A stretch of DNA of 64,000 nt, taken from Leifsonia sp. TF02-11 (GTDB lineage Bacteria > Actinomycetota > Actinomycetes > Actinomycetales > Microbacteriaceae). The stretch lies in the NCBI RefSeq assembly GCF_017565305.1, contig NZ_JAGEKP010000001.1, positions 124,001 through 188,000 of the forward strand, given 5' to 3'. Positions 1-64,000 of the stretch are shown one piece after another; position 1 is the stretch's first letter, and every line of letters starts with the position of its first letter. Under the pieces are notes generated by a model. That model searched no databases. It saw only the letters and a list, made by a program, of their open reading frames with translations, and had not been told where the DNA came from. Made by a program: the position numbers and the translations under genes.

Positions 1-1
1 C

Positions 2-1453
2 GCCCGCGCCTCCGTCGACGTGAAGCCGTGGTTCGCCTCCTTCGTGGATGTGACCGCGACCCCGAAGTACGCCTTCGAGAACCTGGGCTCGACCTCCACC
101 AAGGACGCTGTGCTGTCGTTCGTCGTCTCCAGCCCGTCGAACGCGTGCACACCCTCCTGGGGCGGCGCGTACACGATGGACCAGGCGCGCGGCTCGCTCG
201 ACCTGGACCGCCGGATCGCCCGCCTGCAGCAGCAGGGCGGAGACGTCGCGGTGTCGTTCGGCGGACTGGCGAACGACGAGCTCGCCGTCGGCTGCACCGA
301 CGCCTCGGCCTTGAAGGCGGCATACGCTTCGGTCGTCGAACGCTACAAGGTGGGGACCATCGACCTCGACCTGGAGGGCGACGGCCTGGTGAACGCGGAC
401 GCCTCTTCCCGCAGGGCCACCGTCATCGCGCAACTGCAGCAGGAGCGCCGGGCAGCGGGCAAGAGCCTCGCCGTCTGGCTGACCCTCCCGGTGTCGCCGA
501 CCGGCATGACCACCGATGGCACCAACGCCATCGCGGCCATGCTGAAGGCCAAGGTGGACCTCGCCGGTGTCAACGTGATGACCATGGACTACGGCAACTC
601 CAAGGACGCCAAAGACTCGATGGCGGAGGCCTCGGAAGCCGCACTCACGGCCGCGCAGCGGCAGCTGGGCGTGCTCTACAACCGCGCAGGCATCCACCAG
701 TCCGACCCGAGCCTGTGGGCGAAGATCGGCGCCACCCCGATGATCGGCCAGAACGACGACCAGGGGCAGATCTTCAGCCTCGCCGACGCCAAGGCCCTCA
801 ACGCCTGGGCGGTGTCCACGGGCATCGGCCGGATGTCGATGTGGTCGGCGAACCGCGACAAGACCTGCGGTTCGAACTACGTCGACCTCACCGTCGTCTC
901 CGATGCCTGCAGCGGCGTGAACCAGGGCAAGCAGACCTTCGCCGGCCTGCTGTCGAAGGGCTTCGACGGCCGCATCGCGCTGGGCGAGGGCGCCGTGACC
1001 ACCGCGGAGCCGACCTCCGCCGCCACCGCCGACGACCCCGCCCACTCGCCGTATGGGATCTGGACCCCCACCAACTCGTACCTCAAGGGCACCAAGGTCA
1101 CCTGGCACCACAACGTCTACGAGGCCAAGTGGTGGACCAAGGGCGATGTGCCGGACAACCCCGTCCTCAACGCATGGGAGACTCCGTGGGAGCTGGTCGG
1201 CCCTGTGCTGCCCGGCGAGACCCCGATCCCGCAACCGACCCTCCCGGCCGGCACCTACCCGAACTGGTCGGGCGAGACGCCGTACGACAAGGGCGCCCGC
1301 GTGCTCTTCGACGGCGTGCCGTTCGAGGCCAAGTGGTGGACGCAGGGCGACAGCCCGGAGGCGGCCAGCGCGAACCCCGACTCGTCCCCCTGGGCCCCGC
1401 TCACCCAGGACGAGATCGACACGATTCTGGGCGGTGGTACCGCCCAGAAGTGA
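2..1453 (+). CDS. GH18 family chitinase, 5'-truncated by the window edge
   Basis: This is the C-terminal part of a secreted glycoside hydrolase family 18 enzyme that would cleave beta-1,4 bonds in chitin. The frame is open to the window edge, so the true start and signal peptide lie outside; the GTG at 20 is only the first possible internal start. Counting from that GTG, DLDLE at residues 115-119 fits the GH18 DxxDxDxE active-site signature. The C-terminus carries two tandem chitin-binding modules of CBM5/12 type (about residues 345-395 and 415-465), each with an AKWWT core. The bacterial ChiA/ChiD-like subfamily is the best guess. No operon partner is visible downstream; tRNA-Pro follows. 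Confidence 0.88.
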   Translation, partial: ARASVDVKPWFASFVDVTATPKYAFENLGSTSTKDAVLSFVVSSPSNACTPSWGGAYTMDQARGSLDLDRRIARLQQQGGDVAVSFGGLANDELAVGCTDASALKAAYASVVERYKVGTIDLDLEGDGLVNADASSRRATVIAQLQQERRAAGKSLAVWLTLPVSPTGMTTDGTNAIAAMLKAKVDLAGVNVMTMDYGNSKDAKDSMAEASEAALTAAQRQLGVLYNRAGIHQSDPSLWAKIGATPMIGQNDDQGQIFSLADAKALNAWAVSTGIGRMSMWSANRDKTCGSNYVDLTVVSDACSGVNQGKQTFAGLLSKGFDGRIALGEGAVTTAEPTSAATADDPAHSPYGIWTPTNSYLKGTKVTWHHNVYEAKWWTKGDVPDNPVLNAWETPWELVGPVLPGETPIPQPTLPAGTYPNWSGETPYDKGARVLFDGVPFEAKWWTQGDSPEAASANPDSSPWAPLTQDEIDTILGGGTAQK

Positions 1454-1689
1454 CTCGGTGGCGGGATGCTGCCTCCCCGCGCATCCCGTCACCGACCCAC
1501 TCGGACCAACCGCTGCGGGGCGGGACGTCCGTGGTGCCCGCGCCTCACCGCTCGTCGGGAGGGGTGTGCGCGGCGCCGGTGCTGGCGGGGCCCACTGTGG
1601 CTTTCGGGTTGGTCACGACCGGCCCCGCCAGCACGCTAAGATAGTCGAGTTGTCTCATTTGGCGCCCCCCGGCCTGGGTGGGACAGCAA

Positions 1690-1766
<77 letters not shown>

Positions 1767-1801
1767 AAAACCCCGGAAACTCAACGGTTTCCGGGGTTTT
1801 C
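1767..1801 (+). terminator. Intrinsic terminator of tRNA-Pro
   Basis: A perfect 10-bp inverted repeat, CCCCGGAAAC (1771-1780) and GTTTCCGGGG (1787-1796), has a 6-base loop, is preceded by an A-run and is followed by TTTT. It is the only classical U-tract terminator I see in the window. Confidence 0.93.
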
Positions 1802-1802
1802 T

Positions 1803-2313
1803 TGTGTCCGTGCGGGCCCGATTTGCGGGCCTGCTCTTGCTATGCCCTGGCCACACTCAGCGGCTGTGACTAGTGCCTGCTAACGGACCTCGAACTTCTG
1901 ACCGACTGTCACTTCTCAAGCCAGTTGGGCCTTTCTCGTTCTACTGTGCGTGGGCGGCCACCGCCATGTCTAGCTATTGCGAACCCTTCACCAGCTGCAG
2001 GGTTCGAAGTGTCCAGCAAGGTTTCTGGTCGTTGGGCGCCTCGTCGCCGCGAATGGGGGATGGCGGAAGCAGGGCGACTCAGAAAGTCTTGGAAGATGAC
2101 CCCCGGCCTCGACGATGGCGGCGCGTTCGCGGAGGGCACGCTCGCCGATCCACTCACGGGACCAAACTGGGTCCGAAGCGTAGCGCCGGCGGGTCGTTGG
2201 CTGATGGGCGGCCATACCGCACCCGACAGCGACATCGGATCCGGGGAGTCCTGCCTGCTACTGCCGGTGCATCCGATATGGAACCATCCGGGCCGGTCTG
2301 GACAGTAGAGGGT
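1803..2313. other. Gene-poor stretch between tRNA-Pro and the ECF sigma factor
   Basis: About 510 bases have no gene I can support. Base composition is more mixed than in the neighbouring genes. A minus-strand frame at 1988-2215 encodes a short charged peptide (SREWIGERALRERAAIVEAG within it) that might be the remnant of a mobile-element gene, but I do not recognise it. The last part before 2314 should hold the promoter of the sigma factor. No duplicated tRNA 3' end (attR) was found here. Confidence 0.5.
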
Positions 2314-2919
2314 ATGAGCACGGATGAATTCGACGAGGCCGCGGCCTGGTCGGCGGCGCGCGGCGGGGGCGGCCCCGCGTTCGCGTCGCTGTTCGACCGC
2401 CACCGCGACCGCGTCTTCGGCCACGCGCTGAGACTGGTGCGCGAGCCGCACGACGCCGAGGACGTCACCGCCATCGTCTTTATGGAGGCGTGGCGCAAGC
2501 GCGAATCGGTCCGGCTTGTCGACGGGTCCATCATCGGCTGGCTGCTCGTCACCACCAACTATGTGGTGCGCAATCACACTCGAGGGCTCCGCAGGTACCG
2601 GAGCGCCCTTTCCAAGCTGCCCGCCCCGGACCACCAGGCCGACCACGCCCCGACCGTCGACGAGACGCTCGACGGCGCAGGCCGCGACCGCCAGGTCCGG
2701 GAGGTGTTCGCGCAGCTGAGCAAGAAGGACCAGGACGTCATCACGCTCTGTCTGCTTGAGGAACTCACTACGACCCAGGCCGCCGACGCGCTCGGCGTGC
2801 CGGAAGGCACCGTCAAGTCGCGCCTCTCCCGCGCTCGCAAGCGCCTCGCAGAACTGGCCTCGCCACTCGCGCAGACGCCGATCACCGACTCAACGATCCT
2901 CGAAGGAGGTGCACGATGA
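2314..2919 (+). CDS. ECF-type RNA polymerase sigma factor
   Basis: A 201-residue sigma-70 family factor of the extracytoplasmic-function class. Region 2 (about residues 20-95) contains DAEDVTAIVFMEAW, and region 4 (about 140-190) contains a helix-turn-helix with TTTQAADALGVPEGTVKSRL, both standard ECF features. The ATG at 2314 is preferred because it starts just before the region 2 homology; the same frame is open further upstream but encodes nothing recognisable there. Its stop overlaps the next start by four bases (ATGA), so it is translationally coupled to the membrane protein that follows. That partner sits where an anti-sigma factor is usually encoded, suggesting an envelope-sensing pair. 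Confidence 0.9.
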   Translation: MSTDEFDEAAAWSAARGGGGPAFASLFDRHRDRVFGHALRLVREPHDAEDVTAIVFMEAWRKRESVRLVDGSIIGWLLVTTNYVVRNHTRGLRRYRSALSKLPAPDHQADHAPTVDETLDGAGRDRQVREVFAQLSKKDQDVITLCLLEELTTTQAADALGVPEGTVKSRLSRARKRLAELASPLAQTPITDSTILEGGAR

Positions 2920-4550
2920 GCACCACAGACTTCTCCCCCGAGCGCAGCGCCGCCATCCGGCAGTTGCTGCTCGATACCGTCGCCGACGAGCCGCGCCGCC
3001 GCAAGCGCCTCCAGATCCTGCTCACCAGCCTCCTCTCCGCAGTCGCGATCCTCCTCGCCGGCGGAACCGCCGCGCTCGCCCTCACCGGCGTGATCCATCT
3101 CGGCGGAGGCGACACCCCTCCCGCCCCCGTCCCCACACCGACGCAGACGGTCACGCCGACGCCCACACCGACACCGACGCCCACGCAACGGTCGATTGCG
3201 GTGCAGGCCTCGCCGATCACTCTGCATGATGTGACATCCATCCCGAAAAGCCCAAGCTGGGTGGCGGATCTCCCGGGCTACCAATACGCATGTCAGCAAA
3301 TCCAGACCTACGACATCGCTGACGGTTTGGCCCTATTCAGCGTTGGATCGAATCTCGGACCCGCTCACGACGGCTGCCCCATCGGGAAGGGTGTCGCCTC
3401 GCTGAGCATGATGGATACCACCAGCGGGCGAGTGGTCTGGTCCCGCAGCTGGCAGTGGGAGAGCGACAAGGGGTACGGCACCTTCCTTTCGATCCTCGGG
3501 ACCTCCAATAGAGCAGTCCTCATGGACGAGAGCGGAACCACGGGGCCCCGCGACATCATCGATCTCGCCACCGGCTCCACGATCGCGACCCTGCCGAACG
3601 ACCTCGGCAAGTATCCGAACTGGCGGATCAGCCCGGTCTGGGGGCCGTCCGGGGACGTCATCTGGTCACAGCCCGTGCTCGACGCCGCCGGGACCATGAC
3701 CGCAATCGATGTGCAGCGTATCGATCCACGTGACTTCGCCTCGGCAAAATGGAAGACCACGATTCCGGCCGTCGAAACCGGTCGGGCCGACGTCGGGTTC
3801 GTGTCCGACGGACTGGTGTCGTACTCCTACCGGAGCCCCACCCTCGGCTGGCGCTCTGCACTGCTCGACCTCAGCACCGGGGAACTCAGCAACGACGTCC
3901 CGAGCGACGCTGCGTACGCCGACGCGCGGATGAGCGACACAGTGGTCGTGCAATACCGCGATTTCATCTCGGGCATCCCGGGGACCGTGGCGGGCATCGA
4001 CAGACGAACCGGCGAAACGCTTTGGACCAAGCCGTTCGAGCAGGGCTCCTCCATCTCTGTCGTGCGGACCATCGCGCGTCAGCCGGGGTCGTTCGTATCC
4101 GACCAAGGAATGTCCTCCGGCGAATTCGCCCTCGTGACGCCACATACCTTGACTCACTTCGACGCCGTGACAGGCAGCCCCAAGATGACCGCGGACGTGA
4201 CCCACTGCGGTCTCGCGGGTTGGTATTGGGCGAACGGAGGGCCCGACATCGAGGCGGACGACAGTCGCAACTCGATCGTGCTGGTGCTGGGGCCGTGGCA
4301 GACGTGCTCGGTCGACCGTGAAACGGGCGCGCCGACGCCCCTCCAGGATCACGAAGGCGGATGGCCCCTGTTCGGCACTGAAGCCACCTATGTGAATGGA
4401 GCTGCTGATCCCGGCGGAACCGGTAGCGCGTTTGACCGTCGAGACGGGCGGGAACTGTGGAACATCACCGTGGACCGAGACGAACGGTGGTACTTCGCGG
4501 GCGGAGTACTTGTCCGGCAGCTCGGCAACCACATCGAGCCGATCGGCTGA
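2916..4550 (+). CDS. Membrane-anchored PQQ-like beta-propeller protein, candidate sigma-factor partner
   Basis: A 544-residue protein with a short cytoplasmic N-terminus (1-30), one membrane segment (about 32-60), a Thr-Pro repeat linker (about 72-90) and a large outside domain. The outside domain has repeated patterns such as GRVVWSRSW, GETLWTKPF and GRELWN, which resemble PQQ-like/quinoprotein propeller blades. The four-base overlap with the ECF sigma factor places it in the usual anti-sigma position, and the cytoplasmic end is long enough for a small sigma-binding segment. I see no zinc-binding HxxxCxxC anti-sigma motif. The proposed role as signal sensor for the sigma factor is inference from position; the propeller call is from repeat pattern only. 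Confidence 0.72.
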   Translation: MSTTDFSPERSAAIRQLLLDTVADEPRRRKRLQILLTSLLSAVAILLAGGTAALALTGVIHLGGGDTPPAPVPTPTQTVTPTPTPTPTPTQRSIAVQASPITLHDVTSIPKSPSWVADLPGYQYACQQIQTYDIADGLALFSVGSNLGPAHDGCPIGKGVASLSMMDTTSGRVVWSRSWQWESDKGYGTFLSILGTSNRAVLMDESGTTGPRDIIDLATGSTIATLPNDLGKYPNWRISPVWGPSGDVIWSQPVLDAAGTMTAIDVQRIDPRDFASAKWKTTIPAVETGRADVGFVSDGLVSYSYRSPTLGWRSALLDLSTGELSNDVPSDAAYADARMSDTVVVQYRDFISGIPGTVAGIDRRTGETLWTKPFEQGSSISVVRTIARQPGSFVSDQGMSSGEFALVTPHTLTHFDAVTGSPKMTADVTHCGLAGWYWANGGPDIEADDSRNSIVLVLGPWQTCSVDRETGAPTPLQDHEGGWPLFGTEATYVNGAADPGGTGSAFDRRDGRELWNITVDRDERWYFAGGVLVRQLGNHIEPIG

Positions 4551-4591
4551 CAGAGACCGCACGGAGAGTTCTCTACGCGCGAAGGTCCTGA

Positions 4592-4861
4592 CACGGGGCG
4601 GGCCGCCAGGGTTCGCGACCACTGACGGGCGAATCCGTCAATCGGATCTTCCAGTACCGCTGCGCCGCGGCGGGCGTCTCAGCCGTCCAGCTCTCCGTGC
4701 ACGGAGCCCGCCGCGGGCACCTGTCCGAAGCGGCTGACCACGGAGCAAGCCTCGAGGACCTCATGTTGCAGGCCCGGCATACTCAGGCGTCAACGACGAT
4801 GGGGTATCTCGAGACCAGTCGGGCCCTGGAACGATCGACGGGCCGCTTCCTCAACCTGTGA
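4592..4861 (+). pseudogene. Tyrosine recombinase (integrase) C-terminal remnant
   Basis: A frame opening just after a stop at 4589 and ending at TGA 4859-4861 encodes about 75 residues matching the C-terminal catalytic end of a phage-type tyrosine recombinase. It starts near LTGESVNRIF, contains HGARRGHL (the HxxR-type catalytic segment) and an RHTQASTTMGYLE segment with the downstream His and the nucleophilic Tyr. The N-terminal DNA-binding half is absent and there is no start codon or ribosome site, so it is a decayed integrase. With the tRNA 2.8 kb upstream it suggests that the region was once mobile. The ORF is too degraded for gene callers. Confidence 0.8.
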
Positions 4862-4923
4862 CCTTCATCGGCTCGTCGCTGGCGCTCCTCGCCGACGCCC
4901 CGGCTCGCCCTACGCGGTGCCGC

Positions 4924-4980
4924 GTCCCGCAGGCGTCGAACGGTGCGTTGCCGGCCCGTCCGGCGCGGCGCCTGCGGGAC
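4924..4980. terminator. Hairpin between the integrase remnant and the minus-strand operon
   Basis: A perfect 12-bp inverted repeat, GTCCCGCAGGCG (4924-4935) and CGCCTGCGGGAC (4969-4980), has a 33-base loop that can itself fold (GCCGG/CCGGC). It sits just past the stop of the minus-strand operon, fitting a transcription terminator without a T-run. It could alternatively be a mobile-element end. Confidence 0.5.
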
Positions 4981-4986
4981 GGGCTG

Positions 4987-5298
4987 TCACGCAAACGGAA
5001 CTTCAACCCCACACGCGGGACAGACCCGGGGCGCGCGCTCAACTTGGTCCGGGTATCGCGCGTCGCGCAGGACCTTCCCAACGAGAGCCACCGCGCCCGG
5101 CGCCTCATCGGCAGCCACGCAGAGGGCCTGTTCCAGCGTCTCCGCCACGTCGCCCCGCGGGTCCTGCCTCACGGCCGCAGCCAGCCGCGACCAGTCCTCA
5201 ATGTCGCCCCTCTCTAGGGCGGCGAGGACTCCCTCGAAACCCCACTCTGAAACAGGACCCTCAGGGTTCGCGTCATTGTTGCGGAAGCGGACGATCAT
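4987..5298 (-). CDS. Truncated protein like the N-terminus of an actinobacterial XRE-type regulator
   Basis: A 103-residue cytoplasmic protein. Residues 1-75 (including GPVSEWGFEGVLAALERG and DWSRLAAAVRQDP) resemble, from memory, the N-terminal domain of actinobacterial helix-turn-helix proteins in which this domain precedes a C-terminal XRE helix-turn-helix. Here that DNA-binding half is missing and the end is RVCPACGVEVPFA, a single CxxC pair. It overlaps the upstream gene by four bases (ATGA), so it is the last gene of the operon running from 7182 to 4987. It may be a broken regulator or antitoxin-like remnant kept by translational coupling. The family assignment is not verified. Confidence 0.55.
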   Translation of the reverse strand: MIVRFRNNDANPEGPVSEWGFEGVLAALERGDIEDWSRLAAAVRQDPRGDVAETLEQALCVAADEAPGAVALVGKVLRDARYPDQVERAPRVCPACGVEVPFA

Positions 5299-5606
5299 CG
5301 GCCGGTCGACCGTTTTGCCGCCATCTGGGCGCGGACGTCGACGGCGGAGATCCCGGACTCTGGGTCAGCGTCGAGCGCACCCGCAGCCGCGGCCACGTCG
5401 CTGCGTAGCCATTGCTCGAGGGCCGCCTCGCGCTCCGTGCCGGTGACGGCCGCGGCGAATCGTCTTCCCTCCGCCGCGGGTGGACTAGCGGCGATATGGA
5501 ACGACGCGTTCGTTGAGTCGATGAGCACGTGGGCACCTGCTCCGAGGGCGGCGAGAACAGCGACGGTGACGCCGGTGGCGATGAGGGCTTTGGTGCGGCG
5601 GTGCAT
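5295..5606 (-). CDS. Short membrane-anchored paralogue, third member of a tandem array
   Basis: A 103-residue protein starting MHRRTKALIATG, with one membrane segment (about residues 6-28) and then a SFHIA stretch matching the two upstream paralogues. After that the sequence diverges and ends in a different, short outside domain, so it is a truncated or recombined copy. I chose ATG 5606 because GGGGAG lies six bases upstream; a GTG at 5624 overlapping the previous stop is the alternative. The N-terminal homology, spacing and stop/start junction all repeat those of the upstream copies, pointing to duplication. Function unknown. Confidence 0.65.
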   Translation of the reverse strand: MHRRTKALIATGVTVAVLAALGAGAHVLIDSTNASFHIAASPPAAEGRRFAAAVTGTEREAALEQWLRSDVAAAAGALDADPESGISAVDVRAQMAAKRSTGR

Positions 5607-5620
5607 ACGGGGCTCCCCGT

Positions 5621-6268
5621 TCACTGGCTGACGATGATCTCGGCGCCCTTGGCCGGGGCAACGGACTGGACTGCCGCAGCGGCCGTAGCTGCATCACCGA
5701 ACTGGGCGCCGTCGCCCAGCGTGGTCATCCAGGTCCACCCCGTGGTCTCGAACGCCGGAGCCAGCGCCGTGAAGACATGCGCCACGACGATAACCTGGTG
5801 GCCCGTCGCGTATGAGATCTTCTTGGACTCCTGCTCGACGGCGCCGTTCAGCGTGTCACCCGAGTTGGCGGACTCGTTGGCCGCGGCGGTCACCTTTCGG
5901 CCAGCGTCCGCCTTCACGTTCTCGGGCAGCGGCTGGTCGCGGGAGATCAGCACCTGGCTACCGTCGGCCATCTTGTAGGGGATCAGGTTTCCCTGCCAGT
6001 AGTGGCCGATCACCTTGGCCTGGTCAGGGGTGAGGACGGTGCCAACGGTGAGACCTCGGGCTGCCGTCTCGGCGGCCAGCTTCGCGGCGGCTTCCTCGTC
6101 GACCGGAGTAGGGGCTGCGGTCGGCGTCTTCTCCGCTGCCGCGGTGGGACCCCCCGCGATGTGGAGCGACGCGTTGAGCGTGTCGGTGAACGCCCACACG
6201 CCGACGCCGATAGCGGCGACAGCGACGACGGCGACCGAGGTCACGATGAGGGTGCGGCGGCGGGGCAT
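5621..6268 (-). CDS. Membrane-anchored protein of unknown function, second member of a tandem array
   Basis: A 215-residue protein with the start MPRRRTLIV, one membrane segment (about 7-28), SLHIA, a Pro/Ala/Thr linker and a mixed outside domain. The outside domain shares long stretches with the neighbour at 6280-6921, such as DQAKxIGHYWQGNL, PYKMADG and DQPLPExVKADAG, and both end in IIVS plus one residue. ATG 6268 is preceded by AAGGAAC and follows the upstream stop by 11 bases; longer upstream starts would overlap the paralogue. No enzyme motif, no cysteine and no lipobox were seen. An extracellular binding or inhibitor-like role is possible but unproven. Confidence 0.75.
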   Translation of the reverse strand: MPRRRTLIVTSVAVVAVAAIGVGVWAFTDTLNASLHIAGGPTAAAEKTPTAAPTPVDEEAAAKLAAETAARGLTVGTVLTPDQAKVIGHYWQGNLIPYKMADGSQVLISRDQPLPENVKADAGRKVTAAANESANSGDTLNGAVEQESKKISYATGHQVIVVAHVFTALAPAFETTGWTWMTTLGDGAQFGDAATAAAAVQSVAPAKGAEIIVSQ

Positions 6269-6279
6269 GCGATGTTCCT

Positions 6280-6921
6280 TCACGGGCTGACGATGATGGT
6301 GGCGCCGGGCTTGGCAGCCTGTGTCGCGGCGACAGCTGATGCGGAGTCGGGGAACTGCTTGCCGCCGCCGAGCGCGGTGGACACCCAAGCCCAGCCGATT
6401 GTGTCCATCGCTGGCGCGAGAGCCAGCTGGACATGAGCTACGACGACGACGGGCCGGCCTGTTGCGCTGGACAGGGTCTTGACCGCTTGTTCGACGTCCC
6501 CGTTGCCATAGTCATTCGCTGCGGCATCCTTCTGCGCGGCAGCCAACACCTGCTTGCCCGCGTCCGCCTTCACGCTCTCGGGCAACGGCTGATCTCGGGC
6601 GACGAGCACCTGGGTGCCGTCGGCCATCTTGTAGGGGAGCAGGTTGCCCTGCCAGTAGTGGCCGATCGCTTTCGCCTGGTCGGTCGTGAGGACCGCGCCG
6701 GCAGTGAGCCCCTTGGCGGCTTTGTCTGAGGCGAGCTTCGCGGCGGCTTCCTCGTCGAGCGGCGTGGCTACCGCGGTCGGAACCTCCGTCGGGGCGGCCG
6801 CCGTGGCGAGGTGGATCCCGTCGGAGACCGACTGCATGAACACCAAGCTGCCGCCGGCCAGGCTAGCGAGGACGAGCACGGCCGCGGTGGTGGCGATCAG
6901 AACTTTGGTGCGGCGGCGCAT
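6280..6921 (-). CDS. Membrane-anchored protein of unknown function, first member of a tandem array
   Basis: A 213-residue protein beginning MRRRTKVLIATT with one membrane segment (about 6-29), then GIHLA, a Pro/Thr-rich linker and a soluble outside domain that is clearly paralogous to the product of 5621-6268. It contains DQAKAIGHYWQGNL, PYKMADG and a valine-rich strand (RPVVVVAHV). It follows a small membrane protein by 21 bases and precedes the second copy by 11 bases, so all are probably one transcript. I recognise no family. Confidence 0.75.
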   Translation of the reverse strand: MRRRTKVLIATTAAVLVLASLAGGSLVFMQSVSDGIHLATAAAPTEVPTAVATPLDEEAAAKLASDKAAKGLTAGAVLTTDQAKAIGHYWQGNLLPYKMADGTQVLVARDQPLPESVKADAGKQVLAAAQKDAAANDYGNGDVEQAVKTLSSATGRPVVVVAHVQLALAPAMDTIGWAWVSTALGGGKQFPDSASAVAATQAAKPGATIIVSP

Positions 6922-6942
6922 TGCGGTCGTGTGGCCTTCCGG

Positions 6943-7182
6943 TCAATGGTCGGTGTCGCTGGTGGCAGTTGCGGTCGAGTGGGTGTGGCTGGTCGGGGCG
7001 CTGCGCTGTTCGCTGCGGAGCGTGTCGATCACGACGAGTCCGACGAGGATGAGCAGGGCGATGATGATGGCACTCGAGATCAGTCGCCAGTCTCGCCGAG
7101 CGTCTACCACCCCCTCGCTTTCCGATAGAACAGCCAGTCCACGGTATCCGTACCAGCGGCCCAGCCGCCCGTGTGGTCGCAC
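6943..7182 (-). CDS. Small single-pass membrane protein
   Basis: A protein of up to 79 residues with one strong membrane helix (LISSAIIIALLILVGLVVI) and a Ser/Thr/His-rich tail. The ATG at 7182 has a G-rich stretch about ten bases upstream. A GTG inside the frame (before VDARRDW) would give a shorter protein, but its G-run is too close to serve as ribosome site. It is the first gene of the operon leading into the tandem array. Function unknown. Confidence 0.5.
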   Translation of the reverse strand: MRPHGRLGRWYGYRGLAVLSESEGVVDARRDWRLISSAIIIALLILVGLVVIDTLRSEQRSAPTSHTHSTATATSDTDH

Positions 7183-7905
7183 CCCCAGATCAGGGTGCGT
7201 GCTGTCCGCGCAAGCCTAGGAAGTCGAGGCTCTGCCGTCGACCAGATACCGCGTCATGCGGGAATGAGCGGTCCAACCGCGGCAGGACATCAGTGCCAGC
7301 TGCTGGCGCGTCGCCACTATGGGCACGAGCGTCATGTCGCGTTCTCGGGGCCACGATTCAGAGTCACCGGATCAACAGCCACGTCGTACACCGGGTTGAG
7401 AGTCCGTGTTGACCAACTCGATCCGCGTCTGTGAGACGACGTCGTTGCCGCCCAATCCCAAGTGTGCTGCTAGAGCACCATCTGAGGCGCTCGGCGCGTC
7501 GCAGCGCTCTGCCGTCGTCCTCAGCTCGCGCCTCGCGGCGGCGGAGCTCAACGCGGAATCCTCACACTGCGATGCCCACTGCAACGGCAGCGGCGACGAG
7601 TTGGAGCAGGGTCTCCCATAGCGGTGGGTCGTTGTTGATGACGATGACTGAGGTCGCTACCGCCAGTTCCGATAGAAAGCCCGTAGTGCAGCCCTCTCAG
7701 CAATGCGCCGGCCTACAGAGCACACGCAGTCGAGCGTGTCCACGATGCGTCCTCTGCTGTTCGGAACTGGATTGTGGGCGGGCGTTCATCAGAGGGGCAG
7801 CGAGGCTCCTCCGCGTGTTGGGCATCGCACTTACGGACGCAGCGCGTGTGCCGATAGCTCACGGGGAGGCGGGGATACCTGCCCATCTCGGAAGGGGGGC
7901 ACACA
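7183..7905. other. Gene-poor stretch with possible decayed minus-strand fragments
   Basis: About 720 bases with no convincing intact gene on either strand. On the minus strand a frame ending near 7579 encodes a short hydrophobic C-terminus (WETLLQLVAAAVAVGIAV) preceded by SVIVINNDPP, but it has an upstream stop and no start, so it looks like the remnant of a small membrane protein. A roughly 40-codon minus-strand frame near 7240-7370 is not recognisable. The promoters for the minus-strand operon and the plus-strand M23 gene should lie at the two ends. Confidence 0.45.
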
Positions 7906-8643
7906 ATCGAGAAGCCACATGAACTAAGCCGGCGCGTCTTCGTGGGAGGTGTGGCTGCGACCACAGCAATCGCGGTCGGCCAGCTCTCGGGAGTTGGCGC
8001 ATTGTCCGCATCAGCGAACGCGCTCGGAATCATCTATCCGCTTCTGAAGTGGCGTCACGTAACTGACAACTTCAATGCTCACGTCCTTCGCGGATCCGTC
8101 AACCCGGGCACCGACTACGACTGTCCGGTCGGCACAGACGTCCTTGCTGTCAAAGCCGGAACCGTAACGATGTCCGCCTTCTGGGGCGAAGCCGGAAACA
8201 CCGTGCGCGTGGACCACGGCGGCGGCGTGGTCACGGAATACCTCCACAACTCGGCGCTGCTCGTGAGCGCGGGTGACCAGGTCGCTCAGGGCCAGGTAAT
8301 CGCCAAGTCCGGTAACACTGGCTCAGCATCAACCGGCGCGCACCTGCACATATCACTGAAACTGAACGGATCGAACGTCGACTTCGAAAAGTACATTGGC
8401 GTTCCCGCAACACCTAACCATAAGGGAGAACAAGACGTGCAGTACTGGAAGTATCAGGGCAATGGAATGCTCGCAGCAGTTGACAACGTTCGGATGGAGT
8501 ATCGGTACCTCAACCAGTACGAAGCTATGGTCGTCGATAACCTCGTCGCCGCAGGGCTGACCCAGGTTTCGGTATTCGGGGAACCTGCCTGGACAAGTAC
8601 GCTCGGGAGCTTCCGACTCATCACGGCGCCATCGGCTCCCTAG
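7906..8643 (+). CDS. M23 (LytM)-type peptidase-like protein with a Tat signal and non-canonical start
   Basis: A secreted protein with a LytM/M23 metallopeptidase fold, a family that cuts peptidoglycan cross-bridges. NPGTDYD, the GTDVLAV segment and TGAHLHISL (the HxH motif) follow the M23 pattern, but the first zinc ligand of the usual HxxxD motif is replaced by Asn. In frame upstream of the first canonical start (GTG 7942) lies LSRRVFVGGVAA, a twin-arginine signal that GTG 7942 would lose. The frame is open back to a TAG at 7855 with no ATG, GTG or TTG in between. A strong GAAGGGGGG (7891-7899) sits six bases before ATC 7906, so initiation at ATC is proposed; GTG 7942 is the conservative alternative. 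The last 70 residues are unassigned. Confidence 0.75.
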   Translation: MEKPHELSRRVFVGGVAATTAIAVGQLSGVGALSASANALGIIYPLLKWRHVTDNFNAHVLRGSVNPGTDYDCPVGTDVLAVKAGTVTMSAFWGEAGNTVRVDHGGGVVTEYLHNSALLVSAGDQVAQGQVIAKSGNTGSASTGAHLHISLKLNGSNVDFEKYIGVPATPNHKGEQDVQYWKYQGNGMLAAVDNVRMEYRYLNQYEAMVVDNLVAAGLTQVSVFGEPAWTSTLGSFRLITAPSAP

Positions 8644-8660
8644 CAGGCAGCTCGACATTC

Positions 8661-8703
8661 GAAATGGCCCCGGCCCGCCACCTGGTGGTCTGGGGGCCAT
8701 TTC
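8661..8703. terminator. Terminator-like inverted repeat after the M23 gene
   Basis: Perfect 11-bp arms GAAATGGCCCC (8661-8671) and GGGGCCATTTC (8693-8703), loop of 21 bases, located 17 bases past the stop. There is no long T-run. Being symmetrical it could act in both directions. Confidence 0.7.
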
Positions 8704-8730
8704 GTCGTTGCCAGCAGTGAGGCGCTGCTC

Positions 8731-8850
8731 TCACGCCTCATGGCAAGGCACTGGCGGAACCTTCGGCTCTTTCGGGCCGACGACCTTACCGTCCTTGTAC
8801 TCGAGCAGCCACGGTGGCCCCATCCCTGCCTCACGGTAGGCGCGAACCAC
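8731..8850 (-). CDS. Possible small hypothetical protein or gene remnant
   Basis: From a GTG at 8850 a 39-residue frame ends in a protein-like sequence, WLLEYKDGKVVGPKEPKVPP. The same frame continues upstream for several natural-looking residues (SSDDDWVV) before turning into low-complexity Arg/Pro, so it could be the tail of a broken gene at the edge of the accessory region. No ribosome site is evident. Low confidence. Confidence 0.3.
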   Translation of the reverse strand: MVRAYREAGMGPPWLLEYKDGKVVGPKEPKVPPVPCHEA

Positions 8851-8980
8851 CCAGTCGTCGTCGCTGGAGGGGCCCCGGGCGCCGACCCGAGCGCAGCGAG
8901 GGCCGGCGTTCGGGGGAGCGGGTGGGCGCAGCCTGGTGACGACCGTGGAGATGCCTTGAGCCCTCCGCGCGCCCCCGGAC

Positions 8981-10000
8981 CTACGCCGCCGCCCGCTCCT
9001 CCGCCGGTCGCCGGCGCAGCGCGGCGGCCACGATCGCAGGCGTGTTGTACTCCTGGTCCATCCGCCCCACACCAGTTCCCGGCGGGACGATCGCGTCGAT
9101 CCGGTCGAGGAGGTCGTCCGTGAGCTGCACGTTGGCGGCCCCGAGGAGGTCGTCGAGCTGGTCCATCGTGCGTGGTCCGATGAGGGCGGCGGTCACGCCG
9201 GGGTGCGCGATGACGAACGCGAGTGCGAGGTGGGTCAGCGACAAGCCCGCCTCCTCCGCGAGTGGGATGAATCGCTCAACGGCGTCGATGCGGCGTTCGT
9301 CGCGCAGGGCCGCGAACATCTGTGTGCGGCGGAGGTCGCTCTCCTGGCCGCGGCGGACGCGGCCGGTGAGCATGCCGCTCGCGAGCGGGCTCCAGATGAC
9401 CGTGCCCATGCCGTACTTCTGCGCCGTCGGCAGCACCTCGCGCTCGATGGCGCGATCCAGGAGGGAGTAGTGCGGCTGCTCGACGCGGAATCGCTCCAGG
9501 CCGCGCCGTTCGGCGGTCCACTGCGCCTCCACGATCTCGGACGCGGGCATGTCCGAGGAGCCGATCGCGCAGACCTTGCCGCTGCGGACCAGGTCGGTGA
9601 GCGCCGAGAGCGTCTCCTCGATGTCGGTCGCCGGGTCGGGCCGGTGCATCTGGTAGAGGTCGAGGTGGTCGGTCCCGAGCCGGCGCAGCGAGTTCTCGAC
9701 GGCCGTCATGATCCAGCGCCGCGAGCCGCCCCGGTGGTTGGGGTCGTCGCCGATCGGCCGCGCGAACTTCGACGCGAGGACGACGTCGTCACGGCGCCCC
9801 TTGATGGCGTGTCCGACCATCTCCTCGGAGTCGCCGTAGGCGTCGGCGGTGTCGACGAGGTTGATGCCGGCGTCGAGGGCGCGTGCCACCATCCGGTCGA
9901 CGTCGGCCTGGTCGCTGTTGCCGAACGAGCTGAACATCATCGCCCCGAGGGCGAAAGGCGAGACCTGGATGCCGGTGCGGCCGAGCGGGCGGTACTTCAT
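8981..10000 (-). CDS. Aldo/keto reductase
   Basis: A 339-residue NADPH-dependent oxidoreductase with a TIM-barrel fold. The catalytic tetrad is visible: Asp50, Tyr55 (DTADAYG), Lys78 (ASKFA) and His119 (QMHRPD). Length and motifs fit the YajO/Tas-like, voltage-gated-K-channel-beta-like AKR branch acting on small aldehydes or ketones. It is divergently oriented to a TetR regulator across about 108 bases holding two palindromes, so it is probably the regulated target. The C-terminus is Ala/Arg-rich. Confidence 0.9.
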   Translation of the reverse strand: MKYRPLGRTGIQVSPFALGAMMFSSFGNSDQADVDRMVARALDAGINLVDTADAYGDSEEMVGHAIKGRRDDVVLASKFARPIGDDPNHRGGSRRWIMTAVENSLRRLGTDHLDLYQMHRPDPATDIEETLSALTDLVRSGKVCAIGSSDMPASEIVEAQWTAERRGLERFRVEQPHYSLLDRAIEREVLPTAQKYGMGTVIWSPLASGMLTGRVRRGQESDLRRTQMFAALRDERRIDAVERFIPLAEEAGLSLTHLALAFVIAHPGVTAALIGPRTMDQLDDLLGAANVQLTDDLLDRIDAIVPPGTGVGRMDQEYNTPAIVAAALRRRPAEERAAA

Positions 10001-10049
10001 GGTTCCTCCAGACTGTGCTCCCGCCTCCGGACGCGATAGGCTCAGATAA

Positions 10050-10089
10050 GCGGAACACTCGTCCGCAACTATACGGAACGATGTTCCGT
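10050..10089. promoter_or_regulatory. Double TetR-type operator between reductase and regulator
   Basis: Two inverted repeats lie side by side. The first spans 10050-10066 with outer arms GCGGA and TCCGC. The second, 10073-10089, is a perfect ACGGAAC-GAT-GTTCCGT palindrome. Their centres are 23 bp apart and they share the half-site CGGAAC. The position between two divergent starts fits autoregulation plus control of the reductase. Confidence 0.72.
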
Positions 10090-10108
10090 TTGTCTACTGG
10101 AGGATGTG

Positions 10109-10735
10109 ATGACCGCTGCGGAGAACGACGTCGCGCCCCGGCGCAAGCGTGCCGACGCTGTCCGCAACACCGAGGCGGTGCTCGCCGCGGCGAAGGCGGC
10201 ATTCGCCGAACTCGGCGTGGATGCGCCGATGCGCGACATCAGCGCCCGCGCGGGGGTCGGGGTCGGCACGATCTACCGCAACTACCCGCAGCGGTCGGAC
10301 CTGATCATCGCGGTCTTCCGCCACGAACTCGATGCGACCGCCGCAGAAGCGGACCGGCTGCGCGCCGAGTTCCCGCCCGCCGAGGCGCTCCGTCGCTGGG
10401 CGGACAGCCTGGCGCGTTTCGTCGCGACGAAGCACGGCTTCGCCAGCGCGCTGCACTCCGGCGACCCGGCGTACGCCCCGCTGCCCGGGCAGTTCATCGG
10501 CGTGCTCGCCCCGAAAGTCCAGCGCATCCTCGACGACGGCGCCGCTGCGGGCACCATCCGGCCGGGCATCCGTGCCGAGGACGTGATCTACGCTCTCAGC
10601 CGGCTCGCCGACAGCGGCCCCGAGGGCGCCAGGGGCGATGAGAGTGACAGGGGCGATGAGGGCGACAGGGACGATGGGACCGAGAACCCGATGGTCGGCA
10701 TCCTGCTCGACGGGCTGACCACGAAGAGCGTATAG
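10109..10735 (+). CDS. TetR family transcriptional regulator
   Basis: A 208-residue repressor. The N-terminal helix-turn-helix is at about residues 15-60 (AAFAELGVDAPMRDISARAG then GVGTIYRNYPQRSDLI). The C-terminal ligand domain ends in a short charged repeat (DESDRGDEGDRDD). ATG 10109 is preferred over GTG 10106 because GGAGG at 10099-10103 is then five bases away. The double palindrome just upstream is its likely binding site, and the divergent aldo/keto reductase its likely target. Confidence 0.88.
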   Translation: MTAAENDVAPRRKRADAVRNTEAVLAAAKAAFAELGVDAPMRDISARAGVGVGTIYRNYPQRSDLIIAVFRHELDATAAEADRLRAEFPPAEALRRWADSLARFVATKHGFASALHSGDPAYAPLPGQFIGVLAPKVQRILDDGAAAGTIRPGIRAEDVIYALSRLADSGPEGARGDESDRGDEGDRDDGTENPMVGILLDGLTTKSV

Positions 10736-10805
10736 GCGCTGGAACCGGACCCGTCGAGGCCGCTCGCGATGACCACGCGATGACTCCGCGTTGTAGCATC
10801 CAGCC

Positions 10806-11072
10806 ATGTCCGATCGCGCTTCTCGGCCCTCCGCCCGCTCACGACGCGGCCCCAACCTCCCGCTCACGGTGCTCGTCGCGATCTACGTCGTCGCGCTGAT
10901 CGCCGCCGCCGTCCTCTACTTCCTCGCCATCGCGACCATGGGCGCGGATCCGCGAGGTGCGGCCGGCTACTTCCTCTTCGGGAACGCGATCGGTGCGCTG
11001 GGCGTCCTCGGTGGGATGCTGCACCTCGCGGTGGCCGCCGTGCGCAACGTCATCGAGGACAACGCGCGGTAG
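10806..11072 (+). CDS. Small two-helix membrane protein
   Basis: An 88-residue protein with a basic N-terminus (SRPSARSRRG), a membrane helix at about 18-43 and a second at about 58-80. No family recognised. It stands alone on the plus strand, 70 bases after the TetR gene and convergent with the GH35 gene. Confidence 0.6.
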   Translation: MSDRASRPSARSRRGPNLPLTVLVAIYVVALIAAAVLYFLAIATMGADPRGAAGYFLFGNAIGALGVLGGMLHLAVAAVRNVIEDNAR

Positions 11073-11151
11073 CCGCCCCGCCGCAGCACTTCCGCGAGCC
11101 GAGCACCGCTCTCCGTGAAGCACCTCCGTCCGGGCGGAATGCCGTGGACTG

Positions 11152-12849
11152 TCACGCCCCGCTCGGCCCCAGATCGGGAGCGGAGTGGAGCGTCACCGCG
11201 TGCTCGTCGAGGCCGTCCAGTTCCAGCACCACGATCTCGTTCGTTCCGGGGCGCGTGATCGGCCACGGCACGTACAGCCGTCGTTGCGGGCCGCGATTCC
11301 AGTAGCGCCCGAGGCAGAAGCCGTTGACCCAGACGTAGCCCTTACCGCCGGGCACCTCGAGGTAGCCGTCCGACTGTTCGGCGAGCTCGGCGGTTCCTGC
11401 GTAGTACCGCGGCAGCGCTTGGCTGCCCGCCGTGGCTGACCAGGCAGCCGAGTCGAGCGCCGGGGGATCGCCCGGGAGGCGGTGGGCGGAGTGGTGAATG
11501 CGGTTCAGCTGCTGGATGCCGTGGAACACGCCGCCGAGCCCCTTGTGCTGCCCGAGGCGCGGGCCGTAGTTCGCGCGGCCCATCGACTCCACGATCACGG
11601 TGACCTCGGCGGGAGCTCCGACCGGAGGGAGCATCCCATCGCCGCCGCGGTCCACGATGCCGTGCAGCTCGCCGTCCACGTAGACGTGTGCGCGATCGCG
11701 CACGTCGCGCACCTCCAACGGCTCGGGCGCGCGTGGACCGGGGATGGAAAGGCGATAGGCGACCAGACCGTGGTCGACGCCGAGTTCCTCGAAGCTGGCC
11801 GGCACGGGGGACGAGCCGAGGTCCTCGAAGACGACCTCGGCGGTCCGGGTGAGCGCGACCCGCTGCTCCGGCATCAGCGGAGGCAGCGTGGGGAGGGGCG
11901 GCAGCTCGGCTGCGGGCCGTGCCCGAGCGAAGAGTTCGCGGAAGGCGACGAACTTCTCGGTCGGAGCCCCGCGCTCGTCGAGGGGCGCGTCGTAGTCGTA
12001 GCTGGTGACGGTCGGGAGGAATGCGTCGACGCCGTCGAGCAGGTGGTGGTTCGCGCCCGCCCCCGTGCCGAAGTTGGTGCCGCCGTGCGCCATGTACAGG
12101 TTGACGGATGCGCCGGCGTCGAGGATCCCGGACAGCGCGGCCGTCGCCGAGCCCACGTCGCGTGTCACGCGCGGGGCGCCCCAGTGGTCGAACCAGCCGT
12201 TCCAGAACTCCATGCAGAACGGCTCGTCGTCCGGGCGGTGCATGGCGAGCGCGGCGAATGCCGAGGCGGGATTCGAGCCGAAGTTCACGGTGGCGCGGAT
12301 GCCGGGCACCGTCCCGCCGGTCAGCATGATGTCCGTCGGGCCGTCGCTGGTCACCAGCGGGACGGTCACGCCGCGCTCACGCAGCCCGTCAGCCAGGGCG
12401 GCCAGGTATTCGGCGTCGGTGCCGAACGAGCCGTACTCGTTCTCCACCTGCACCATCGAGAGGGCGGGATGCCCGGCGAACCGCGGGACCACCGCGTCCA
12501 GGTAGCGCCGCACCGGCTCCAAGAACACCGGATGCGCCGTGCGCACGAAGCGACCCGCGCGCGCCGTCAGCCACGACGGCAGTCCGCCGTTGTCCCACTC
12601 GGCGCAGATGTACGGCCCCGGCCGCACGATCACACGCAGGCCCTCCTCGGCCGCCGCGTCGAGATACCGTTCGATGTCGTCGAGCCGCCGCCAGTCGCCC
12701 TCGACGGGTTCGTGCACGTTCCAGGCCAGGTAGGTCTCGACGGTGTCGAGGCCCATCGCGTGCAGCGAGCGCAGACGGTGCGACCACTGCTCGGGGAGCG
12801 TGCGGAAGTAGTGGGCGGCGCCCGAGTAGACGGGTGTCGTTTCGGTCAT
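11152..12849 (-). CDS. GH35 family beta-galactosidase
   Basis: A 565-residue cytoplasmic enzyme that removes terminal beta-galactose. NVHEP at about 44-48 and RPGPYICAEW at about 76-85 are family signatures; the acid/base is Glu138 in ENEYG and the nucleophile Glu214 in CMEFWNGW. There is no signal peptide, so the substrate is imported first. ATG 12849 is chosen because GAGGAT lies just upstream and the homology begins here; the longer frame upstream is only the shadow of the permease gene. It is the last gene of the sugar operon (SBP, two permeases, GH35). Confidence 0.93.
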   Translation of the reverse strand: MTETTPVYSGAAHYFRTLPEQWSHRLRSLHAMGLDTVETYLAWNVHEPVEGDWRRLDDIERYLDAAAEEGLRVIVRPGPYICAEWDNGGLPSWLTARAGRFVRTAHPVFLEPVRRYLDAVVPRFAGHPALSMVQVENEYGSFGTDAEYLAALADGLRERGVTVPLVTSDGPTDIMLTGGTVPGIRATVNFGSNPASAFAALAMHRPDDEPFCMEFWNGWFDHWGAPRVTRDVGSATAALSGILDAGASVNLYMAHGGTNFGTGAGANHHLLDGVDAFLPTVTSYDYDAPLDERGAPTEKFVAFRELFARARPAAELPPLPTLPPLMPEQRVALTRTAEVVFEDLGSSPVPASFEELGVDHGLVAYRLSIPGPRAPEPLEVRDVRDRAHVYVDGELHGIVDRGGDGMLPPVGAPAEVTVIVESMGRANYGPRLGQHKGLGGVFHGIQQLNRIHHSAHRLPGDPPALDSAAWSATAGSQALPRYYAGTAELAEQSDGYLEVPGGKGYVWVNGFCLGRYWNRGPQRRLYVPWPITRPGTNEIVVLELDGLDEHAVTLHSAPDLGPSGA

Positions 12850-12857
12850 GGGTATCC

Positions 12858-13694
12858 TCACATCTTCATCGCGCCGGCCGAGAGGTCGGCACGCCAGAAC
12901 TTCTGCAACCCGAAGAACGCGATGATCAGCGGGATGGTCGAGAGCAGCGCGCCGGTGATGACCAGGTTGTAGTTCATCTGGCTGGGCTGGCTGTTCAGGA
13001 AGTACAGGCCGAGGGTCACGGGCCACAGCGAGTTGTCGGTGAGCGTCACCATCGGCAGGAAGAAGTTGTTCCAGATCCCGACGAACGAGAACAGGAAGAC
13101 CGTGATGAGCGCAGGCGACATGATGCGCAGGGAGATCGTGAAGAAGATCCGCAGGTCGCCGGCGCCGTCGACGCGCGCCGCCGCGATGAGGTCGTCCGAG
13201 ATGGAGTCCTTGGCGTAGATGCGCGAGAGGAAGACGCCGAACGGGCTGACCACGCTCGGGATGAGCACGGCCCAGATGGTGTTGATGATGCCCAGCTGCG
13301 AGAACAGCAGATACAGCGGGATGACCAACAGCGCGGCCGGCAGGAGCACGGAGGCGAGAATGGCGACGAAGATCGCCTCCCGCCCGCGGAACTCGTATTT
13401 GGCGAGCACATAGCCCGCCGCCGCGCTGAACAGCGTCGCCCCCGCTGCGCCGACCCCGGCGTAGAGGAAGGTGTTGAGCAGCCAGCGCCCGAACAGCCCG
13501 TCCTGGGTGGTCAGGATGTCGCGGATGTTGTCGAACAGCGCGAACCCGTTCGCGAACCACAACGGCGGACTGCCGAACAGCTGCGTGCTCGATTTCGTCG
13601 CCGAAACGATCAGCCACCAGATCGGCAGCAGGAAGTACACCGCGCCGAGCAGCAGTACGCCGCGCAGCAGGATCTTGTTGACGGATGCCCGCAT
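12858..13694 (-). CDS. Carbohydrate ABC transporter permease (MalG-type)
   Basis: A 278-residue inner-membrane subunit with about six membrane helices and the EAA-loop region AAARVDGAGDLRIFFTISL, where the ATPase docks. It is the second permease of a CUT1 importer. Start ATG 13694 overlaps the stop of the previous permease by one base (TGATG). No ATPase gene lies in this cluster, so a shared MsiK-type ATPase encoded elsewhere is likely, as is usual in actinomycetes. Confidence 0.92.
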   Translation of the reverse strand: MRASVNKILLRGVLLLGAVYFLLPIWWLIVSATKSSTQLFGSPPLWFANGFALFDNIRDILTTQDGLFGRWLLNTFLYAGVGAAGATLFSAAAGYVLAKYEFRGREAIFVAILASVLLPAALLVIPLYLLFSQLGIINTIWAVLIPSVVSPFGVFLSRIYAKDSISDDLIAAARVDGAGDLRIFFTISLRIMSPALITVFLFSFVGIWNNFFLPMVTLTDNSLWPVTLGLYFLNSQPSQMNYNLVITGALLSTIPLIIAFFGLQKFWRADLSAGAMKM

Positions 13695-14665
13695 CAGTTG
13701 GCCGCCTTCCGTGCGGTCATCGCGCCGGAGAGACGCATGAAGCCGAACGACAGCACGGCCGTCCCGAGGGCGAGGAGCACGGCCATCGCCGCCGCGAGAC
13801 CGTAGTCGTTGAGTGAGAACGCGACGTTCTGCACGGTCATGTTCGGCGTGTAGTTGGCGTCGATCGCGGAGGAGAACGGCCGGAGCAGCATCGGCTCGTT
13901 GTAGAGCTGGACCGTTCCGATGATCGAGAAGACGCCGGTGAGGGTGAGGGCCGGTGCGACGAGCGGGATCTTGATGCTCCACGCGGTGCGGATGGGGCCG
14001 GCGCCGTCCATGGACGCCGCCTCGTACAGCTCCCGCGGGACCGCCTTGAGCGCCGAGTAGATGATGATCATGTTGTAGCCGGTCCAGGTCCAGGTGATGA
14101 TGTTGGCCATCGACCACAGGATCGTGCCGCCCGACAGGAAGTCGAGGTTCACCCCGAGCGGTTGCAGCGCACGGACGAACGGGCTGGTGCCTCCCAGGTA
14201 GAGGAAGGCCCAGAGGATCGCCGCGATCACGCCCGGCACCGCGTACGGCAGGAATGACACGAGCCGCATGAAGGCGGCGAACCGGTTGGCGAGCGCGTCG
14301 ATCGCGAGCGCGAGCAGCAGTGCGATCACGAGCATGAGCGGCACCTGCACGACGCCGAGCAGGAGGACGCGCCAGATGCCGGAGGTGAACTCGGGCATCC
14401 CGAGCGCCTTGACGTAGTTGCCGAAGCCCGCGAAGACGCGCTCGGGGGCGCCGAAACCGAGACCGGAGCGCTTCTCGGTGAAGAAGCTCTCGTAGACCGC
14501 GTAGCAGAGCGGAATCGCGTAGGCCAGCACGTAGAGCGCCAGGAACGGCGCGAGCAGCAGCACGATGGCGCGCCATTTCGAGCGCTTCATCGCCGTGAAC
14601 CCGTTTCTGCGGCGTGCGACAGGAGGCGCGGCGGGGGTGGCCGGTCGGCCGAGGGTGGTCGTCAT
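13694..14665 (-). CDS. Carbohydrate ABC transporter permease (MalF-type)
   Basis: A 323-residue membrane protein with an N-terminal cytoplasmic tail and about six helices. The EAA loop is visible as YEAASMDGAGPIRTAWSIKIP. It forms the membrane channel with the product of 12858-13694. It follows the binding-protein gene across a perfect 13-bp hairpin (14688-14719), a common arrangement that leaves less permease than binding protein. Confidence 0.92.
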   Translation of the reverse strand: MTTTLGRPATPAAPPVARRRNGFTAMKRSKWRAIVLLLAPFLALYVLAYAIPLCYAVYESFFTEKRSGLGFGAPERVFAGFGNYVKALGMPEFTSGIWRVLLLGVVQVPLMLVIALLLALAIDALANRFAAFMRLVSFLPYAVPGVIAAILWAFLYLGGTSPFVRALQPLGVNLDFLSGGTILWSMANIITWTWTGYNMIIIYSALKAVPRELYEAASMDGAGPIRTAWSIKIPLVAPALTLTGVFSIIGTVQLYNEPMLLRPFSSAIDANYTPNMTVQNVAFSLNDYGLAAAMAVLLALGTAVLSFGFMRLSGAMTARKAAN

Positions 14666-14687
14666 GCTTCGTCCTCTCGGAAAGCGG

Positions 14688-14719
14688 ACCGCCGGCCGTC
14701 GTGCGCGACGGCCGGCGGT
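14688..14719. terminator. Intra-operon hairpin between binding protein and permeases
   Basis: Perfect 13-bp arms (14688-14700 and 14707-14719, core CCGCCGGCCGTC) with a six-base loop. It lies between the end of the solute-binding protein gene and the first permease. It may partly terminate transcription or protect the upstream message. Confidence 0.7.
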
Positions 14720-14724
14720 GGTGC

Positions 14725-16026
14725 TCACTTGGTGCTGAGGCCCTTCGCCTTGACCGCGGCCAGGACGGCCTTCTGCGCGGCCGCGAGACCGTCGGTCAGA
14801 GTGCCCGTGCCGGTGGCGGCGCCCGTGAAGGCGTCCTTGATCGCCGAGTTGGTCTCGGTGTTCAGGGGACCGTATTGCCAATGCGGGTCGATGGTCTTCG
14901 CGTACGCGGTGAACTCCTGGAAGATCTTCTGTCCGCCGAAGAAGTCGACGCCCTTCTGCAGGGCCGGGTTCTGCTGGCCCGTGGTGGACGCCGGGAAGAG
15001 CGCTGCCTTGTCGATCAGGATGGACATCGCGTCCGTGTCGGTGCTCATCCAGTTGGCGAAGTCGACGGCACCCTGGACGTTCGTGCAGCCCTTCAGGACC
15101 GAGGTCGCGGAACCGCCGGAGGTCCCGGTGCTCTTCTGGTCGGCCGAATGGTTCGGCAGCGGCGCCACGGCCCACTTGCCCGCCGAGTCGGCGGCCGAGC
15201 CTTCGAGGATCCCAGCCCACCAGACCGGCTCGAAGGCCGTGGCGATTGTGCCGTTCTGAACCTCCTGGTACCAGTCAGGGGTGTCGGACTGCTCGACCTT
15301 CGTGGTCTTGGCGTCGAGCTGCTGCTGCCAGACTGCGGCGACCTGGCGGGTGGCCGGGGAGTCCACGGTCACCTTCCAGGCGTCGCCCTCTGTGGAGAAG
15401 AACGTGCCGCCTGCCTGCTGCGCGAACGATCCCCAGCCGCTGGCGGAGGAGGGGTCGTACGAGCTCAGGTAGGTGTTCGGGTCGGCCGCGTGCACCTGCG
15501 CCGCCTGCTTCACGAACTCATCCCAGGTGGCCGCAGGCGTGATCCCGAACTTCTTGTACACGTCGGTGCGATAGAACATCCCCATCGGGGCGGTGTCGAC
15601 GGGGATGCCGTACACGCCGCCGCCGACCTTCATCGCCGAGCGCACCGAAGCGCTGTAGTCGGAGTCGTACTTCGCCGATTCCTTGGAGATGTCGACGAGC
15701 ATCCCGTCGAGCACGAAGCTCGGGATGGACTCGTTGCCGACCTGCGCGAGGCACGGGCCGTTGCCCGCCTTCACCGCCGCCTGCATCTTCGTGTAGCCGC
15801 CGGCGCTGCCGGAGGCGATGGTCTGGAACTTCACCTTCTGGTCGTGCGTCTTGTTCCAGAGGGCGGCGGCCTCCTTGTAACCGGGCGCCCAGCCCCAGAA
15901 CTCGATCGGAGACGAGGTGTCGGAACTCTGGCCGCCCGAGGCGCAGCCGGAGAGTCCGGCGGCCGCGACCGCCACGGTCGCCAGGGCGGCGAGCGTGCGC
16001 AGGGTGGATCGTCTGGGGAGCTTCAT
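14725..16026 (-). CDS. Sugar ABC transporter solute-binding lipoprotein
   Basis: A 433-residue extracytoplasmic binding protein. It has a type II signal peptide with lipobox LSGC (Cys at about residue 28), followed by a family 1 binding fold (SPIEFWGWAPG, AALWNKTH). It captures an oligosaccharide for the two permeases downstream; given the GH35 enzyme, a beta-galactoside is plausible. ATG 16026 starts a normal signal peptide (MKLPRRST); a longer start is not needed. First gene of the minus-strand operon, divergent from LacI. Confidence 0.92.
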   Translation of the reverse strand: MKLPRRSTLRTLAALATVAVAAAGLSGCASGGQSSDTSSPIEFWGWAPGYKEAAALWNKTHDQKVKFQTIASGSAGGYTKMQAAVKAGNGPCLAQVGNESIPSFVLDGMLVDISKESAKYDSDYSASVRSAMKVGGGVYGIPVDTAPMGMFYRTDVYKKFGITPAATWDEFVKQAAQVHAADPNTYLSSYDPSSASGWGSFAQQAGGTFFSTEGDAWKVTVDSPATRQVAAVWQQQLDAKTTKVEQSDTPDWYQEVQNGTIATAFEPVWWAGILEGSAADSAGKWAVAPLPNHSADQKSTGTSGGSATSVLKGCTNVQGAVDFANWMSTDTDAMSILIDKAALFPASTTGQQNPALQKGVDFFGGQKIFQEFTAYAKTIDPHWQYGPLNTETNSAIKDAFTGAATGTGTLTDGLAAAQKAVLAAVKAKGLSTK

Positions 16027-16070
16027 CGCTGTTTCCTTCACTGAGAGGGGAGCGGCGCACGTTTGCAAGA

Positions 16071-16080
16071 TAAACGTTTA
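16071..16080. promoter_or_regulatory. LacI-type operator TAAACGTTTA
   Basis: A perfect CG-centred palindrome of the kind bound by LacI/GalR repressors. It lies 44 bases before the binding-protein start and 86 bases before the LacI start, so one site could control both directions. Confidence 0.72.
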
Positions 16081-16165
16081 GCCATTGGTGTGGAACAATA
16101 CATCGTGAGTGTCGGCCGGTCAACGCGCATCGGTGGACCAACGGCGGTCGATGTGGGAGGTAGTG

Positions 16166-17206
16166 ATGGCTGACGACGGCGAGGGGGCACGGCGTCCCAC
16201 CGTGCACGAGGTCGCCAGGGAGGCGGGGGTCTCCATCGCGACCGTGTCGTACGTGCTGGCCGATCGGCCGGTGCGTCCGGGCGGCGGGCGGCGGTACTCG
16301 ATCGCGACGGAAGCGCGGGTGAAGGCCGCGGCCGACCGTCTCCGGTACCGGCCGAACCCGTCGGCGCAGGCCGTCCGCACCGGGCGCACCGGCGTGGTCC
16401 AGCTCTCGCTGCACATGCTGAGCGACCCGTGGGCGCTCGCCGTCGCCGACAGCGTGAACACCGCGGCGAAGGCGCGCGGGCTGACGACCATGATCCTCGC
16501 CGACGGGGACTGGTCGGATGCGCTGGAGCGCCAGCCCACCGACGTCGCCTTCATCGACATCGTGCCAGGAGCGGCCGACGCACCGGAGCGGCTGGCGCGC
16601 CTGGTGGAGCGCGGCCAGCGCCTGGTCGTGTTCAGTGACACGCTGGAGCCGGCAGGGTTCGACGTGGTCCGCTCGGCCGCCGTCCCCGGCTGCTACCTGG
16701 CGGTGGAGCACCTGCTGCAGGGCCACACGCAGATCGGCTGTCTGACCGCGAGCAGCGCCAGGCATGCCGTCGGCCCGAGCCGGTACACGCCGTACGTGGA
16801 GCTGCTGACGGCAGCAGGCCACGAGGTGCGGGACGACTGGGTCGAGGAGTTCACCGACTCCAATGAGAGCGCCTATCTGGCCGCGTCGCAGCTGCTCTCC
16901 CGTCCCGATCGGCCGACCGCCATCTACGCCACGACCGACTTCGCGGCCCTCGCCGCCGTGAACGCGGCGCACCGGCTGGGGCTGCGCGTGCCCGAGGACG
17001 TCGCCATCATCGGCGTCGGGAACACGCTCGCGGGCGAGCACAGCGACCCGACCCTGAGCACGGTCGGACCGTCGAAGTTCTACGAGAGGGTGGCCGAGAT
17101 CATCGTGGCGAAAGCGCTGGAGACCGAACCAGACGGCGGGACGCTGCACGACTTCCCGTGGTCGCTGATCGTCCGCGCCTCCACGTCCGGGAAGGCGGCC
17201 GCGTGA
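16166..17206 (+). CDS. LacI family transcriptional regulator
   Basis: A 346-residue repressor. The helix-turn-helix is at about 10-35 (TVHEVAREAGVSIATVSYVL) with the hinge region following, then a periplasmic-binding-like sugar sensor domain. ATG 16166 is chosen because GGGAGG lies five bases upstream and the HTH begins near residue 12. It overlaps the next gene by one base (TGATG). The likely operator is TAAACGTTTA at 16071, and its likely targets are the divergent transporter/GH35 operon and its own operon. Confidence 0.92.
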   Translation: MADDGEGARRPTVHEVAREAGVSIATVSYVLADRPVRPGGGRRYSIATEARVKAAADRLRYRPNPSAQAVRTGRTGVVQLSLHMLSDPWALAVADSVNTAAKARGLTTMILADGDWSDALERQPTDVAFIDIVPGAADAPERLARLVERGQRLVVFSDTLEPAGFDVVRSAAVPGCYLAVEHLLQGHTQIGCLTASSARHAVGPSRYTPYVELLTAAGHEVRDDWVEEFTDSNESAYLAASQLLSRPDRPTAIYATTDFAALAAVNAAHRLGLRVPEDVAIIGVGNTLAGEHSDPTLSTVGPSKFYERVAEIIVAKALETEPDGGTLHDFPWSLIVRASTSGKAAA

Positions 17207-18864
17207 TGGCCGGCTGGTCGTTCGTCGTCTCCGACGCGCTGGAGAAGGTGCTCCCCGAGGCGGAGCCGCGCCCGCTCGATGCTCGGCTCGGGCCGATCGC
17301 GTTCGCGGGCGAGACGGTCGCCTTCCAGGTGGCGCTGCGGCCTCCTGCGACGCGGTCGCTCACCCCGATCGGCCGCGTCTGCGCGGAGGTCAGCGTCAGC
17401 GGACCGGCGACCGCGCGCGCGTTCCGCGTCGAGCTGGTGCCCGTGTCGCTCCCTGCATTCCCCGTCCACGACGACGGCTATCTACGCGACGCGCCAGGCC
17501 TCTACCCCGACCTGCTGCGGCCGATCGAACCCGGCGAGGCGTTCGTTCCGCTCCTCGCCGGGTGGTCGTCGGTGTGGATCGAGGTGACGCCGCTGACGGA
17601 CGCCGACCGAGATGCCGCGGTGACCGTCGTGCTCCGCTCCGAGTCGACGGGAGAGCCGCTGTTCGAGCACACCCAACGCGTCGAGGTCGTGGCGGAGACG
17701 CTCCCGGAGCTCGGCATCGTCCACACCGAGTGGCTGCACGCAGACGCGCTCGCCGACCACTACCGCGTCGAGGTGTTCTCCCCGGAGCACTGGCGCATCC
17801 TCGAGGCGTTCCTCGCCGAATCGCGCGGGATCGGCATGAACACGGTGCTGACCCCGGCGTGGACGCCGCCCATCGACACCGCTGTCGGCCATTACCGCAC
17901 CCCTGTGCAGCTCCTCGACATCGAGGAGCGGGACGGACGGTTCGTGTTCGGTTTCGAGCGCCTGGAGCGATGGCTGGAGCTGTGCCGCACCGTCGGCATC
18001 CGCAATGTGGAGCTGCCGCATTTCTTCACGCAGTGGGGTGCAGCCAGCACGCCGGCCTTCCTGGTGCGCTCGGAGGGCGGCGACGTCCGCCGCCGATTCG
18101 GCTGGGACACCCCCGCCGATGCCCCGGAATATCGCGCGTTCCTGGAGCAGCTGGTGCCGGCGCTCCGGCGCTTCCTCGACGATGCCTGGGGTCTGGACCG
18201 CGTGTTCTTCCACGTCTCCGACGAGCCGACCGCGGCCGATCGTGCCGGGTACGGCCGGGCGCGGGAAGTCGTCGCCGACCTGCTCGAGGGATGCACCGTC
18301 ATCGACGCGCTGAGCGAGGTGGAGCTGGTCCGCTCCGGTCTCGTCGACGATCCCGTCGTCGCGTCGGACGCCGTGCACGCGTTCGCCGACGCGGGCTTCC
18401 CGCCGCCGTGGGTCTACTACTGCGTGACCCAGCAGGATGCGGTGTCCAACCGCTTCATCGCTCAGCCGACCGCGCGCACCCGGGCCATCGGCGCGCAGCT
18501 GTTCGCCGGAGGGCACCCCGGCTTCCTGCACTGGGGGCTCACGTTCTACTACGACCAGCACAGCCGGCGTCTGATCGACCCGTTCGCGGACACCAGCGCG
18601 GGCGGCGCGTATCCGGGCGGCGACCCGTTCCTGCTCTACCCGGGCGAGGGCGGCCGGCCGTGGCGGTCGATCCGTTTCCGCGCCATCGCGGACGCGATGG
18701 ACGACCACCGCACGCTCACGCTCGCGGAACGGCGGCTGGGGCGCGAGGCCGTTCTCCGGGTGCTCGAGGCCGAGGGCGGCTGGCCGATGGACCATTGGCC
18801 CCGCGACCCCGAGGCCATCCTGCGCGTGCGTCGAACGCTGATCGACGCCCTGCGGGCGGCGTAG
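17206..18864 (+). CDS. GH123/DUF4091-like glycoside hydrolase
   Basis: A 552-residue protein with an N-terminal beta-sandwich-like part and a C-terminal TIM-barrel part resembling DUF4091/GH123 (beta-N-acetylgalactosaminidase family). FHVSDEP places neighbouring Asp339 and Glu340 where GH123 enzymes have their catalytic Asp-Glu pair. No signal peptide. It is coupled to LacI by a one-base overlap and probably acts on the same imported glycan as the GH35 enzyme. The substrate specificity is inferred; many DUF4091 proteins are uncharacterised. Confidence 0.75.
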   Translation: MAGWSFVVSDALEKVLPEAEPRPLDARLGPIAFAGETVAFQVALRPPATRSLTPIGRVCAEVSVSGPATARAFRVELVPVSLPAFPVHDDGYLRDAPGLYPDLLRPIEPGEAFVPLLAGWSSVWIEVTPLTDADRDAAVTVVLRSESTGEPLFEHTQRVEVVAETLPELGIVHTEWLHADALADHYRVEVFSPEHWRILEAFLAESRGIGMNTVLTPAWTPPIDTAVGHYRTPVQLLDIEERDGRFVFGFERLERWLELCRTVGIRNVELPHFFTQWGAASTPAFLVRSEGGDVRRRFGWDTPADAPEYRAFLEQLVPALRRFLDDAWGLDRVFFHVSDEPTAADRAGYGRAREVVADLLEGCTVIDALSEVELVRSGLVDDPVVASDAVHAFADAGFPPPWVYYCVTQQDAVSNRFIAQPTARTRAIGAQLFAGGHPGFLHWGLTFYYDQHSRRLIDPFADTSAGGAYPGGDPFLLYPGEGGRPWRSIRFRAIADAMDDHRTLTLAERRLGREAVLRVLEAEGGWPMDHWPRDPEAILRVRRTLIDALRAA

Positions 18865-19314
18865 CTACCCCGCCGCTCGCCGCACCACCTCCGCGAGCCG
18901 CTCCCACGCCGCATCCGTCGGCTCGATGAGCGCGTACGACGTCGGCCAGAGACCGCTCGCGTCGTCCAGCGCCGCCTCTGCGCTCACGCCGAAGGTCGAG
19001 TACCGCGTCTTGTCGAGTTGCCCGCTGCGGAAGAACACCACCACCTTGCCACCGCGCGCGTAGCCGGGCTGGCCGTAGTAGAGCTTGGGGGAGAGCTCTG
19101 GCGCGACCTCCGCGACGAGCGCGTGGAGGTGTTCCGCCAGTTCGCGGTCGCCGTCGGGCATCTCGGCGATCTTCGTGAGCACGTCGGCCGCCTCTGCGGC
19201 GGCCTTCTCGGCTCCCTTCGCGCGCTTGGCCTCCGCCTTCAGTTCGGCGGCGCGTTGCTTGATGGCGGCTCGCTCCTGGGCGGAGAAGGCGCCGGGTTCT
19301 GGTGTGTCGGTCAT
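18865..19314 (-). CDS. DUF1801 / YdhG-like small protein
   Basis: A 149-residue cytoplasmic protein. An Ala/Lys/Glu-rich helical N-terminus (about 10-50) is followed by a domain like the YdhG/CyaY-like DUF1801 family (PKLYYGQPGYARGGKVVVFF; LDKTRYSTFGVS; TDAAWERL near the end). Members are small proteins of uncertain function, sometimes called iron-chaperone-like. The stop abuts the convergent hydrolase gene directly. Start MTDTPEP at 19314. Confidence 0.8.
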   Translation of the reverse strand: MTDTPEPGAFSAQERAAIKQRAAELKAEAKRAKGAEKAAAEAADVLTKIAEMPDGDRELAEHLHALVAEVAPELSPKLYYGQPGYARGGKVVVFFRSGQLDKTRYSTFGVSAEAALDDASGLWPTSYALIEPTDAAWERLAEVVRRAAG

Positions 19315-19380
19315 GCCCCCATCTTCCCGGCAACGTATCCGTTCGGGGAGGCGCCTGCTCCCCGGCGTACAGTGTTCCTC

Positions 19381-19740
19381 GTGACCGAGGAGACACCCAT
19401 CGCCTACACCGTCCTGCAGAAGGGCACCCCCGTCTTCACCTCCGACGGCATCGAGATCGGCCGGGTGGAGCACGTGCTGCAGGATCCTTCGCTCGACCTC
19501 TTCGACGGGCTCGCGGTGAAGACAGGCACGGGGCTGCGGTTCGTGGATGCTGACCGGGTCGGGGGTATCACCGCGGCGGCCGTGCAGACCACACTCACCG
19601 ACGAGGAAGCGCGCTCCCTGCCCGAACCTCAGGGCAGCGAGGTGCTCGACGCCGATCCGGACGAGTACGGCGGCAACGGGCTCAGTGCGTGGTTCGGGCG
19701 GATGTTCCTGCGGGAGCACTGGATGCGCCGCAAGGACTGA
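19381..19740 (+). CDS. PRC-barrel/DUF2171-like small protein
   Basis: A 119-residue protein starting at GTG 19381. The strand pattern GTPVFTSDGIEIGRVEHVL and LDLFDGLAVKTG, with RFVDADRVGGI, resembles PRC-barrel/DUF2171-type domains that often bind RNA or partner proteins. The C-terminus (SAWFGRMFLREHWMRR) is amphipathic. Divergent from the DUF1801 gene across 66 bases. Confidence 0.7.
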   Translation: MTEETPIAYTVLQKGTPVFTSDGIEIGRVEHVLQDPSLDLFDGLAVKTGTGLRFVDADRVGGITAAAVQTTLTDEEARSLPEPQGSEVLDADPDEYGGNGLSAWFGRMFLREHWMRRKD

Positions 19741-19745
19741 GGCGG

Positions 19746-20240
19746 TCAGCCCTGGCCGACTGGCGCGTAGAGCATCATCGGCGTGCCGTTCGCCTCGCAC
19801 GCCTTCTTCACCTCGGCCAGCGCAGCCACGAAATCCGCGCCGTGCGGGTCGAACGTCGCCCCCTGGACCGTCGGTGGTGAGGTCTTGACCGCCTCCTGGA
19901 GGTTCCATACCTCCGACTGCATGCCGGCCTGCGAGTTGCGGCGGAGCCCCATGAGCGTGTTCGTCGTCGTGTTGATCACCGCCGCGTAACCGGAGGGGTC
20001 CGTCTGGCCGTCGTGCTGTTCGATGGCCGTGTCCTCGAGCGACGTGTCCAACGATCCGAGCACGGCGCAGGTGAGGGCGATCGATGCGTCGCTGTGCGGG
20101 GTCGGTGCGGCCGTGGCGTGCGGGGATTCGGACCGGGTGGGCGCAGCCGAGCCGGTCGCGCTGCAGCCGGCGACAATCGCGCCGAACAGCAGCGCCCCGC
20201 CGAGCGCCGCAGTGACTTTCAGATGGAGCGGTCGTCTCAT
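19746..20240 (-). CDS. Small lipoprotein of the two-component operon
   Basis: A 164-residue lipoprotein: a basic start, a hydrophobic stretch and the lipobox VAGC at about residues 23-26, then a Ser/Thr/Ala linker and a helical outside domain with two further Cys. ATG 20240 is preferred because GGAAGG is about eight bases upstream; GTG 20249 is possible. It begins just at the stop of the response regulator gene, so it is the third gene of the kinase-regulator operon and may supply or sense the signal. Confidence 0.72.
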   Translation of the reverse strand: MRRPLHLKVTAALGGALLFGAIVAGCSATGSAAPTRSESPHATAAPTPHSDASIALTCAVLGSLDTSLEDTAIEQHDGQTDPSGYAAVINTTTNTLMGLRRNSQAGMQSEVWNLQEAVKTSPPTVQGATFDPHGADFVAALAEVKKACEANGTPMMLYAPVGQG

Positions 20241-20245
20241 CGGGT

Positions 20246-20857
20246 TCACCCTTCCAACAGGTCGAGGCGGATCACCTTGCGCACGGCGTCGATCCGGGAG
20301 GCGGCGCCGAGTTTGGCGTAGATGTTCGTGGTGTGGCGTTTGACCGTGCCCTCCGTGATGTTCAGGCGTGCGCCGATCTCGCGGTTGGTGTACGCCTGCG
20401 CGATCATCCTGATCACTTCGAGTTCACGGTCGGTGAGGATGCCGGCCGCAGGGGCGGGGGCCGCGGCGGAGGCGGACGCCCGCGCCGGCTCCGCCGCGAC
20501 GATCAGCTCGATGAGCGCGCGCTCGTCGATGTTCTTCGACACGAACGCCGAGGCACCGGCACGCAGCAACTGTCGTTGGAGCACCGCGTCGGTGTGCATC
20601 GTCAGGACGACCACCGCTGTCCCCGGTGAGCGGCGGCGGACCGTGCTGATCGTTCGCTCGGCCGACCCGCCGGGCATCTCCACGTCGAGCAGCAGCACGT
20701 CCGGGTGGAGGCTCTCGACGAGCGCGATCGCCTCCGGGCCGTCGCCGGCCTCCCCGACGACGGTCACGTCGCGCTCGATGAGGCCGCGCACGCCGGTGCG
20801 GAACAGGGCGTGATCGTCCGCGAGCACGATCGTGCGCTTCGCGGTCGCGCTCTTCAC
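20246..20857 (-). CDS. NarL/LuxR-type response regulator
   Basis: A 203-residue regulator. The receiver domain (about 8-125) has Asp14/Asp15, phospho-acceptor Asp58 in LLLDVEMP and Lys108 in FVSKN. The LuxR helix-turn-helix is at about 140-200 (LTDRELEVIRMIAQAYTNRE). An Ala/Pro linker joins them. GTG 20857 overlaps the kinase stop (GTGA), so kinase and regulator are made together. The kinase upstream is the cognate partner. Confidence 0.92.
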   Translation of the reverse strand: MKSATAKRTIVLADDHALFRTGVRGLIERDVTVVGEAGDGPEAIALVESLHPDVLLLDVEMPGGSAERTISTVRRRSPGTAVVVLTMHTDAVLQRQLLRAGASAFVSKNIDERALIELIVAAEPARASASAAAPAPAAGILTDRELEVIRMIAQAYTNREIGARLNITEGTVKRHTTNIYAKLGAASRIDAVRKVIRLDLLEG

Positions 20858-21975
20858 AGGCGCGCTCCCGGTCGGGAGATCGTCAGGGTCACGGTGGACC
20901 CGGAACCCGGCGTGCTGTCGATCGTCAGTTCGGCGCCGATGAGCTCCGCGCGTTCCTGCGCGGCGATGAGCCCGAGCGCGCCCGGCCGGATTCGGTCGCG
21001 CTCGAACCCGATCCCGTCGTCGGAGACGGAGATGATCAGGCGGTCGACCAGCCAATGCGAGTCCAATCGGATGCGGTCGGCCCTGGAGTGGCGGCGCGCG
21101 TTGTGGACGACCTCCCTGACGATGATGAACGCCTCCTCCTGCACGCCGGTGGGGAGCGACCGGGCCGTGCCGTAGCTGTGTGCGTCCACGAGAGGAGGCT
21201 CGGGGCTCAGATCGGCCACATAGTCGCGGATCGCCTCGTCGAGGTGTTTGTCTCCGACGGAGTGCCGCAGATCCAGTGCCAGGGAACGTGTCTCGACGAG
21301 CGCTGATTCCAGCAGCCGGAGCGCCTCATCGATGCGCTCGGGCGACGCATCGTCCCGCTGGCGGCTGAGGTGGATGCGCTGAATGCCCGCGGCGATGCCG
21401 TGGGCGACGCGGTCGTGCAACTCGCGCGAGATCCCCAGCCGTTCCTCGCTGTGGGCGACGGCGAGACGCTCGATGAGCACGTCGACATAGTTCAGGGAGG
21501 CCGGCACGACCTCGCCCATGATGGCGGCGTTCAGTGCTCTGGCGACCTCCGCCGGGTCGAGGCCCGACGACACGAGCTCGGTGAACGCGAGGTCGAACAG
21601 CAGCGTGGCCGCGGTGAGGCTGTCCGCGGGGTGGATGTTCTGCCTGGCTCGCGCACCGCCGACGCCCGAGCCGTGCGGCGTGGTCCGGCCGCCGGTGGGC
21701 GTGCCGTGTGGGCCGGCAGCTGGGCCGGCAGCTGGGCCGGCGTCTGGGCCGGCATCGGTGCCGGCGAGACCGGCGACCCCGAGGCGGTCGTACGTGCCGC
21801 GAAGCACGACCCGCACCTGCGCTCGGAGCTGGGCCGCGACGACGGGGTCGGTCGCCAACGCGGAGCCGCGAGAGCGGAGCGCCCGGATCAGGTCGTCGGC
21901 GATGCGGGCGCCGACGACCGGCGACGCGTCGTCGACGTCCCCCTGGTGCGCACTCGGAACCACAGCATCCATCAT
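20854..21975 (-). CDS. Cytoplasmic sensor histidine kinase (HisKA_3)
   Basis: A 373-residue kinase without membrane segments. The dimerisation/phospho-acceptor helix carries His187 in SRELHDRVAHG, and the ATPase domain has the N-box Asn292 and DDGIGF at 319-324. A Gly/Ala/Pro repeat (about 74-90, AGPDAGPAAGPAAGP) interrupts the N-terminal sensing region. The signal is therefore cytoplasmic or relayed by the lipoprotein. The start MMDAV at 21975 or 21972. An IS256-family element sits about 120 bases upstream. Confidence 0.9.
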   Translation of the reverse strand: MMDAVVPSAHQGDVDDASPVVGARIADDLIRALRSRGSALATDPVVAAQLRAQVRVVLRGTYDRLGVAGLAGTDAGPDAGPAAGPAAGPHGTPTGGRTTPHGSGVGGARARQNIHPADSLTAATLLFDLAFTELVSSGLDPAEVARALNAAIMGEVVPASLNYVDVLIERLAVAHSEERLGISRELHDRVAHGIAAGIQRIHLSRQRDDASPERIDEALRLLESALVETRSLALDLRHSVGDKHLDEAIRDYVADLSPEPPLVDAHSYGTARSLPTGVQEEAFIIVREVVHNARRHSRADRIRLDSHWLVDRLIISVSDDGIGFERDRIRPGALGLIAAQERAELIGAELTIDSTPGSGSTVTLTISRPGARL

Positions 21976-22097
21976 GGCTCCCCGCGCGGCCGATCGGTGG
22001 GAACAGGGATGTGACCTTCGTTACATTCCCTGTTCGCGCGCGGCATTCGTAGGCTCTTCGTGTGCGTCGCGTCGGGGGAGCGCGGGTCAAGTCCGGG

Positions 22098-23488
22098 GGT
22101 GTGGTGTATCGGTCGTCGTGTGATTCCTCGTGTCGTGGTCAGGCTGTGAGGGCTCGGAGGTCGGGTTCGATCACCTCCTCGGTGACGGGTTCGCCGACGC
22201 GGCGGGCTGCGGCGATGGCGTCGAGTCCGAGGTAGCGGCGCTGCTCGGCCCATTCGTCGTGCTGCTCGGCGAGGACGGCGCCGACGAGGCGGATGATCGC
22301 GTCGCGGTTGGGGAAGATCCCGACGACGTCGGTGCGGCGGCGGATCTCGCGGTTGAGTCGTTCGTTGGGATTGTTGGACCAGATCTGCCGCCAGATCGAC
22401 TTGTCGAACACGGTGAACGCGAGGATCTCCTCCCGCGCGGCCTCGAGGTGCTCGAACGACCGGGGCAGCTTGTGTTCGAGGGCGTCGAGGACCCGGTCGA
22501 ACTGGGCATGCACGGACTCCTTGTCGGGCTGGTCGAAGATCGTGCCCAACAGGGTCTTCACCCATGGCCACGAGCTCTTCGGCGTCACCGACATCAGGTT
22601 GGCGGCGTAGTGGGTGCGGCAGCGTTGCCAGGCCGCGCCGGGCAGGTTCGCCGCGATCGCCTCGACCAGGCCCTGGTGGGCGTCGGAGGTGACCAGGCGC
22701 ACCCCGCTCAGGCCGCGGGCGACGAGGTCGGCGAAGAAGCTGCTCCAGGCGGCGCCCGTCTCGCTCGTCGCGACCCGCAGGCCGAGGACTTCGCGGCGGC
22801 CGTCGGCGTTCACCCCGGTCGCGACCAGCACGACCGCGTTGATCACCCGGCCGCCCTCGCGGACCTTCATGGTCAGGGCGTCGGCGGCGACGAACGTGAA
22901 CGGGCCCGCATCCAGTGGGCGGTGCCGAAACTGGTCGACGTGCTCGTCGAGGTCTCGTGCCATCTCCGATACCTGCGACTTCGACAGCCCGGTGATCCCG
23001 AGCGTCTTCACCAGATCATCCATCCGCCGGGTCGAGACCCCGAGGAGGTAGCTGGTGGCCACCACTGTGGTCAGCGCGGCCTCCGCCCGGCGGCGACGTT
23101 CGAGCAGCCATTCCGGGAAGTAGGTCCCTTGCCGCAGCTTCGGGATCTTCACGTCGATGGTGCCGGTGCGGGTGTCGAAGTCACGGTGCCGGTAACCGTT
23201 GCGGCGGTTCACTCGGTCGGAGCTGACCGTGCCGTAGGCGGCACCGCAGACCTGATCGGCGTCCGCGGACAGCAGCTGGTTGATGAACGTGCCGAGCATC
23301 TCCCGCAGCAGGTCGGGAGACGCCTGCGCGAGGTGGTCTTCGAGGAAACGGGCAGGGTCGATATCGTGGGGTGCGACGGTCATCGTCGGGGTCCTTTCGA
23401 GACGGATGTGAAGAGTTCTCTCGAAGAATCACGCGGTGACCGTCGCTACGTCCGCAGCGACACGGTCACCCGATCCATACACCACCCT
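22098..23488 (-). mobile_element. IS256-family insertion sequence
   Basis: An element of about 1.39 kb holding one transposase gene. Imperfect terminal inverted repeats: GTGGTGTATCGGTC at 22101-22114 and, reverse-complemented, GTGGTGTATGGATC at 23472-23485 (12 of 14 identical). Subterminal GTGATTC[C/T]TCG also recurs at both ends. A hairpin at 23435-23470 precedes the transposase, typical of protection from read-in. I could not identify a clean target duplication, so the exact ends are approximate. The insertion separates the two-component operon from the PLDc_N gene. Confidence 0.85.
22139..23383 (-). CDS. IS256 family transposase (mutator type)
   Basis: A 414-residue DDE transposase that looks complete. 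GTIDVKIPKLRQGTYFPEWL and LLGVSTRRMDDLV are hallmarks; the catalytic Asp residues are in VAADALTMKV and TSDAHQGL and the Glu in the NNPNERLNREIRRRT segment. It catalyses cut-out/circular transposition of the element. The reading frame is intact, so the copy may still be active. Confidence 0.95.
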   Translation of the reverse strand: MTVAPHDIDPARFLEDHLAQASPDLLREMLGTFINQLLSADADQVCGAAYGTVSSDRVNRRNGYRHRDFDTRTGTIDVKIPKLRQGTYFPEWLLERRRRAEAALTTVVATSYLLGVSTRRMDDLVKTLGITGLSKSQVSEMARDLDEHVDQFRHRPLDAGPFTFVAADALTMKVREGGRVINAVVLVATGVNADGRREVLGLRVATSETGAAWSSFFADLVARGLSGVRLVTSDAHQGLVEAIAANLPGAAWQRCRTHYAANLMSVTPKSSWPWVKTLLGTIFDQPDKESVHAQFDRVLDALEHKLPRSFEHLEAAREEILAFTVFDKSIWRQIWSNNPNERLNREIRRRTDVVGIFPNRDAIIRLVGAVLAEQHDEWAEQRRYLGLDAIAAARRVGEPVTEEVIEPDLRALTA

Positions 23489-23515
23489 GCCGGACGCAAC
23501 CGGAGCGCGACGCTC

Positions 23516-23546
23516 GGGTGGCAGGTGCGCGGGGGCCCTGCCACCC
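23516..23546. terminator. Hairpin downstream of the IS element
   Basis: Perfect 9-bp arms GGGTGGCAG (23516-23524) and CTGCCACCC (23538-23546) with a 13-base loop, no T-run. It lies in the intergenic part between the IS end and the PLDc_N promoter. Confidence 0.5.
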
Positions 23547-23563
23547 CGGATCCCCGCGGCCCA

Positions 23564-23598
23564 GCGGTGTGCGACCACAATTGGTGGGCGACACCGCG
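23564..23598 (+). promoter_or_regulatory. Inverted repeat with a motif shared with the prsW leader
   Basis: GCGGTGT (23564-23570) pairs with ACACCGC (23591-23597). The right arm lies in GGGCGACACCGCG (23586-23598), an exact 13-base match to 25253-25265 upstream of the PrsW gene. It ends 26 bases before the PLDc_N start. Its role, as operator or mRNA leader, is unknown. Confidence 0.45.
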
Positions 23599-23624
23599 CA
23601 CAGCAACCTCATAGACTCGTCGCC

Positions 23625-23987
23625 ATGTTCGTCTTCTACCTGATCACGTTCGCGTTCTTCGTCGTGGCCCTCCTGGATGTCATCCTGCGCCGGGACGACC
23701 AGATCAAGCATCTGCCCAAGATCACGTGGGTGTTCATCGTCATCCTGCTGCCGCTGATCGGCGCGATCCTGTGGTTCGCGATCGGGAGGGAGTACGAGTC
23801 GTCTCCGCGCCCTCGGCGCCCCGCGCGGACGACGAGCAGCCAGGCGAACGCTCACGCGCCGTACGCGTCGAGCACGGAGGCGCAGCTCGCCGCGCTCGAG
23901 CACGAGATCGAGCTGGCCGAGCGGGACAAGCGCATCCGGGAGCTGGAGGAGCAGATGCGCCGGCAGTCGGAGGGGGAGACGGCGTAG
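23625..23987 (+). CDS. PLDc_N domain membrane protein
   Basis: A 120-residue protein with two membrane helices (about 3-20 and 36-54) around the conserved WVFIVILLPLIGAILWFAIGR segment of the PLDc_N (phospholipase D N-terminal) family. A charged coiled-coil-like tail follows (about 85-115, LEHEIELAERDKRIRELEEQ). There is no catalytic HKD motif. Related short proteins occur at 47859 and 61972 in this window. ATG 23625 follows the shared palindromic leader. Confidence 0.85.
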   Translation: MFVFYLITFAFFVVALLDVILRRDDQIKHLPKITWVFIVILLPLIGAILWFAIGREYESSPRPRRPARTTSSQANAHAPYASSTEAQLAALEHEIELAERDKRIRELEEQMRRQSEGETA

Positions 23988-24109
23988 CGGTGCCGCTCGG
24001 AGCCGCGCCGGCCGGCTGAAATTCAGTATTGCCGTGGCCGATCCTGCCTGCCACACTTTCTCGCGGGCGCAGCGCGATGAGGCGCTGCCGATCCAGAGGG
24101 AGGGCGAGG

Positions 24110-24862
24110 ATGCCTCTGTGGATGGGAATGGCCGCGACGCCGTCAGCCGCGGACTCGGCACTGCCGCCCGGGATCCCGTGGTGGGTGCCGATCGCTGCGC
24201 TGCTCGTCATCATGGTGCTGGCGTTCGGCGGTCTGCTCGTCTACGGGTGGCCGAGCGACACGAACGAGAAACGCGCAGCCAACAGCGTCGTCCGCGCCTG
24301 GATCTCCGTGACCCTGATCGCTGCGCTGCTCATCCTGGCGGGCCTCACGCTCGGTGGCACGGACTCCAATCTGCGCAACGTTCTGATCGGCGGCATCGTC
24401 GCATCGGCGAGCACCGCGGTCGCCTTCTACTTCGCGACCAAGGCGAACGAGGCGGCCAACGCGAATGTCCTGAAGGCGGCAGGGATCGACGGCGACACGG
24501 GGGCGAAGCCTCCGCTGTCGCTGAGCCAGATCGCTGCTCCCGGGCTGTCGACTCCTCCCGCCGTCGGAGACACGATCACCTACCATTTCAAGATCACGAA
24601 CAACGGCGCCGACACGGTCACCGATGTCTCGCTCACCGACTCACTGCAATCCCCGAGCGCGATCACCTTCGTCTGGCCGACGCCGGCGTCGCCAGGAGTC
24701 CTCAAGAGCGGCGAGAGCGCGACCGCTTCCGCGACGTACACAGTCGCCGCGGCGGACCTGACAGCGAAGTCCGTCTCCACTCGCACCTTCGCGACGGGGA
24801 TGCCACCGTCGGGCAAGCAGATCGTCTCGGCGCCCGAGGACTCCGTGACGAAGCTCGCGTGA
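24110..24862 (+). CDS. Membrane protein with a DUF11-like outside domain
   Basis: A 250-residue protein with three hydrophobic helices (about 22-43, 66-83 and 94-111) and a C-terminal Ig-like domain of DUF11 type (TYHFKITNNGADTVTDVSL, then SATYTVAAADL). DUF11 domains are extracellular repeats of surface proteins. The start ATG 24110 has GGGAGGG about five bases upstream. No neighbour explains its role. Confidence 0.72.
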   Translation: MPLWMGMAATPSAADSALPPGIPWWVPIAALLVIMVLAFGGLLVYGWPSDTNEKRAANSVVRAWISVTLIAALLILAGLTLGGTDSNLRNVLIGGIVASASTAVAFYFATKANEAANANVLKAAGIDGDTGAKPPLSLSQIAAPGLSTPPAVGDTITYHFKITNNGADTVTDVSLTDSLQSPSAITFVWPTPASPGVLKSGESATASATYTVAAADLTAKSVSTRTFATGMPPSGKQIVSAPEDSVTKLA

Positions 24863-24878
24863 CGACACGGGCCGGCCG

Positions 24879-25073
24879 CTACTCCTGGAACACCCCCAGC
24901 ATCCGCTCCCGGTTGTCGCCGAGCGCTCGCTCGCACCCGGACGAGCAATGCACGTCCTGCGGCGCCGTGCGGAACCCGGTCTGACCGGGGGTGCCGAGCA
25001 TCTTGACCGTGCCGTCCATGCGCTTTCCGCAGATCGGGCAACTGGCCGAACGCAATTCGATCCTGATCGCCAT
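24879..25073 (-). CDS. Small zinc-ribbon-like protein
   Basis: A 64-residue protein with Cys pairs CPICGK near the start and HCSSGC near residue 43, suggesting one bound zinc. GTVKMLGTPGQTGFRTA lies between. Convergent with the DUF11 gene (17 bases apart). ATG 25073; the long upstream frame is only the shadow of the prsW gene. Function unknown. Confidence 0.7.
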   Translation of the reverse strand: MAIRIELRSASCPICGKRMDGTVKMLGTPGQTGFRTAPQDVHCSSGCERALGDNRERMLGVFQE

Positions 25074-25228
25074 GTGCCCACGGTAAGCCCGATTCTGACC
25101 CCCGAATGTGGGCCACGCTGCGGCGTGTGAGATCGATCGGGGATCGGCGTTGCCGTAGACACCGGAATCCTCATCTGACGCCGGCGTCGCGCGCCCTGGC
25201 GCCGTCACCGGCTCGCGGGCGCCACGGC

Positions 25229-25265
25229 GTGTCGCCCATTCTGGTGGAGGACGGGCGACACCGCG
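25229..25265 (+). promoter_or_regulatory. Stem-loop in the leader of the PrsW gene
   Basis: Perfect 9-bp arms GTGTCGCCC (25229-25237) and GGGCGACAC (25253-25261), loop of 15 bases, ending about 20 bases before GTG 25284. The right arm plus CGCG repeats exactly the 13-base motif at 23586-23598 in front of the PLDc_N gene. Confidence 0.55.
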
Positions 25266-25283
25266 GAAACGTAGGCTGACCGC

Positions 25284-26351
25284 GTGACCTACGCTCCACC
25301 ACTGCTGCCCCCGAGCGGCTGGTATCCCGACCCCTACGACCAGCGGATGCTGCGGTGGTGGAGCGGCGCCGAATGGACGGCTTACACCTATCCGGTCGTG
25401 CCCGTGCCTGTTCCCGTGCCCGCCCCGAAGCGGCGCGAGCCCCGCAAGTGGCTCGGCCGGTTCGGCGGGTGGATCATCGGGGCGGCCAGCCTGGGGATCT
25501 GGTTGTGGGTGTTCGGCTTCAGCCTCCTGTTCGCCGCGATCGCGCCGCACCTGCACGACGCGGGTCCGAGAGTGGTCTCGCCGTTCCTCCTGCTGACCGG
25601 CGCCGCGACCGTCGCCGTCGCGATCATCTACACGATGGCGTACAAGCTGCGCCCCGACGACAAGCTCTCCGTGCCCCGCCTCCTCCTCATCGCCGGACTG
25701 GGCGGCCTCGCGTCGACGCTGGTGGCGGCCCCGGCCAACACGCTGATCGACATCGCCAGCGGCGGGACCTCGACCCACCCCAGCGAGCTTTCGCTGATCC
25801 TGGCCGGAGTGGTCGAGGAGACCGCCAAGCTCGGCGCCGTGCTGCTCCTGGCCTGGAAGCTGCCGGTGAAGGACGCCAGGATCGGTCTCTTCGTCGGCGG
25901 TGCCGTCGGTCTCGGCTTCAGCGTGATCGAGAACGTCGGGTACCTGCTGGACGCGTTCGCCCGCGGCCAGGATGCCGACGGCAACGGCCTCGGCCTCTTC
26001 ATCGGCGTGACGATCGGTCGCCAGCTGACGGGGCCGTTCCTGCACCCGGTGTTCTCGGCGCTGCTCGCCGCAGCGGTATTCTCCGCGGCACGCCAGGGGC
26101 GCTTCCGCCTGTCGGTCGGTGCTGTCCTGGCGTACCTCGGCGTCGTCGCGGCCCACGGCGGCTTCGACGGGTTCATCGGGCTGATGCAGAGCCTGCCGGT
26201 GAGCCCCGTGGCGCGAGGCAGCCTCCTGTTGCTGTTCGAGTTCGTGTTCGTCGCCGCGAGCGGTGTCACGTGGCTGCTCATCGCCCGGCGCATCCGGCGG
26301 ACGGGGCGGGCGGCGCCGGTCGAGGGCGAGCCGGCGGCGCACCCGGTCTGA
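25284..26351 (+). CDS. PrsW family intramembrane metalloprotease with DUF2510 head
   Basis: A 355-residue protein. Residues 12-30 (GWYPDPYDQRMLRWWSGAEW) form a DUF2510 motif, followed by a Pro/Val linker and about eight membrane helices. Glu178-Glu179 in VVEETAKLG, FSVIENVGY and the later FLHPVFSAL and AHGGFDGF segments match the conserved Glu/His motifs of PrsW glutamic/metallo proteases, which cleave membrane-bound anti-sigma factors in Bacillus. It starts at GTG 25284. The local substrate is unknown; the propeller protein at 2916 is not adjacent. Confidence 0.88.
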   Translation: MTYAPPLLPPSGWYPDPYDQRMLRWWSGAEWTAYTYPVVPVPVPVPAPKRREPRKWLGRFGGWIIGAASLGIWLWVFGFSLLFAAIAPHLHDAGPRVVSPFLLLTGAATVAVAIIYTMAYKLRPDDKLSVPRLLLIAGLGGLASTLVAAPANTLIDIASGGTSTHPSELSLILAGVVEETAKLGAVLLLAWKLPVKDARIGLFVGGAVGLGFSVIENVGYLLDAFARGQDADGNGLGLFIGVTIGRQLTGPFLHPVFSALLAAAVFSAARQGRFRLSVGAVLAYLGVVAAHGGFDGFIGLMQSLPVSPVARGSLLLLFEFVFVAASGVTWLLIARRIRRTGRAAPVEGEPAAHPV

Positions 26352-26389
26352 CGGCCCCGGCCCGCCGCCCAGCCGCCCTGCCCGATCGG

Positions 26390-26992
26390 TCAGCTCCCGT
26401 CGCGCAGATCGCCGAGGGTGCGGCGTTCGAAGCGGAGCTGGTCGAAGGCGACCTCGCAGCCGTCGCCCACCGGGCTCTGCGCCTCGAAGCCGAGGCGGGC
26501 CGGCTCGTCGGTGTCGAGCGTGAACGCCCGCGCGAACCGCCACGAGCGCCCGTCGGTCGAGGCGTGGAACGCGAACATGCGTCCGACGCGGGACACGCGC
26601 AGCCACACGCTGTCGCCGTCGACGACCTCGCCGTTGGCGTCGTCGGAGGTACCGCGGGTGACCACGGAGACCACCATGCGCTCACCGGCGGGCGAGCGTT
26701 CGAAGCACAGCTTCGCCCAGTGCAGCTCGTCGACCCAGACGAGCAGGACGCCGGCATCGAAGGTGTCGCGGAAGCCGACCGACACCCGGGCTGACAGGAC
26801 GACGTCGCCCGCGCCGGGATCGCCGAGCGCCGTGACCGCGTTGAGCATCGACTCCGCCGCCACTCCCGAGGTCCCGCTCGGGTCGATGAAGAGGTCGGTT
26901 CGCGCAGGCGCGATCGCGGTCACCCGGTCGGTGCCGATCCGCCAGACGGTCGGGTCGGAGGGCTCGAGTGCGAGGTCGAAGGCATCGGTCAC
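26390..26992 (-). CDS. DUF1349 (concanavalin-like) protein
   Basis: A 200-residue beta-rich protein. FDAGVLLVWVDELHWAKLCFE and VWLRVSRVGRMFAFHASTDG are typical of DUF1349, a laminin-G/concanavalin-like lectin fold. No signal peptide is seen. GTG 26992 follows a G-rich ribosome site. It reads in the same direction as the amidohydrolase but is separated from it by a strong hairpin, so it is probably a separate transcript. Confidence 0.85.
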   Translation of the reverse strand: MTDAFDLALEPSDPTVWRIGTDRVTAIAPARTDLFIDPSGTSGVAAESMLNAVTALGDPGAGDVVLSARVSVGFRDTFDAGVLLVWVDELHWAKLCFERSPAGERMVVSVVTRGTSDDANGEVVDGDSVWLRVSRVGRMFAFHASTDGRSWRFARAFTLDTDEPARLGFEAQSPVGDGCEVAFDQLRFERRTLGDLRDGS

Positions 26993-27015
26993 CCCACCAC
27001 CCTGCCAGCTCGCAG

Positions 27016-27079
27016 CACCGAGACGTGAGCGAACGCGGGAATCCCTGTCGGATTTCCCGCGACTTCTCACGTCTCGGTG
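27016..27079. terminator. Nested inverted repeat at the amidohydrolase gene end
   Basis: Perfect 14-bp outer arms CACCGAGACGTGAG (27016-27029) and CTCACGTCTCGGTG (27066-27079), with an inner GCGGGAA/TTCCCGC stem. The right arm overlaps the last codons and stop of the amidohydrolase. CGAGACGTGAG recurs in the hairpin at 46904-46965. No T-run. Confidence 0.72.
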
Positions 27080-28713
27080 GCGCGGTAGACGGAGCGGCCG
27101 GCGGCCCAGGTCTCGGCGACGCGGGCGGTGTCGAGGCCGTCGCCGCTCGAGATGTCGCGGTCGAGGAGGACCAGGTCGGCGGCGAGCCCTGCCTCCAGCC
27201 GACCGGTCGTGCTCTCCAACCGCCCGACCCACGCGGCCGTGCCCGTGTACGCGTCGAGCACGGTGGCGAACGGCAGCGCCTCGGTGGCCAGCAGCGGGTC
27301 GGTGAGCGCGCGTCCGGTCGCGTGCGGATCGGTGGAGGGTGCGAGCCGGGTGGTGCCGGTGTGCATCGCCCAGAGCGGGTTCGGGTCGGAGACCGGCCAG
27401 TCGCTACCGGCGACGATACGGGCGCCGTTGGCGCGGAGCGTCTCGAACGGGAAGTGCCGCTTCGCCCGGTCGTCGCCCATCATCGGCAGCTTGCGCTCGA
27501 CGATCTCGATGTCGGTGCGCGCCCAGAGCAGTTGCGCGTTCACGGTGACGTCGAGCGCCGCGAACCGGTCGAGGTCGGCGGTGTCGACCACGTCGAGGTG
27601 CGCGAGCTGGTGGCGTCCTCCCGTCGAGCCGTTGCGGGCGCGAGCGCGGGCCACCGCGTCGAGGCACTCCCGCACGGCCCGGTCGCCGACGGCGTGCAGG
27701 TGCACGTCGAAACCGCGGGCGTCGAGCTCGGCGACGATCGTCGCGAGCTCGTCCGGTGGGAGGAACGAGTCGCCGCGCACGCCGGGGGCGTCGGTGTAGT
27801 CGTCGAGGAGGGCGGCGGTGTGGTTCTCGATCATGCCGTCCTGCATGATCTTGACCACGTGGGCCGAGATCCGCTCGGCGCGGGCGACACGCGTCCGCCT
27901 GGCTTCGAGCTCGGCGATCTGCTCGAGTCCGCGATCACGGTCCCACCACTGGCACAGCACCACCCGCGCGGTGAGAGCGCCCCGGGCCTCCAGGCTCAGG
28001 TAGGCGTCGAACGCGTCGGGGCCGAGCTCGCTCGTTCCGACGGCGGCGTCGTGCCAGGTCGTGACGCCCACCGAGTGCAGGCGGCGCTGCGCGGCGAGGA
28101 TGGCATCCTCCAAGAATCCGGGCACGGGCTCCGGGAGGATCGGTTCCAGAGCCTGCATCGCCGTGTCGAGGAGCACCCCGGTGAGCCCGCCCCGCTCGTC
28201 GCGCACGAAATGCCCGCCCAGCGGATCGGCGACCTCGGCTCCGATGCCGGCGGCCTCCAGCGCCCGCGTGTTCACCCAGACGCCGTGGCCGTCGTGGCTG
28301 GTGAGGACCGCCGGCCGGTCGGGAACGACGGCGTCGAGGAGGGCGCGCGTCGGAAGGCCGCCGGGGAAGACGTCGCCGTACCAGCCGACCCCGACGACGG
28401 TGCCGAGCTCGGGATGCGCGTCGGCGTGATCGGCGATGATCCTCAGGTACGCGTCGGCGTCATGGACCGGCATGAGGTCGATGCCGAGCAGCGAGCTCCC
28501 GGCCATCGGCGGGTGCACGTGCGTGTCGTGGAAGCCGGGGAGCAGCGAGGCGCCGGCGGCGTCGCGCACCTCGGCGCCGGGCTCCCGCAGGGCGGCGACA
28601 TCGGCGTCGGGACCGACCGCCGCGATGACGCCGTCGCGGACGAGCACGCCGCCGTCCTGCCAGCGCCCGTCGCCGAGGGCGAGGCGGGCGTTCGTGATGT
28701 GCAGACTCGTCAT
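27067..28713 (-). CDS. Amidohydrolase 3 (YtcJ-like) family protein
   Basis: A 548-residue metal-dependent hydrolase. The first metal motif is HDTHVHPP (about 62-69), later HLHAVGD and HLDVVD provide further His ligands and AGSDWPV the metal Asp. Family members hydrolyse N-acyl, cyclic amide or formamide substrates. ATG 28713 begins the N-terminal beta-sandwich (MTSLHITNARLALGDG). It lies downstream of the LysR gene on the same strand and may act with the permease and GMC oxidase on the other side. A paralogue begins at 63292. Confidence 0.88.
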   Translation of the reverse strand: MTSLHITNARLALGDGRWQDGGVLVRDGVIAAVGPDADVAALREPGAEVRDAAGASLLPGFHDTHVHPPMAGSSLLGIDLMPVHDADAYLRIIADHADAHPELGTVVGVGWYGDVFPGGLPTRALLDAVVPDRPAVLTSHDGHGVWVNTRALEAAGIGAEVADPLGGHFVRDERGGLTGVLLDTAMQALEPILPEPVPGFLEDAILAAQRRLHSVGVTTWHDAAVGTSELGPDAFDAYLSLEARGALTARVVLCQWWDRDRGLEQIAELEARRTRVARAERISAHVVKIMQDGMIENHTAALLDDYTDAPGVRGDSFLPPDELATIVAELDARGFDVHLHAVGDRAVRECLDAVARARARNGSTGGRHQLAHLDVVDTADLDRFAALDVTVNAQLLWARTDIEIVERKLPMMGDDRAKRHFPFETLRANGARIVAGSDWPVSDPNPLWAMHTGTTRLAPSTDPHATGRALTDPLLATEALPFATVLDAYTGTAAWVGRLESTTGRLEAGLAADLVLLDRDISSGDGLDTARVAETWAAGRSVYRATET

Positions 28714-28809
28714 CGGCGTCCCTTCGCGTATCCGCCCAGTCTCGGGTGGTGGAACGGAATCACGCAAATAGCTTCGACTGGACTACCTCATCAGCACGTT
28801 TGATGCAGC

Positions 28810-29745
28810 TCACGGCCGCGACGGAGCAGGGTTCAGCGACTCCGCCACCACCTGCGCCGCGATGTCGCCGACCGCGCGCGCCCGCGCCGTCGCCCGCACC
28901 GAGCGCATCGCGGCGAGAACGACCGGTAGCGCCGGCACGCTGTCGGCGATCGGGAGGGCCGCCACCCGCTCGCCGTCGTAGCTGAGGTCGTGCTGCGGGC
29001 GCTGGTTGAGGATCGAGAAGCCGTGGCCGTGCGCGACGAAGGCGCGGACCGTCTCATAGTTCAGCGACCGGTGCCGGATCTCCGGCTGCAGGCCGGCGCC
29101 GGCGAGGATGCCGAGGAAGTACTCGCGGCTGTGCGGCAGATCGAGCAGGATCATCGGCTCGCGCGAGAGCTCGCGCAGGAACACCTGCTGCGACGCCGCC
29201 AGCGGATGGTCGGCCGGCACGATGACGTGCGGGGGAGCGTCCGACAGCACCGCTGTGCGGATGTCGTTGCCGAAGCCGAAGTCGTAGCCGATCAGGAGCT
29301 CGACGCGACCGCTGCGCAGCGCCGCCCTGGCGCCGTCGGTGTCGAGCTCGTCGACCTCGATGTCGAGGTAGGGGTGCTCCGCGCGCACGCGGCTGACGAT
29401 CGCGGGGAGGACGAAGGGCGCGAGCGTGACGAAGCAGCCGATCCGGATGGTGCCGCGCACCTGGTTGTCGATGCCGCGCGCGGTGTCCAGCGCCTCCTCC
29501 AGGTTGAGCAGGAGCGCTCGGGCGTCGCCGAGGAACTGCCGCCCGGCCGGGGTCAACGTCAGACCGCGGGAGCGCTGCCGGATGAAGAGCTGCGCACCGA
29601 CCTGCTGCTCCAGCTGCGCGATGGCCGACGAGACGGCGGACTGCGCGACGAACAGCTCCTCTGCGGCACGGGTCATCGAGAGGTGTGTCGCCGCCTCGAT
29701 GAAGTAACGCAACTGCGCGAGCGTGACATCCGGTTTCTTGCTCAT
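28810..29745 (-). CDS. LysR family transcriptional regulator
   Basis: A 311-residue activator-type regulator with an N-terminal winged helix-turn-helix (residues 8-65, LRYFIEAATHLSMTRAAEEL) and a two-lobed effector domain. It is divergent from the NCS1 permease/GMC oxidase pair (149-base gap) and upstream of the amidohydrolase in the same direction, which makes it the likely local regulator of both. Confidence 0.92.
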   Translation of the reverse strand: MSKKPDVTLAQLRYFIEAATHLSMTRAAEELFVAQSAVSSAIAQLEQQVGAQLFIRQRSRGLTLTPAGRQFLGDARALLLNLEEALDTARGIDNQVRGTIRIGCFVTLAPFVLPAIVSRVRAEHPYLDIEVDELDTDGARAALRSGRVELLIGYDFGFGNDIRTAVLSDAPPHVIVPADHPLAASQQVFLRELSREPMILLDLPHSREYFLGILAGAGLQPEIRHRSLNYETVRAFVAHGHGFSILNQRPQHDLSYDGERVAALPIADSVPALPVVLAAMRSVRATARARAVGDIAAQVVAESLNPAPSRP

Positions 29746-29893
29746 CGGCGACCTCCGGTTACGGTGGTGTTTCGGCTCTGTTTCCTCCGGCGCGGTATCT
29801 CCCGAAGTGATGCAGTGCTTCAGGCAACCTTAGTTGATTGATGCGGAAAAGCAGCAGATGCTTCTATGCCAAGCGACAACGAGGAGCACACCC

Positions 29894-31339
29894 ATGAGCA
29901 CTGAGGCCCGCAGCGACGCCCTCGGCGTCGAGACCCGCACCATCGACTACATCCCCGAGAACGAGCGTCACGGCAAAGCCCGCAACCTGTTCACCATCTG
30001 GTTCGGCGGCAACATCATGATGCTGTCCATCGCGACGGGCCTGCTGGCCACCGCCGTCTACGGCCTGCCGATCTGGGCGGCGATCGTCGCGCTGGTCGTC
30101 GGCAACCTGATCGGCGGTGTCGTGATGGCCCTGCACGCGGCGCAGGGCCCGCAGATGGGCGTGCCGCAGATGCTGCAGACGCGGGCGCAGTTCGGGTCGT
30201 ACGGCAGCCTCCTGGTCGTCATCATCGTGGTCGGGATGTACGTGGCGTTCTTCGCCTCCAACGTGATCCTCGGCGGCCAGGCGCTCGACTCGCTGACGCA
30301 CCTCGGCGCCTTCTGGTCGACGGTGGTCGTCGGACTCATCAGCGTCTTCGGCGCCGTGTTCGGCTACCGCCTCCTGCACGTCTTCGGCACGGTGATGAGC
30401 GTCGTCGCCGGCCTGACCATCGCGCTCGTCTTCATCTACATCTTCGCCGCCGGCACGCTTCCGGCGAGCGCCCTCGGCTACGGCTCGGTGACCGCCACCG
30501 GCATCATGGGCACGATCTCGGTCGCGGCGCTCTGGCAGATCGCCTACGCACCCTACGTGTCGGACTACACGCGCTACATGCCGAAGGACACCGGGGTGCG
30601 TGCGGCGTTCTGGGCGACGTTCGCCGGCTGCGTCCTGGGGTCGGTCATCCCGATGGTGCTCGGCTCGGTCGTCGGAGCCGCCTTTCCGAAAGACGACGTC
30701 GCGACGGGCCTGAGCGCTCTCATCCCCGGGATCGCCGGGCTGGCCATGCTCGTCTTCGGCGTCGGCATCAGCGTCAGCAACGGGATGAACCTCTACTGCG
30801 GCAGCCTCGCGATCATCACGATCGGGCAGACGCTGTTCCCGAAGTGGATCCCGCGGGCCGTCACCCGCGGCGCCATCGCGGTCATCCTGTTCGTCGTCGC
30901 GCTCGTGCTCGGGTTCGCGTTCTCGGCCAACTTCCTGGTGAACCTGTCGAACCTGATGATCCTGCTGCTGTGCGTGCTCATCCCGTGGACCGCCGTCAAC
31001 CTGGTCGACTACTACGCCGTCAAGCACGGCAAGTACGACATCGCCTCACTGTTCCGGCAGGACGGCGGCATCTACGGCCGGGTCAACCGCAACGCGGTGA
31101 TCTGCTACGTGCTCGGCATCCTCGTGCAGCTGCCGTTCCTCAGCACCGCCTTCTACACCGGCCCGATCGCGACGGCCCTCGGCGGTGTCGACATCTCGTG
31201 GATCGTCGGTCTCGCCGTGATCTGCCCGCTCTACTACGCGCTCATGAAGTGGGCGCCGTCGAAGCCGCCGGTGCTCGCCGCCGCCGACGCGGCCGCCACC
31301 CCGCTCGCCCCGACCATCGGAACCGCAGGAGCAGAATGA
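29894..31339 (+). CDS. NCS1 family cytosine/purine-type permease
   Basis: A 481-residue transporter with about 12 membrane helices. The family pattern is visible in NLFTIWFGGNIMMLSIATG and in YAPYVSDYTRYMP, a classic NCS1 segment. It would take up a nucleobase, allantoin, hydantoin or similar ring compound with cations. ATG 29894 has GAGGAG about seven bases upstream. It overlaps the GMC oxidase gene by four bases (ATGA), so the imported compound or its alcohol product may be the oxidase substrate. Confidence 0.92.
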   Translation: MSTEARSDALGVETRTIDYIPENERHGKARNLFTIWFGGNIMMLSIATGLLATAVYGLPIWAAIVALVVGNLIGGVVMALHAAQGPQMGVPQMLQTRAQFGSYGSLLVVIIVVGMYVAFFASNVILGGQALDSLTHLGAFWSTVVVGLISVFGAVFGYRLLHVFGTVMSVVAGLTIALVFIYIFAAGTLPASALGYGSVTATGIMGTISVAALWQIAYAPYVSDYTRYMPKDTGVRAAFWATFAGCVLGSVIPMVLGSVVGAAFPKDDVATGLSALIPGIAGLAMLVFGVGISVSNGMNLYCGSLAIITIGQTLFPKWIPRAVTRGAIAVILFVVALVLGFAFSANFLVNLSNLMILLLCVLIPWTAVNLVDYYAVKHGKYDIASLFRQDGGIYGRVNRNAVICYVLGILVQLPFLSTAFYTGPIATALGGVDISWIVGLAVICPLYYALMKWAPSKPPVLAAADAAATPLAPTIGTAGAE

Positions 31340-32904
31340 CCGCCAGCACCGCCAGCACCACCGCCGCCGCCGCCGAGTACGACTACGTCGTGGTCGGCGG
31401 CGGCACCGCGGGCGGCATCGTCGCCGCGCGCCTCTCCGAGGATCCGTCCGTCACCGTCGGCCTCCTGGAGTGGGGGCCGAGCGACCGCGACGAGGGCAGG
31501 GCCCGGTCGATCCGGCGCTGGGAGGAGATGATCGAGAGCGAGTACGACCTCGACTATCGCAGCGTGCCGCAGGAGCGGGGCAACTCGACCATCCGGCAGT
31601 CGCGCATGCGGATCCTCGGCGGCTGCTCGACGGCGAACACCATGATCGCCTGGCGGCCGCCCGCCTCCGACCTCGACGAATGGGTCGCGGCCGGGGCCAC
31701 CGGGTGGGATGCCGCGAGCTTCCAGCCCTACTACGACCGGTTGCGCATCCCCATCCACCCCGTGGGCCGACCGGATCGGAACCCGTTCGTCGCCGATGTC
31801 GTCGCGTCCGCCGTCGCTGCCCTCGACCTCCCCCGGCAGGAGCGCTGGAACGACGGTCGCACCGATACGCTCGCGCGCGGCGCCGGCTTCTTCGAGGTCG
31901 GCTACGACCCGCAGACCAACGTGCGCGGGTCGAGCTCGATCCACTACCTCCACGACGTCATGGACGACCGGGCATCGCTGGACGTGATCACCGGCGCCCG
32001 CGCCGAGCGGGTGGTCGTCGAAGGCGGCCGTGCGGTCGCCGTGGTCTACCGCTCGGCGGACGGCGAGCTGCACACCGTGCGTGCCCGTCGCGAGATCGTC
32101 CTCGCCTGCGGGGCGATCGACACACCGCGGCTGCTGCTGCTCTCGGGAATCGGCCCGGCCTCTGTGCTGGAGGCGGCCGGAGTGGCGGTCGTGCTGGACT
32201 TGCCGGGCGTGGGGGAGAACCTCCAGGACCACGCCGAAGGACTCGTGGTGTGGGAGGCTTTGTCGGCCCCGCCCGCGATCTCGGCCTCCGGCTGGGATGC
32301 CGGCGCGATGGTCGGCGTCGACGGCGACCCGACCAAGGCGGACGTGCTGATGCACTTCCCGGTCGAGCCGGTCGTCGACCACCCGCGGGCACGCGGGGTG
32401 TCGTTCCCGTCGACGATCGTCGCGATCGCGCCGAACGTGGCGAAGCCGCACAGCCGCGGCCGGGTCACCATCGCCTCCGCCGACCCGGACGAGCCGCCGG
32501 TGATCGACTACCGCTACTTCACCGACGCCGCGGGCCACGACGAGCGGATGCTCGTCGCCGGCGTGCGCCTGGCCCGGCGGATCGCCGAGGCCGAGCCGAT
32601 GCGCAGCCACCTGGTGCGCGAGGTCTTCCCCGGACCCGACGTGCAGACCGACGAGGAGCTCTCGGCGGTGCAGCGCGACATCCACCAGACCGTCTACCAC
32701 GTGAGCGGCACCTGCCGGATCGGCGCCGCCGACGACGCGCTCGCGGTGGTGGACCCGTCGCTCCGGGTGCGGGGGATCGACGGGCTGCGGATCGCGGACG
32801 CGTCGGTGTTCCCGACGCTGACCTCGGTGAACCCGGTCATCACGGTGATGATGGTGGCGGAGCGGGCGGCGGAGTTGATCGCGGCGCGGGAAATGCAAGT
32901 GTAG
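31336..32904 (+). CDS. GMC family FAD-dependent oxidoreductase
   Basis: A 522-residue flavoenzyme. The FAD-binding GGGTAGG motif is near residues 21-27 (YDYVVVGGGTAGG). GMC signatures include ILGGCSTANTMI and the C-terminal catalytic pair His (YHVSGTCRIG) and Asn (SVNPVITVMMVAERAAE). It oxidises an alcohol (choline/glucose-oxidase superfamily). It is translationally coupled to the NCS1 permease. The substrate is unknown. Confidence 0.93.
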   Translation: MTASTASTTAAAAEYDYVVVGGGTAGGIVAARLSEDPSVTVGLLEWGPSDRDEGRARSIRRWEEMIESEYDLDYRSVPQERGNSTIRQSRMRILGGCSTANTMIAWRPPASDLDEWVAAGATGWDAASFQPYYDRLRIPIHPVGRPDRNPFVADVVASAVAALDLPRQERWNDGRTDTLARGAGFFEVGYDPQTNVRGSSSIHYLHDVMDDRASLDVITGARAERVVVEGGRAVAVVYRSADGELHTVRARREIVLACGAIDTPRLLLLSGIGPASVLEAAGVAVVLDLPGVGENLQDHAEGLVVWEALSAPPAISASGWDAGAMVGVDGDPTKADVLMHFPVEPVVDHPRARGVSFPSTIVAIAPNVAKPHSRGRVTIASADPDEPPVIDYRYFTDAAGHDERMLVAGVRLARRIAEAEPMRSHLVREVFPGPDVQTDEELSAVQRDIHQTVYHVSGTCRIGAADDALAVVDPSLRVRGIDGLRIADASVFPTLTSVNPVITVMMVAERAAELIAAREMQV

Positions 32905-32937
32905 GAACCGGGTTGGTGGCGCCCCTTCTCGATCTGT

Positions 32938-32973
32938 GAAATGCTGCATTTCTGTGCAACCGAGTGTTGCGCA
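32938..32973. promoter_or_regulatory. Paired inverted repeats upstream of the peptide-exporter operon
   Basis: A perfect 15-bp palindrome GAAATGC-T-GCATTTC (32938-32952) is followed at once by TGTGCAAC (32953-32960) and GTTGCGCA (32966-32973), a 7-of-8 inverted repeat. Both lie 40-75 bases before the first gene of the operon. They look like operator sites for an unlinked regulator. Confidence 0.55.
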
Positions 32974-33012
32974 GGAAGCGGAAGAACATCACAGTTCGGG
33001 GACACTCTGAAG

Positions 33013-33306
33013 TTGAAGAAGACTCGTGCACGCGCCATTCTGAGCGCGGCAGCGCTGCTCACCGTTGCGGGAGGGGTGGTGGCGACGTCGGTTCCGGCGA
33101 GCGCGGCACTCACACACACGCAACGCGTCGGAGTGCTCTATACCAGCAAGATCTATCACTACGCCGATTCGTTCGGGCAGATCCGGCACTACGTGGTTGC
33201 GCAGGGCAGGACCATCCACGCAAACTGGGCCCGTCCGAGTGTTTGGTCGGATCAGGGTCTGAGCTACGCCGGAATCACGTCCTACGGCGTCAACGGAACC
33301 CCGTAA
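33013..33306 (+). CDS. Small Sec-secreted peptide, first gene of the exporter operon
   Basis: A 97-residue precursor. From TTG 33013 the N-terminus is a textbook Sec signal: KKTRAR, a hydrophobic core and an ASA cleavage site near residue 33. The predicted mature peptide is about 65 residues, starts LTHTQRVGV, has no Cys and is rich in Tyr, His and Trp (YHYADSF, HANWARP). An upstream ATG (32941) in the same frame would spoil the signal peptide. It is followed within 11 bases by a lipoprotein and an adaptor-ATPase-permease exporter. It resembles a bacteriocin or signal peptide precursor by context only; I do not recognise the family. Confidence 0.65.
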   Translation: MKKTRARAILSAAALLTVAGGVVATSVPASAALTHTQRVGVLYTSKIYHYADSFGQIRHYVVAQGRTIHANWARPSVWSDQGLSYAGITSYGVNGTP

Positions 33307-33316
33307 GGGCCACTCG

Positions 33317-33922
33317 TTGGCTTACACGTCACTCGTCCGCGCGGCAGTGGTGGCATTTGCCGTCACTGCCGCGTTGTCGGGTTGTTCGGAGACCTCCTCG
33401 TCGCCAGACGGAGTGGGTCCGTCGGCCGGGGTCTACACCGGCCCTGTGCCAGCGTTTTCGGGACCGTGGGCGTCAGAGTTCGCAGCGGCGTTTCGTTCTA
33501 CCAAAAGTGAAGTAGTCCACGCGATTCTTGAGAAGGGATCAATCACTGACCAGGATTACGCCGAGGTGAGCAGCGCCTATGTCAGGTGCATGGCGAACAA
33601 GGGTTTCACGGCGACAATTACCGGGCCAGCGGGTGAGGGAACCGTGGACGCAGGCGAGGAGAGCTTTGAAGCCGAAGCTGAGTGCAATGCCGACCTCTCT
33701 GTCATTGCAATGCTGAGAGGAGCCATCCTCCGCAACCCGGACCATCGCGACGAGGAAGAGATCGTCGCAGCCTGTCTCGTAGCCAAGAAAGTGGCGCCGC
33801 CCGGCTACGCCAAGCGGGATTACGAAGCGGATCTCCAGTCCCAGAAATTCCCATATAGCATCGATGACCCGGGCTTCTCGGCGTGCGTCAACGACCCGCT
33901 CGGTCTGGCGTCCGGACGGTGA
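33317..33922 (+). CDS. Lipoprotein of the exporter operon
   Basis: A 201-residue lipoprotein from TTG 33317 with AAGGG upstream. The lipobox is LSGC (Cys at about residue 23), followed by a Ser-rich linker and a mostly helical outside domain. The outside domain has conserved-looking Cys residues in YVRCMANKGF, AECNADL, AACLVAKK and SACVNDP. Such Cys-containing lipoproteins accompany adaptor/ABC operons in actinomycetes. The stop overlaps the adaptor start by four bases (GTGA). It may be an immunity or docking protein; this is inference. Confidence 0.7.
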   Translation: MAYTSLVRAAVVAFAVTAALSGCSETSSSPDGVGPSAGVYTGPVPAFSGPWASEFAAAFRSTKSEVVHAILEKGSITDQDYAEVSSAYVRCMANKGFTATITGPAGEGTVDAGEESFEAEAECNADLSVIAMLRGAILRNPDHRDEEEIVAACLVAKKVAPPGYAKRDYEADLQSQKFPYSIDDPGFSACVNDPLGLASGR

Positions 33923-35010
33923 GGCGCTTCCTCCAGCGCCCGTCGTTGCCCGCTGTTGTGGTCGGCGTCGTTGTATCCCTCGGAGTAGGTCTACTCGTAG
34001 GAGTCTTGGCTGTGCGGCCTACCGCACCCGCGGCCATCGCGCCGAGCGCCTCGCTCGCCGTGGCTCCGGTTAAGGAAGTGCAAACCCTCGACGAACAGCC
34101 CGCGACACTCGCGGTCACGGCTTCGCCGGCGAAGGGCCTCACATCTTCGATGGCGGGAACAGTGACGAGCACATTGTGCATAGCCGGTGGCTCAGCCACT
34201 TCGGGTAACGCCGCGTTGTCCATCAACGACGAAATGATTGTCTACCTCGCCACGTCGCGGCCGTTGTGGCGCGACCTCGCCGTCGGTGACGTGGGCGCGG
34301 ACGTCCGTTCCCTTCAGGAGGAGTTGGTGACACTGGGTCACGCGATCCGGCCCGACGGGCGATTCGGAACGGCGACGCTCAGAGCAGTCGTCGAGGTGGC
34401 CGAGAAGGCCGGAGCGAGCGACGCGGCCACATGGTCGGTGCTACCCCACGATCGCGTGATCTGGCTTCCTGCACGGGCTGTTCAAACGGTGACCTGCGAT
34501 CGTCGGCTAGGCGACAGGGTGAGCGAAGGCGACGCGGTTGCGACGCTTCCCAGCGGAGTGGCCGCCGCCAAGGTCTCACCGCTGCCGGCGAATGCTCTAT
34601 CGGGCGACAGGGTGGTGGTCGTCGGCGACCTGACACTTCCCGTCGACGCGTCCGGATCAATCGCGGCCGCCGAAAGTCTCGTCCGGCTGGCGCAATCCAC
34701 TGAATATCGGGAACATGCCGATCGCGCGAGCACCGATGAGTCCGGTGCCGCTCCCTTCACCGGTGGTTCGGCGGGGGCAGAGCTATCGATCACGTATCGG
34801 CTCGCCACGCCTGTCAGCGTCATCTCGGTTCCCGCCGCGTCCGTGTACGACACGCACGGAGCCGCGGCGTGCGTGGCTGTGAGGGGCCGCGGTATCGCGA
34901 TGACGATAGTAGGTTCGCAGCTGGGGCAAACCTTCGTCGTTCCTGAGCAGGACGTACGGGTCCGCGAAGTCGACCTCGACACGAGAGACGCGTCGGCATG
35001 CCGAAAGTAG
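33919..35010 (+). CDS. HlyD/YknX-like adaptor with a peptidoglycan-binding domain
   Basis: A 363-residue membrane fusion protein. One N-terminal membrane helix (about 10-35) is followed by a split lipoyl-like/beta-barrel adaptor domain into which a PG_binding_1 domain is inserted (about 130-180, GDVGADVRSLQEELVTLGH, DGRFGTATLRAV). The C-terminal part resumes the adaptor fold. This architecture is common in actinobacterial tripartite-like ABC systems. The GTG 33919 overlaps the lipoprotein stop. It would link the permease to the cell wall during export. Confidence 0.82.
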   Translation: MRRFLQRPSLPAVVVGVVVSLGVGLLVGVLAVRPTAPAAIAPSASLAVAPVKEVQTLDEQPATLAVTASPAKGLTSSMAGTVTSTLCIAGGSATSGNAALSINDEMIVYLATSRPLWRDLAVGDVGADVRSLQEELVTLGHAIRPDGRFGTATLRAVVEVAEKAGASDAATWSVLPHDRVIWLPARAVQTVTCDRRLGDRVSEGDAVATLPSGVAAAKVSPLPANALSGDRVVVVGDLTLPVDASGSIAAAESLVRLAQSTEYREHADRASTDESGAAPFTGGSAGAELSITYRLATPVSVISVPAASVYDTHGAAACVAVRGRGIAMTIVGSQLGQTFVVPEQDVRVREVDLDTRDASACRK

Positions 35011-35624
35011 GCTCCGGCCACGATCGGCGTGTCGTAGCGACGGAGCTCTCGCACCGATTCGGGGAGGCGCCCATCCTCTTCGGCGGGCTGAGCTTCACCC
35101 TCGTGCCGAATGAGGTCTATGCCCTGACCGGTCCGTCAGGGTCGGGGAAGAGCACGCTCCTCAGTGTGCTCGCCGGATGGCTCGAGCCGGCCTCGGGCAG
35201 CCTGTCGCGGGTGAACATCGGCAAGATCTCCTGGATTTTCCAGAACCCGCACGGGGTCGCCGCTCGAACGGCCGAGGATCATGTCGCCCTCCCGCTCTTG
35301 GCGCAGGGACGAGCGCACGAAGACGCCCGCGCGGAGGCTCGGGTCCGATTGGCGCACGTCGGACTGTCGCAGGTCGCCGGATCGCCCTTCCGAGAGTTGT
35401 CGGGAGGCGAAGCGCAGAGGCTGATGCTTGCTCGAGGGTTGGCCTCTGAACCCGATCTCCTCTTGGTAGATGAGCCGACGGCGCAGCTCGACCCCCGTAC
35501 CGCCGCCGCGGTCAACGAAGCGATCGCATCGGTCGCAGGACAGGGATGCATCGTGGTCGTTGCCACCCACGATCCACGAACGCGAGCCGCGTGCACCGGT
35601 GTCATCGATCTGGCCGGCCAATGA
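34998..35624 (+). CDS. ABC transporter ATP-binding protein (MacB/YknY-like)
   Basis: A 208-residue ATPase with Walker A GPSGSGKST (about 45-53), Q-loop WIFQNPHG, signature LSGGEAQRL (about 134-142), Walker B LLLVDEPTAQLD and the switch His in ATHDP. It belongs to the LolD/MacB/FtsE class that pairs with FtsX-like permeases. It overlaps the adaptor gene by 13 bases and the permease gene by four (ATGA). Confidence 0.93.
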   Translation: MPKVGSGHDRRVVATELSHRFGEAPILFGGLSFTLVPNEVYALTGPSGSGKSTLLSVLAGWLEPASGSLSRVNIGKISWIFQNPHGVAARTAEDHVALPLLAQGRAHEDARAEARVRLAHVGLSQVAGSPFRELSGGEAQRLMLARGLASEPDLLLVDEPTAQLDPRTAAAVNEAIASVAGQGCIVVVATHDPRTRAACTGVIDLAGQ

Positions 35625-36706
35625 GGCTTCGTTCGCTCGTCCGCGAAGCCGCGCTGAACGTCGCCAGCGGGACGACGCGGGCGGCAGTCTTCTGCCTTGC
35701 CCTCGCGTGCGTCGTCGTCGCGTGTGCAGGAGCAGACGTCGCACAAGTCGCGGACATCGGGCACCGCGCTGCAGAGTTTCGCGACCGGGGCGGTTCGACG
35801 CTCGTGTATCGGATGAAGAACGGAATCGACGCATCGGTCTGCGATCGGCTCATGGCGATCCCGGGAGTATCCGCGGCCGGAGCAGTGCGACAACGGAGCA
35901 GTGGAGAGGTTGCGGCGGCATTGCCGGACCAGGTCATTCCGACCTTCGATGTCTCCGCCGGATTCGGAGGCTTCAGAGCACTCGGTGGGGTATCAGCGGC
36001 GAACGGTGTCTTCATCGCAGAAGACCTGGCATCCACGCTGGGCGTCGTGCCTGGCCGGTCGCTCGCGCTGGCCGCGGGCGATTCCCGTATCGGAGCTGTG
36101 TTCCGCTATCCCGCCGATGGGCGACTCTCCGGCTACGGCTATTCGATTCTGAGTCCCACCGACGCTTCTCAACCATACGACGAGTGCTGGATCGAGGCAT
36201 GGCCGGCGACGGATGCACTCCTCTCCGTCGTCCCGACAGTTCTGATGCCCGGTGCTGCCTCGAACGTTGCTCCAGGCCAAGGGCCCCAGCTCAAACAGCT
36301 GAACGCATCTCTCGGCACCCGATTCGACGGCGCTCACACCTTCGAGAGTAGGATCACGCGATTTGCGCCAGAGGTGGTCGTCTTCATCGGCATCATCCTG
36401 GGGTACCTCTCCGTCACTCGTCGGAGGCTGGAACTGGCAGCAAGCCGCCACGCTGGAGTAAGTGCCGCCGGCCAGGCATTCCAGCTGATGGTCGAATCGC
36501 TCGTATGGTCTGCTACCGCGTCGATCGTCGCGCTGCCGCTGCTCGGGACGTTCGTGGTGGTGCAGCAGGCGGGAGATCCGTCGTCGTTGTTGAGCGTCGC
36601 GGTGTGGCCCGTGGCGGCCTCGATGCCGGCTGTCCTCATTGGAACGATCAGCGGGGTTCTCTCTGTACGAGAACGGCACCTGTTCGTCTACTTCAAGTCT
36701 CGATGA
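35621..36706 (+). CDS. FtsX/MacB-like ABC permease
   Basis: A 361-residue permease with one N-terminal helix (about 20-40), a large outside domain (about 45-245) and three C-terminal helices (about 250-270, 300-322 and 328-350). This is the MacB/FtsX topology, in which ATP hydrolysis moves the outside domain instead of opening a channel. It is the last gene of the five-gene operon and the partner of the ATPase at 34998. It ends 16 bases before the convergent APC permease gene. Confidence 0.85.
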   Translation: MRLRSLVREAALNVASGTTRAAVFCLALACVVVACAGADVAQVADIGHRAAEFRDRGGSTLVYRMKNGIDASVCDRLMAIPGVSAAGAVRQRSSGEVAAALPDQVIPTFDVSAGFGGFRALGGVSAANGVFIAEDLASTLGVVPGRSLALAAGDSRIGAVFRYPADGRLSGYGYSILSPTDASQPYDECWIEAWPATDALLSVVPTVLMPGAASNVAPGQGPQLKQLNASLGTRFDGAHTFESRITRFAPEVVVFIGIILGYLSVTRRRLELAASRHAGVSAAGQAFQLMVESLVWSATASIVALPLLGTFVVVQQAGDPSSLLSVAVWPVAASMPAVLIGTISGVLSVRERHLFVYFKSR

Positions 36707-36722
36707 GCGCGACGGGGGCGCC

Positions 36723-38246
36723 TCAGTCGCGCACCGGCTCGAGCAGCAGCTCCGGGCCCGGGGCGACCCGGCGGTCGCGCGCCCGCTGCCAGAAGTAGCC
36801 GGCCAGCGCCAGCACTGTGATGACGATCAGCGTCCCCACGGTGAAGCCCTCGAAGGTCGGCCGGTCGACGCCCCAGGTGTCGACGAAGTCGTATGTGAGG
36901 CCGAACAGCGACTCGAGCGTTCCGGGGAAGACCGCCACCCAGGAGCCGAGGAGCACCCAGGCGTAGATGACCACGACCGCGGTCCACAGGCCGGCGCGGC
37001 CTCCGGGGACGCGGAACGGGCGCTCGATGTCCGGGTACTTCCGGCGGAGCCGGATGATCGACGGGAAGATCACCAGGTACGACAGCAGCAGCGTCGAGAT
37101 GGCGACGGTCAGCACCACGGTGAAGACGGCGGCGGTGCTGCCCTTCAGCAGCAGGGTCGCGGCGATGCAGAAGACGGTGGCGACGATCCCGGAGAGCATG
37201 TTCATCCGCACCGGGGTGCCGAACCGCTTCGAGAAGACGCCGAAGTAGCGGAAGAACGCGCCGTCGGCGCCCGCCGCCGCCTGCACGCGGTCGGACGCGA
37301 TCATCCAGGCGCTCGCCTGCGTCAGCACCACGAACACGAACAGCAGCGCCGCGACGAACATGACGGGGCCGGTGGCGATCCCGTAGACCGAGAACACCTC
37401 CTTGAAGGCGTCGAGGAGGCCGCTCGCGCCCTGCACCTTGTCGGCCGGGAGCACCGCCAGGATGGCGAAGATGGGGACGAGGTAGCAGAGGATCGAGATG
37501 ATTCCGGAGGAGGCGATCGCCTTCGGGACGTCCTTCTGCGGGTTGCGCATCTCTTCGGCCGCGCCGTTGGGCGCCTCGAAGCCGACGACGGCGAACAGGA
37601 TGACCGGCGTCACCGCGAGGAAGCCGCTGAGCGTGGGGGAGAAGGCGCCGGCCGCGTAGCCGTGCACGCCGTTCTTCATGGCGTAGACGACCACGGTGAC
37701 GACGAAGACCAGCAGCAGCGCGATCTTGACGACCGCTCCCGCGGCGACGATGTGCTTGCCGTAGCGGAGGCCGATGATCGCCGTTCCGATGGCCAGCCAG
37801 ATGAACACCAGCTTGAAGACGATGTCACCCGCGCTGCCCTCCGGAAGCGGTGCGATGTACGCGCCCCAGGTCGCCGCGGAGATGAACACCAGCGAGCCGC
37901 CCATCCAGAGCGGATTGGTGATCCAGTAGAAGAGCGTCGCGATCGCACCGGTCAGCTTGCCGAACGCGAGCCGCACCCAGACGAAAGGCCCGCCTTCGTC
38001 GTGGAAGGTGCTGCCCAGCTCGGAGATCACCAGTGCATACGGGAAGAGGAAGGTGACGCCGATGATGGCGGTCCAGGTGAACGCCTCGGCGCCGCCTCCC
38101 GCGGCGATCTGCGCGACCGTGTCGATGGAGATGACGGCGCTGATCGACAGGAAGACGATGTCGAGCCGGCCCAGCGTCTTGTGGAAGCGCTGGGCCCGGA
38201 TGCTCGACGTCGTGAGCTTCGCGTCGTTCCGGGTGGATGAACTCAT
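36723..38246 (-). CDS. APC family amino acid/amine permease
   Basis: A 507-residue transporter with about 12 membrane helices. It has the family pattern near the N-terminus (DIVFLSISAVISIDTVAQIAAGG) and GFEAPNGAAEEMRNPQKDVPKAI, typical of the amino acid-polyamine-organocation family, glutamate:GABA antiporter-like branch. The next gene on the same strand upstream is an aldehyde dehydrogenase of the aminoaldehyde type, so amine or GABA-like substrates are plausible. Confidence 0.9.
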   Translation of the reverse strand: MSSSTRNDAKLTTSSIRAQRFHKTLGRLDIVFLSISAVISIDTVAQIAAGGGAEAFTWTAIIGVTFLFPYALVISELGSTFHDEGGPFVWVRLAFGKLTGAIATLFYWITNPLWMGGSLVFISAATWGAYIAPLPEGSAGDIVFKLVFIWLAIGTAIIGLRYGKHIVAAGAVVKIALLLVFVVTVVVYAMKNGVHGYAAGAFSPTLSGFLAVTPVILFAVVGFEAPNGAAEEMRNPQKDVPKAIASSGIISILCYLVPIFAILAVLPADKVQGASGLLDAFKEVFSVYGIATGPVMFVAALLFVFVVLTQASAWMIASDRVQAAAGADGAFFRYFGVFSKRFGTPVRMNMLSGIVATVFCIAATLLLKGSTAAVFTVVLTVAISTLLLSYLVIFPSIIRLRRKYPDIERPFRVPGGRAGLWTAVVVIYAWVLLGSWVAVFPGTLESLFGLTYDFVDTWGVDRPTFEGFTVGTLIVITVLALAGYFWQRARDRRVAPGPELLLEPVRD

Positions 38247-38349
38247 CGGGGACTCCTTCGTCCTGACATTCTCGTGGGGTGGGGTGACTGACGGAGCAGG
38301 GCGAACGCGCGGCCGAGGTCCAGGACGCGCTCAGCGCCGCCGGGCCGGG

Positions 38350-39813
38350 CTAGGCGTGCTGGAACCACGTGGTCTTCAGGCCGACGTAGTTGTCGATGGC
38401 GTGCCGGGAGAGGTCGCGGCCGAAGCCGGACTGCTTGAACCCGCCGAACGGGGTGGTGGAGCCGAGCGCGTCCACGGTGTTCACGGAGACCGTTCCGGCG
38501 ACCAGGCGCTCGGAGACGCGGTGCGCGCGGGACAGACTGGAGGTCCAGACCGATGCGGCGAGACCGTAGTCCGTGGCGTTCGCCGCGCCCACGGCGTCGT
38601 CCTCGTGGTCGAACGCCTGGACCACGACGAGCGGGCCGAAGATCTCGTCGCGGTGCAGCGGGTGCGACAGCGGGAGGCCCACCACGATCGCCGGGTCGAT
38701 GAACGCCGACGAGCCGTCGCGCTCGATGCGCTCGCCGCCGATCAGCTCGCCGTCGCGCGCCGCCGCGGCGATCGCCTCCGCGACGCCGTCGGCGTGCGAT
38801 TCGGAGACGAGTGCGCCGTTGCCGCTGGCCGGGTCGAGCGGGTCGCCCGACCGGTAGGCCTGTGCCGCGGTCGCGAGGAGGCCGACGAACTCGTCGTAGA
38901 CGGGTCGCTCGACGAAGATGCGCGAGTTGGCCGAGCACACCTCGCCCTGGTTGTAGAACGCGCCGAACGCGGCCTTATCGGCGGCCAGTGCGAGGTCATC
39001 CACGTCGGCGAAGATCAGGTTGGAGCTCTTGCCGCCGGCCTCGAGGCTGAGCCGCTTCAGGTTCGATTCGCCCGCGTAGGTCAGCAGCTTCTTGGCGACG
39101 GCGGTCGACCCGGTGAAGGTGAGCGCGTCGACGTCGAGGTGGAGGCCGAGTGCACGACAGATGACCGAGCCCGGCCCGGGGACGACGTTGAGGACACCGG
39201 AGGGGAGGCCGGCCTCCAGGGCCAGCTCGCCGAGCCGGAGGGCGGTGAGGCTGGTGGTCTCTGCCGGCTTCAGCACGACGCTGTTGCCGGCGACGAGCGC
39301 GGGCGCGAGCTTCCAGGCCGCGATGTCGAGGGGGTAGTTCCACGGCACGATCGCGGCGACGACACCGAGGGCGACACGGCTGACGATGGCGGTGGATCCC
39401 GGGGGAGTGGCCGGGACCTCGTCGGTCAGCTTGTCGGCCAGCTCGCCGTACCAGCGGAACGTCGCCGCGGTGCCCGGCACGTCGACGGTGCGCGTCTGCG
39501 AGAGCGGCTTGCCCATGTCGAGCGACTCGAGCAGCGCGAGCTCCTCGGCGTCGCGCTCGATGAGGTCGGCGAGCCGGCGCAGCACCGCGCCGCGTTCGGC
39601 GGCGCCGAGGCCGCTCCACACCCGGCTCTCGTAGGCGGAGCGGGCGGCCGCGACGGCGCGGTCGACGTCGGCGGGGCCGCCTCTGGCGACCTCCGCGAGC
39701 GGCGCTCCGGTCGCGGGGTTGACCGTGATGAAGGTCTCACCCGACACCGCGTCCACCCGGTCGCCTTCGATGAGTGCCCTGCCGTCGAGGCGGACGGTTG
39801 TGTCGATCGTCAT
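38350..39813 (-). CDS. Aldehyde dehydrogenase (aminoaldehyde/PuuC-like)
   Basis: A 487-residue NAD(P)-dependent dehydrogenase. PWNYPLDIAAWKLAPALVAGN, the catalytic Glu in SLEAGGKSSNLIF and the catalytic Cys in NQGEVCSANSRI are clear. The GEVCSA form fits gamma-aminobutyraldehyde/gamma-glutamyl aldehyde dehydrogenases. ATG 39813 gives the usual length. Divergent from the flavoprotein operon across 240 bases; it could oxidise aldehydes made by the amine oxidase at 44385. Confidence 0.92.
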   Translation of the reverse strand: MTIDTTVRLDGRALIEGDRVDAVSGETFITVNPATGAPLAEVARGGPADVDRAVAAARSAYESRVWSGLGAAERGAVLRRLADLIERDAEELALLESLDMGKPLSQTRTVDVPGTAATFRWYGELADKLTDEVPATPPGSTAIVSRVALGVVAAIVPWNYPLDIAAWKLAPALVAGNSVVLKPAETTSLTALRLGELALEAGLPSGVLNVVPGPGSVICRALGLHLDVDALTFTGSTAVAKKLLTYAGESNLKRLSLEAGGKSSNLIFADVDDLALAADKAAFGAFYNQGEVCSANSRIFVERPVYDEFVGLLATAAQAYRSGDPLDPASGNGALVSESHADGVAEAIAAAARDGELIGGERIERDGSSAFIDPAIVVGLPLSHPLHRDEIFGPLVVVQAFDHEDDAVGAANATDYGLAASVWTSSLSRAHRVSERLVAGTVSVNTVDALGSTTPFGGFKQSGFGRDLSRHAIDNYVGLKTTWFQHA

Positions 39814-40053
39814 GCCGGAAGGGTACGCACGATGGGTGCATCGAAACGAGCGGCGAAAAGCGTTGAACTGCATCGATCGAATTGATCAACGGCTGCAGCG
39901 ACTATTCACGCGCGGACCATCACTTCCACTGATTCGATTCGTCGATTCTCATTGTTTTACAGATTCCATCGCTGCTGCTGACAATGACGGGACCGACCGC
40001 GGGGCAACACGGACCGCTCACGGTCAGCTCACGGTTCAGCGAAGGAGAGCAGC

Positions 40054-41334
40054 ATGTCGAGCCAGGAAATCGAGGTCCTCGTCGTCGGCGGAGGCCAGGC
40101 CGGTGTGGCGATGAGCGATCATCTGACCGACCGCGGCATCCCGCACCTCGTACTGGAGAAGGGCCGCATCGCCGAGCGCTGGCGCTCCGGGCGGTGGGAC
40201 TCCCTGGTCGCCAACGGCCCCGCCTGGCACGACCGCTTCCCGAAGCTGGAGTTCGAGACGGTCGGCGCCGACGACTTCGCGCCCAAGGACGACGTGGCCG
40301 ACTACTTCGTCGCGTACACGAAACTCATCGACGCGCCCATCCGCACCGGCGTAGAAGTCACCCGCGTCGTGCGCAACAGCGATCGCCCCGGCTTCACCGT
40401 CGAGACCTCGGATGGCGAGTTCCAGGCGCGCTACGTCGTGGCCGCGACCGGTCCGTTCCAGGTGCCGGTCGTCCCCGCGGTCGTCCCCGACGGAGCCGGC
40501 TTCACGCAGCTGCACTCGAGCGACTACCGCAACCCGGCGCAGCTGCCCGACGGCGGAGTGCTCGTCGTCGGCGCCGGGTCGTCCGGCGTCCAGATCGCCG
40601 ACGAGCTGCGCCGGTCGGGCCGTGAGGTCTGGCTGTCCGTCGGGCCGCACGACCGGCCCCCGCGCCGCTACCGTGGCCGCGACTTCGTCTGGTGGCTGGG
40701 AGTGCTCGGCAAGTGGGATCTCTCCGCACCTCCGCAGGGCGCAGAGCACGTCACCATTGCGGTGAGCGGGGCCGATGGCGGTCACACCGTCGACTTCCGC
40801 GAGCTCGCCGCGACCGGGATCACGCTGGTCGGCCGCACGAACGCCTTCGTCGACGGCCGGATGCGGTTCGCAGCCGATCTCGCCCGCAACGTCGCCGCCG
40901 GCGACGCCAACCTGTTCGCGCTGCTCGACGAAGCCGACGCCTATGTCGCCCGCAACGGCCTCGACTTGCCGGAGGAGCCGGAGGCACGCGTGCTCGGCGC
41001 CGACCCCGAGTGCCTCACCGACCCCGTGCTCGAGCTCGATCTGGCCGCGGCCGGGATCACCACGATCGTCTGGGCGACCGGCTTCCGCACCGACTACAGC
41101 TGGCTGCAGGTCGACGCGTTCGACGAGAGCGGACGGCCCGCCCACCAGCGCGGCGTCTCCGCCGAGGCCGGCGTCTACTTCCTGGGCCTGCCGTGGCAGT
41201 CGCGCCGCGGGTCCAGCTTCATCTGGGGGGTCTGGCACGACGCCCGCCACATCGCCGACCAGATCCAGATCCAGCGGGGTTACCTCGCCTACGACCAGCA
41301 GGCCGCGCTCGCGGCGGAAGGAGCAGTTCTCTGA
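40054..41334 (+). CDS. Flavin-dependent monooxygenase-like oxidoreductase
   Basis: A 426-residue protein with two dinucleotide-binding motifs: FAD site VGGGQAG (11-17) and a second VGAGSSGVQ (about 171-179), as in flavin monooxygenases/CzcO-like enzymes. The GFRTDYSW and RGSSFIWGVWHDARH segments near the end are conserved-looking. It starts an operon with RidA, DUF1028 and an M20 hydrolase; the stop overlaps the ridA-like start by one base. An N- or amine-oxidising role is likely. Confidence 0.85.
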   Translation: MSSQEIEVLVVGGGQAGVAMSDHLTDRGIPHLVLEKGRIAERWRSGRWDSLVANGPAWHDRFPKLEFETVGADDFAPKDDVADYFVAYTKLIDAPIRTGVEVTRVVRNSDRPGFTVETSDGEFQARYVVAATGPFQVPVVPAVVPDGAGFTQLHSSDYRNPAQLPDGGVLVVGAGSSGVQIADELRRSGREVWLSVGPHDRPPRRYRGRDFVWWLGVLGKWDLSAPPQGAEHVTIAVSGADGGHTVDFRELAATGITLVGRTNAFVDGRMRFAADLARNVAAGDANLFALLDEADAYVARNGLDLPEEPEARVLGADPECLTDPVLELDLAAAGITTIVWATGFRTDYSWLQVDAFDESGRPAHQRGVSAEAGVYFLGLPWQSRRGSSFIWGVWHDARHIADQIQIQRGYLAYDQQAALAAEGAVL

Positions 41335-41765
41335 TGCCGACCCACACCCGGATCCGCCCGTTCAACACCAAGGACACCTACCCGGAGCAGAACCTCGACA
41401 ACGACCTCTGCCAGGCGGTGGTCGCGAACGGAGTCGTCTATCTGCGCGGCCAGATCGGCCAGGACCTGGAGACCCGCGAATCCGTCGGCATCGGCGACGT
41501 GGAGGCTCAGGCCGAGAAGGCGATGGCGAACATCGCCATGCTGCTGGAGGAGGCCGGATCGAGCCTCGACGACATCGTCAAGGTGGTCATCTACATCGTC
41601 GACCCGCGCTACCGGGAGGCCGTCTACCGGGTCGTCGGCCGCTGGCTGAAGGGGGTCTTCCCGGTCTCCACGGGCATCGTGGTCTCCGCGCTCGCGCGGC
41701 CGGAGTGGCTGGTGGAGATCGACGCGACCGCGGTCGTCTCCGATTCCGGCGAGGTCGTCCGGTGA
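41334..41765 (+). CDS. RidA (YjgF/YER057c/UK114) family protein
   Basis: A 143-residue Rid protein. These trimers hydrolyse reactive enamines/imines formed by amine and amino acid oxidation. The conserved Arg lies in ALARPEWLVEIDATAV. Its place between an oxidising flavoenzyme and hydrolases suggests it hydrolyses an imine product. The stop overlaps the DUF1028 start by four bases. Confidence 0.9.
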   Translation: MPTHTRIRPFNTKDTYPEQNLDNDLCQAVVANGVVYLRGQIGQDLETRESVGIGDVEAQAEKAMANIAMLLEEAGSSLDDIVKVVIYIVDPRYREAVYRVVGRWLKGVFPVSTGIVVSALARPEWLVEIDATAVVSDSGEVVR

Positions 41766-42433
41766 CGTTCTCCATCCTCGCCGTCGACGACACCGGAGCC
41801 ATCGGCTCGGCCATCTGCTCCTCGTCGCCGGCCGTCGCCGCGCGCTGCGTCAACCTCGCCGACGGCATCGGCGGTGCGCACTCGCAGAACATCACCGACC
41901 CGCGGCTCGGGCCGCAGCTCATCAACGGGCTGCGCGACGGGCGACCGGTAGAGGAGGTACTGGCGTGGGTCGTCGACTCGACGCCCGACATCGACTACCG
42001 GCAGCTGCTGGTGATCGACCGCGACGGCCGCTCCGCCGTCCACTCGGGCTCGCACGTGCTCGGCCACCACGGCCAGGCGCAGTCCCCGCACGCGGTCGCC
42101 GCGGGCAACATGCTCGCCAGGGCCGACCTCCCGCAGCTCATGGTGGACGCCTTCGAGGCGGCGGCGGGTGACCTGGAGGTGCGGCTGCTGGCCGCGCTGA
42201 AGGCGGCGATCGCCGCCGGCGGCGAGGAGGGCCCCGTGCACTCGGCCGGCGTCGCTGTCGTCCGCGACGCCGGCTGGCGGGTCACCGACCTCCGCGTCGA
42301 CTGGGCCGACGACCCCGTGGCACTGCTCGACGAGATCCTCGTCGAGACCTGGCTGCCGCAGCGCGACGCGTACGTCACACGCGGACTGATGCCGGCGGGA
42401 GCGCCGAGCTACGGGGTGCCCGGGGATGAGTGA
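41762..42433 (+). CDS. DUF1028 family protein
   Basis: A 223-residue protein with the DUF1028 pattern FSILAVDDTGAIGSAICSSSPAVAARC and HSGSHVLGHHGQAQ, related to N-terminal nucleophile-type hydrolases but of unproven activity. Members sit often beside RidA and M20 peptidases, as here. GTG 41762 overlaps the Rid gene stop. Confidence 0.9.
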   Translation: MTFSILAVDDTGAIGSAICSSSPAVAARCVNLADGIGGAHSQNITDPRLGPQLINGLRDGRPVEEVLAWVVDSTPDIDYRQLLVIDRDGRSAVHSGSHVLGHHGQAQSPHAVAAGNMLARADLPQLMVDAFEAAAGDLEVRLLAALKAAIAAGGEEGPVHSAGVAVVRDAGWRVTDLRVDWADDPVALLDEILVETWLPQRDAYVTRGLMPAGAPSYGVPGDE

Positions 42434-43583
42434 CGCCGTCGCGGTCTCCGCCGCCGCCGCGCTGAAGGAGCGCGCGCGCGACCTCGTCGACGCCGACCTC
42501 CCTGCGCTCGTCGCTCTGTCCGAAGCCCTGCACGCCGACCCGGAGACCGCGTGGGACGAGCACCGCTCCTCTGCCCGGCTCCGCGACGCGCTCTCCGCCC
42601 GCGGATTCGCGGTGACGCCCGGCTACCTCGGGCTGGAGACCGCGTTCCTGGCGACCGCCGGCTCCGGCCCGGTGCGCATCGGCGTCTGCGCCGAGTACGA
42701 CGCGCTGCCGGGGCTCGGCCACGCCTGCGGGCACAACCTCATCGCTGCGATCGCCGTCGGGGTGGCCTCTTCGCTGGCGCCGCTGGCCGACGAGCTCGGC
42801 ATCACCGTGGAGGTCTACGGCACTCCGGCCGAGGAGGGCGGCGGCGGCAAGATCGAGCTGCTCGACCGCGGCGCGTTCGCCGGGCTCGACCTGGCCGTCA
42901 TGGCGCATCCCGGGCCGGTAGATGTGGCCGAGGCGCGGCCGTTCGCCGTCGCCCACTCGCACGTGCGCTACGACGGCAAGGCCGCCCACGCCGGCGCGTA
43001 TCCCGAGGAGGGCGTGAACGCCAACGACGCGTTCGTCGTCGCCCAGGTGGCGATCGGACTGCTGCGCCAGCAGCTTCCGCATTCGGCGCGGGTGCACGGC
43101 ATCCAGACCGTCGGCGGCCAGGCGCCCAATGCCATCCCCGACCGCACGGAGGGGCGCTGGTACGTGCGGGCGGAGACGCTTGCCGAGCTGGAGAGCGTCG
43201 AGGCCAGGGTGAACCGCTGCTTCGAGGCGGGCGCGCTGGCCTCTGGGACGACCCTCACGATCACGCCGGAGAGCAAGCCGTATTCGGAGTTCCGCAACGA
43301 CGAGCGTGCGCTCGGGTTCTATCGCGCCAACGCGACAGCGCTCGGCCGGGTCTTCGACACCTCGGGCTCCGGGAAGATGAATCGCGCCTCGACCGACATG
43401 GGCAACGTGTCGCAGGTCGTGCCGGCCATCCACCCGTACATCGGCGTGAACAGCCTGCCGGCCACCAACCACCAGCCGGAGTTCGCGGCGGCCTGCGTAG
43501 GCCCCGACGCGGAGCGCGCCCTGCGCGATGCGGCGGTCGCGCTCGCGCAGACCGTCATCGACGTCGCGCGGGCCACTTCCTGA
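42426..43583 (+). CDS. M20 family metallo-amidohydrolase
   Basis: A 385-residue zinc hydrolase like AbgB/ACY1L2-type amidohydrolases. Metal motifs: CAEYDALPGLGHACGHN (about 84-100) and the PAEEGGGG segment, later MAHPGP and the C-terminal TNHQPEF. It would cleave an N-acyl or peptide bond. It overlaps DUF1028 by eight bases and ends the operon; a long hairpin follows. Confidence 0.9.
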   Translation: MSDAVAVSAAAALKERARDLVDADLPALVALSEALHADPETAWDEHRSSARLRDALSARGFAVTPGYLGLETAFLATAGSGPVRIGVCAEYDALPGLGHACGHNLIAAIAVGVASSLAPLADELGITVEVYGTPAEEGGGGKIELLDRGAFAGLDLAVMAHPGPVDVAEARPFAVAHSHVRYDGKAAHAGAYPEEGVNANDAFVVAQVAIGLLRQQLPHSARVHGIQTVGGQAPNAIPDRTEGRWYVRAETLAELESVEARVNRCFEAGALASGTTLTITPESKPYSEFRNDERALGFYRANATALGRVFDTSGSGKMNRASTDMGNVSQVVPAIHPYIGVNSLPATNHQPEFAAACVGPDAERALRDAAVALAQTVIDVARATS

Positions 43584-43588
43584 CCCCA

Positions 43589-43656
43589 GCCATCGCTTCC
43601 TCACTTCCTCCCGCGACACGCCGGCTTCCGGCGGGAGAAAGTGAGGAAGCGACGGC
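43589..43656. terminator. Long inverted repeat between convergent genes
   Basis: Two 26-base arms (43589-43614 and 43631-43656) match at 24 positions, core TCGCTTCCTCACTT. A small CGCCGG/CCGGCG stem caps the loop. It lies exactly between the M20 stop and the TetR stop, touching the latter. It probably terminates both; no T-run. Confidence 0.78.
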
Positions 43657-44297
43657 TACCGCAGCCAGCCGCGGAGGGTTTCGGCGGCGGGGGAGGTGGC
43701 GGCGCCGAGCCACGGCGCGACCGCGGTCGCGAACGACCGGCGGGCCTGGCGGGGGTCGTCGTCGACGGACTCCGCCGCCCAGATGACCTGCTCGCCGGCG
43801 TAGACGGAGTCGAGGAGGCGCACCAGCGGCTCGATCGGGGTCGCGGCGACCAGGTCGCCGTCGGCCACCGCGTCGCTCAGGGCGGCCCGGGTTCGCTCGG
43901 TGAACTCGCGCGGCCGTCCGAACGCCGAACGCGTGTCCGCGTCAGGCAGCACCTGGCCCCAGAAGGCGACGACGACACGCGCTTCCTCGCGGGTGACGGG
44001 CGTCGTCGGCAGGATCTCCTCGGCGATGGCGAGCAGGGCGGCCAGCCCGCGGAGCTCGCCGGAGCGCTCGTCGATGCGCGCCAGCGTGCGCTCGACTCCC
44101 CGCTGGGCCGCTGCCTCCGCGATCTGCTCGACGGAGTCGAAGTAGTGCCAGAGCGTGCCGGGCACCACGCCCAGCTCGGCCGCGACGGAGCGGCCGTGGG
44201 TGCCGGAGACGCCCGAGCGCGCGAGGACCCGGAGGTAGGCCTCCACGATGTCGCGGCGGCGCTGGTCATGGTCGACGATCTTCGGCACGCCCTCCAT
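43656..44297 (-). CDS. TetR family transcriptional regulator of the amine oxidase
   Basis: A 213-residue repressor. The helix-turn-helix is at about 15-60 (LARSGVSGTHGRSVAAELGV, GTLWHYFDSVEQI). It is divergent from the copper amine oxidase, and a 16-bp palindrome with arms TTGAC/GTCAA lies between, so it is the likely repressor of that gene. Start at ATG 44297. Confidence 0.88.
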   Translation of the reverse strand: MEGVPKIVDHDQRRRDIVEAYLRVLARSGVSGTHGRSVAAELGVVPGTLWHYFDSVEQIAEAAAQRGVERTLARIDERSGELRGLAALLAIAEEILPTTPVTREEARVVVAFWGQVLPDADTRSAFGRPREFTERTRAALSDAVADGDLVAATPIEPLVRLLDSVYAGEQVIWAAESVDDDPRQARRSFATAVAPWLGAATSPAAETLRGWLR

Positions 44298-44340
44298 GAT
44301 GCCCGACGAATTCCGCGGCGTCTCTTCCCCGCGCGGGATT

Positions 44341-44356
44341 TTGACGCTAGAGTCAA
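44341..44356. promoter_or_regulatory. TetR-type operator upstream of the amine oxidase
   Basis: TTGACGCTAGAGTCAA is a 16-bp inverted repeat (7 of 8 bases pair). It is centred midway between the divergent TetR and amine oxidase starts, 28 bases before the latter. Confidence 0.68.
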
Positions 44357-44384
44357 TAACCGAGCACGACGAAGGAGTTCTGCA

Positions 44385-46382
44385 ATGTCCCTGACGGCAC
44401 CCACCACCACGACCACCGCGATCCACCCGCTCGCGGCGCTCACGCCCGCCGAGATCGACCGCGCACGCGAGGTCCTCACCGAGGCCGGTCTGGTCACCGA
44501 GCACACCCGGTTCACGTATGTGCTGCTGCACGAGCCGCACAAGCGCGACGTGCTCGATCCCGAGCGCGCGGCGTCGCTGCACCGCCAGGTGGAGACGCTC
44601 CTCCTGGACTTCTCCACCGGCGCCGTCACGCAGGCGGTCGTCGACGTGACCGACGGAGTCGTGGTCGGCACGCGCGAGCTCGACCCGGCGACCGAGGGCA
44701 CCGCTCCCGTCCTCGACGAGGAGTTCGCGCTCGTCGACGAGATCGTCAAGGCCGACGCCGGCTGGGCTGCGGCGCTCGCCCGGCGCGGCATCCACGACAT
44801 CGAGAACGTGCGCACCTGCCCGCTCACCGCCGGCCACTTCGACTACGACGACGAGGAGGGCCGCCGCATGTTCCGCGTGCTGGCCTTCTACCAGGGGAGC
44901 CCGTCCGACCTCCCGTGGGCGCACCCCATCGACGGCATCGTCGCCCACGTCGACACGCTCTCGCGCTCGGTGATCCGCCTGGTCGAGACGCCGGTCGACA
45001 CCGTGCCGATGGAGTCGGGCGACTACCTCGACCTCGAGGTGACCGGCCCGCTGCGCACTTCCCTCAAGCCCATCGAGATCAGCCAGCCCGAGGGTGTCAG
45101 CTTCAGCTACGACGACGGCGTGCTCAGCTGGGAGAACTGGGACCTGCGCGTCGGCTTCAACGGCCGCGAAGGCCTGACCCTGCACGACGTCGCCTTCACC
45201 CACCAGCAGGAACGCCGGCCGATCCTGTACCGGGCCTCCATCTCCGAGATGGTCGTCAACTACGCCGACCCGACTCCCATCCACGGCTGGCAGAACTACT
45301 ACGACGCCGGCGAGTACCAGTTCGGCCGCCTCGCCAATTCGCTCGAGCTGGGCTGCGACTGCCTCGGCGAGATCTTCTACCTGGACGCCGTGGTCGCCGA
45401 CGACTTCGGCCGTCCGCGCACGATCACGAACGCGATCTGCATCCACGAGGAGGACTACGGCATCCTCTGGAAGCACACCGACGAGTTCACCCACACGTCG
45501 GAGGCGCGCCGTCAGCGCCGCCTGGTCGTGTCGTTCTTCACGACGGTCGGCAACTACGACTACGGGTTCTACTTCTACTTCTACCTCGACGGCACCTTCG
45601 AGGTGGAGGCCAAGGCCACGGGCATCGTCTTCACCGGCGCGCACGACGGCGGCGACGACCCGTACTCCACCCCGCTCGCGCCCGGGCTCGGAGCTCCCGT
45701 GCACCAGCACATGTTCTGCGCGCGCCTCGACATGACGGTCGACGGCGTCGCGAACGCGGTCGACGAGATCGACGTCGCGCGGGTGCCGGTGTCGGAGGGC
45801 AACCCGTGGGGCAGCGCCATCGGCCGCACAGTCACCCGGCTCGAGACGGAGGCCGGCGCGGTGCGGGATGCCGACGGCAGCGTCGGGCGGGTGTGGAGCA
45901 TCAGCAGCGCCGAGCGCACCAACCGGGTCGGGCGGCCGACCTCGTACGTGCTGCACCCGGAGTCGGGCCCCGCGCTGTTCAGCGCAGAGGAGGCGCACCA
46001 GCGCCGTCGCGCCGGATTCGCGGCTCACCACCTGTGGGTGACGCGGTACGAGCCGTCGGAGCTGTGGGCGGCCGGGTACGCGGTCAACCTCCACCCGGGC
46101 GGCGCGGGCCTGCCGGCGTACGTCGCCCAGAACCGGCCGATCGACGGCGAGGACATCGTCGTCTGGCACACGTTCGGCCTGACCCACTTCCCACGGCTGG
46201 AGGATTGGCCGATCATGCCCGTCGACTACGCGGGCTTCTCGCTCAAGCCGTACGGCTTCTTCGACCGCAACCCGACGCTGGACCTGCCGCGGTCGGCGGC
46301 GTCGTGCCACGCGGCGGCCGGTTCGGCGGCGGCTGTATCGTCGGCGTCGGCCTGCGGCCCCGAGTGCAGCTGCGGGCACTGA
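44385..46382 (+). CDS. Copper amine oxidase (primary-amine oxidase) with Cys-rich tail
   Basis: A 665-residue topaquinone enzyme that oxidises primary amines to aldehydes, ammonia and hydrogen peroxide. The cofactor-forming Tyr391 lies in the exact NYDY motif (390-393), and the copper His residues are visible in HQHMF and in HTFGLTHFPR. There is no signal peptide. Unusually, the last 25 residues form a Cys/His-rich tail (SCHAA, then ACGPECSCGH) that could bind copper. The start ATG 44385 has GAAGGAG about seven bases upstream. The stop overlaps the next start (TGATG). Confidence 0.95.
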   Translation: MSLTAPTTTTTAIHPLAALTPAEIDRAREVLTEAGLVTEHTRFTYVLLHEPHKRDVLDPERAASLHRQVETLLLDFSTGAVTQAVVDVTDGVVVGTRELDPATEGTAPVLDEEFALVDEIVKADAGWAAALARRGIHDIENVRTCPLTAGHFDYDDEEGRRMFRVLAFYQGSPSDLPWAHPIDGIVAHVDTLSRSVIRLVETPVDTVPMESGDYLDLEVTGPLRTSLKPIEISQPEGVSFSYDDGVLSWENWDLRVGFNGREGLTLHDVAFTHQQERRPILYRASISEMVVNYADPTPIHGWQNYYDAGEYQFGRLANSLELGCDCLGEIFYLDAVVADDFGRPRTITNAICIHEEDYGILWKHTDEFTHTSEARRQRRLVVSFFTTVGNYDYGFYFYFYLDGTFEVEAKATGIVFTGAHDGGDDPYSTPLAPGLGAPVHQHMFCARLDMTVDGVANAVDEIDVARVPVSEGNPWGSAIGRTVTRLETEAGAVRDADGSVGRVWSISSAERTNRVGRPTSYVLHPESGPALFSAEEAHQRRRAGFAAHHLWVTRYEPSELWAAGYAVNLHPGGAGLPAYVAQNRPIDGEDIVVWHTFGLTHFPRLEDWPIMPVDYAGFSLKPYGFFDRNPTLDLPRSAASCHAAAGSAAAVSSASACGPECSCGH

Positions 46383-46900
46383 TGATGCTCGACGTGGGCG
46401 CGCTCGGGGCCTCCACGGTCTCCGCGTGCTGCCTGCTCGGATCGCCGCGCCCGCGGCGGGTGTGGATCTCGGCGTCGCTGATGGTGCTGGCGATGCTCGG
46501 CTGCGTGCTGGCCTCCGCCGCGCCGGGGCTGGGGCTGGTCTCGATCGTGCTCTCGCTGGCCTCTGCCGGGTTCGCGCTCCAGCGGCGCGGCGGACGGGTG
46601 GCTCCGATGAGCCTCCACCGTGCGCTCGGCGGCGTGACGATGGCGGCGCTCGTGTCGCTGTCGCTGGGGATGGCCGGTGCTGGCCGGTCGGGCGCGGCAG
46701 CCGCGCACTCGCATGGAGTGCCGCTCGTCGCCATCGCGTTCGCGTTCGTTACCGGGTATCTCGTCTACAGCGGGTGGCTGCTGCTCGGGATGGTGCGCGC
46801 ACGCCGGGTCGCGCCCCGTGCCGGCCGCACCCGGGGTCTCCTGGAGATCGGCGAAGTCACCGGCATGGCCGCGGGCGTGCTCCTCATGTGCGCCATGTGA
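46382..46900 (+). CDS. Polytopic membrane protein coupled to the amine oxidase
   Basis: A 172-residue protein with about five membrane helices. It begins at ATG 46382 (tandem ATGATG) overlapping the oxidase stop, so it is co-translated. His residues occur in MSLHRALGG and AHSHG. It is similar in style to actinobacterial DUF5134-type proteins, but I am not sure of the family. Given its position, a role in copper handling or enzyme support is possible. Confidence 0.65.
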   Translation: MMLDVGALGASTVSACCLLGSPRPRRVWISASLMVLAMLGCVLASAAPGLGLVSIVLSLASAGFALQRRGGRVAPMSLHRALGGVTMAALVSLSLGMAGAGRSGAAAAHSHGVPLVAIAFAFVTGYLVYSGWLLLGMVRARRVAPRAGRTRGLLEIGEVTGMAAGVLLMCAM

Positions 46901-46903
46901 CCG

Positions 46904-46965
46904 CCGACACGTGAGTCGTGGGGGAACTCGACCTCGGGTTCCCCCCACGACTCACGTCTCGTCGG
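46904..46965. terminator. Long inverted repeat between convergent genes
   Basis: Left arm 46904-46927 and right arm 46938-46965 pair over about 19-20 bp (core ACGTGAGTCGTGGGGG) with one bulge, plus a terminal CCGAC/GTCGG. The right arm overlaps the end of the DUF6457 gene. It shares CGAGACGTGAG with the hairpin at 27016. Confidence 0.76.
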
Positions 46966-47209
46966 AGGAGTCGGGCTGCGCGGACTCGGCGATGGTCGCG
47001 CGGAGGTCGGCGGCGACGTCCGCCAGGCTTCGTCCCGCGCCGACGGCCATCCCGGCGAGGTACGCGGTGAGCGGTGCCGCCGGCCGGGTGACGCCGTGCG
47101 CGGCGTCCTTGGCGAGGTCGAGGATGGCCGACACATCGCCGGGTTCCAGGGCGACGCCGAGGCGGCGCGCCGCGACGCCCGCCCAGGCGTCGAGCTCTTC
47201 GGGGGTCAT
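46952..47209 (-). CDS. DUF6457 small protein
   Basis: An 85-residue helical protein (MTPEELDAWAGVAARRLGV, VSAILDLAKDAAHGVTRPAAP). This small family usually lies beside molybdenum-cofactor genes in actinomycetes, and here it overlaps mobA by four bases. The role is unknown but linked to molybdenum cofactor by context. Confidence 0.82.
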   Translation of the reverse strand: MTPEELDAWAGVAARRLGVALEPGDVSAILDLAKDAAHGVTRPAAPLTAYLAGMAVGAGRSLADVAADLRATIAESAQPDSSDET

Positions 47210-47778
47210 CGGTTCTCCTTCATCCGGTCGAGGTCCTCCTGTATGTCGATGTCGGCGATCGCGTCCGTGGCGGCGTCGACGAGCGGAAGGCCCAGCTCGC
47301 CGACGATCGCGCGCGCCGCACGGCCTGCGGTGCCGCCGTCGGCTTCCAGCTCGGCGCAGCGGTCGCGCAGTGCGGCGAGCGGAGCACGCGCGAGCAACCA
47401 CTGCGGGCGGCCGTCGGAACCGGCCAGCACTCCGGACTCGGTCGCCAACAGCCCGGACACCGCCGCCTCGGGATGTGCCAGATCGGCGGCGACGATCAGG
47501 ACGTCCGTCGGGCCGCCGTCGATCGCCGCCACGCCCGCCGCCAGAGCGGCGCACGGGCCTCCCCAGCGCGGATACTCGGACACCGTGACGAGCTGGTCGG
47601 CTACGCGGACCTCTGAGCCCGTGACCACGACGACCGGCCGACAGCCGGCCACGGAGTCGATCGTGCGATCGAGAAGGCTGCGCCCGTCGACCTCTGCGCT
47701 CAGCTTGTCGCTGCCGAACCTCGTCGAACGGCCGCCGGCGATGACGATCGCGGCGGGCGGAGGGGGAGCGGTTGGCAC
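47206..47778 (-). CDS. mobA: Molybdenum cofactor guanylyltransferase
   Basis: A 190-residue nucleotidyltransferase that adds GMP to molybdopterin. The signature AGGRSTRFGSDKL (about 14-26) binds the nucleotide phosphates; VVVVTG, PRWGGPCAALAAG and DVLIVAADLAHPE (metal Asp) follow in normal order. Length is typical for MobA. First gene of a two-gene unit with DUF6457. No molybdoenzyme is encoded nearby. Confidence 0.9.
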   Translation of the reverse strand: MPTAPPPPAAIVIAGGRSTRFGSDKLSAEVDGRSLLDRTIDSVAGCRPVVVVTGSEVRVADQLVTVSEYPRWGGPCAALAAGVAAIDGGPTDVLIVAADLAHPEAAVSGLLATESGVLAGSDGRPQWLLARAPLAALRDRCAELEADGGTAGRAARAIVGELGLPLVDAATDAIADIDIQEDLDRMKENR

Positions 47779-47829
47779 GACATCAGCCTCCCACGCTTCC
47801 GTCTCTCGCGGTGGGAGCGGTTCCGTCGG

Positions 47830-47845
47830 CCGGTCGAACGACCGG
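47830..47845. promoter_or_regulatory. Palindrome at the promoter of the small PLDc_N gene
   Basis: CCGGTCG-AA-CGACCGG is a perfect inverted repeat ending 13 bases before the start. TATGGT directly after it could be the -10 box. A second inverted repeat, CTCCCAC (47788-47794) with GTGGGAG (47811-47817), lies just upstream. Confidence 0.5.
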
Positions 47846-47858
47846 TATGGTGTGACGC

Positions 47859-48092
47859 ATGTTCTACGGGCTGGCCGGCTGGCACCTCCTGATCCTGCTG
47901 TCGTTCTGGATCGTTCCGCTCACACTGTGGGTGATCGCCCTCGTGCAGCTCGCGAAGTCGAAGGCCGCGGCGGGTCCGGTGGTCGCCTGGGTCGTCATCG
48001 TCACCCTGATCCCGCTCGTCGGGGCGATCCTGTGGTTCGCGATCGGCCGGCGCTCGCTCCGCGGCGACACGCCTCCGGCATCGGCGGGCTGA
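47859..48092 (+). CDS. Small PLDc_N domain membrane protein
   Basis: A 77-residue two-helix membrane protein (helices at about 8-30 and 40-60) with the PLDc_N core VVIVTLIPLVGAILWFAIGRR, nearly the same as that at 23625. No catalytic domain. Divergent from mobA. Function unknown; such proteins are frequent in this family of bacteria. Confidence 0.85.
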   Translation: MFYGLAGWHLLILLSFWIVPLTLWVIALVQLAKSKAAAGPVVAWVVIVTLIPLVGAILWFAIGRRSLRGDTPPASAG

Positions 48093-48146
48093 GAATCCGT
48101 ACCTCCACTGATTCGCCCGCGCGGCTCCGTCGGTAGCGTGCGAAGT

Positions 48147-48165
48147 GCCGCCTCGCCGAGGCGGC
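48147..48165. promoter_or_regulatory. Hairpin in the intergenic region before 48199
   Basis: Perfect 8-bp arms GCCGCCTC and GAGGCGGC with a three-base loop. It could end the PLDc_N transcript or be part of the leader of the next gene. Confidence 0.4.
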
Positions 48166-48198
48166 CGGCGACCGCCGCACGGTTCAGATCGGAGAGAC

Positions 48199-49119
48199 AT
48201 GACCGAGGCCATCGCGCCGACGCCCGCACCGGAGTTCAACCGTTTCGGCTGGGTGAGGAAGCTGCTGCCGCGCATCGTCATCGGCGCGCTCATCGCCGCC
48301 GCACTCGTCGGCGTCTATGCGGTGATCATCGGCCGGTGGGACGAGAACTGCTGGAGGCTGATCGGCACCATCGCGCTGCTCGTCTTCTTCTCGCTGGTCT
48401 CCTGGTACGACGCCGACGTGTCGGCGCGCCGTGCGTCCTGGTTCGGCGCGGTGTCGGTCGCGCTTTCCGCGTTCCTGCTACTCGACGGCCTCTGGAAGAT
48501 CTGGGCGCCCGCGCTGGACGGCTCCGTGCCGGACGACTGGTGGTGGGGGTTCTTCTCGTGGATGCTGCTCGTCGCGGTCACGCGGCTCGGCCTCCTGCAC
48601 ATCCACCTGGTGCTGAACACGCAGCGCCGGTTCACCGGGCCGATCATGTCGCAGGTCACGCTGGTCACCCTGATCCTGGTCGGCGCGCTGACCATCGGCC
48701 TCGCCGCGCCGCTGGTGTTCCAGCACGTCGATTTCGGCGAGGCGTACTGGCGGCTGGTCGGCGCGATCGCGATCCTGGACGCGCTGGGGACGATCCTGAT
48801 CCCGTTGACGTACTCGCTGTTCGGGCCGAAGCGGGTGAAGTCGCAGGGGATGCCGTATGCGGCACCCGCCGGCCCGGCCCACGCCGCTGCTCCTGCGCCC
48901 GCAGCGTTCGCACCGCCGGTGGTCGCGCCGACCGTGGCGGCGCCGTCCGCGGCCGCGCCGACCGTGGCAGCGCCGCCCGCCGCCCCGGCCTCCGCGTACC
49001 CGAACGTGCTCACGCCGGCGGGAGGATTCCGGCTGGAGTGGCCGCGCTACGTCAACGGCACGCCGCTGCCGGCGAAGCCGGACGGGTCCCCGGACTTCAC
49101 AGGGGTCATCGGATACTAG
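48199..49119 (+). CDS. Polytopic membrane protein with Pro/Ala linker and C-terminal motif
   Basis: A 306-residue protein with about six membrane helices in the first 215 residues, an Ala/Pro/Val-rich linker (about 225-270) and a short conserved-looking end (FRLEWPRYVNGTPLPAKPDG). I recognise no family. ATG 48199 has GGAG seven bases upstream (atcGGAGagac). It is convergent with the DUF2510 gene. Confidence 0.65.
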   Translation: MTEAIAPTPAPEFNRFGWVRKLLPRIVIGALIAAALVGVYAVIIGRWDENCWRLIGTIALLVFFSLVSWYDADVSARRASWFGAVSVALSAFLLLDGLWKIWAPALDGSVPDDWWWGFFSWMLLVAVTRLGLLHIHLVLNTQRRFTGPIMSQVTLVTLILVGALTIGLAAPLVFQHVDFGEAYWRLVGAIAILDALGTILIPLTYSLFGPKRVKSQGMPYAAPAGPAHAAAPAPAAFAPPVVAPTVAAPSAAAPTVAAPPAAPASAYPNVLTPAGGFRLEWPRYVNGTPLPAKPDGSPDFTGVIGY

Positions 49120-49131
49120 CCGCGCGGGTCG

Positions 49132-49566
49132 TCACGCCGACGTCCCGCCGGAGCCTCCGTTCATCACGACGAGGGCGAACGTGACGGCGGCGGCGACGAT
49201 CAGGATGGCGCCGGCCCCGAGCGCGATGCCCCAGATGGCGCGCGCCCTCCCGACGTGCGGATCCAGACGATTCGCGCGGACGAGCGCCGGGACGCCCGTC
49301 GCGAGGGCCACGACGGTACCGGCCACCATCAGCAGCACCGTGAGCGGGTCGATCCCCGTCGCGGTCAGAACGGCGAGCACGGCGATCGCGGCGGCCACGA
49401 CGCCGCCGGCCAGCGCCGTCGTCGCGAGGCCGTTCCGCGGGGCCACGAGGACGGGCGCGGACAGCGGCACCGCCTGCAGGGAGTCCGTCCAGCGCTGACC
49501 GTCCCACCATCTCTGGTAACGGCTGTCGGCGTCGGGATACCAGCCGGGAGGCGGCAACTGACTCAT
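49132..49566 (-). CDS. DUF2510 membrane protein
   Basis: A 144-residue protein: DUF2510 motif at residues 6-27 (PGWYPDADSRYQRWWDGQRW), then helices at about 48-70, 74-95 and 112-135. DUF2510 is a short domain at the N-terminus of many actinobacterial membrane proteins, also present here at 25284. Function unknown. Divergent from the PadR gene. Confidence 0.82.
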   Translation of the reverse strand: MSQLPPPGWYPDADSRYQRWWDGQRWTDSLQAVPLSAPVLVAPRNGLATTALAGGVVAAAIAVLAVLTATGIDPLTVLLMVAGTVVALATGVPALVRANRLDPHVGRARAIWGIALGAGAILIVAAAVTFALVVMNGGSGGTSA

Positions 49567-49721
49567 CGGGCTCCTCGTCGAGAACAATGTCGGGTCGATC
49601 GAGGCTATCGCTTTCGTTATCGAATCGTGAGGTTTTCGGTGGGGGTGCACCTGTACTGGGGGAGGAGTGGAGTTTCGACTTCCCTGCGAGTTCCCCGAAC
49701 CCCCTCCCACTCCCACCCCGA

Positions 49722-49733
49722 ACGATATATCGT
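49722..49733. promoter_or_regulatory. Palindrome ACGATATATCGT upstream of padR
   Basis: A perfect 12-bp palindrome 35 bases before the PadR start. Related ATCG-containing motifs lie around it (CTATCGTTACC at 49737, TCGTTATCGAATCG near 49615). This fits an autoregulatory PadR operator. Confidence 0.55.
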
Positions 49734-49768
49734 GAACTATCGTTACCGACTCACCCGAGGAGGACATC

Positions 49769-50350
49769 ATGAGCGGAACATTCACCGGCGGCGGCGCCTG
49801 GGGCGGCGGGATGAACCCGGACAACCTGTGGCAGGCGTTCGATCAGCTGCGGTCGCAGTTCGAGAAGAAGGTCGGCACGCGGATGGGGCGCGGCGACGTG
49901 CGGTCCGCCGTCCTCAGCCTGCTCGCCGAGAAGCCGATGCACGGGTATCAGATCATCCGCGAGATCGAGGAGCGCAGCGGCGGCAGCTGGAAGCCGTCCG
50001 CCGGGTCGGTCTATCCGACCCTTCAGTTGCTCGCCGACGAGGGGCTGATCACGGCGGAGGAGTCCAACGGGCGCAAGACCTACGCGCTCACCGAGGAGGG
50101 CAGGGCAGCGGCGGAGGAGGCTGGGCCGGCGCCGTGGGACACGGGCAGCGAGAGCGACAGTGCCGGTGCCAACCGCGGTCCGTTCGGCGGCCACAACCCG
50201 TGGGACGGGGAGCTGCCGAAGGCCGGCGTCGCCCTCGCCCAGGCGGCCGCGCAGGTGCGCCGCACGGGGACGCCCGAGCAGATCAAGGAGGCCGTGACCG
50301 TCCTGGAGGACGCGCGGCGCAAGCTCTACTCGATCCTCGCGCAGGACTGA
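49769..50350 (+). CDS. PadR family transcriptional regulator
   Basis: A 193-residue regulator with a Gly-rich N-terminus. The winged helix domain is at about 40-115 (LLAEKPMHGYQIIREIEERS, SVYPTLQLLADEGLI) and a helical dimerisation tail follows. It lies four bases before a UbiB-like kinase gene and probably controls it and itself. A strong AGGAGG site precedes ATG 49769. Confidence 0.9.
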   Translation: MSGTFTGGGAWGGGMNPDNLWQAFDQLRSQFEKKVGTRMGRGDVRSAVLSLLAEKPMHGYQIIREIEERSGGSWKPSAGSVYPTLQLLADEGLITAEESNGRKTYALTEEGRAAAEEAGPAPWDTGSESDSAGANRGPFGGHNPWDGELPKAGVALAQAAAQVRRTGTPEQIKEAVTVLEDARRKLYSILAQD

Positions 50351-50354
50351 CCGG

Positions 50355-52076
50355 GTGGCGGCCCCGGCCACAGCGAACACGGCGGGCGCGGGGGATACCC
50401 GCGCCCGCTACCGCCGCATCCTGCGTTTCGCGGCGCGCAACCTCATCCACATCTGGTGGTATGACCTGTTTCTCCCGCGCATCGGTCTCGCCCGGTTCAG
50501 CGAGCGTGGGCGCACCAAGCGGCTGACCGCGTTCGCGCGGCGGTTCCACGACCTCGCGGTCGAGCTCGGCGGGCTCATGATCAAGGTCGGGCAGTTCATG
50601 TCGAGTCGGCTCGACGTCCTCCCGCCCGAGATCACCAAGGAGCTCGAAGGGCTGCAGGACGAAGTCCCGGCGGTGCCGTTCGAGGCGATCGCGGCGCTGG
50701 CCGAGCAGGAGCTCGGTATGCCGCTGGACCGCGTGTTCGAGAGCATCGACCCCGTTCCCGTCGCCGCGGCCTCCCTCGGCCAGGCGCATCGGGCGCGGCT
50801 GGTGCAGGCCGACCGGGAAGACACCGGGCTCGACACGGTCGTGGTCAAGGTGCAGCGGCCCGGAATCGACGCGATCGTCGACGTCGACCTCGCCGCACTG
50901 CGACGCGTCGGCGGCTGGCTCAAGCGCGTGCGCGTCGTGGCCGACCGGGTCGACATGCCCGCACTGGTCGAGGAGTTCTCGGTGACCTGCCTCGAAGAGA
51001 TCGACTACCTCCACGAGGCCCGCAGCTGCGCGCGGTTCGCCGACGACTTCGCACACGACCCGCGGGTGGCCAACCCCGAGGTGGTGTGGGAGCGCACCAC
51101 CCGGCGCGTGCTGACGCTGGAGGACGTGACGGCGATCAAGATCACCGACGCCGCCGCGCTGCGCGCCGCCGGGATCGACCCCGCCCACGTGGCCCCGGTG
51201 TTCGCCTCGGTGATGTTCGACCAGCTCTTCACCAACGGGTTCTTCCACGCCGACCCGCACCCGGGCAACATCTTCGTGACGCCCCGCGTCCCCGACCCGG
51301 CGGACGCGATGGACGCGACCACCGCGCACCCGTGGAAGCTCACCTTCATCGACTTCGGGATGATGGGGGAGGTGCCGGACAGCACGCGCAGCGGCCTCCG
51401 CAAGCTGCTGATCGCGGCGGCTTCCCGCAACGGCAAGGGCCTCGTCGACGCGATGCGGGATGTGGGGGTGCTGCTGCCGAGCGCCGACACGAGCGACCTC
51501 GAGCGCGCGATGACACAGCTGTTCGCGCGGTTCGGCGGCATGGGGTTCGCCGAGCTGCGGGAGGTCGACCAGCGCGAGTTCCGCGACTTCGCCGTGCAGT
51601 TCGGCGATGTCATCCGTTCGCTGCCGTTCCAGCTCCCCGAGCACTTCCTTCTGATCATCCGGGCCATGTCGCTGACCTCAGGGGTGTGCAGTGCGCTCGA
51701 CCCGGAATTCAACCTCTGGGACTCGATCGAGCCGTACGCGTCGCAGCTGCTGCGCGACGAGAGCGGCAACGTGGTGCAGGACGTGCTGAAGGAGGCCGTC
51801 TCGATCGCCGGCGTCGCCGTGCGGCTGCCGAAACGCCTCGACTCGCTCGTCACGCGCATCGAGGAGGGTGACTTCGCCGTCAAGACGCCGGCACTCGACC
51901 ACCGCATCGCCCGACTGGAACGGGTCACGCGCCGGCTCATCGGGGCGGTGCTGTTCGGCAGCCTCCTCGTTGCCGGCGCGGTGCTGCTGCCGACCGTGCT
52001 CCCGCTCGGGATCGTGCTGATGAGCGTGTCCGTGCTGCCGCTGCTCTACGCGCTCATCGGCCCTCGCCGCCGCTGA
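50355..52076 (+). CDS. ABC1/UbiB (AarF) family kinase-like protein
   Basis: A 573-residue atypical kinase. The family motif KxGQ is seen in MIKVGQFMSSRLDVLP; the ATP-binding Ala-rich loop in AAASLGQAHRA; the catalytic part in HADPHPGNIFV and FIDFGMMG. Two membrane helices end the protein (about 515-570). Homologues support quinone synthesis or lipid metabolism. GTG 50355 starts four bases after the PadR stop. Confidence 0.92.
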   Translation: MAAPATANTAGAGDTRARYRRILRFAARNLIHIWWYDLFLPRIGLARFSERGRTKRLTAFARRFHDLAVELGGLMIKVGQFMSSRLDVLPPEITKELEGLQDEVPAVPFEAIAALAEQELGMPLDRVFESIDPVPVAAASLGQAHRARLVQADREDTGLDTVVVKVQRPGIDAIVDVDLAALRRVGGWLKRVRVVADRVDMPALVEEFSVTCLEEIDYLHEARSCARFADDFAHDPRVANPEVVWERTTRRVLTLEDVTAIKITDAAALRAAGIDPAHVAPVFASVMFDQLFTNGFFHADPHPGNIFVTPRVPDPADAMDATTAHPWKLTFIDFGMMGEVPDSTRSGLRKLLIAAASRNGKGLVDAMRDVGVLLPSADTSDLERAMTQLFARFGGMGFAELREVDQREFRDFAVQFGDVIRSLPFQLPEHFLLIIRAMSLTSGVCSALDPEFNLWDSIEPYASQLLRDESGNVVQDVLKEAVSIAGVAVRLPKRLDSLVTRIEEGDFAVKTPALDHRIARLERVTRRLIGAVLFGSLLVAGAVLLPTVLPLGIVLMSVSVLPLLYALIGPRRR

Positions 52077-52086
52077 GCGAGCGGCG
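52068..52086. terminator. Short hairpin between convergent genes
   Basis: Arms CGCCGCT (52068-52074) and AGCGGCG (52080-52086) with a five-base loop span the UbiB stop and end at the SDR stop. Weak terminator candidate. Confidence 0.45.
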
Positions 52087-52926
52087 TCAGGCTCCCGTCA
52101 CCCAGTGGCGGGTGACCGCCTGCACGTGTGCGCCGTCGAGGTCCGCGAGCTTCACGCCGGCGAACCGCTGCGCGGCCTCCGACGTCTGCACGCGGGCCGG
52201 CGGGTTCTCGGAGGTCAGCACCTCGACGATCACGTCGGCGACGCCATCCGGCGTCTGGGCGGCCGCGGGGTCGAAGGCGGCGGCGGTGCGCTCCAGGTAT
52301 GCGCGGAGGGCGCCGTCGTACGGTGTGCCCTCGACCGAGCGCCGGCCGCCGACGTTCGCCACGAACTCGGTGGTCACCGCGCCGGGCTCGATCACGCTCA
52401 CGTGCACCCCGACGGTCGCCGCCACCGGGGTCAGCGACTCCATGAACCCCTCGACCGCGAACTTGGCCGCGCAGTAGGCCTCGTTGAACGGCTGGCCGAC
52501 GACGCCTCCCACACTCGTGACGGTGAGGATGCGGCCACCACTCGCCCGCAACAGCGGGAGAGCCGCCTTGGTCACGGCGACCACGCCGAAGAAGTTGACC
52601 TCCATCACCCCGCGCACGTCCTCCACCGACTCCAGCTCGATCGTGCCGAGGTGGCCGGCGCCCGCGTTGTTGAGCAGGGCGTCCAGGCGGCCGTAGGTCG
52701 ACTCCACGTGCGCGAAGCACGCGGCGACGGAGGCCGGATCGGTGACGTCGAGCGGCTGGAAGTCGAGCGAGACACCCGCAGAGTCTGCCGCGGCGCGGAG
52801 GGCGTCTGCGCGGTTCAGGTCGCGCATGGTGGCGACGACGGTGAAGCCGGCGCGGGCGGCGGCGACGGCCGAGGCCAGGCCGATTCCGGAGGAGGTGCCG
52901 GTGATGAGGAGGATCGATTGGGTCAC
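52087..52926 (-). CDS. Short-chain dehydrogenase/reductase
   Basis: A 279-residue NAD(P)-dependent oxidoreductase. It has the cofactor motif TGTSSGIG (about 9-16), NNAGAG and catalytic YCAAK with the preceding Ser (TSVGG). Classical SDR. GTG 52926 is preferred since homology begins at QSILLITG; a longer start at 52959 would place the palindrome at 52955 in the coding region. Confidence 0.9.
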   Translation of the reverse strand: MTQSILLITGTSSGIGLASAVAAARAGFTVVATMRDLNRADALRAAADSAGVSLDFQPLDVTDPASVAACFAHVESTYGRLDALLNNAGAGHLGTIELESVEDVRGVMEVNFFGVVAVTKAALPLLRASGGRILTVTSVGGVVGQPFNEAYCAAKFAVEGFMESLTPVAATVGVHVSVIEPGAVTTEFVANVGGRRSVEGTPYDGALRAYLERTAAAFDPAAAQTPDGVADVIVEVLTSENPPARVQTSEAAQRFAGVKLADLDGAHVQAVTRHWVTGA

Positions 52927-52954
52927 GATGTCATCCTGCCACCGACTCCAGCTT

Positions 52955-52967
52955 GACACTCAGTGTC
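52955..52967. promoter_or_regulatory. Palindrome between SDR and GH5 genes
   Basis: GACACT-C-AGTGTC is a perfect 13-bp inverted repeat 29 bases upstream of the SDR start. It looks like an operator for a TetR-type regulator, but no regulator gene is adjacent. Confidence 0.5.
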
Positions 52968-53033
52968 GAATCACGCATTCTGTGCTGGCTGCCACCGTCG
53001 GCAGCGCCCAGCCCGTTGTCACGATGGAGTGTC

Positions 53034-55394
53034 ATGAAGTCGGTCCGCCGCCCTCTCGTCGCGGCGTCCGCCGTCCTGGTCCTGGTCGGCATCCAGGCGG
53101 TCGCCGATCCGACCGGACTGCTCGCGCTGGTCGGTTGGTCGGGCGCCGTACCGACGCTCGCGGCAGGCGGTTGGTCGTTCGCCCCCTACCTGGTCGGCGT
53201 TCCCGTGCTGCTCGGGATGGTGTGGTGGGTGACGGTGCGCGCGGGTGAGCGGTACTGGACGCTCGTGACGGGCGTGGTGCTGGCCGTCGTGCTGGCGCAG
53301 GCTCTCACTTGCCTGGTGATGACGTGGAACCCGGCGGTGAGCGCGTGGGCCGCCGGCTATGTGACGGCCAAGGCCATCCCGGCCGCGCTGATCGTGGCGG
53401 CCGTCGCGCGCTGGTTCGGCGGCCCGACCCGCCGGGAGTCGCACCGCTGCGGCCCGCCGTGGATCCCTGCCGCCCTCTTCGCGGCTGCCGCGCCGCTGTT
53501 GGCCGGCGAGTGGTGGACGAGCGCCGCGTACGCGCCGGGCGTCCCCGTCGCCCGGCCCGACCGCGGGCCGCTCTCGGTGATCGTCGCCGTGCTCCTGCTC
53601 GGGCTCGCCACCGTGGTGTGCCTGCGCTGGATGCGGCGACGCGTCCCGGGCGTCCTGGGCGGCTGGCTCGCGGCACTCGTGGCGGGCGGCCTGGTCGGCC
53701 TCGTGCAGGCGGTTGTCGCGTTCGCGGTCGACGGCGGGCTCAGCGGTGACCTCTGGCCGGCGATGGCGGCCTATGTCGCGGTCGCGGACGGGCTCTCGTT
53801 CGGCGCGTGCGTCGGCTGGATCGTCGGCGTCGGCGCACTGGCGGTCGAACGGATCCCTGCCGCCGGCCGTGAGCGCGTCGCGCGGCTGTCGGCGGCGGCG
53901 ATCGTGGTGGTCGCCGTCGTTGTGGCGCTCGGAGTGCCGGCGATCGCGCCCGCCTCGGCGGCGGACTCCTCGGCCACAGCCTCCGGCAGCGCTGCCGCCG
54001 ACGCCGCTCCGGCCGGCTTCCTCCGCGCCTCCGGTACGACCATCACCGACGGCCGCGGCGACCAGGTGCTGCTGCGCGGCGTCAACGTCAACCAGCTCGT
54101 CGACTTCTACCAGCCGAAGGCCGGGGTCGCCGCGACGCGTCCCCTCACGGAGGCGGACTTCGCCGGCATCGCCGCGCAGGGCTTCGACGTGGTGCGCCTC
54201 AACCTCTCCTGGTCGGCGCTGGAGCCGACCAGGAGCGCGCTCTCGCCGAGCTACCTCGCGGCGGTGAAGCAAGCCGTGGGCTGGGCGCGCCAGCACGGCA
54301 TCTACATCGTGCTCGACATGCACCAGGACGGCTGGTGGAAGGGCGCGACGCCGTCGGGCGCCGAGTGCCGGCCCGGCACCGACCCGATGTGGGGCTACGA
54401 CGGCGCCCCGGCCTGGGCGACGATCACCGACGGCGCCCCGCGCTGCCAGTTCACCGGGCGCGACATCTCGCCGGCCGGCGACCGGGCGTTCCAGAACTTC
54501 TACTTCGATACCTCCGGAGTCCAGTCGGCTCTCGTGGCGACCTGGGGAAAGCTCGCGCGGGTCTTCCGCGACGAGCCGACGGTCGCCGGGTACGACCTCC
54601 TCAACGAGCCGGGATTCGGGGAGACCGCCCCCGTGACGACGTCGTACCTGCTCGGCCGGTTCTACGACCGTGCGATCGGCGCGATCCGCGCGGCCGGGTC
54701 GCGGCAGATCGTCGTCGTCGAGCCCAGCATCTTCTGGTCGGGCCTCGGCTTCGACACCGGCCCGACGCCCGGCTTCACGACGGACGGGAACATCGTCTTC
54801 TCACCGCACCTCTACGCCGAGTCGATCACGATGGACCGCTCGCTCGGCCTGCCGCCGATCGTCGGCCTGGAGCGGCAGTTCACGCTCGCCCAGCGGGTCG
54901 CCGCCCAGTACGACGCGCCGCTGTGGTCGGGGGAGTACGGCTACTGGGGCGACACCGCCGACGTCGACGCGCGACTCGCGCGCTACGCGAAAGCCGAGGA
55001 CGCGAACCGGTTGGGCAGCGCGTACTGGGTGTGGAAGCAGGCGTGCGGCGATCCGCAGAACGGCATCGGACCGACGGGCAACGGGCTGCAGGTGCAGAAC
55101 TGCACGACAGGAGGCGACGCGCCGCCGCGCACCGACCTGCTCGCCGTCCTGAGCCGTGCGTACCCGCGCTCGGCGCCCGGCACCCTCAGCGTGCTGAGCG
55201 CGAAGGGCGCCGACCTGCTCCTCGTCGGTGCGACGCAGCAGGACAGCTGCGGGCTGGAGGTGTGGGTGCCCGGCGCGACGGAGCCGACCGTGCACTCCAC
55301 CGGGGTGACGGCGCTCGCGACCGTCGCGGCGCCGGGAGGGTGGCTCATCACCGGCTGCGCCGCCGGCCGCTACACGCTCAACACCAGCGCCTGA
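53034..55394 (+). CDS. Polytopic membrane domain fused to GH5 endoglycoceramidase-like hydrolase
   Basis: A 786-residue protein. Residues 1-300 hold about eight membrane helices; an Ala/Ser linker follows (about 305-330), then a GH5 TIM barrel (about 330-690) and a beta-sandwich end. The barrel shows LDMHQDGWW, acid/base Glu525 in LLNEPGF and nucleophile Glu634 in WSGEYGYW. The layout, with a C-terminal beta domain, resembles endoglycoceramidases that release the glycan from glycosphingolipids or related glycolipids. Most of these are secreted; here the enzyme is tethered by a large membrane domain. ATG 53034 has GGAG five bases upstream. The membrane part is of unknown family. Confidence 0.82.
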   Translation: MKSVRRPLVAASAVLVLVGIQAVADPTGLLALVGWSGAVPTLAAGGWSFAPYLVGVPVLLGMVWWVTVRAGERYWTLVTGVVLAVVLAQALTCLVMTWNPAVSAWAAGYVTAKAIPAALIVAAVARWFGGPTRRESHRCGPPWIPAALFAAAAPLLAGEWWTSAAYAPGVPVARPDRGPLSVIVAVLLLGLATVVCLRWMRRRVPGVLGGWLAALVAGGLVGLVQAVVAFAVDGGLSGDLWPAMAAYVAVADGLSFGACVGWIVGVGALAVERIPAAGRERVARLSAAAIVVVAVVVALGVPAIAPASAADSSATASGSAAADAAPAGFLRASGTTITDGRGDQVLLRGVNVNQLVDFYQPKAGVAATRPLTEADFAGIAAQGFDVVRLNLSWSALEPTRSALSPSYLAAVKQAVGWARQHGIYIVLDMHQDGWWKGATPSGAECRPGTDPMWGYDGAPAWATITDGAPRCQFTGRDISPAGDRAFQNFYFDTSGVQSALVATWGKLARVFRDEPTVAGYDLLNEPGFGETAPVTTSYLLGRFYDRAIGAIRAAGSRQIVVVEPSIFWSGLGFDTGPTPGFTTDGNIVFSPHLYAESITMDRSLGLPPIVGLERQFTLAQRVAAQYDAPLWSGEYGYWGDTADVDARLARYAKAEDANRLGSAYWVWKQACGDPQNGIGPTGNGLQVQNCTTGGDAPPRTDLLAVLSRAYPRSAPGTLSVLSAKGADLLLVGATQQDSCGLEVWVPGATEPTVHSTGVTALATVAAPGGWLITGCAAGRYTLNTSA

Positions 55395-55414
55395 GCGGCG
55401 CGCGCGCCGCCGAA

Positions 55415-55463
55415 GGGCACGTCGTTGTCCCCTTCGAGTGCCGAAGGGGACAACAACGTGCCC
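55415..55463. terminator. Long inverted repeat after the GH5 gene
   Basis: Two 22-base arms (55415-55436 and 55442-55463) match at 21 positions, loop of five bases, located 21 bases past the stop. The core GGGCACGT[C/T]GTTGTC recurs in the hairpin at 57870-57924. No T-run. Confidence 0.78.
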
Positions 55464-55490
55464 CTCGCGCTCGTCGTCGTCGGCCTCACA

Positions 55491-55541
55491 TTGCACTTTC
55501 AGGTACGCAGTGCAAACTTGCACTTCGTGAGTGAGAGTGCA

Positions 55542-55542
<1 letters not shown>
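55491..55542. promoter_or_regulatory. Four-half-site operator array upstream of the TetR-MFS pair
   Basis: Alternating half-sites TTGCACT (55491-55497), AGTGCAA (55509-55515), TTGCACT (55518-55524) and AGTGCAA (55536-55542) form two inverted repeats in tandem with an exact 27-bp period. The inner pair also makes a compact 16-bp palindrome (55509-55524). The last half-site touches the ATG of the TetR gene, so binding would block its own transcription. Confidence 0.82.
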
Positions 55543-57858
<2,316 letters not shown>

Positions 57859-57869
57859 CCCGCGACCTC

Positions 57870-57924
57870 GAGGGGCACGTTGTTGTCGCTTTCGCCCGCG
57901 AAAAGCGACAACAACGTGCCCCTC
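57870..57924. terminator. Long inverted repeat after the MFS gene
   Basis: Arms 57870-57895 and 57898-57924 pair over 26 bp with one bulged base and a two-base loop; core GGGGCACGTTGTTGTCGC. It shares its core with the hairpin at 55415. Strong but T-less terminator. Confidence 0.8.
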
Positions 57925-58056
57925 GGCGCTCGGAGGCGGCGGTTTTGTCCCCCGGCTGTGGCGACGCGGCGTCTTGCCGCGCGCGGGGAGCCTGGTGCAT
58001 CATGCGCCACGAGGGCACCCCCGTTCGGGTGTCACCACGACATGCGGGGGTCGGTC

Positions 58057-58347
58057 ATGCCAGCGATGGAGCCGAACGGAGTCCACGGCACGTTCGTCGC
58101 GGTGTTCCTCTACGCCGAGGAGTCCCGCGAGAGCTTCAGCAGACGTCTGCCCCTCGTCGGCGCCGGACCTCCCGCGGTGATCCGTGCCGCTGCGGCGTTC
58201 GAGGGCGCCGCTGCGGTCGACGTCTTTCGGCTCGTGGACGCCAGCGCGTGGCCGGAGGCTGCCGCCTACCTCTACTCCGGAACCGAACCGCGGACCCTCG
58301 CCGATGGTGACGACAACGTCCAGCAGCTCTCGACGCCGGACGACTGA
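58057..58347 (+). CDS. Small hypothetical protein
   Basis: A 96-residue protein (GTFVAVFLYAEESRESFSRR, FRLVDASAWPEAAAYLYSG). ATG 58057 has GGGGG six bases upstream; other in-frame ATGs at 58042 and 58066 are possible. No family recognised, no membrane segment. Stands alone, convergent with 58367. Confidence 0.5.
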   Translation: MPAMEPNGVHGTFVAVFLYAEESRESFSRRLPLVGAGPPAVIRAAAAFEGAAAVDVFRLVDASAWPEAAAYLYSGTEPRTLADGDDNVQQLSTPDD

Positions 58348-58366
58348 ATCCCGGAGGACCGACCGA

Positions 58367-58660
58367 CTACCGCGGCGTGTACTCGTACACCACGGCCGAC
58401 CAGTGGTTGTCGATCTCGTCCCACGCCGCATCGTCCATGTAGGCGAGCCGGAACTGCAGGTTCAGGATCGGCCCGAGCACGTCCAACACCTCCGGGCGGA
58501 ACGGCGTCTCCGGCGACAGCCCCAGGCCGAAGCTGTGGATGATGCTGTCGTCCGCCGCGCGCAGCCAGACGCCCCAGCCGCGCTCGAGGGGCATCGCGAC
58601 GACGCGGAACACGTGGGCGGGCTCGTAGTCGGCGGGCAGCGCATCGGGCAGGTCGGCCAT
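58367..58660 (-). CDS. Small hypothetical protein
   Basis: A 97-residue soluble protein rich in aromatic residues (FRVVAMPLERGWGVWLRAAD, DEIDNHWSAVVYEYTP at the end). Composition and codon use look natural. No family recognised. It lies downstream of a small membrane-protein gene on the same strand. Confidence 0.6.
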   Translation of the reverse strand: MADLPDALPADYEPAHVFRVVAMPLERGWGVWLRAADDSIIHSFGLGLSPETPFRPEVLDVLGPILNLQFRLAYMDDAAWDEIDNHWSAVVYEYTPR

Positions 58661-58684
58661 CGTCCCAAACTACAGCGCGCCCAG

Positions 58685-58897
58685 CTACACGGGCGAGTGC
58701 GCCGCCGCTTCCGCCTTCCGTTCCCGCGCCCGCCGCACGTCCGCGATGACGGCGCAGGCGGTCGCGGCGGCGGCCGAGAGCACGACCACGATGGCGTCGA
58801 CCACGCGGTCCGGCCCGAGCGCAGGGCCGGGAGCGGTCGCCGACGCCGCGAGCGCGATCACCGCGACCGCGCCGGCGAATCTGGCGAGCTCCCGCAT
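58685..58897 (-). CDS. Small two-helix membrane protein
   Basis: A 70-residue protein with two hydrophobic helices (about 5-22 and 31-52) and a basic end (RRARERKAEA). It starts 15 bases after the M20 dipeptidase stop, perhaps co-transcribed. Function unknown. Confidence 0.55.
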   Translation of the reverse strand: MRELARFAGAVAVIALAASATAPGPALGPDRVVDAIVVVLSAAAATACAVIADVRRARERKAEAAAHSPV

Positions 58898-58912
58898 CAG
58901 CCGCCCATCACC

Positions 58913-60286
58913 CTAGGCCCGAGACGCCCGCGTCTCCATGGCCGCGGCGAGCTCCCGGATGAACAGGGCCTGGGTCACGATCAGCCGTTCGATCTCGTCA
59001 GGGTCGACGGATTCGTCGGAGGCGTGGATGCGCGACTGCTTGGTGTCCTCCGCGCCCCACAGCAGGATCGCCGCGCCGGGCGACACCTTCTTCAGCGACG
59101 CCACGAGCGGGATGGAGGCGCCGCTGCCGATCGACTCGACCGGGCGTCCGTACGCCGTCTGCATCGCGTCCATGGCCGCCGGGATGGCCGGGTGGCTCTC
59201 GTCCACCCGGAAGGCGTGCCCGACCTTCACCTTCTCGACCTCCACGATGCAGTTCCACGGGCGCTGCGCCCGCAGGTGCGCCATCAGCGCCTCCAGCTGC
59301 GCGTCGCCGTCCGAGCCGGGGATGATGCGCATCGAGAGCTTGGCCGTGACGGACGGCAGCAGGACGTTCGACGCCTCGACCGTGTTCGGGAGGTCCATCC
59401 CGAGCACAGTCACCGACGGTTTCATCCAGATGCGGTCGGCCAAAGAGCCGGTGCCCAGGTAGTCGACACCGGGGAGGATGGCCGACCCTTCCCGGTACAC
59501 CGGCTCGTCCATCGCCGCCCCGTCCCAGCTGCCCGAGTCCACGCCGGGGATGACCGTGTCCCCGTGCTCGTCGTGCAGGGTGTCGAGGATGCGGATCATC
59601 GCGGTCAACGCATCGGGAGCGGCTCCGCCGAACTCGCCGGAGTGCACCGGGTTCGCGAGGGTGCGAACCGTGACGGTGCACGCCACGTCGCCGCGCAGCG
59701 CGACCGTGAGCCCTGGCCGCCCGACCTCCTGACCGCCGATATCGGCGATCACGGCCGCATCGCAGGCGAACAACGCGTGATTGGCCTCGACGAACGCCTC
59801 GAGGTGCGAGATCGTCTCCTCCTCGCCCTCCGAGAGCAGGATCACCCGGCACGGCCGGTCGGGGCCGAGCAGCTTCAGAGTCGCGTAGTTGGCGACGAGG
59901 CCGGAGATGTCGTCGGCGGCGCCGCGGCCGTAGATGCGGCCGTCCGCTTTGCGGGTCGGCTCCCACGGGTCGCTCGACCAGCCCTGGGTCTCGGCCGCCG
60001 GCTGCACGTCGTAGTGGGCGTACAGGAGCACGGTGGGGGAGCCGTCGGGGCCGGGCAGGTCGGCGTAGACGCACGGGTAGCCGCCCGGCACGTCGAGCAG
60101 ACGCACCCCTTCGGCGCCCGCCGCCGCGTACATGTCGACCACGGCCTGGCCCATGCGGTGCACGGGTTCGGGGTCGAAGCCGGGGAACGCCACGGACGGG
60201 ATCCGCACGAGCTCCTCGAGTCGCTCGAGCACGTCGGGCATGAGCGCCGCCGCGCGGGCCGGGATGTCGGATGCGGTGTCGGTCAT
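58913..60286 (-). CDS. M20 family dipeptidase
   Basis: A 457-residue zinc peptidase (CNDP/PepV-like). Metal and catalytic motifs: YAHYDVQPA (about 89-97), GRGAADDISG and SEGEEETISHLE, with NPVHSGEFGG in the dimerisation lid. It cleaves dipeptides or N-acyl amino acids. It follows the Dcu-type transporter on the same strand by 31 bases, suggesting import and cleavage of an aspartate- or dicarboxylate-containing substrate. Confidence 0.92.
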   Translation of the reverse strand: MTDTASDIPARAAALMPDVLERLEELVRIPSVAFPGFDPEPVHRMGQAVVDMYAAAGAEGVRLLDVPGGYPCVYADLPGPDGSPTVLLYAHYDVQPAAETQGWSSDPWEPTRKADGRIYGRGAADDISGLVANYATLKLLGPDRPCRVILLSEGEEETISHLEAFVEANHALFACDAAVIADIGGQEVGRPGLTVALRGDVACTVTVRTLANPVHSGEFGGAAPDALTAMIRILDTLHDEHGDTVIPGVDSGSWDGAAMDEPVYREGSAILPGVDYLGTGSLADRIWMKPSVTVLGMDLPNTVEASNVLLPSVTAKLSMRIIPGSDGDAQLEALMAHLRAQRPWNCIVEVEKVKVGHAFRVDESHPAIPAAMDAMQTAYGRPVESIGSGASIPLVASLKKVSPGAAILLWGAEDTKQSRIHASDESVDPDEIERLIVTQALFIRELAAAMETRASRA

Positions 60287-60317
60287 TGTTCGGTTCCTCC
60301 GTGAGTGCGGTGCGCGA

Positions 60318-61793
60318 TCAGTGGACGATCAGCTGGATGAGCAGGCCGGACGCGACCACGGCGACCCAGGACACCAGCATCGGGATGGTGAATGAGTGCC
60401 ACACGGGCACCTGCGTCAGTTTCGTCGACCCCGTTCTGTCGGTCTCGACCGACGCGATCTGCGAGCCGTTGGCCGGGAACAGCCAGACGCCGATCAGGGA
60501 CGGCCACATCGCCGTGATCACCCCGGGAGCCAGCCCGGCGCTCAACGCGATCGGGATCAGCGTGTTCGTCGTCGCCGACTGGCTGGTCGTCAGGCCGGCC
60601 ACGATGAACAGCGCGACCGCCAGCAGCAGCGGGTTCGCCTTGATGAGCTCGCCCAGCGGCTTGATGATGGTCTCCTCGTTGGCGGAGATGAAGGTGTCGG
60701 CCATCCAGGCGATGCCGAAGAGGGCGACGGCGGCGACGAAGCCCGCGCGCAGCAGCGGCTGTTCGACGACCAGCGACGGCTTCACCCGGCGTACCAGGAT
60801 GATGACCAGCGCGACGGTGAACATCACCATCTCGATCACGGTCGCCATCGGGATCGGCTCCGGCTTGCCCTCCGCGTCGGGGAACGCCGGCCGTAGCGAC
60901 GGGAACAGGCCGAGCAGTACGACGAGCAGGGTGCCGGCGACGAAGATCCAGGCGGAGACCGCGCCTCCCGGAGGCACGGGGTGCTCGATGGCCGACGACT
61001 CCTCCTTGGTGAGCCGCCCCGCCCCGCGCGGCGGCTTGGTGGCGACGGCGGTGGCCGGTATCCCGGTCTCCGACCCGTCTCCTGCTGCCGCGAGGGCGGG
61101 GGCGGCGCGCCCCACCTGCTGGTCGTAGCGCGTCTGCAGAGCGGCGGGGACCTGAACGGTCCCGTCCTCCACCCGCTTGAGGAACACCGGGTCGTGGAGC
61201 AGCTCCTTGCCGATGCGCTGCTGCACGAACGACGTCACGACGCACGCGACGATCGCGGAGGGGACGGTGATGGCGAGCACCTGGGGGAGCCCGAAGCCCT
61301 TCGCCTCCATCAGCACCAGGTAGGCCGCCATCGCCGCGGAAACCGGGCTCGCGGTGATGCCGAGTCCCGACGTGACCGTGGACGCCGCCAGCGCCCGCTC
61401 TGGACGCTGGCCGTTGCGGTAGGCGGTCTCGTAGATGACCGGGATGAGGGCGAAGAAGATGTTGGAGGTGCCCGATAGGACCGTGAACACGAACGCGACG
61501 AGGGGAGCGACATAGGTGAGCCGCCGCGGGTTGGCCTGGATGATCTTCGACGCGATCGACACCAGGTAGTCGATGCCGCCCGCGGCCTGCATCGCGCTCG
61601 ACGCCGTGATGACCGCGATGATGATGAAGAACGCGTCGATCGGCGGTGATCCCGGCGGCAGGCGGAACACGAAGACGAGGATCGCGGTGCCGACGACGCC
61701 CCACAGCCCGAGGCCCAGCCCTCCGGTCCTGACGCCGAGCACGATGGCGCCGATGACGACGCACGCTTGGATGATGACCAGAGCGATCTCCAT
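60318..61793 (-). CDS. Dcu-type C4-dicarboxylate transporter
   Basis: A 491-residue protein with about 11 membrane helices and a central hydrophilic loop (about 210-270). SGTSNIFFALIPVIYETAYRNG and GITASPVSAAMAAY match the DcuA/DcuB anaerobic C4-dicarboxylate carrier family. It would exchange aspartate, fumarate or succinate. It is transcribed with the M20 dipeptidase. Confidence 0.88.
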   Translation of the reverse strand: MEIALVIIQACVVIGAIVLGVRTGGLGLGLWGVVGTAILVFVFRLPPGSPPIDAFFIIIAVITASSAMQAAGGIDYLVSIASKIIQANPRRLTYVAPLVAFVFTVLSGTSNIFFALIPVIYETAYRNGQRPERALAASTVTSGLGITASPVSAAMAAYLVLMEAKGFGLPQVLAITVPSAIVACVVTSFVQQRIGKELLHDPVFLKRVEDGTVQVPAALQTRYDQQVGRAAPALAAAGDGSETGIPATAVATKPPRGAGRLTKEESSAIEHPVPPGGAVSAWIFVAGTLLVVLLGLFPSLRPAFPDAEGKPEPIPMATVIEMVMFTVALVIILVRRVKPSLVVEQPLLRAGFVAAVALFGIAWMADTFISANEETIIKPLGELIKANPLLLAVALFIVAGLTTSQSATTNTLIPIALSAGLAPGVITAMWPSLIGVWLFPANGSQIASVETDRTGSTKLTQVPVWHSFTIPMLVSWVAVVASGLLIQLIVH

Positions 61794-61971
61794 GGTCGAC
61801 CTCCCCCCATTCGGCCATAGGATGCAACACTCGCGGCGCGATGGGGAGAGGGCAATTGCGGCGGATCCGCACGCTTCCGGATGTCGAAGGATTCGGGTGT
61901 AGCCACAGCGGCGCCCCGCGAGTTACATTCCCGTCGCCGGCACTGGACCGGTCATGACGGGGAGGACGATC

Positions 61972-62349
61972 ATGAACAACTTCTGGAGCATCGTCTGGTG
62001 GTTCTTCTGGTGCTTCGCGTTCATCGCGTACCTGTTCGCGCTGTTCGCGATCATCGGCGACCTGTTCCGCGATCGAAAGCTGAACGGCTGGTGGAAGGCG
62101 GTGTGGATCATCTTCCTGATCTTCGTGCCGTTCCTCACGGCGCTGATCTATCTGATCGCACGTGGCCGCGGGATGGCGGAGCGTAGCGTGAAGGAGGCCG
62201 CGGACACGCAGGCCGTGGTCGACGCGCATATCCGCGAGGTCGCGTCGTCGAGCCCGGCCGACGAGATCGCGAAGGCGCAGCAACTGCTGGTCTCCGGCAC
62301 CATCACGCAGCAGGAGTTCGACCACCTGAAGGCGCGCGCCCTCAGCTGA
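61972..62349 (+). CDS. PLDc_N/SHOCT domain membrane protein
   Basis: A 125-residue protein: two membrane helices (about 4-28 and 40-62, with VWIIFLIFVPFLTALIYLIARG) and a C-terminal SHOCT motif (about 95-124, EIAKAQQLLVSGTITQQEFDHLKARAL). SHOCT is a short helical interaction domain. ATG 61972 follows GGGAGG. Divergent from the Dcu gene and convergent with TetR. Confidence 0.88.
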   Translation: MNNFWSIVWWFFWCFAFIAYLFALFAIIGDLFRDRKLNGWWKAVWIIFLIFVPFLTALIYLIARGRGMAERSVKEAADTQAVVDAHIREVASSSPADEIAKAQQLLVSGTITQQEFDHLKARALS

Positions 62350-62437
62350 GGGCGGCACACCGACCTCGGGTGTCGCAGCATCCAACCCCTGCGCTGCGGC
62401 ACCCGGACGTAGGGTCTGTCAAAAGGAAGCCTGTGCC

Positions 62438-62473
62438 GCGATCTCCTTCACCAGCGCGCTCGAAGGAGATCGC
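62438..62473. terminator. Inverted repeat between convergent genes
   Basis: Perfect 12-bp arms GCGATCTCCTTC (62438-62449) and GAAGGAGATCGC (62462-62473), extendable with GCCTG/AGGC, loop of 12 bases. Between the SHOCT and TetR gene ends. Confidence 0.72.
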
Positions 62474-62500
62474 AGGCGGATCGCGGGAACTTCTCCTGTT

Positions 62501-63172
62501 TCAGGGGGTGGGCGCCGCCGCCCGCTCCGCGGAGTCGAGGATGGCGTCGACGCCCATCCGGAAGATGTCTTCGTCGCGCAGGTCGCGCAGCTCGGCGGCG
62601 ACCGAGGCGATGTGGGAGTGGATGAGCGGGTCGACCAGGAGCGGGCCCTCGAACCACGCGTTGCTGGCGCGGGTCTCGCCGTCGCCGCCGCCCGCCGTGG
62701 TGCGGCCGCGGGCGATGCCGGCCGCCTCCGACAGCACGTAGGACGCGAACAGCGCGTAGTGGCGCACCAGGTCGGAGCCGTCGAGGCCGGCTTCCGAGAA
62801 CGCGGCGAGGATGTACTCGATCGTCGCGAGCTCCGCCGGGCCGTTGGTGGTGAGCACCGTGGCCTCCAGCGCGATCGCCGGGTAGAGCACGAACGTGTCG
62901 AGCGTCGCGCGGGAGAGTGCGCGGAGTCGGTCGCTCCACGCGCCGTCCAGCGCTGAGACCTCCGCGAGCGCGATGGCCTGCACCTCGTCGAGCAGTGCGC
63001 GCATGAGGTCGTCCTTGCCGCGGAAATGGCGGTAGACGGCGGTCGGGTCGACGCCGAGGGCGCTTCCGAGCGCACGGATGGAGATGGCGGAGGTGCGTGG
63101 CCCCGCCGCGATCTCGAGCCCAGCCCTCACGATCGTCGCGCGGTCCAGGCGCTTCGAGTGGTCGTGCGTCAT
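62501..63172 (-). CDS. TetR family transcriptional regulator
   Basis: A 223-residue repressor with helix-turn-helix at about 15-60 (SIRALGSALGVDPTAVYRHF) and a TetR_C ligand domain. Start ATG 63172 is preferred; starts at 63184 or 63214 exist, but 63214 lies inside the probable operator. It is divergent from an amidohydrolase gene that it likely controls. Confidence 0.88.
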   Translation of the reverse strand: MTHDHSKRLDRATIVRAGLEIAAGPRTSAISIRALGSALGVDPTAVYRHFRGKDDLMRALLDEVQAIALAEVSALDGAWSDRLRALSRATLDTFVLYPAIALEATVLTTNGPAELATIEYILAAFSEAGLDGSDLVRHYALFASYVLSEAAGIARGRTTAGGGDGETRASNAWFEGPLLVDPLIHSHIASVAAELRDLRDEDIFRMGVDAILDSAERAAAPTP

Positions 63173-63213
63173 CGCTTCTGTCACGATCCAACGATAGCGG
63201 ATGCCAACAGTCA

Positions 63214-63230
63214 TGTCAGCACTGTTGACA
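63214..63230. promoter_or_regulatory. TetR-type operator before the amidohydrolase
   Basis: TGTCA-N7-TGACA over 17 bp (63214-63230), overlapped by a wider AACAGT-N9-ACTGTT repeat. It is positioned between the divergent TetR and amidohydrolase genes. Confidence 0.65.
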
Positions 63231-63291
63231 TTGGCGTTGAGATCGTCTTAGCATCGGCTCGATCCACTCGACGACGAAGGGAATCGGCACA

Positions 63292-64000
63292 ATGGCCGAC
63301 GCAGCAGTGAACCGGGCAGGCGACCGGGCGGACGTGATCCTGACCGGCGGTCGGATCTTCACAGGAGCGGGGCAGCCGGTGAACGGCCAGGCCGTGCTGA
63401 TCGCAGACGGGCGGATCCTCGGCATCGTGCCGCAGGCGTCGGTGGAGGACCACCTCGACACCGCGACCGAGGTGATCGACCTGAACGGCGCGCTGCTCAG
63501 CCCGGGCTTCCAGGACGCCCACATCCACCCGGTGGGCGGCGGCGTCGAGCTGCTGCAGTGCTCGCTGGCCGATTCCGCCGACGCGGCCGAGACGGTGCAG
63601 CGGGTGGCGGCGTACGCCGCGGCCAACCCCGAGGGCTGGATCCTCGGCGGCGGCTGGTCGATGGATCACTTCCCCGGCGGTGCGCCGGCGCGCGGCCTCC
63701 TGGACGCCGTGGTCGGCGACCGCCCGGTGCTGGTCGCCAGCCGCGACCACCACAGCGTCTGGGCGAGCACGGCGGCGATCCGCCTCGCCGGGCTCGACGC
63801 GAACACCCCCGACCCGGTCGACGGCCGCATCGAGCGCGAGGCCGACGGCTTCCCCGCCGGCACGTTCCACGAGGGTGCAGGCGACCTGTTCGACGCCGTC
63901 AAGCCGGAGATCGACGACGAGCTCGCGTACGCCGGCCTGCTCCGCGCCCAGTCCGAGCTGCTCGCGCTCGGCATCACCGGATGGCAGGACGCCATGATCG
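63292..64000 (+). CDS. Amidohydrolase 3 family protein, 3'-truncated by the window edge
   Basis: The first 236 codons of a metal-dependent hydrolase, open to the window end. It has the N-terminal beta-sandwich (DVILTGGRIFTGAG) and the first metal motif FQDAHIHPVGGG, as in YtcJ-like enzymes and in the paralogue at 27067. The start ATG 63292 has AAGGGAA upstream. Substrate unknown; N-acyl or cyclic amide hydrolysis is usual. Confidence 0.87.
   Translation, partial: MADAAVNRAGDRADVILTGGRIFTGAGQPVNGQAVLIADGRILGIVPQASVEDHLDTATEVIDLNGALLSPGFQDAHIHPVGGGVELLQCSLADSADAAETVQRVAAYAAANPEGWILGGGWSMDHFPGGAPARGLLDAVVGDRPVLVASRDHHSVWASTAAIRLAGLDANTPDPVDGRIEREADGFPAGTFHEGAGDLFDAVKPEIDDELAYAGLLRAQSELLALGITGWQDAMI

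Follow-up and report, generated by a model that had tools for sequence, protein, structure and literature searches.

What does a small secreted peptide do when its gene heads an operon for a lipoprotein and a MacB-like pump? The question is raised by a locus in a 64,000-nucleotide stretch of Leifsonia sp. TF02-11 DNA (the window), for which an earlier, sequence-only reading had suggested a toxin or signal with its own export and immunity machine.

Layout and insertion site of the cassette

The genes for the peptide, lipoprotein, adaptor, ATPase, and permease overlap or nearly touch (ORF calls and sequence; Table 1), and all five were found where the sequence-only reading had put a compact operon. 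The true extent of the unit is approximately 32.89–36.71 kb: when window positions 31900–38300 were compared with seven congener loci by blastn, alignment stopped at 32873–32888 and restarted at 36708–36725. The cassette is missing as a block in all seven congeners examined, where both flanking genes are adjacent, which means that gain or loss affected all five genes together; this absence, together with the recurrence of the gene order in other cassettes, makes it a unit beyond chance. By Pfam names, the immediate flanks are a GMC oxidoreductase (left, preceded by a cytosine/purine permease) and an amino-acid permease (right, followed by an aldehyde dehydrogenase).

With Pfam and NCBIfam, none of the five genes matched a kinase, a regulator, or a known bacteriocin-immunity family; an Rfam scan of the window returned only a tRNA, and a sigma-70 and terminator scan gave nothing informative. 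The palindrome upstream of the peptide gene is a possible operator; among the loci compared, none but copies of the window had it. A shared upstream motif, AAATGYAA, was dropped (1 of 54 upstream regions versus 20 of 10,800 random stretches).

Table 1 Features of the cassette (window coordinates)
Feature	Position	Strand	Basis and details
Whole inserted cassette	32889..36709	+	blastn against congener loci
Perfect palindrome GAAATGCTGCATTTC	32938..32952	.	Sequence; ~60 nt upstream of peptide start
Secreted peptide precursor, 97 aa	33013..33306	+	ORF call; TTG start
Mature peptide, 66 aa, Cys-free, pI ~9.6	33106-33303	+	Sequence reading
Lipoprotein	33317..33922	+	ORF call; lipobox LSGC, anchored Cys codon at 33383
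Membrane-anchored adaptor, 363 aa	33919..35010	+	ORF call; GTG start overlapping lipoprotein stop
Peptidoglycan-binding domain inside adaptor	34294..34395	+	PF01471 and family profile
ABC ATPase, LolD/MacB-like	34998..35624	+	PF00005 (ABC_tran), 95 bits
Permease, 361 aa	35621..36706	+	ORF call; hydropathy; PDB profile search

The secreted peptide and its relatives

An alternative start of the peptide, CTG at 33007, also fits. Read by eye, its N-terminus is basic, followed by a hydrophobic core and an AxA site (ASA, then A); the earlier description of a 97-residue Sec precursor with a Cys-free mature part of about 65 residues is thereby borne out. Against Pfam and NCBIfam the peptide gave only matches far below the cut-offs (DUF624, 13.8 bits, cut-off 24.2; PRK07801, 13.9 bits, cut-off 591), in agreement with the claim that it belongs to no recognized family, and neither database places it in a known, unrelated secreted family.

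By profile comparison, the peptide is homologous to a second, unnamed peptide family, defined in this analysis as type b, which occupies the same slot of related cassettes elsewhere. It scored 21.4 bits against a type-b profile built without it (E 9.9e-5 among 10,865 ORFs) and 30.4 bits against an eight-sequence profile likewise built without it, a score reached by 0 of 10,000 shuffles (best shuffle, 11.4). No Pfam or NCBIfam profile names this family (eight members tested). Two members, L122 and L139, were called type b by eye, with scores of only 2.6 and 7.6 bits, and the peptides of L105 and L097 are split between frames. Three cysteines are present in 9 of the 13 aligned members, two in L113 and L138, one in L104, and none in the window peptide, which is treated as a Cys-poor branch of type b; L104 is its nearest relative and has the NWARP stretch in common with it. 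When the peptide was searched as a single sequence against 299 genomes of the family, matches at E<=1 occurred in 148, none better than E 1e-3 except the window itself; two weak ones, on contig 23 of the same genome (E 0.06) and in G125 (E 0.31), turned out on later analysis to be peptides of cassettes. A link to the BLB8/JUQZ-1 family (NF053514; available text of PMC11747845) was rejected: the relatives L072/L075 reached only 18 bits versus a cut-off of 40, and the family is absent from the NCBIfam matches of the window peptide.

An ordinary lactococcin 972 (Lcn972) was ruled out by profile searches: PF09683 and TIGR01653 were not among the Pfam and NCBIfam matches at E<=1, a local Lcn profile gave 2.3 bits (988 of 9,961 reported shuffles as high), and comparison of the type-b and Lcn profiles gave a probability of 0.8%. 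Members of the lactococcin 972 class act against bacteria at the level of wall synthesis (lipid II); like them, the window peptide reads as a Sec-type precursor with a mature part of ~66 residues (66 in Lcn972, PDB 2LGN). Its AlphaFold2 (AF2) model is an all-beta sandwich (pLDDT 85.4), for which 2LGN was ranked fourth by Foldseek among 350,542 chains with a weak E of 0.52, and sixth by Z (Z 4.4, rmsd 2.7, 54 aligned), where according to the tool a Z below 8 may reflect a common arrangement; any resemblance of the predicted sandwich to Lcn972 is weak. The match to formosin D (PDB 9hkj, Z 4.8) was set aside: literature searches under that name gave only a paper on plant diterpenoids and an unrelated review.

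Lipoprotein, pump, and sister cassettes

The lipobox expected of a Cys-containing lipoprotein was found, and the protein is modeled as helical (AF2, pLDDT 90.5). Besides the lipobox Cys, invariant by construction as rows were trimmed to start at it, four Cys are invariant in the 31 sequences of the lipoprotein alignment, prepared without L109 and L126 (lipobox pattern not met) and L142 (wrong frame picked). The fold gave no Foldseek match at E<=0.001 and none at Z>=5, and may still belong to a known family.

The adaptor begins with a hydrophobic segment. Its inserted PG_binding_1 domain, noted in the sequence-only reading, scored 21.5 bits, just below the cut-off of 23 (PF01471; residues 125–158, translation from 33922), and is backed by the adaptor family profile, which matched solved peptidoglycan-binding domains in PDB at E 8e-6 and CusB/MexC-like adaptors only at E 0.05–0.14. 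The MacB/LolD type assigned earlier to the ATPase agrees with its ABC_tran match; it also scored 113 bits with TIGR03608 (L_ocin_972_ABC), short of the cut-off of 254.85. For the permease, an FtsX type had been proposed, and hydropathy predicts four transmembrane segments (22–40, 245–263, 289–307, 323–341), the first near the N-terminus and the other three near the C-terminus, plus a large outside domain, as in the MacB/FtsX type; among the 65 cassettes of the tree described below, a looser threshold gave four segments for 37 rows and a different count for 28. The best PDB profile match was MacB (5gko; weak, E 0.035), and no Pfam or NCBIfam match was obtained at E<=1. A trait of MacB-type systems, a membrane-anchored adaptor encoded with ATPase and permease by overlapping genes, is present; pumps of this type move a substrate on the outside by mechanotransmission. 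Permease matches, some partial, occurred in 34 of the 299 family genomes. A plasmid search with the permease gave no match, and a phage search with the adaptor gave only two short unannotated fecal records (29 and 31% identity).

The cassette is present in four copies in this genome. The paralog on contig 7 has all five genes in an identical order, with the four non-peptide proteins 33–58% identical to those of the window (adaptor, 33% over 356 columns), and its peptide scores above the cut-offs of PF09683 (Lactococcin_972) and TIGR01653. A Lactococcin_972 peptide in this slot marks the cassette as a bacteriocin-type locus.

The sequence-only reading had looked to the peptide gene staying beside the exporter, and this was upheld: a peptide was assigned in 50 of the 65 cassettes of a tree built from adaptor and permease (none identified in 15, some of them, such as L096 and L120 with <460 bp upstream of the lipoprotein match, perhaps contig-edge artifacts), and in 28 genomes of the genus all 7 type-b places outside the model are followed on the same strand, 2.2–2.3 kb downstream, by a cassette permease. 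This genus set is the cleaner test, although two of the seven (G685, G686) are similar to a row of the model; the type-b search of the family genomes and a companion search are partly circular, with six of the eight strong family matches (E<=3e-7) already in the model. Weak matches, in G191 (7.8e-4) and G208 (8.6e-3) from the former and four more from the latter (2e-3 to 8e-3), were taken as noise; the cassette permease was not reported in their genomes, and the G191 locus contains no cassette gene.

On the tree, type b required 4 changes versus 14.2 when shuffled, and the Lcn type 5 versus 16.1 (shuffles as low, 0 of 500 in each case). Within type b, peptide identity followed transporter identity (12 members; Mantel r 0.70, equaled or exceeded in 5 of 10,000 permutations). 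The tree retains near-copies (L033/L132, L072/L075, L114/L124), which favor clustering. Left out were L084 (dropped from the adaptor alignment, near L083); L091 (peptide same as L090); genome-contig repeats of genomes already included (L109, L111, L115–L117, L126, L131, L134, L140); cassettes with one protein missing or too divergent (L097, L099–L103, L137, L145–L149); and those found later (L173–L178 and the genus copies). Since each of the four cassettes has its own pump and peptide type tracks pump phylogeny, pumps and peptides probably form cognate pairs, although such a signal can also arise from joint vertical inheritance. A third peptide type is found in genomes of another family (L173–L175).

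Proposed role and comparison with known systems

We consider it likely that the unit is a bacteriocin cassette, an actinobacterial form of the lactococcin-972-type loci, in which a cognate pump for immunity/extrusion is joined by an accessory lipoprotein. Judged by homology, it probably makes a small secreted antibacterial protein. The earlier alternative of toxin or signal is shifted toward toxin by the PF09683/TIGR01653 bacteriocin in the same slot of the paralogous cassette, while toxicity, immunity, and the role of the pump are what we infer. With its Sec-type signal the peptide would leave the cytoplasm without the ABC system and fold, as predicted, into a small basic beta-sandwich; by analogy with Lcn972-type relatives in the same slot, it would inhibit related Gram-positive bacteria from outside, with a target probably in wall synthesis. 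The permease and ATPase would expel the peptide from the compartment between membrane and wall via the peptidoglycan-anchored adaptor, for which MacAB with STII and YknXYZ with SDP are precedents; such extrusion would protect the producing cell, and it may be a route of peptide release as well. The lipoprotein could capture the peptide at the membrane and hand it to the pump, or be a second immunity factor.

A cell-to-cell signal, exported or sensed by the pump, would agree with a small secreted peptide having its own transporter, and the four parallel cassettes of the genome, with their differing peptides, could each be a channel of its own; we regard it as unlikely, given the missing kinase and regulator families, two flanking genes per side that are permeases and enzymes by name, the PF09683 bacteriocins in the same slot, and a predicted 66-residue sandwich rather than a short pheromone. 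Also unlikely is a pump for general envelope-stress or antimicrobial-peptide detoxification, with the peptide as a Sec-secreted helper or decoy and no toxin: the tracking of pump phylogeny by peptide type speaks against it, as does the bacteriocin family of the Lcn-type members, and of the 15 tree cassettes without an identified peptide, which it would explain, some may be the contig-edge artifacts noted above; MacB relatives do detoxify external peptides (available text of PMC5985334).

The window copy might, finally, be a decayed bacteriocin, with Cys lost, the peptide inactive, and the pump kept as orphan immunity. The lack of Cys beside the three of most aligned members, the occurrence of cassettes without an identified peptide, and the report of scbBC without a bacteriocin gene (available text of PMC11796350) are in its favor; the intact peptide ORF, five open genes, a nearest relative that itself has only one Cys and shares NWARP, the absence of the unit in the congeners examined, and a fairly confident Cys-free model (pLDDT 85) make it very unlikely.

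Beyond the bacteriocin cassette itself, we give even chances to a modular actinobacterial weapon system, in which a conserved chassis (lipoprotein, wall-anchored adaptor, ATPase, and four-TM permease) would serve interchangeable small secreted proteins, each pump being matched to the peptide of its cassette, which a dedicated lipoprotein would hand over. It would comprise at least three peptide families without a clear profile relationship (Lcn972 type, type b, and the third type) as well as unclassified peptides, with a Cys-free member in the window and a lipoprotein fold without clear PDB match. The pump genes can still be aligned where the peptide types are sharply different, one genome has four cassettes, and the parts of the pump are separate and testable; as type b is unnamed in Pfam and NCBIfam, genome mining may underestimate the number of such loci.

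Among known systems, lactococcin 972 loci (lcn972-orf2-orf3; streptococcin B scbABC; mediterrocin) share with the window cassette a Sec-type signal and a mature part of ~66 aa followed by ABC-type genes; they differ in a neighboring DUF1430 seven-TM protein and a TIGR03608 ATPase, whereas the window cassette has no DUF1430 match and instead has the lipoprotein, the peptidoglycan-binding adaptor, and the four-TM permease. A separate adaptor, ATPase, and MacB-type permease are common to the window cassette, YknWXYZ of Bacillus, and further MacAB-like pumps of Gram-positive bacteria; the likeness to YknXYZ drawn by the sequence-only reading therefore holds for architecture, but lactococcin-972-type loci are nearer. 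The window cassette differs in having peptide gene and lipoprotein in the same operon and a peptidoglycan-binding domain inserted in the adaptor, a domain that YknX is not known to have. According to the available parts of the sources, putative immunity genes of ABC type belong to the Lcn972 cluster (PMC4055356), the secretion of streptococcin B is consistent with Sec (PMC11796350), and YknXYZ protects against SDP, a 42-residue peptide with one disulfide, and acts on a Sec-secreted peptide (PMC5985334), as proposed for the window pump. The Lcn972-like clusters of Curtobacterium sp. APC 4022 are likewise actinobacterial; they are predicted, were compared by description only, and the available text (PMC10456417) describes neither a lipoprotein/adaptor architecture nor a second family of peptides nor pairing. 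In MacAB-TolC, a MacB pump takes up the small enterotoxin STII, already exported by Sec, outside the membrane and exports it (available text of PMC5985334), as proposed for the window pump; here there is no outer membrane or TolC, and the wall-binding domain would replace the outer anchor.

Five linked genes at a variable site

The cassette occupies 33013-36706 on the plus strand, its five genes overlapping or almost abutting; cytosine/purine permease and GMC oxidoreductase genes lie to the left, amino-acid permease and aldehyde dehydrogenase genes to the right (Pfam). The peptide precursor begins with a basic stretch, followed by a hydrophobic core and an ASA|A site; the mature peptide is Cys-free (66 residues, pI about 9.6, charge about +3). 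PG_binding_1 in the adaptor scores 21.5 bits, below the cut-off of 23, a weak match backed by that of the adaptor family profile to solved PG-binding domains (E 8e-6). The permease has the 1+3 layout of MacB/FtsX; it matched nothing in Pfam and NCBIfam at E<=1, and its best PDB profile match is MacB, weakly (E 0.035).

Genes of the cassette in the window
Feature	Position	Strand	Basis or remark
Secreted peptide	33013-33306	+	window sequence
Lipoprotein	33317-33922	+	lipobox LSGC
Adaptor	33919-35010	+	PG_binding_1 match inside
ATPase	34998-35624	+	window sequence
Permease	35621-36706	+	four predicted TM segments

The upstream flank has matches of 84-93% over almost its full length at eight places outside the window's own genome. 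In all seven loci compared (seven genomes, from these eight matches) the cassette is absent and the flanks adjoin, the two flank matches being 94-858 bp apart, so that the five genes were gained or lost together at this site. Congener matches end at 32873-32888 and restart at 36708-36725; given the former limit, the final codons of the upstream GMC oxidoreductase (32889-32904) seem to derive from the inserted segment. The empty, intergenic sites (congener loci L183-L189, opposite window 32.88-36.71 kb) contain stretches of about 100 to 858 bp with REP-like palindromic repeats (AACGGAGGAGATCC...GGATCTCCTCCGTT and variants). A 14-mer of the repeat has 22 copies elsewhere in the window's genome (reversed control, 0) and is absent from the window.

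Peptide types and their transporters

Three peptide types were distinguished in the slot upstream of the lipoprotein. Type (a), the Lcn972 type, passes PF09683 in 6/6 tested; two of five tested pass TIGR01653, the other three being slightly below (27.6-29.9 vs 32.1). Type (b) follows, by eye, the pattern RH[WY]...W....WS.Q..C....SYG, with three Cys in 9 of 13 aligned members. Profile comparisons place the window peptide in type (b): it matches a profile built from five other mature peptides of this type (E 9.9e-5 among 10,865 ORFs) and scores 30.4 bits against an eight-sequence profile, a value reached by 0 of 10,000 shuffles (9,750 reported, best 11.4). The Lcn profile gives it 2.3 bits, a score that 988 of 9,961 reported shuffles equal or exceed; when the type (b) and Lcn profiles were compared with each other, the probability was 0.8%. 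Its nearest relative found is L104, from Candidatus Lumbricidophila eiseniae (36% identity, NWARP common to both). The type-b genes of L105 (around 5020-5297) and L097 (around 1743-2075) are split over two frames and therefore probably broken or misassembled.

Type (c) comes from three genomes of another family within the class (L173-L175). Scored with a profile made from the remaining three, each of its four members exceeds every one of 2000 shuffles, one member narrowly (14.3 bits; best shuffle 12.9). Against the (a) and (b) profiles, 7 of 8 comparisons fall within the shuffles (>=120 as high); the eighth, L174 with the (b) profile, is a borderline case (6.9 bits, 6/2000 shuffles as high, best shuffle 14.3), hence a distant (b)-(c) relation is possible. 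L173 holds two secreted type (c) peptides (1665-1988 and 3242-3568) and two lipoprotein-like ORFs in one cassette, which suggests duplication of the pair. Peptides of L065 (contig 5 of the window's genome), L086, L092 and L107 are unclassified.

Type-b peptides are linked to the cassette permease. Among 28 genus genomes the type-b profile gave ten matches at E<=0.001, three being sequences of the model; all seven others, from five genomes (G684, G685, G686, G700 and three in G688), have a permease, located by a separate search, 2247-2332 bases downstream on the same strand. Those of G685 and G686 are similar to the model's contig-23 row, and that of G700 has one internal stop. On one G688 contig (C1; L196, L199, L200) type-b peptides occur three times, every one next to a cassette permease of its own. 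In 299 family genomes each of the eight strong matches has a cassette permease 2.3-3.0 kb downstream; six of the eight were already in the model.

A tree of adaptor plus permease covers 65 cassettes: 29 with Lcn peptides, 17 with type b, 4 with others and 15 in which no peptide was identified. Type b required 4 changes on it, where shuffling averaged 14.2, and Lcn 5, where shuffling averaged 16.1; for neither type did any of 500 shuffles go as low. The other peptides showed no clear clustering (3 vs 3.9). The window is sister to L104 (SH-aLRT 99). The large type-b clade has a support of 88 only, and three type-b rows lie outside it. Five of its rows at first had no assigned peptide; a second search found a type-b-like ORF, a weak one, for L127 alone (E 0.022). 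Peptide and transporter identities are correlated within type b (12 members, Mantel r 0.70; 5/10,000 permutations as high), and joint vertical descent contributes to this correlation.

Further copies and predicted structures

PF09683 (Lactococcin_972) exceeds its cut-off at one place in the window's genome, outside the window on contig 7, where a syntenic cassette comprises peptide (PF09683, 41 bits; TIGR01653, 44.6 bits; passing both), lipoprotein, adaptor, ATPase and permease, the last four 36%, 33%, 58% and 35% identical to those of the window. With the permease profile a further copy was located on contig 23 and another on contig 5, making four cassettes. Counting this genome, the profile matches in 16/28 genus genomes, 34/299 family genomes (some partially) and 7/394 genomes drawn from the class. 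When 12 adaptors were used to scan named genomes, 46 loci were recovered, of which the last five, L145-L149, are partial matches; the hosts belong to Microbacteriaceae, Arthrobacter, Cellulomonas/Cellulosimicrobium, Bifidobacteriaceae, Actinomycetaceae and Propionibacteriaceae. Lipoprotein genes are tandemly duplicated between peptide and adaptor in L122 (4600-5283, 5280-5894) and L142 (4623-5252, 5213-5863).

AlphaFold2, with nine type-b sequences, modelled the window peptide as all-beta (pLDDT 85.4, pTM 0.68). Foldseek against 350,542 chains ranked lactococcin 972 (2LGN) fourth (E 0.52); VIA-align ranked it sixth (Z 4.4, rmsd 2.7, 54 of 66 residues), below de novo DIG proteins, a GH39 entry and Formosin D and just above FN3 domains. 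The resemblance of the model to the lactococcin 972 fold is no more than suggestive. Across 31 lipoprotein sequences four Cys are invariant in addition to that of the lipobox; the predicted helical model of the lipoprotein (pLDDT 90.5) had no clear match in the PDB.

Proposed function and known systems

Because the peptide has a Sec-type signal, it can probably cross the membrane without the ABC system. Most likely the wall-anchored pump would clear peptide from the space between membrane and wall, conferring immunity; it may also help peptide release, and the lipoprotein could be a capture or immunity factor. MacB is considered to work on substrates located outside the membrane, STII being an example, and YknXYZ is described as protecting against SDP (PMC5985334); Lcn972 is stated to bind lipid II and block septum formation (PMC9964109), and a DUF1430 protein to be often present in Lcn972 loci (PMC12345188). 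The portions of the open-access literature searched yielded no description of the lipoprotein-adaptor architecture or of the type-b peptide. Predicted Lcn972-like clusters have been published for Curtobacterium, and one of them, in which two ABC genes are accompanied by two hypothetical ones (PMC10456417), may be the same cassette as that of the window.
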